Shown piece after piece: positions 1 to 21,652 of a DNA stretch of 21,652 nucleotides. Below the pieces are notes generated by a model. The model saw only the letters and a list, made by a program, of their open reading frames with translations. It was not told where the DNA came from and searched no databases. A program made the position numbers and the translations under genes. This stretch comes from a virus, in the IMG/VR virus record IMGVR_UViG_3300006754_007271, positions 1 to 21,652 of that record. One strand, given 5' to 3'. The first letter of the stretch is position 1, and each line of letters begins with the position of its first letter.

Positions 1-5
1 TAACA

Positions 6-24
6 ATAAGACAAACTGTCTTAT
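6..24. other. Perfect 8-bp hairpin, possible weak terminator
   Basis: An 8-bp inverted repeat (ATAAGACA at 6-13, TGTCTTAT at 17-24) with a 3-base loop lies downstream of the minus-strand protease gene. On the minus strand it is followed by only a weakly T-rich stretch, so a terminator role for the left operon is possible but not convincing. Confidence 0.35.
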
Positions 25-33
25 CGAAAATGT

Positions 34-87
34 TAGCGCAATAGAGGTGTCGGATTAAACCGCCAAACCCAAACACTTACTGCGCTA
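34..87. other. Imperfect long-range stem structure in the gene-free left edge
   Basis: TAGCGCA at 34-40 is exactly complementary to TGCGCTA at 81-87. Inside it GTGT (47-50) can pair with ACAC (73-76) and CGG (51-53) with CCG (60-62). The outer 7-bp stem recalls a tRNA acceptor stem, but the element is only 54 bases and has no anticodon or T arm. It may be a small structured RNA or a processing or termination signal downstream of the protease gene. Confidence 0.25.
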
Positions 88-136
88 CCCCCCGAGGAAT
101 ATTCCATGATCGAAAATAACCACGGAGGGTATAAAA

Positions 137-1081
137 TTATTTTATTCTCGTTTTAATCTCAGTGCTCTTTTCAAAAGGGATTATCCTGAGCCTAAACGGG
201 AACATCTTTTTGACTTCTTCATCTTCAGAATCTTCAACTTTATCTTTCTTTTCTTTGGGTTCGTGTTCAATGGGGAGCCCCTTTAGATCATCTTCCGTCG
301 GCATCGCAACAGTTCTATCTAGTGCCCACATAATTTTGTGCTTCCTACAGTAAGCGTGCATCCTGCGAACGGGAACGATAAGGTTGAACCCTTCTCCCGC
401 CCCACGGACAAGCATCCCCACGTATCTGGCATCTGATTTCAGGTATACTCCGCCGCCCGAGCTTCCGGGAAAGGCGACACAGGTAGTTTGGTCGAATACA
501 TGTTTGTTTATTTTCTTTAAAATTCTACCGTGCTGCGAATAAATCCCGTCCGTCATACTGTTCGCACCCATTTGGCCCAGTAGGCTCCCCACGTGCAGAA
601 GGTCTTCTCCTAGGGGCGGAATCTTCTTGTCTAGGTAAAAAATTACTGTATCCGTAACGAAATTCAATTTCCTAACACGTAGGAGAGCAAGATCGTGACC
701 GTCGGTTGCATCACTGTACTTTAACACCTCTGCATCCATCTGGAGTCTGCCCACGGTCCTTCCATTCTGCCTGATTTCTTTAATAACCATTGGGTCTTTG
801 AACTCGACTAAGGTTTTCGAGGTGCCGTCTACTACGACTTTCCTAGTGGATCGAAGGTTGTCGATAACGTGTCCAGCGGTCCAAACTAGGTTTACTAGGT
901 CGCCGTTTTTGTCTTTTCTGGTGAAAATAACCCCAGAACCCTCACCAGCGTTGTAATCTCCCTCCGATCTGATTGTAACCGACACGTTTTGAAGGTGATC
1001 AGCGGTGGTTTTCTTCTTTTCTGCCCCCTCAGAGGAAAAAATCAAGGTAAAGCTTAAAATAAGTGATGCTAGTGCTTTCAT
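137..1081 (-). CDS. Exported trypsin-like serine protease
   Basis: A 314-residue protein that probably cleaves peptide bonds outside the cytoplasm. Residues 1-20 form a typical signal peptide (Met-Lys, then a hydrophobic Leu/Ile/Phe core ending in a small residue). The chymotrypsin-fold triad is readable: His71 in TAGH, Asp130 in GHDLALLRV and Ser208 in the PGSSGGG oxyanion-hole motif. A charged Lys/Glu/Asp-rich tail begins near residue 265. The ATG start is the last Met before the hydrophobic core. It is the last gene of the minus-strand block, 48 bases beyond the HNH gene. A TATTAT box at 1092-1097 (minus) may give it its own promoter. In a phage it could act on host envelope or virion proteins, which is inference. 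The family call is secure, the substrate unknown. Confidence 0.85.
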   Translation of the reverse strand: MKALASLILSFTLIFSSEGAEKKKTTADHLQNVSVTIRSEGDYNAGEGSGVIFTRKDKNGDLVNLVWTAGHVIDNLRSTRKVVVDGTSKTLVEFKDPMVIKEIRQNGRTVGRLQMDAEVLKYSDATDGHDLALLRVRKLNFVTDTVIFYLDKKIPPLGEDLLHVGSLLGQMGANSMTDGIYSQHGRILKKINKHVFDQTTCVAFPGSSGGGVYLKSDARYVGMLVRGAGEGFNLIVPVRRMHAYCRKHKIMWALDRTVAMPTEDDLKGLPIEHEPKEKKDKVEDSEDEEVKKMFPFRLRIIPFEKSTEIKTRIK

Positions 1082-1091
1082 AATGTTTCTA

Positions 1092-1120
1092 ATAATAAAA
1101 AATGTGATATAAAAGTTCTA
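1092..1120 (-). promoter_or_regulatory. Weak candidate promoter for the protease gene
   Basis: TATTAT at 1092-1097 on the minus strand lies 10 bases before the protease ATG. The region at -35 (TAGAAC, 1115-1120) is a poor match. It is listed because the -10-to-ATG spacing equals that of the better promoters in this window. Confidence 0.25.
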
Positions 1121-1129
1121 AAAAACATT

Positions 1130-1516
1130 TTATTTTTCACGTTTATTCTCATCAAAAATATAAGGTCTGTGACGCCTGAGTATCTCCTCGCATAAGTCTA
1201 AGAATTCAGGAAGGAGAAGGTTTGATTTAGACTGGTTCGCTTCCAAGGTTGAGATTCCTAGGTTCGATAAATCGTTGGTGCCCCCGCGAGAGGAGGGTAT
1301 GATATGATCTAAACTATATAGATCGGGTTTTGTGAGGTCTATTTTTTTTCCAGTTAGATAGCACTTAGTTATTTCGCCGAACTTCATTACAACATCTGTT
1401 ATGGAATATTTTTTACTTATTCTAATTGGGCTTCTAGTTTTATTGCCCGCGCTCTTGAATTCTCGCAGCTTACCCACTAGGCGAAGCTTCCATCTCGGTT
1501 TTGTTTTTCTATTCAT
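1130..1516 (-). CDS. HNH endonuclease
   Basis: A 128-residue protein with a C-terminal HNH nuclease domain (about 50-115): CYLTGKKI (first metal-knuckle half), the LDHIIPSSRGG core with the Asp-His pair, SNLGIS, and ANQSKSNL with the final Asn. The N-terminal 45 residues are Lys/Arg-rich, as expected for DNA contact. It lies 6 bases after the methyltransferase stop, so it is probably translated by coupling, and no Shine-Dalgarno is seen. Free-standing HNH genes in phages are often homing endonucleases. A packaging nicking role or a paired restriction-like role with the adjacent methyltransferase are alternatives. The family call is strong, the role open. Confidence 0.8.
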   Translation of the reverse strand: MNRKTKPRWKLRLVGKLREFKSAGNKTRSPIRISKKYSITDVVMKFGEITKCYLTGKKIDLTKPDLYSLDHIIPSSRGGTNDLSNLGISTLEANQSKSNLLLPEFLDLCEEILRRHRPYIFDENKREK

Positions 1517-1522
1517 TTTCGT

Positions 1523-2140
1523 TTAGAGTCTTTTGCAAGTAAAGATTGTTCTCCCTGTGCAGTTTCCTCCGGCCTCTAGATAGGGGACCTCCTTATCAAT
1601 CGAAAACTTAGAGGAAACTATTTTTTTAATATCGTCGTTAGGGTAGTATATTTTATTTGGTTTATCTTCTTCGTTAACTACGCACAAAATGAGAACCTCT
1701 GACGCTACCCGCATTGCTTCTGTGAGTTGATAGTCTGCCGCTTCTCTCGTGTCGTTGTGGTGTATCACATTCATAAGTAAAACTATATCAAATCCATCAT
1801 CTGAAAAGCTTTCGCTAAGTGAGTGCGAGCTTCTGCCCCAGAACCCGTTTATAAAATCTATTTCTACCGATGCGTCCTTTGCAATTAGGGACGCGGTTTT
1901 TAGAAAAGCCGGGGACGATTCGACGCCTGTGCATTTAGCATTTCTTTTCGCGGCTTCTGTCGTATAGAATCCGTTCGAGCACCCTATATCTAATAAGGTT
2001 TTCCCTGACATGTCGTCAGAGAAAATGACATCTAACAGGGGGTAAAAATTATGCCCGTCGCTAGGTGTGACTTCTGTGCCGTCACTCAAAGTAAAATTAT
2101 GGTATCGGGCATTCTGTAATATGTAATCTTTCGCGGTCAT
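1523..2140 (-). CDS. Class I SAM-dependent methyltransferase
   Basis: A 205-residue Rossmann-type methyltransferase. Motif I is LLDIGCSNGFY (residues 49-59), followed by the acidic end of strand 2 (TGVESS, about 71-76) and motif IV-like FDIVLLMNVIHH. The HH after the strand and the lack of a DPPY or PCQ motif argue against a DNA methylase and for a small-molecule, sugar or lipid methyltransferase of the Methyltransf_11/23 type. The ATG at 2140 is preceded by AAGGAT at good spacing and lies 44 bases inside the preceding gene. It belongs to the overlapping minus-strand cluster with the radical SAM gene, so it probably acts on the same product, which is inference from context. Confidence 0.8.
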   Translation of the reverse strand: MTAKDYILQNARYHNFTLSDGTEVTPSDGHNFYPLLDVIFSDDMSGKTLLDIGCSNGFYTTEAAKRNAKCTGVESSPAFLKTASLIAKDASVEIDFINGFWGRSSHSLSESFSDDGFDIVLLMNVIHHNDTREAADYQLTEAMRVASEVLILCVVNEEDKPNKIYYPNDDIKKIVSSKFSIDKEVPYLEAGGNCTGRTIFTCKRL

Positions 2141-2789
2141 ATTTATCCTTTTGTATCGTTAAAATTTTGACTGGTATTTTATCTATGTCTAAAAATTGAC
2201 AAATTGTCAACCTGTGCAGCCCGTTGTTCTGTAGAAAAGTTCTATCTCTCCCGATAGAAACATTAATAGGTCCAAAGTTCATTGGGTTTGAGGAGGCTAA
2301 GTTTATTTCGTCTGTTTCGGGGTCGGGGGGGGCGTTTAGGTAGCCAATATTTTTAATCGATTCATATAAATCCATAAAGCCATAAACTTTTAGGGCAATA
2401 AACTCTTCGAACCCTAAGCAATCAGCAGTGCCCCAGCGAGAAGACATTTGTCGCTTTCTTATTTTTGGCGGCGTTTCATTGAAGTTCCGGTTGGCGGTTT
2501 TATTGAACCCCATGTCGAATTCGAACTTGTAAAGTGGGTGATTTTTAATGAATTCTTCACTTACTTTATTTAATTCCTTAAGGTCTCTTAAAAAATGCAT
2601 CAAACTCTGATAGTAATCATTATCCTCAAGGAGGTGGCCTTCTTCAGTCCACCATGCAGGTGCCACACGGCTTGGGCATCCTGCAATACCGGCTGGGCAT
2701 ATCTCGCTTCGCACAAAACTTTTGTAGTCTTCTGATGGGAGATACTTTACCTCTTTTGGGTTTATGTCTATGAAGAAAATTTTACTCAT
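2097..2789 (-). CDS. Protein with ParB/sulfiredoxin-like C-terminal motif
   Basis: A 230-residue protein of uncertain function. Its C-terminal third contains VSIGRDRTFL followed by NGLHRLTICQFL and IDKIPVKIL (about 177-213). This resembles the IGRDG...DGxHRLxxAxxLG...IPVxV signature of ParB/sulfiredoxin-like domains that are often found in polysaccharide-biosynthesis loci. The N-terminal part has no motif I recognise. It contains a CPAGIAGCPSR segment with two Cys, followed by two Trp. It overlaps the upstream unknown gene by 8 bases and the downstream methyltransferase by 44 bases. A nucleotide-binding or kinase-like role fits the fold class but is not shown. Confidence 0.55.
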   Translation of the reverse strand: MSKIFFIDINPKEVKYLPSEDYKSFVRSEICPAGIAGCPSRVAPAWWTEEGHLLEDNDYYQSLMHFLRDLKELNKVSEEFIKNHPLYKFEFDMGFNKTANRNFNETPPKIRKRQMSSRWGTADCLGFEEFIALKVYGFMDLYESIKNIGYLNAPPDPETDEINLASSNPMNFGPINVSIGRDRTFLQNNGLHRLTICQFLDIDKIPVKILTIQKDKYDRERLHITECPIP

Positions 2790-4089
2790 AAGCTTTAAAA
2801 AATTTTAAAAATATTTGTTTGAAGTGTTCCTTACTGGATGTCTTATCAAGGTAGTCAATCACCTTGCTATAGTATTCTTTATTTGAAAGAGTCCCCTTCG
2901 GGTCAATTTGAAAGTCGTTAAAAAATTGCTTTTCATTGTTCGCGCAATAAATTGCTTCGTTCTTATAGAGACTTTGCGCGGGCCTTTTTAAAAACTCGTC
3001 GCCGCCGCTTTGATGTATTTGCCTGTACCAATGTTGATGCTCTGCATATATTATATTCACGGGCAAGAGATAGAGAAAGCTGGAGGCTCCTGCTTGAGAC
3101 ACATATCCCCAATTATTTTTTAAAGAAAGCAAAATTTGTATAGTGGATAAAGAATTTGCATATTCTTTTCGGTACTTCTCCCTTTGATTTAAGTAATCCT
3201 GAAGGGGCCAAGAGAAACTGCTCCTCGAGCAAAATACCTTATAATTAAAATTAAATATATTTTCGTGACCGATTTCTTCCCCTGTTTCGTATAATGCATC
3301 GCCGATATTCTTTGCAGCGGCCCATTCCATACCACTCCGATTGTAGCACGCGCCTGAGGCGGGGTTATAATATTTGCCGTCTATGTTGTTTTCCGCGCGG
3401 GCTCTGCCGCTTCTTAGGTAGGAGCATATTTTAGGCGAGTCATCAATGTCTAAGTCATTAACAAGATTTTCGTATGAAAGCATTTGATTTTTTGTAAAGA
3501 AAATATTATACTCACTGAGTCTTTTCTCGTAGAAATTTGTTATAGTTTTTTCGTTAAAAGTATGTAATTGTTTCAGGTAGCTATAAACATTGGGCGCGTC
3601 ATGTTTTGCTATTTCTCCCTCGAGTATTTGCGTAAGTAGGTCTGCGTCTTTTTTTCTTATGAGGTTCAGCAACAGGTAGTGCGGGTTGCCTATTTCTTTA
3701 GCATATGCTCCCCATAGTAAATCCCACCCAATATCTCCCCTGTCATACACGTGGTTGTAGCATTTTGTAGAGTGCTTATCAAAGTATTTAATTTTTTCTT
3801 CCGCCTCAGATCGACTCGTAGAACTAGCTACAGAATCCTTATTAATACAAATCAATGAATGAGAATAAAAGCTAAAAAGTGGTATGTGATCTTCTACGGC
3901 CAAAACCGAAACCTTTATATTGAACTTATCACAAATAGCAAAAATAGGAATAAGCATGTGCCATTTTTTTATTTCACCAAACCAAGGGCATATTATAATT
4001 TCGTCATCAAATTTTCTGTCAGGACAGAACTCATAAACGTCATGCCCTTTATTGTTTCGATATGAAGGCTCTATGGTTTTTATGTTCAT
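2782..4089 (-). CDS. Unknown protein, possibly GT-B-like
   Basis: A 435-residue protein with no motif that fixes its function. The N-terminus (residues 28-66) alternates hydrophobic strands and helices: IIICPWFGEIKKW, MLIPIFAIC, KVSVLAV. That resembles the first Rossmann half of a GT-B glycosyltransferase. Near residue 325 the segment NNWGYVSQAGASSFLYL resembles the sugar-nucleotide-binding loop of GT9-like enzymes (small residues before a helix), but no conserved catalytic residue can be assigned. There is no signal peptide or membrane segment. Its ATG overlaps the radical SAM stop (ATGA), so the two are translationally coupled. It is a real gene by length and packing, and the function is a guess. 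Confidence 0.6.
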   Translation of the reverse strand: MNIKTIEPSYRNNKGHDVYEFCPDRKFDDEIIICPWFGEIKKWHMLIPIFAICDKFNIKVSVLAVEDHIPLFSFYSHSLICINKDSVASSTSRSEAEEKIKYFDKHSTKCYNHVYDRGDIGWDLLWGAYAKEIGNPHYLLLNLIRKKDADLLTQILEGEIAKHDAPNVYSYLKQLHTFNEKTITNFYEKRLSEYNIFFTKNQMLSYENLVNDLDIDDSPKICSYLRSGRARAENNIDGKYYNPASGACYNRSGMEWAAAKNIGDALYETGEEIGHENIFNFNYKVFCSRSSFSWPLQDYLNQREKYRKEYANSLSTIQILLSLKNNWGYVSQAGASSFLYLLPVNIIYAEHQHWYRQIHQSGGDEFLKRPAQSLYKNEAIYCANNEKQFFNDFQIDPKGTLSNKEYYSKVIDYLDKTSSKEHFKQIFLKFFKAYE

Positions 4090-5348
4090 CGGGCGTCTAT
4101 ATGATTTTTGTACTCCGTTACGTTACCCATGTCTACTATAGGGTTATTAAGAATTGGGTTTCTTAGAACTTCTAGAAACTCTTCAAATTCTGGGTGGTCC
4201 TTTTTCCATATGCAGCTAAAGTCATACTCTTCTTTTGTAAAGGTTCCCCAATCTGCAATTAAAGAAAAATAAGCACCGTCAGCATTAAATTTCTTTGCTA
4301 TCTCTACAAAGTCTGGCATCTCTTTATAATTTAGTTGTTGAACTACAAAGTCCAACCTGAGTTGATTAATTTTGTTTTCCTTCTTAAGCCCCGATATAAA
4401 TGAGAGATTTCTCATAAGCGCTGACCAATTACCTCCGCGACGCGTTATGTTATATGTTTCTTCCTGACCAGAGTCTAGTGAAATTATTACAGTATTTAGA
4501 TTCTTGTGTATCTTCTCCATTTTCTGCCAATAGAGCTCCGTAAACATTACGCCATTGGTTTGTAGATTTATCGAGACATTCGGGCAAAGGTCTCCGTCTA
4601 TATTGAACAGTAACTCTCTAAAAATTAGTGAGCCAAATGGATCACCAGAGCCAGTTATATTAACGACACAGTTTCTATTGTGCGGGGCTAGGAACAGGTC
4701 TTTAATTATTTTTTCTTGAATTAGGGTCTTCCTCTCAAACCTAGGGCCTGAATTTACGAAAACTTTATTCAAGCGACAGCTTGGGCAGCTTAAATTGCAG
4801 GACTCATCGTAACACAGGTTGTGAAAGGTTGGATTCAACCCCTCTACAATATTGTTTTTTATTATCCCCTTATACCTCTCCTCTGCAACATTTTGGCTTT
4901 CCCACCCTAGATTATCCTTCTCTAGTATATCTTTTTTGTTTGGCAACGTGCCGCCCTGTATGTGGGGGCAAAGTTTGTGATGGCAGAACTTAAACGAACC
5001 ATCTAATATACTTTCCCTAACCGCTTTAGCTGGTTCGGAGTTGAAGACTTCATCCACGTCTTCCGACAGTAGGCTCCCGATGTTGATTGGCAACCAAGTG
5101 GGGCAACATAGAAATCCACCGTGTTCGTGAGATTCTAGGGAGTCGAATGGTTTCGGGCAGAACTTTCCTGTTAAATCCTTCCTTCGATTTAAAATCCCCC
5201 CAGCTTCCCTCTGGCCTTCTTCGTCTAGATTGAATTTGCGTACCACCCTTGGCTTTGCTGGGGTGGTTTGAATTCTAGATCTGTTGTGTTTTTTTTTATT
5301 AGGTCTTCTCGGAAGGTATCGCTCACTGAGCCAAACACGGCTAAACAA
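4086..5348 (-). CDS. Radical SAM protein with N-terminal SPASM-like Cys cluster
   Basis: Radical SAM enzyme. The [4Fe-4S] motif CNLSCPSC (Cys184, 188, 191 counted from the TTG at 5348) is followed by the GSGDPFGS segment, the counterpart of the GGE/SAM-binding strand, and LQTNGVMF and VIISLDSG strands typical of the TIM-barrel core. Before the core lies a second Cys set (Cys64, Cys81-Cys82, Cys122, Cys127) spaced like a SPASM auxiliary-cluster domain, which normally sits C-terminal. The start is uncertain. The open frame begins at TTG 5348, inside the preceding gene. GTG at 5246 is an alternative, and no ATG precedes the first Cys. It may also be made by a -1 frameshift from the upstream gene. 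The SPASM type suggests peptide, protein or sugar modification. Confidence 0.8.
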   Translation of the reverse strand: MFSRVWLSERYLPRRPNKKKHNRSRIQTTPAKPRVVRKFNLDEEGQREAGGILNRRKDLTGKFCPKPFDSLESHEHGGFLCCPTWLPINIGSLLSEDVDEVFNSEPAKAVRESILDGSFKFCHHKLCPHIQGGTLPNKKDILEKDNLGWESQNVAEERYKGIIKNNIVEGLNPTFHNLCYDESCNLSCPSCRLNKVFVNSGPRFERKTLIQEKIIKDLFLAPHNRNCVVNITGSGDPFGSLIFRELLFNIDGDLCPNVSINLQTNGVMFTELYWQKMEKIHKNLNTVIISLDSGQEETYNITRRGGNWSALMRNLSFISGLKKENKINQLRLDFVVQQLNYKEMPDFVEIAKKFNADGAYFSLIADWGTFTKEEYDFSCIWKKDHPEFEEFLEVLRNPILNNPIVDMGNVTEYKNHIDAR

Positions 5349-5911
5349 TTTTCATCACCAGATTCACTTATGATTTTCTTGGCGGCAAAAGCATCTTCCA
5401 CCCACTCTCCATCAACTTTATACTTGTATTCGTACTCACCTTTTGGCAGGATAACTCTCTTAAACCATAAGGTACTATCGACTTTGTCCATCCTTATTGG
5501 GTTATCTTCCCAATTTGTGAAGTCTCCTACGATTAGAACATTTCTAGCGGTATCGTTTTCGTAATAAAATTCTACAAGCGGGTCTTTTTCTCTACCTTCT
5601 TTATCCCAAGAATTCGCCAATACCATCTTGCCTTCCTTGTACAAAGCTTTCGTTCTTATTTGGGAATCGCTGTTCCAAAAGGTCGCAAGGCCGTCCCTTA
5701 GGCCATTTGAAAAATTAACTTCAGATTTTTTATTGCCATTGTCGTACCAAGAAACGGTAACTCCGTCTATTTTACCTCCATTGAAGCGAGTCTTGCTGTC
5801 TTCTTGTCCATTGGGGTAATGTTGAATAATTTCCCCTGTATATGGAGTATCGTCGTCTACCCTGTACCAGAGGTTATTTCTTGTATTGTACTTTAAATTT
5901 ACAGCATCCAT
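5225..5911 (-). CDS. MORN-like repeat plus CBM48/AMPK-beta glycan-binding protein
   Basis: A 228-residue two-part protein. Residues 22-107 hold three to four MORN_2/YwqK-like repeats of the pattern YxNGxxxxxxxFxxGxxDG (for example YPNG, WYDNGNKKSEVNFSNG). Residues 114-180 match the AMPK-beta/isoamylase-type carbohydrate-binding module CBM48, with the signature residues NVLIVGDFTNW, LPKGEYEYKYKVDGEW and a following Asp. Such modules bind alpha-glucans such as glycogen. The start is ATG at 5911, the first Met. The gene heads the overlapping cluster that includes radical SAM and methyltransferase, and its last 124 bases overlap the radical SAM frame. Near the end, Lys206-Lys207-Asn208 are encoded by a slippery A-run. 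The domain calls are good, the biological role unknown. Confidence 0.75.
   Translation of the reverse strand: MDAVNLKYNTRNNLWYRVDDDTPYTGEIIQHYPNGQEDSKTRFNGGKIDGVTVSWYDNGNKKSEVNFSNGLRDGLATFWNSDSQIRTKALYKEGKMVLANSWDKEGREKDPLVEFYYENDTARNVLIVGDFTNWEDNPIRMDKVDSTLWFKRVILPKGEYEYKYKVDGEWVEDAFAAKKIISESGDENCLAVFGSVSDTFREDLIKKNTTDLEFKPPQQSQGWYANSI
5242..5267 (-). other. Hairpin downstream of the slippery site
   Basis: ACCACCC (5242-5248) and GGGTGGT (5261-5267) form a perfect 7-bp GC-rich stem with a 12-base loop inside the overlap of the CBM48 and radical SAM genes. It could stimulate frameshifting or mask the GTG candidate start at 5246, which lies in the stem. Confidence 0.4.
5288..5294 (-). promoter_or_regulatory. 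Candidate -1 ribosomal frameshift site A_AAA_AAC
   Basis: On the minus strand the CBM48-protein frame reads ATA AAA AAA AAC, which contains the slippery heptamer A AAA AAC in phase. A -1 slip continues directly into the radical SAM frame. A 7-bp hairpin (5242-5248 with 5261-5267) lies downstream, but about 20 bases away, longer than the usual 5-9. A homopolymer length error is the main alternative. Confidence 0.4.
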
Positions 5912-5956
5912 TGCTACATCGATCTAACTATACCATGACTTAATTATCTTGCGCAA

Positions 5957-6235
5957 CTAAAAAACACAAAAAATATTTCCATCAGCAGCCAACTTAACTT
6001 CCCCAACCCCCAAGAACGCCTTTAGGAAAGCCTTGTCTGTAGCGGTTAAGTTCGCGCACATTTGCAAGTACATATTTTTGCACTGTTCTATCCTTCGGTT
6101 TCTGTTGCACCCACATCCGCCGCCTAGTCCAGAAACCATATTTCTGAAGTGGGAAACGTGTTCATTATACACGGGCGTTTTCCCAGCATTCTCAAGAACG
6201 TGGTAGAATTCAGTAAAATCTTTAACCTCTTTCAT
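5957..6235 (-). CDS. Small Cys-rich protein of unknown function
   Basis: A 92-residue protein that I do not recognise. It has a GLGGGCGCNRNRR loop (Cys41, Cys43) and further Cys at 52, 60 and 90. The CxC-x8-C spacing could bind a metal, but no known family pattern is complete. Predicted helices flank the Gly/Cys-rich loop. There is no signal peptide or membrane segment. The ATG at 6235 lies one base after the stop of the membrane-protein gene, so the two are translationally coupled and may work together. A 45-base gap separates it from the CBM48 gene. Confidence 0.6.
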   Translation of the reverse strand: MKEVKDFTEFYHVLENAGKTPVYNEHVSHFRNMVSGLGGGCGCNRNRRIEQCKNMYLQMCANLTATDKAFLKAFLGVGEVKLAADGNIFCVF

Positions 6236-6236
6236 G

Positions 6237-6584
6237 TCAAGCCATTAATTTTGAAACCCCAAAGTATAAAACTATACTACAGATTGTTATCGGTGAGAAG
6301 TGCAGATGTCCAAAAAAAAGAGACGAAATTATTGCGCCCCATATTATTAAACATATTGGGCAAGTAATCAATTTGACAAAGAAAGATTCCTTGTATTCTT
6401 TAAGTAAGAAGGTATGGTAATCCAAAGTAAAATCATTGTTATATTCTTCGTCGTATTTATCTATTTTAAATATTTTAGTGAGCCCAAATAGGCGAGAGTA
6501 TTCAAGGAATGCATCAGTCTTAAACCACACAATTAGAACCACGTTAATAAATAGAACTAAATGTAAAACAATTTCAAAACTCAT
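6237..6584 (-). CDS. Small membrane protein with CPIC motif (DUF1360-like)
   Basis: A 115-residue protein with one N-terminal transmembrane helix (about 4-21), a polar central region (about 25-68) and two C-terminal hydrophobic segments (about 72-91 and 95-112). TCPICLIIWG at 74-83 recalls the CPFCLGxW motif of the DUF1360 membrane family, which occurs in phages and Gram-positive bacteria. That link is tentative. The ATG at 6584 has TAAGG four bases upstream. The gene follows the 460-base non-coding stretch and is coupled to the Cys-rich gene downstream. A role in the host membrane is likely, but nothing points to lysis. Confidence 0.6.
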   Translation of the reverse strand: MSFEIVLHLVLFINVVLIVWFKTDAFLEYSRLFGLTKIFKIDKYDEEYNNDFTLDYHTFLLKEYKESFFVKLITCPICLIIWGAIISSLFFGHLHFSPITICSIVLYFGVSKLMA

Positions 6585-6670
6585 GGTACCTTAGATATTA
6601 ATTCAGTAAATTTTATTTAAATTTTATTAATCAAAATGTCGTATGCTTCCTTTCGGGAAATAAAGACAGA

Positions 6671-6688
6671 ACCCCCTAGAGAGGGGGT
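6671..6688. other. Strong GC hairpin, possible minus-strand terminator
   Basis: A perfect 7-bp stem (ACCCCCT/AGGGGGT) with an AGAG loop. On the minus strand it is followed by a moderately T-rich stretch (6658-6670), so it could end transcription after dUTPase. It could instead be one stem of a larger RNA. Confidence 0.35.
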
Positions 6689-6867
6689 CCTGCATTTAGA
6701 TTATGTCTTAGCTTCCTTTACGGGCCCGAGTTTTGTTGACACTGACGGGACATTCAGCAGACACATACAGCTTAGTTTACAACTAAAAACCACCTCCCTT
6801 TAAAAGGGTGAGAAACTGTGCTTTAAAACTCATTACAGTGGTCAACCACAACACGCCGGGGCATTGC

Positions 6868-6892
6868 GGTGGGAATTACCCACCAGTTTTTT
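6868..6892 (+). terminator. Terminator-like hairpin on the plus strand in the gene-free region
   Basis: GGTGGG and CCCACC form a 6-bp GC-rich stem with a 5-base loop, followed after AG by TTTTTT (6887-6892). On the plus strand this has the form of an intrinsic terminator, although all neighbouring genes run on the minus strand. It could end an antisense or small RNA. The stem is short. Confidence 0.35.
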
Positions 6893-13316: not shown

Positions 13317-15785
13317 ATGAGTTCACAAGTTATCCACGTTAAAAAAAGAAACGGACGCCTTCAAGAATTAGACATCAATAAAATTAATCTTTGCGCCGAG
13401 AGAGCCTGTCAAAACCTAGAGGGGGTGTCCCCTAGCGAAACAGTTCTAGATGCCCATGTTCAACTGTACGAAAAAATCACAACCAAAGAAATAGATAAAG
13501 CTCTCATCATGTCTGCTCGTGCCAAAATTGAGAAGGAGCCGAACTACTCATTTGTAGCCGCCAGACTTCTTTGCGGAAACATACATAAAGAAGTTTTTGG
13601 AATTAGTGTAGATAAAGACGCCTTTGACCACCAGTACAGACTCTCCTTTATCAGAAACATAAAATCCCTAGTGAAACAGGGACTCTTAAATGAAAGAATC
13701 TTAGAATATGATTTGAAAAAATTATCTGAATCTTTAGTATTGGAGCGAGACTTTAAATTTAAATATTTAGGCTTGCAGACGTTGTACGACAGGTATTTTC
13801 ACCATATAGATTCAAGGAGATTAGAATCTCCGCAATCATTTTGGATGAGGGTAGCTATGGGCTTGGCGCTCAATGAAAAAAACAAAGAAAAAAAAGCAAT
13901 TGAATTTTACGAATCAATTAGTACTTTCAGGATTTGCCCCTCAACCCCGACGCTTTTTAATAGCGGTGGCGCTAGGTCTCAGCTTTCTTCTTGTTACCTT
14001 AATACTTTCGAAGATTCTATAGACGGAATATTCGAAGGGGCTTGGCAAGAAGCTAGAAAATCTAAATTTGCAGGAGGACTAGGGTTTGACGTTAATAATT
14101 TTCGTTCATCAGGCTCTTACATCAAGGGCACAAACGGAACCTCTAGTGGTCTCGTCCCTTGGCTTAAAATTTTCAATGACCTTCTCGTTGCGGTCAATCA
14201 GGGGGGCAAAAGGCCGGGGGCAGGGTGTGCCTATATCGAAACTTGGCATTTAGATATCGAGGAATTTTTAAATCTTAAAAAGAATACTGGAGATGAACGT
14301 CGACGTTGTCACGATTTAAATACAGCCAATTGGATACCAGATCTTTTCTTTAAAAAAATTCAACAAGACAAAGACTGGTATTTGTTTTCTCCAAGCGACG
14401 TAGGAGACCTTCACGAACACTTCGGAAAAGAATTCGATAAGAGGTATTCTCATTATTGTAAAATGGCAGATAATGGAGAGATAGATAATTACAAAACTAT
14501 TAAAGCTAAAGACCTGTGGAAGAAAATGTTAAGGATGCTTTTTGAAACCGGTCACCCTTGGATTACATTTAAAGATAGTGCAAACATTAGATATTCTAAT
14601 TCCCACGAAGGGGTAGTTCATAGTTCTAATTTGTGTACAGAAATTTTCTTACATACTAAACCATCTCAATTTAAATCTGGGGAAAAAACAGAAGTGGGCG
14701 AGACCGCTGTTTGTAATCTAAGTTCGGTCAACCTAAAGGAACACCTGAAAGCAAACGGAAAAATTGACTTTAAATTACTCGCAAAAAGTATATCCACCCA
14801 AATGCGAATGCTGGACAATGTAATTGATTTGAATTTTTACCCCACTAAAGAGGCGGAGAAAGCGAACCTACTTCATCGTCCTGTCGGCGCTGGCACTATG
14901 GGTTGGGCTGACGTTTTTCATTCTTATAAAGTAGATTTCTCTTCTGAAGAAGCAACTAAATTTTCTGATGAGTTATATGAATTTATTTCTTACCACTGCA
15001 TATTGAACTCTTCTCGCCTCTCCAGAGAAAAGGGCAAGTATAATACTTATGATGGTTCCCTATGGGACCAAGATATCCTACCGATGGATACCTATAAAAA
15101 TTTAATGGAATACCTAGAGGAAAAACCCATCCTCCATAGAGGAAAAAAGTTTTGCCCAGAGGTTGATTGGAAGGAGCTCCGTCAGCATATAGCAGAATTT
15201 GGGATGAGAAACAGCAACACTATGGCGATTGCCCCGACAGCGACGATCTCCTACATCCAAGGCTGCTCCCCCTGTATAGAGCCAGATTTTTCTGTCCTTT
15301 TTGTTTACGAAAATAAGTCTGGGAACTTGCTCATTATGAATGAGTGGTTTGTAAAAGAGTGCAAGGAACTAGGTATATGGAGCGCGTCCTTTATGGAGAT
15401 GGTTAAGAGCGTGGACGGTGATGTTATGAGGCTTAACGGAGAACTTCCTATGGAACTCAAAGAGCGTTATAGAACCGTGTTTGATCACGACCAGTTTAAA
15501 CTCATTGATAATGCCGCAGCTAGACAAAAATGGATTGATATGGGTCAATCATTAAATTTATTTAATAATTTTAATTCTTTAAAGTATTTGAATGATTTAT
15601 ATTTTCATGCTAGGAGTAGAGGACTCAAAAGTACATACTACTTAAGGAATAAGAGTGCAAGCGAAACGGAGAAAGCTACGGACAGTGGTAACGACAGTGA
15701 TATTAGTGCAAGTGATAGTGATAATACTGAGTCTACTCCTGAGGCTTGTAACATAACAGACCCAACATGCGAGAGTTGCCAATGA
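13317..15785 (+). CDS. nrdA: Ribonucleoside-diphosphate reductase, alpha (large) subunit, class I
   Basis: An 822-residue catalytic subunit of aerobic RNR, reducing NDPs to dNDPs. Residues 4-95 are an ATP-cone (allosteric activity site; VKKRNGRLQEL). Catalytic residues align with E. coli NrdA: redox Cys226 (SSCYL), Asn438-x-Cys440-x-Glu442 in the NLCTEI motif with the thiyl Cys440, and Cys466. The radical-transfer Tyr774-Tyr775 lie in TYYLRN. A Ser/Asp-rich flexible tail ends with the CESC redox pair (Cys818, Cys821) that shuttles electrons from thioredoxin or glutaredoxin. Length is within the class I range and I see no intein. The ATG at 13317 precedes the ATP-cone directly. Partner of NrdB, 40 bases downstream. 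Confidence 0.96.
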   Translation: MSSQVIHVKKRNGRLQELDINKINLCAERACQNLEGVSPSETVLDAHVQLYEKITTKEIDKALIMSARAKIEKEPNYSFVAARLLCGNIHKEVFGISVDKDAFDHQYRLSFIRNIKSLVKQGLLNERILEYDLKKLSESLVLERDFKFKYLGLQTLYDRYFHHIDSRRLESPQSFWMRVAMGLALNEKNKEKKAIEFYESISTFRICPSTPTLFNSGGARSQLSSCYLNTFEDSIDGIFEGAWQEARKSKFAGGLGFDVNNFRSSGSYIKGTNGTSSGLVPWLKIFNDLLVAVNQGGKRPGAGCAYIETWHLDIEEFLNLKKNTGDERRRCHDLNTANWIPDLFFKKIQQDKDWYLFSPSDVGDLHEHFGKEFDKRYSHYCKMADNGEIDNYKTIKAKDLWKKMLRMLFETGHPWITFKDSANIRYSNSHEGVVHSSNLCTEIFLHTKPSQFKSGEKTEVGETAVCNLSSVNLKEHLKANGKIDFKLLAKSISTQMRMLDNVIDLNFYPTKEAEKANLLHRPVGAGTMGWADVFHSYKVDFSSEEATKFSDELYEFISYHCILNSSRLSREKGKYNTYDGSLWDQDILPMDTYKNLMEYLEEKPILHRGKKFCPEVDWKELRQHIAEFGMRNSNTMAIAPTATISYIQGCSPCIEPDFSVLFVYENKSGNLLIMNEWFVKECKELGIWSASFMEMVKSVDGDVMRLNGELPMELKERYRTVFDHDQFKLIDNAAARQKWIDMGQSLNLFNNFNSLKYLNDLYFHARSRGLKSTYYLRNKSASETEKATDSGNDSDISASDSDNTESTPEACNITDPTCESCQ

Positions 15786-15826
15786 CACACAAGGAATTCG
15801 TAAAAGAAATAAAGGGGAATAACTAA
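15782..15826 (+). CDS. 14-codon bridging ORF between nrdA and nrdB
   Basis: ATG at 15782 overlaps the nrdA stop (ATGA), and its TAA overlaps the nrdB ATG (TAATG). It encodes 14 residues (MTHKEFVKEIKGNN). The nrdB ribosome-binding site AAAGGGG lies inside it. It could couple translation of the two subunits, or it may be fortuitous. Confidence 0.3.
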   Translation: MTHKEFVKEIKGNN

Positions 15827-16836
15827 TGAGCAAAAGTGGATTAATTTTTGGAGAAGATATTGCTGGAGTAAATCAAATTCTCCCGCACAAACACCCAGAA
15901 GCGTGGGACATGTTTCTAAAAGGGGTGGCGAACAACTGGTCCCCCGCCGAAATTAATATGACAGAGGACATAAGCCAGTGGAAAAATGGCGCCCTGACAG
16001 ATGACGAAAAGCTTTTAGTGAAAAGGACGCTGGGTTTTTTCGCAGGGACCGAGTCACTGGTCGGCAATAACCTCCTCCTTACGGTTAATCGATGGGTAGT
16101 AGACGCGGAGTGCCGCCAGTATATTCTTCGCCAAGCCTACGAGGAGTCTCTCCACAACTGGACGGTCGTTACCTGTTGTGATTCTTATAACCTTAAAGTT
16201 AGTGAGGTTTATGAAGCTTATTTAAACATACCCTCCATAAAGGCAAAGGACGATTTTCTTATGGGGGTTACGACAGATGTTAACTGTCAAGATTTTTCTA
16301 CGAAAACGACAGAGGGCAAAAGAGAATTCCTGCGTAATCTAGTTACGTATTATCTTTTAGCCGAAGGAACGTTTTTCTTTAGCGGCTTTGCAATGATCTT
16401 AGCACTCGGTAGACAAAATAAACTACCGGGATTATCAGATCAGATTCGATACACATTGAGAGACGAAACCTTACACATACAGTTCGGAACATATCTTATT
16501 AATACAATTAGAAAACAATACCCATCGGTGTGGACAAAAAAATTCGAGAATGAAACAGTCGAGCACGTCAAGAAAGCTGTAGAACTAGAAGTTCAATATG
16601 CTCACGATGTTCTCCCGAGGGGGATACTTGGCTTAAACGCTGAGATGTTTGTAGACTATATGCAGTATATTGGCAATAGGCGCCTAGAGGGCATTGGAAT
16701 TGATTTCCGTTTTGACAGTGACAAAAATCCATTTCCTTGGCTCTCAGAAGTAATGGACGTAAACGCAATGACAAATTTTTTCGAAAGGAAAGTCAAAGAT
16801 TATCAAAACTCTGGCACCTTAGTCGATGATTTTTAA
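15826..16836 (+). CDS. nrdB: Ribonucleoside-diphosphate reductase, beta subunit, class Ic-like with Val at the radical position
   Basis: A 336-residue ferritin-like radical-generating subunit. The six dimetal ligands are Glu76 (TESLVGNN), Glu107 and His110 (EESLH), Glu180 (LLAEG), and Glu214 and His217 (RDETLH). The first ligand is Glu rather than the Asp of E. coli, as in Chlamydia trachomatis R2. The residue four after His110, Tyr in class Ia/Ib and Phe in Chlamydia, is Val114. LPRGILGL, NPFPWLSE and the C-terminal KDYQNSGTLVDDF (Tyr326 for radical transfer) also resemble the Chlamydia type. It therefore probably uses a Mn/Fe cofactor with no protein radical, which is inference. AAAGGGG supports the ATG at 15826. 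Confidence 0.95.
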   Translation: MSKSGLIFGEDIAGVNQILPHKHPEAWDMFLKGVANNWSPAEINMTEDISQWKNGALTDDEKLLVKRTLGFFAGTESLVGNNLLLTVNRWVVDAECRQYILRQAYEESLHNWTVVTCCDSYNLKVSEVYEAYLNIPSIKAKDDFLMGVTTDVNCQDFSTKTTEGKREFLRNLVTYYLLAEGTFFFSGFAMILALGRQNKLPGLSDQIRYTLRDETLHIQFGTYLINTIRKQYPSVWTKKFENETVEHVKKAVELEVQYAHDVLPRGILGLNAEMFVDYMQYIGNRRLEGIGIDFRFDSDKNPFPWLSEVMDVNAMTNFFERKVKDYQNSGTLVDDF

Positions 16837-16877
16837 AAAAACTCTCTATCCCCCACCTTACTCGTGTAATTAGGGGT

Positions 16878-17165
16878 ATGGACTACCAAATTCTTGTAAA
16901 TATTGCAGTTGGGGTTGTCACCCTCATGGGCGGTTGGGTCTTTAAGATGATGATGGGGGCCGTAAACGAAATTAAAGCGGAGCACCACGACCTGATGGTC
17001 AAGCACCACGAAGATATAGACAAACTAAGAGAGAAGCACAACTCCCTAGCCCTTTCCCTTCCGAAAGAATACGTCAGCAAAGAAGACTTTAAGATGTTTT
17101 CTGAAAGAATGAATGATAGATTCGATAGGCTGGAAGAAAAACTGGACAACTTGGCCAAGAAATAG
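16878..17165 (+). CDS. One-TM protein with coiled-coil tail
   Basis: A 95-residue protein with one N-terminal membrane helix (about 6-27, ILVNIAVGVVTLMGGWVFKMM) and a long charged helix with heptad character (about 30-95: KLREKHNSL..., FDRLEEKLDNLAKK). Small phage proteins of this type are common in environmental phages and are usually annotated as hypothetical. Holin or spanin-like roles are possible, but no lipobox or lysis neighbour is present. ATG at 16878 is preceded directly by AGGGGT, the same sequence as before the next gene. Confidence 0.6.
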   Translation: MDYQILVNIAVGVVTLMGGWVFKMMMGAVNEIKAEHHDLMVKHHEDIDKLREKHNSLALSLPKEYVSKEDFKMFSERMNDRFDRLEEKLDNLAKK

Positions 17166-17194
17166 TTGCCCTTTTCCCCAATCTCTGCTACAAT
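17166..17194 (+). promoter_or_regulatory. Promoter of the glycosyltransferase cluster
   Basis: TTGCCC (17166-17171), a 17-base spacer and TACAAT (17189-17194), starting immediately after the stop of the coiled-coil gene. The expected start is about 4 bases before ATG 17205. It would drive the run of glycosyltransferase genes. Confidence 0.6.
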
Positions 17195-17204
17195 AGACAG
17201 GGGT

Positions 17205-18113
17205 ATGGGACAAAAGAAAAGATCAATAACAACCATTCTCGGCGGGCATGGCCTCGGCGACTGTATTCTTTCACTGCAGTGCGCTCGCTTTGTCGAAGGT
17301 AAAGTAAAATCCCTTATCTCTGCAAGAGATGAAGTTTATACCCCCCTAGCCCACGCCTTCGGCAAACATTTCAACATAAGTCAGGTTGATGAAAAATATT
17401 CTGACGACAACAACATATTAAAAAACGAAGCCATAATGGGGCAGTTTCAGATGGAAAACCTGAAGGGGGGAGAAGATTTTTATTATGTTATTCCAGATCT
17501 TCTTTTTAAAAACCCTTATGCTTTTGATTATGAAAAACATAATGTCCACCCGCAGATAATAAAATCAACAAGACTCCTAACTAAAGACCTAAGACCACAA
17601 AAATTAATATACTTCGGCTTATTAACTACCACACATGGCTATGATTACCCAGAGACAAAGAGACTGATAGAATTGATAGCGAAACAATTTAAAGACTATA
17701 CTATTTATTGTCCCTCCTTAGAGACTTGGGGCGGAGACAAGGTTAAGTCTGCAATCTCTAGCGTTGATGTACCTGATAACGTCTTTGTAGACACAAATCC
17801 AAAATTTGAAGACAGCATAGATTGGCTTAAAAAATCTTGTTACTTTGTTGGAACCTGTAATGGGCCTAGTCACCTAGCATACCACTATGGAGTTCCTAGA
17901 TTAATTTTAGATCCACAATACGATAAGCCAGCTTGGGTCGCTAGATGGAAAGAAGACCATCAAGAATCTGTACCGATACAAACGCCAGCAGAGATGGCTG
18001 CGAAAATTATTGAAACGAACATAAAGATACCGCAAACCTGCCTTGTCCCTAGGAAAAGCGTAGCCGACAATTTCTTGCAGGATTGGACACAACTTTTAAT
18101 TTTTAAATATTAA
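17205..18113 (+). CDS. GT9 (heptosyltransferase)-like glycosyltransferase
   Basis: A 302-residue GT-B-like protein from the ATG at 17205; a TTG at 17166 is in frame but sits in the promoter. The N-terminal GGHGLGDCIL (13-22) matches the GDxI/L loop after the first strand in GT9/ADP-heptose:LPS heptosyltransferases. The C-terminal CYFVGTCNGPSHLAYHYGVP (212-231) matches their GxDTGxxHLAxALGxP donor-binding motif, with Cys-Asn for Asp-Thr. It probably transfers a sugar from an NDP-sugar; the true donor cannot be read. It opens the plus-strand glycan cluster, one base before the next gene. Confidence 0.7.
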   Translation: MGQKKRSITTILGGHGLGDCILSLQCARFVEGKVKSLISARDEVYTPLAHAFGKHFNISQVDEKYSDDNNILKNEAIMGQFQMENLKGGEDFYYVIPDLLFKNPYAFDYEKHNVHPQIIKSTRLLTKDLRPQKLIYFGLLTTTHGYDYPETKRLIELIAKQFKDYTIYCPSLETWGGDKVKSAISSVDVPDNVFVDTNPKFEDSIDWLKKSCYFVGTCNGPSHLAYHYGVPRLILDPQYDKPAWVARWKEDHQESVPIQTPAEMAAKIIETNIKIPQTCLVPRKSVADNFLQDWTQLLIFKY

Positions 18114-18114
18114 T

Positions 18115-18861
18115 ATGAAAATAGGAATACTAGGATGTTTTTACGATTGCGCCGAAGACATCGACGAAGTTCTCCAGCCTTGGGGCAAGCTCAAAAACGA
18201 ATCCGAACACGAAGTAATTATTACCTCCGTTCACTCCCAGTTTAAGGAGTACGCACAGATGGGGATGCCGGATTTCGATGGCGTTACCGCCGCCAAAGTG
18301 GCAGACAATAAAAATGTTGACTTGCCCTTCACCTCGATGGTTCCACTTACAGAAGCAGAAGCCAGAAGCCTACCACTTGGTTATCTCCTCCAGCAGGAAG
18401 TGGACATGTTCTGGATGCTCGACGGAGATGAATTTTATACCTATGAAGATATTAATTCAATTTTAAATTATGTAATAGAAAACCCAGATTATTATTATTA
18501 CAAAATTAATTTTAAGAATTATATATTTGACGGCGAGAAATGGATAGACGGTTTCTGTCCGAATAGAATTTTTTGGACGAACAAAGAAGAAAAGGTGAGC
18601 AAGTTCTACTATGATAATGATATTCTTTATGAGAGTGGGAAAAGGCAGCCCGACTTGTCCTGTTCTGAAATCCCAAGAGAAATCGCCCACATCAGACACA
18701 TGACGTGGCTGCACTCCAACGGGGAAAAAAAAGTCAAGTACCAAGAAAAGCACTTCGGCGAGTGCTCTTATTTATGGAATAGAGACACTTCCGAATTAGA
18801 ATTTAATTCAAGCTATTACAAAAAGCACAATAAAGAAGCCCCCGTAGTCAATGAAGATTAA
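18115..18861 (+). CDS. GT2-like (GT-A fold) glycosyltransferase
   Basis: A 248-residue protein beginning MKIGILGCFYDCAEDIDEVL, like GT2-type enzymes that start with a strand and a turn facing the nucleotide. The metal-binding DxD motif is Asp103-Gly-Asp105 in FWMLDGDEFY. The helical region after it (EDINSILNYV) and the aromatic C-terminal half (DYYYYKINFKNYIF) fit small single-domain transferases. ATG at 18115 comes one base after the previous stop, with no clear ribosome-binding site, so it is probably coupled. It overlaps the next gene by 11 bases. Confidence 0.65.
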   Translation: MKIGILGCFYDCAEDIDEVLQPWGKLKNESEHEVIITSVHSQFKEYAQMGMPDFDGVTAAKVADNKNVDLPFTSMVPLTEAEARSLPLGYLLQQEVDMFWMLDGDEFYTYEDINSILNYVIENPDYYYYKINFKNYIFDGEKWIDGFCPNRIFWTNKEEKVSKFYYDNDILYESGKRQPDLSCSEIPREIAHIRHMTWLHSNGEKKVKYQEKHFGECSYLWNRDTSELEFNSSYYKKHNKEAPVVNED

Positions 18862-19705
18862 AACATTTGGAGCAAGGTGTCCCACATGCCAAATAGATAG
18901 AATTGAAGATGGGTTTAGCTTCTTGGGGCACGAAGTCATAGAGGATAATTCTGAACCAGATTTAATATACAGTAATAATAGATGGCACACAGAAGCGATA
19001 GAGACTAAAGAGCAGTACCCCAATGCAAAATTAATTCTAAATGTTCTTGATATACCAGAGCATGTAATTCAACACTTTGAGTCAGACCGCTTACAGGTAG
19101 AGTTGCGAAAGGCCGACGCAGTAACTTGTATATCTTTTTTTGTTAAAGACCAAATAAAAAGATTTGTTAATATGGATGCACGGGTTATTTACAACCCAAT
19201 GAAAGATGTTCATAAGACGGATGTTAAAAAAGATATTCCATTTTTATATGTAGGTAGAGCAAACGACCCCAACAAAAGATTTTCAGCAATCTTTCAAATT
19301 TTTCAATACATGGGTATAACTGAAGAAAATTTAGTAGTGGTTGGCACAGACAATCCCCTTTTCGGGAAATACATGGGCGTCGTTAGTGACGAGGAACTAA
19401 ACAATATATATAATAGAAGTCACTTCGTTTTCCTACCCTCAAGGATAGAGGGAATAGGGCTCTCCATGATAGAGGGTGTCATGTGTGACTGCATACCAGT
19501 TGTTTCCAAGGACAACCTAACCGCAGTAGAATTTGTTCCCGAACTAGTTATGGAGCCAGATATCCCGACGATAGCAAGAACAATTGTATCTTATTGGGAA
19601 AACAAACCTATGGACTTAATTAATAAATACAAAAAAGATTTCAAAGTTAGGTTTCACAAAAATACTGTTGCTAAAAACATCATTGAGATATATAATAATT
19701 GCTGA
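18851..19705 (+). CDS. GT4-type glycosyltransferase
   Basis: A 284-residue short GT-B enzyme. FLYVGRANDPNKRF (131-144) gives the Arg/Lys pair that holds the donor diphosphate. PSRIEGIGLSMIEGVMCDCIPVVS (196-219) contains a complete EX7E motif (Glu200, Glu208), the hallmark of retaining GT4 enzymes. The N-terminal domain is short (about 115 residues). Its ATG at 18851 lies 11 bases inside the preceding gene, and its end is 2 bases before the next ATG, so it is co-translated with both neighbours. Confidence 0.78.
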   Translation: MKIKTFGARCPTCQIDRIEDGFSFLGHEVIEDNSEPDLIYSNNRWHTEAIETKEQYPNAKLILNVLDIPEHVIQHFESDRLQVELRKADAVTCISFFVKDQIKRFVNMDARVIYNPMKDVHKTDVKKDIPFLYVGRANDPNKRFSAIFQIFQYMGITEENLVVVGTDNPLFGKYMGVVSDEELNNIYNRSHFVFLPSRIEGIGLSMIEGVMCDCIPVVSKDNLTAVEFVPELVMEPDIPTIARTIVSYWENKPMDLINKYKKDFKVRFHKNTVAKNIIEIYNNC

Positions 19706-19707
19706 TC

Positions 19708-20691
19708 ATGGACACTTATAAATTTTCAAAAAGAAAAAAGCTGTGGGTTTGCGGAATGACCCAAGACAGAATCAAAGACATCGAGGGGATGCTTACCCCC
19801 GAGCTTCTGGATGTTACTGACGGCTTGATATTTACGGACGGTTATTCTACAGACGGAACTTACGACCTCCTTAATGAAAAAAAGGGGGAAGGCAAAATTG
19901 TTCAAAGGAAATGGACGAACGATCACGATTTTCAAATGAACGAATTCCTTCGCGCTGGAGTTATGCAAAACGGTGATTGGTTTTTTATTCTCGATTCCCC
20001 AGAAAGAGTAACCCCAGAATGGTGCAAAACTGTAAGGGGGGACATAGAGGAGCATGAAAAGAACGAGACCGGCGTAGTCGCTGCGTCAGGCAGGGCTTAT
20101 TTAGCTAAGTATTATGATTCTATGTATTTTTTTCCCAGCCCACACTGGGGGCTTCACGGTATAATTGGTAAATTTGCAAACATAGAAGACAAAGATAAGT
20201 CAAAACATGTAATTAATACAAGGGATGATGACCCGCTAGAGTCTTACTTCCTTCACCCAGTAAAGTATCACTACTGCTACGGAAGATCGAACCACACCTC
20301 TCTGATGTATGGCGACTTCGGTTCCGAATGCGTACAATTTCACGAAAACGTTAGAACCAGATTCAGGCTATACTGTCAACACGAATTAGGATTACACTTT
20401 ACCCTAGACTCTTTGGAGGAGTTCATGCGAAAGGGTGATTTTGACCATGAGTTTGTTCAAATCGTTGAAATGGAATACTGTTTAAAGGATTTTTATAGGC
20501 TGAAGGTTCTCAATCAAACCGTAGAAGAGGTTACGGACAATAGATATAATTGGAGCTTTGATACATATCTTCAGACGAAAGAAATAAATCAATCTAAATC
20601 TAGCTTCATAGGTGCCATAAACCAGTACCGCAAACAAGCGGGCATGAAGCCAGAAGAACCCGGCCATGTTTATGAAAAACTTTCCCTATGA
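19708..20691 (+). CDS. GT2-like glycosyltransferase
   Basis: A 327-residue protein from the ATG at 19708; an earlier in-frame TTG overlaps the previous stop. The N-terminal GT-A-like half shows FTDGYSTDGTYDLL (43-56), matching the D-x-x-S-x-D-x-T signature of GT2 enzymes, and DWFFILDSPERV (90-101) at the position of the DxD strand. There the acidic pair is reduced to one Asp, so metal binding may differ. The C-terminal half is rich in His, Tyr and Phe and has no known motif. It overlaps the next gene by 4 bases. Confidence 0.65.
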   Translation: MDTYKFSKRKKLWVCGMTQDRIKDIEGMLTPELLDVTDGLIFTDGYSTDGTYDLLNEKKGEGKIVQRKWTNDHDFQMNEFLRAGVMQNGDWFFILDSPERVTPEWCKTVRGDIEEHEKNETGVVAASGRAYLAKYYDSMYFFPSPHWGLHGIIGKFANIEDKDKSKHVINTRDDDPLESYFLHPVKYHYCYGRSNHTSLMYGDFGSECVQFHENVRTRFRLYCQHELGLHFTLDSLEEFMRKGDFDHEFVQIVEMEYCLKDFYRLKVLNQTVEEVTDNRYNWSFDTYLQTKEINQSKSSFIGAINQYRKQAGMKPEEPGHVYEKLSL

Positions 20692-21566
20692 GACAGGACT
20701 ACACTAAATTAAATAAGCAATTTTCTTTTTTGATTCTTGATTATGAAAGGCCCGACGAGAGTAGGTCCTGCTTAAACTCGATCAAGGATAATGTAAAATT
20801 TGAAAATTATGAAGTAGTGTTCTATTCAAACGGCGGTGAGCAAGACTACGTTTATGATTTTTATAAAGAGGGGCTGATAGATAGGTGTATCCTCCGTTCA
20901 AAAAATGAAGGCACGGGATTCGGAACCATGAAGCTCGTTCAGTCATGTGCTACAGATTATTTTATGTCTGTGCAGTGTGATAATTATATAAATAGAGAAT
21001 TTGAGCAGGAAGAACTCGATGAAATGATACAGTGCCTAAAGGGTGGCGAGACCAAATGTATTGATTTGGTATATGTAGCATCTAATGAATTTTCAGAACG
21101 CTGCTATGTTATGGAGACAGATTTCTATAACGCTAACCCGTATCAACGCGGGGGTGGCCCCGGGCCATACATTGAACTTAGTTGGACGGAGCAAACTACA
21201 CAGCAGTGGATTGCGGAAAACGGCGGCATAAAGCATTGGAGACTCCAAGAGATACTGGACCAGCTGCGAAAGGAAAATGGCAACGCAGCAAAGATACCCT
21301 TGATAGGTAATTCTGGAAAATATACAGTCAGAGAATGTAAACTTGGCGGAAAATACAAATTCAGAAACGACACCCAGCAGCTTTGGATACTGAGCCCCCC
21401 CTCAGGAGAGTCTTACTTTGGGAAAGTAATAAGCGGGCCGGAATGGTCACTAATATTGAATGGAGAATGGGTAGATGGTAAAATTCCAGAGGGACAAAAG
21501 AGATGGGCTCATAATGTCTGGGGATCAGAAACAGAAAAAAATGAAAACGGAGAATGGCAATGGTAA
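20688..21566 (+). CDS. GT2-like protein with Trp-rich C-terminus
   Basis: A 292-residue protein. Residues 12-110 resemble a GT-A nucleotide-sugar domain: FSFLILDYERPDESRSCLNSI, YEVVFYSNGG, NEGTGFGTMKLVQS and YFMSVQCDNYI, the last as the DxD-like position with only one Asp. The C-terminal 60 residues are Trp/Gly-rich (LWILSPPSG, WSLILNGEWVDG, NGEWQW), which suggests a small beta domain that could bind sugar. ATG at 20688 overlaps the previous stop (ATGA). The acceptor is unknown; the family call is moderate. Confidence 0.55.
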   Translation: MRQDYTKLNKQFSFLILDYERPDESRSCLNSIKDNVKFENYEVVFYSNGGEQDYVYDFYKEGLIDRCILRSKNEGTGFGTMKLVQSCATDYFMSVQCDNYINREFEQEELDEMIQCLKGGETKCIDLVYVASNEFSERCYVMETDFYNANPYQRGGGPGPYIELSWTEQTTQQWIAENGGIKHWRLQEILDQLRKENGNAAKIPLIGNSGKYTVRECKLGGKYKFRNDTQQLWILSPPSGESYFGKVISGPEWSLILNGEWVDGKIPEGQKRWAHNVWGSETEKNENGEWQW

Positions 21567-21652
21567 ATAAGACAATAACACTTTTTAGTTACATAGGAAA
21601 ACCTCAATACAAAAAAGATACCATAAAAGCTCTTCAGGTTTCTAAAGAAAGA
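21560..21652 (+). CDS. Partial CDS, probable further glycosyltransferase
   Basis: A frame open to the window end, starting at ATG 21560 (another ATG lies at 21554 in the same frame). GGAGA six bases upstream favours 21560. It overlaps the previous gene by 7 bases. The visible 31 residues begin MVNKTITLFSYIGKPQYKK, a strand and turn like the start of GT2 enzymes. The family assignment is tentative because only the first tenth or so of a typical protein is present. Confidence 0.5.
   Translation, partial: MVNKTITLFSYIGKPQYKKDTIKALQVSKER

Follow-up and report, generated by a model that had tools for sequence, protein, structure and literature searches.

Ribosomal frameshift sites of the IS1 and IS3 families place an A-rich heptamer, A_AAA_AAN, in the overlap of two ORFs that lie in the −1 register, with a stem or pseudoknot a few nucleotides downstream and ahead of the zero-frame stop. 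One such heptamer, A_AAA_AAC, slips poorly in E. coli and yet serves IS elements (PMC4066793). Overlapping unidirectional genes of the ordinary kind are likewise co-directed, with the downstream start inside the upstream gene; their commonest overlaps are 4, 1, and 8 nt long, efficient termination-reinitiation requires very short overlaps, and long overlaps usually come without coupling (PMC10666635). Among predicted frame transitions, isolated cases are likely errors or mutations, or likely false positives if each of the two parts has homologues of its own (PMC3711429).

The locus described here shares properties with each of these systems. It lies in a 21,652-base virus record of ~40% G+C, analysed over its whole length and referred to below as the window, and in it a gene for a protein with MORN-like repeats and a glycogen-binding module overlaps a radical SAM gene (Table 1). 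Like the IS1/IS3-family sites it has an ORF overlap in the −1 register, an A-rich heptamer, and, as a prediction, a stem a few nucleotides downstream, before the zero-frame stop; unlike them, its genes are not a transposase pair and its stem encloses a possible start codon. As in ordinary overlapping pairs, several of which occur in the window (other overlaps are 44, 34, 26, and 25 nt long), the genes are co-directed and a downstream start lies inside the upstream gene, although the 22-nt overlap that results from the start favoured here is longer than the commonest lengths. We consider ordinary overlapping genes that encode two separate proteins to be somewhat more likely than a frameshift fusion, and put the chance that this reading is correct at about even.

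Table 1. Features of the overlap and of the two genes that form it (window coordinates)
Feature	Coordinates	Strand	Details
MORN_2-repeat and CBM48/AMPK-type glycogen-binding protein	5225-5911	−	228 aa; ATG 5911, TAG 5227-5225
Radical SAM ORF, full open frame	4086-5348	−	420 aa, from TTG 5348
Radical SAM protein, favoured start GTG 5246	4086-5246	−	386 aa; N-terminal SPASM/twitch-like Cys cluster
Stop-free upstream extension of the radical SAM frame	5246-5348	−	TTG 5348 to GTG 5246
A9 run, A_AAA_AAA and A_AAA_AAC in phase	5289-5297	−	possible ribosomal or RNA-polymerase slip site
Predicted imperfect stem-loop	5227-5282	−	fold −15.1 kcal/mol, z −4.6

The A9 run and the stem-loop

The first-pass annotation had reported a 124-nt overlap of the two ORFs in the −1 register, a radical SAM frame with no ATG ahead of its first cysteine, and an in-phase A_AAA_AAC within the zero-frame codons ATA AAA AAA AAC, from which a −1 slip leads into the radical SAM frame. 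We confirmed all of this. The usual start codons ahead of the first cysteine are TTG 5348 and GTG 5246 only, and ATT 5273 is the sole rare one. Both A_AAA_AAA (5297-5291) and A_AAA_AAC (5294-5288) are in zero-frame phase, and the overlap therefore holds X_XXY_YYZ heptamers from which the downstream frame can be reached. Stop-free −1-frame stretches of 34-37 codons have a frequency of only 4-6%.

The heptamer alone is unremarkable, since 67 in-phase slippery heptamers are found in the 20.6 kb of window coding sequence, or ~0.4 per 124 nt. The A9 run is rarer: it is the sole sense-strand A run of at least nine within that sequence, where runs of at least eight number seven (0.042 per 124 nt). 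The stem at the A9 site ranks first among those at the 67 in-phase heptamers (z about −4.5), and of 1,958 coding windows scanned, three at other loci have z ≤ −4 and six have z ≤ −3.5, so that comparable stems exist but are rare. All of these chance rates are understated because the site had been picked out by the first-pass annotation.

A 7-bp hairpin had been placed about 20 bases downstream of the heptamer. The hairpin itself, ACCACCC (5267-5261) paired with GGGTGGT (5248-5242), is real, but the short-range fold adds two weaker outer helices, GAAUU/AAUUC (5275-5271/5236-5232) and AGAU/AUCU (5282-5279/5230-5227), and in this predicted fold the extended stem thus starts at 5282, 5 nt past the heptamer; a stimulatory structure would be expected ~5-9 nt away. 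The 3′ end of the stem-loop is the stop codon of the upstream gene, and the entire GTG 5246 codon sits in the 3′ arm of the hairpin. In a 99-nt context the extended stem is out-competed by a longer-range fold (pairing probability ~0.12), whereas in a 301-nt context its probability is near 1. It fits start control at GTG 5246 and slippage stimulation equally well; because the hairpin encloses this codon, the stem cannot tell recoding from a coupled start, and only the A9 run can. An Rfam search gave no match. The loop of the hairpin (CAGC) might pair with a GCTG further downstream in a 4-bp pseudoknot (5260-5190, minus strand), which resembles the loop-loop stimulators of IS3-type elements and is too short to weigh.

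In coding composition, the CBM frame ahead of the A9 run scores +0.16 per codon, which is coding-like, and the radical SAM frame −0.35, which is non-coding-like; past the run the values are −0.04 and −0.03, respectively, with a weak coding signal and a high alternative-frame signal in both. A GTG 5246 start and a shift at A9 are both compatible with this composition.

The two proteins and their relatives

The upstream protein is assigned to the CBM48/AMPK1_CBM type by Pfam families PF16561 (1.4e-9, score 38.5 against a gathering cut-off of 26.8) and PF02922 (1.4e-5, 25.7 against 22.4), and its sequence matches in the PDB are AMPK beta subunits, the CBM48 of pullulanase, and glucan phosphatases. 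The CBM48 domain is preceded by MORN-like repeats, for which the MORN_2 match (2.8e-5) is below the cut-off. Close relatives of this protein were not found in viral contigs with six octapeptide patterns, and none of the 30 loci retrieved with the pattern VGDFTNW has a significant CBM match; a general CBM48 motif search returned one locus, L049, with a small stand-alone CBM48 protein. Phage records gave no match by tblastn with the CBM or the radical SAM protein or by blastn with the module, and the CBM protein was not found in six bacterial genomes with the radical SAM gene that were searched.

The downstream protein belongs to the radical SAM superfamily (PF04055, 4.5e-10, 40.4 bits against a gathering cut-off of 29.5), and the cysteines of its core motif, CNLSCPSC, are invariant across seven homologues. 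The NCBIfam model N_Twi_rSAM (NF033640), for radical SAM proteins whose N-terminal domain is twitch/SPASM-like, has the same order of a Cys cluster followed by the radical SAM core, and matches the window protein (5.4e-15, 55.4 bits) as well as L001 (2.6e-19) and L050 (1.2e-21), all at 55-77 bits, where the curated cut-off is 170 bits. On these scores the three proteins are best seen as relatives of the N_Twi_rSAM subfamily and not as members of it.

The closest phage homologues, L001 (3974-5119) and L033 (3956-5104), are 60% and 57% identical to the window protein, and each is a complete stand-alone radical SAM protein with an ATG start. They align with the window protein from its third to eighth residue past GTG 5246 onwards, the shared N-terminal motif GxRE..ILN..KxL..xFC is wholly downstream of this codon, and the additional 7-8 N-terminal residues of L001 and L033 are not conserved. 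As judged from these alignments, a start at GTG 5246 would yield a full-length homologue shorter than L001 and L033 by only those 7-8 unconserved residues. The viral homologues L044-L048 also stand alone with an ATG start, and at 24 bacterial homologue loci most proteins start 0-43 aa ahead of the first cysteine; N-terminal extensions of other kinds are present in L056, L058, L061, and L063. No CBM match was found in the L001 or L033 record, nor by tblastn with the CBM protein at any of the bacterial loci, and a CBM48 or MORN domain is attached to none of the radical SAM homologues examined. The stand-alone relatives indicate that the enzyme needs no CBM partner. In a Bdellovibrio MAG (L061:1597-4110) the family member is the C-terminal part of an 837-aa frame, with an apparent second radical SAM domain before it.

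Separate genes or a fusion protein

Separate genes are favoured because L001 and L033 make the same radical SAM protein alone, without a CBM gene. The MORN/CBM48 gene would be read through to its TAG, and the radical SAM enzyme would start independently at GTG 5246, within the upstream gene. The surrounding hairpin probably closes this start until ribosomes that translate the upstream gene unfold the stem, a form of translational coupling, and the A9 run would be incidental or would give rise to low-level slippage only. A plain GTG 5246 start agrees with the homology and with what is usual in this genome: many window starts are without a Shine-Dalgarno sequence (137-1081, 2097-2789, 2782-4089, and 18115-18861 are examples), the frequent lack of which may tell something about the host. 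Counting against this start are its position inside a stable hairpin and the absence of a usable Shine-Dalgarno sequence, its AAGG directly abutting the start codon, and the preference of termination-reinitiation for very short overlaps (PMC10666635) is a weak point of the coupling model. Two findings stand against separate genes in general: the only sense A9 run coincides, within one overlap and at the correct spacing, with a stem that is among the strongest local ones, and past A9 the CBM frame scores no higher for coding than the radical SAM frame.

Recoding at A9 would be either a −1 ribosomal slip on A_AAA_AAA or A_AAA_AAC, assisted by the stem-loop, or RNA-polymerase slippage that adds an A; the product would be a MORN-CBM48-radical SAM fusion made alongside the plain CBM protein. 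We regard programmed recoding as unlikely, but as the most serious of the alternatives. In its favour are the in-phase heptamer with its 5-nt spacer and top-ranked stem, a downstream frame that has neither an ATG nor a Shine-Dalgarno sequence, a CBM frame that is coding-like until A9 and ambiguous afterwards, and the existence of other N-terminal extensions in some members of the radical SAM family. IS1-type elements use the same A_AAA_AAC, although it is inefficient, and its poor slippage in E. coli also weighs on the other side (PMC4066793). Moreover, there is no sign upstream of a Shine-Dalgarno-like stimulator, other parts of the window have stems with a comparable z, the stem here has a longer-range competitor, and the close relatives stand alone. 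The anatomy of the fusion site proposed in the first-pass annotation is present, whereas the fusion itself is not established. The related phages with both domains in one frame that were suggested as a check did not appear among the homologues examined, and homologues with separate genes and a clear ATG, named there as evidence against the fusion, were found in half measure, in the stand-alone proteins of L001 and L033. Searches of viral contigs and phage records turned up no relative that carries both the CBM and the radical SAM gene.

A more specific version, to which we assign a low probability, is that the A9 run and the stem-loop set the fraction of fusion protein made, and that free enzyme comes from GTG 5246 under the control of this stem as well. 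If true, the fusion would tether the radical SAM enzyme to a glycan target such as a glucan. Programmed fusion is usually met in transposase, tail-assembly, and dnaX genes; real recoding here would add a cargo gene to these, and would connect a glycan-binding module with a radical SAM family that is uncharacterised. A full-text literature search gave no paper on phage radical SAM enzymes recoded in this manner. If there is no recoding, the site shows that a frameshift signal can be mimicked jointly by an overlap, a run of A, and a hairpin at a start site.

It is considerably less probable that an indel in the A run has disrupted a fused CBM-radical SAM gene, whether through an assembly or sequencing error or through a real mutation. 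The homopolymer divides the overlap roughly in half and is flanked by short stop-free stretches, as expected for one frame split in two, and isolated frame transitions are treated as likely errors or mutations (PMC3711429). However, other A8/T8 runs leave the coding ORFs of the window intact, including the long ribonucleotide reductase-like ORF 13317-15785, and our searches gave no fused homologue. A search for near-identical junctions with other A-run lengths, among records from which those close to the window may be missing, gave none.

A radical SAM start elsewhere in the overlap is very improbable, since TTG 5348, which follows GGTGATGAAAA and whose upstream GGTGAT is acceptably spaced for pairing with the 16S 3′ end, is disfavoured by the non-coding-like composition of its frame as far as A9, and ATT 5273 lies ~37 aa ahead of the first cysteine, near the 36 of relatives, but is of a codon type at which initiation is very weak (PMC10666635).

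Gene neighbourhood

The window shares with L001 and L033 genes for a dUTPase, a UDP-sugar dehydrogenase-like protein, a deaminase, a kinase-like protein, and a sigma factor, of which the dehydrogenase was identified by Pfam, the sigma factor by PHROGs, and the others by sequence similarity. The location of the radical SAM gene differs: in L001 and L033 it comes directly after the sigma-factor gene, which it overlaps by ATGA, and in the window it lies past the dUTPase gene and on the other strand, as part of a cassette that also includes the CBM48 gene, two genes of unknown function, and a methyltransferase gene. Downstream of the radical SAM gene, the products of 2782-4089 (435 aa) and 2097-2789 (230 aa) have no match in Pfam, PHROGs, or NCBIfam, and no relative of the 2782-4089 gene was found in viral contigs. 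In L001 two cytidylyltransferase-like genes are found past the radical SAM gene (5082-8577), a pair that suggests an island for surface-sugar synthesis.
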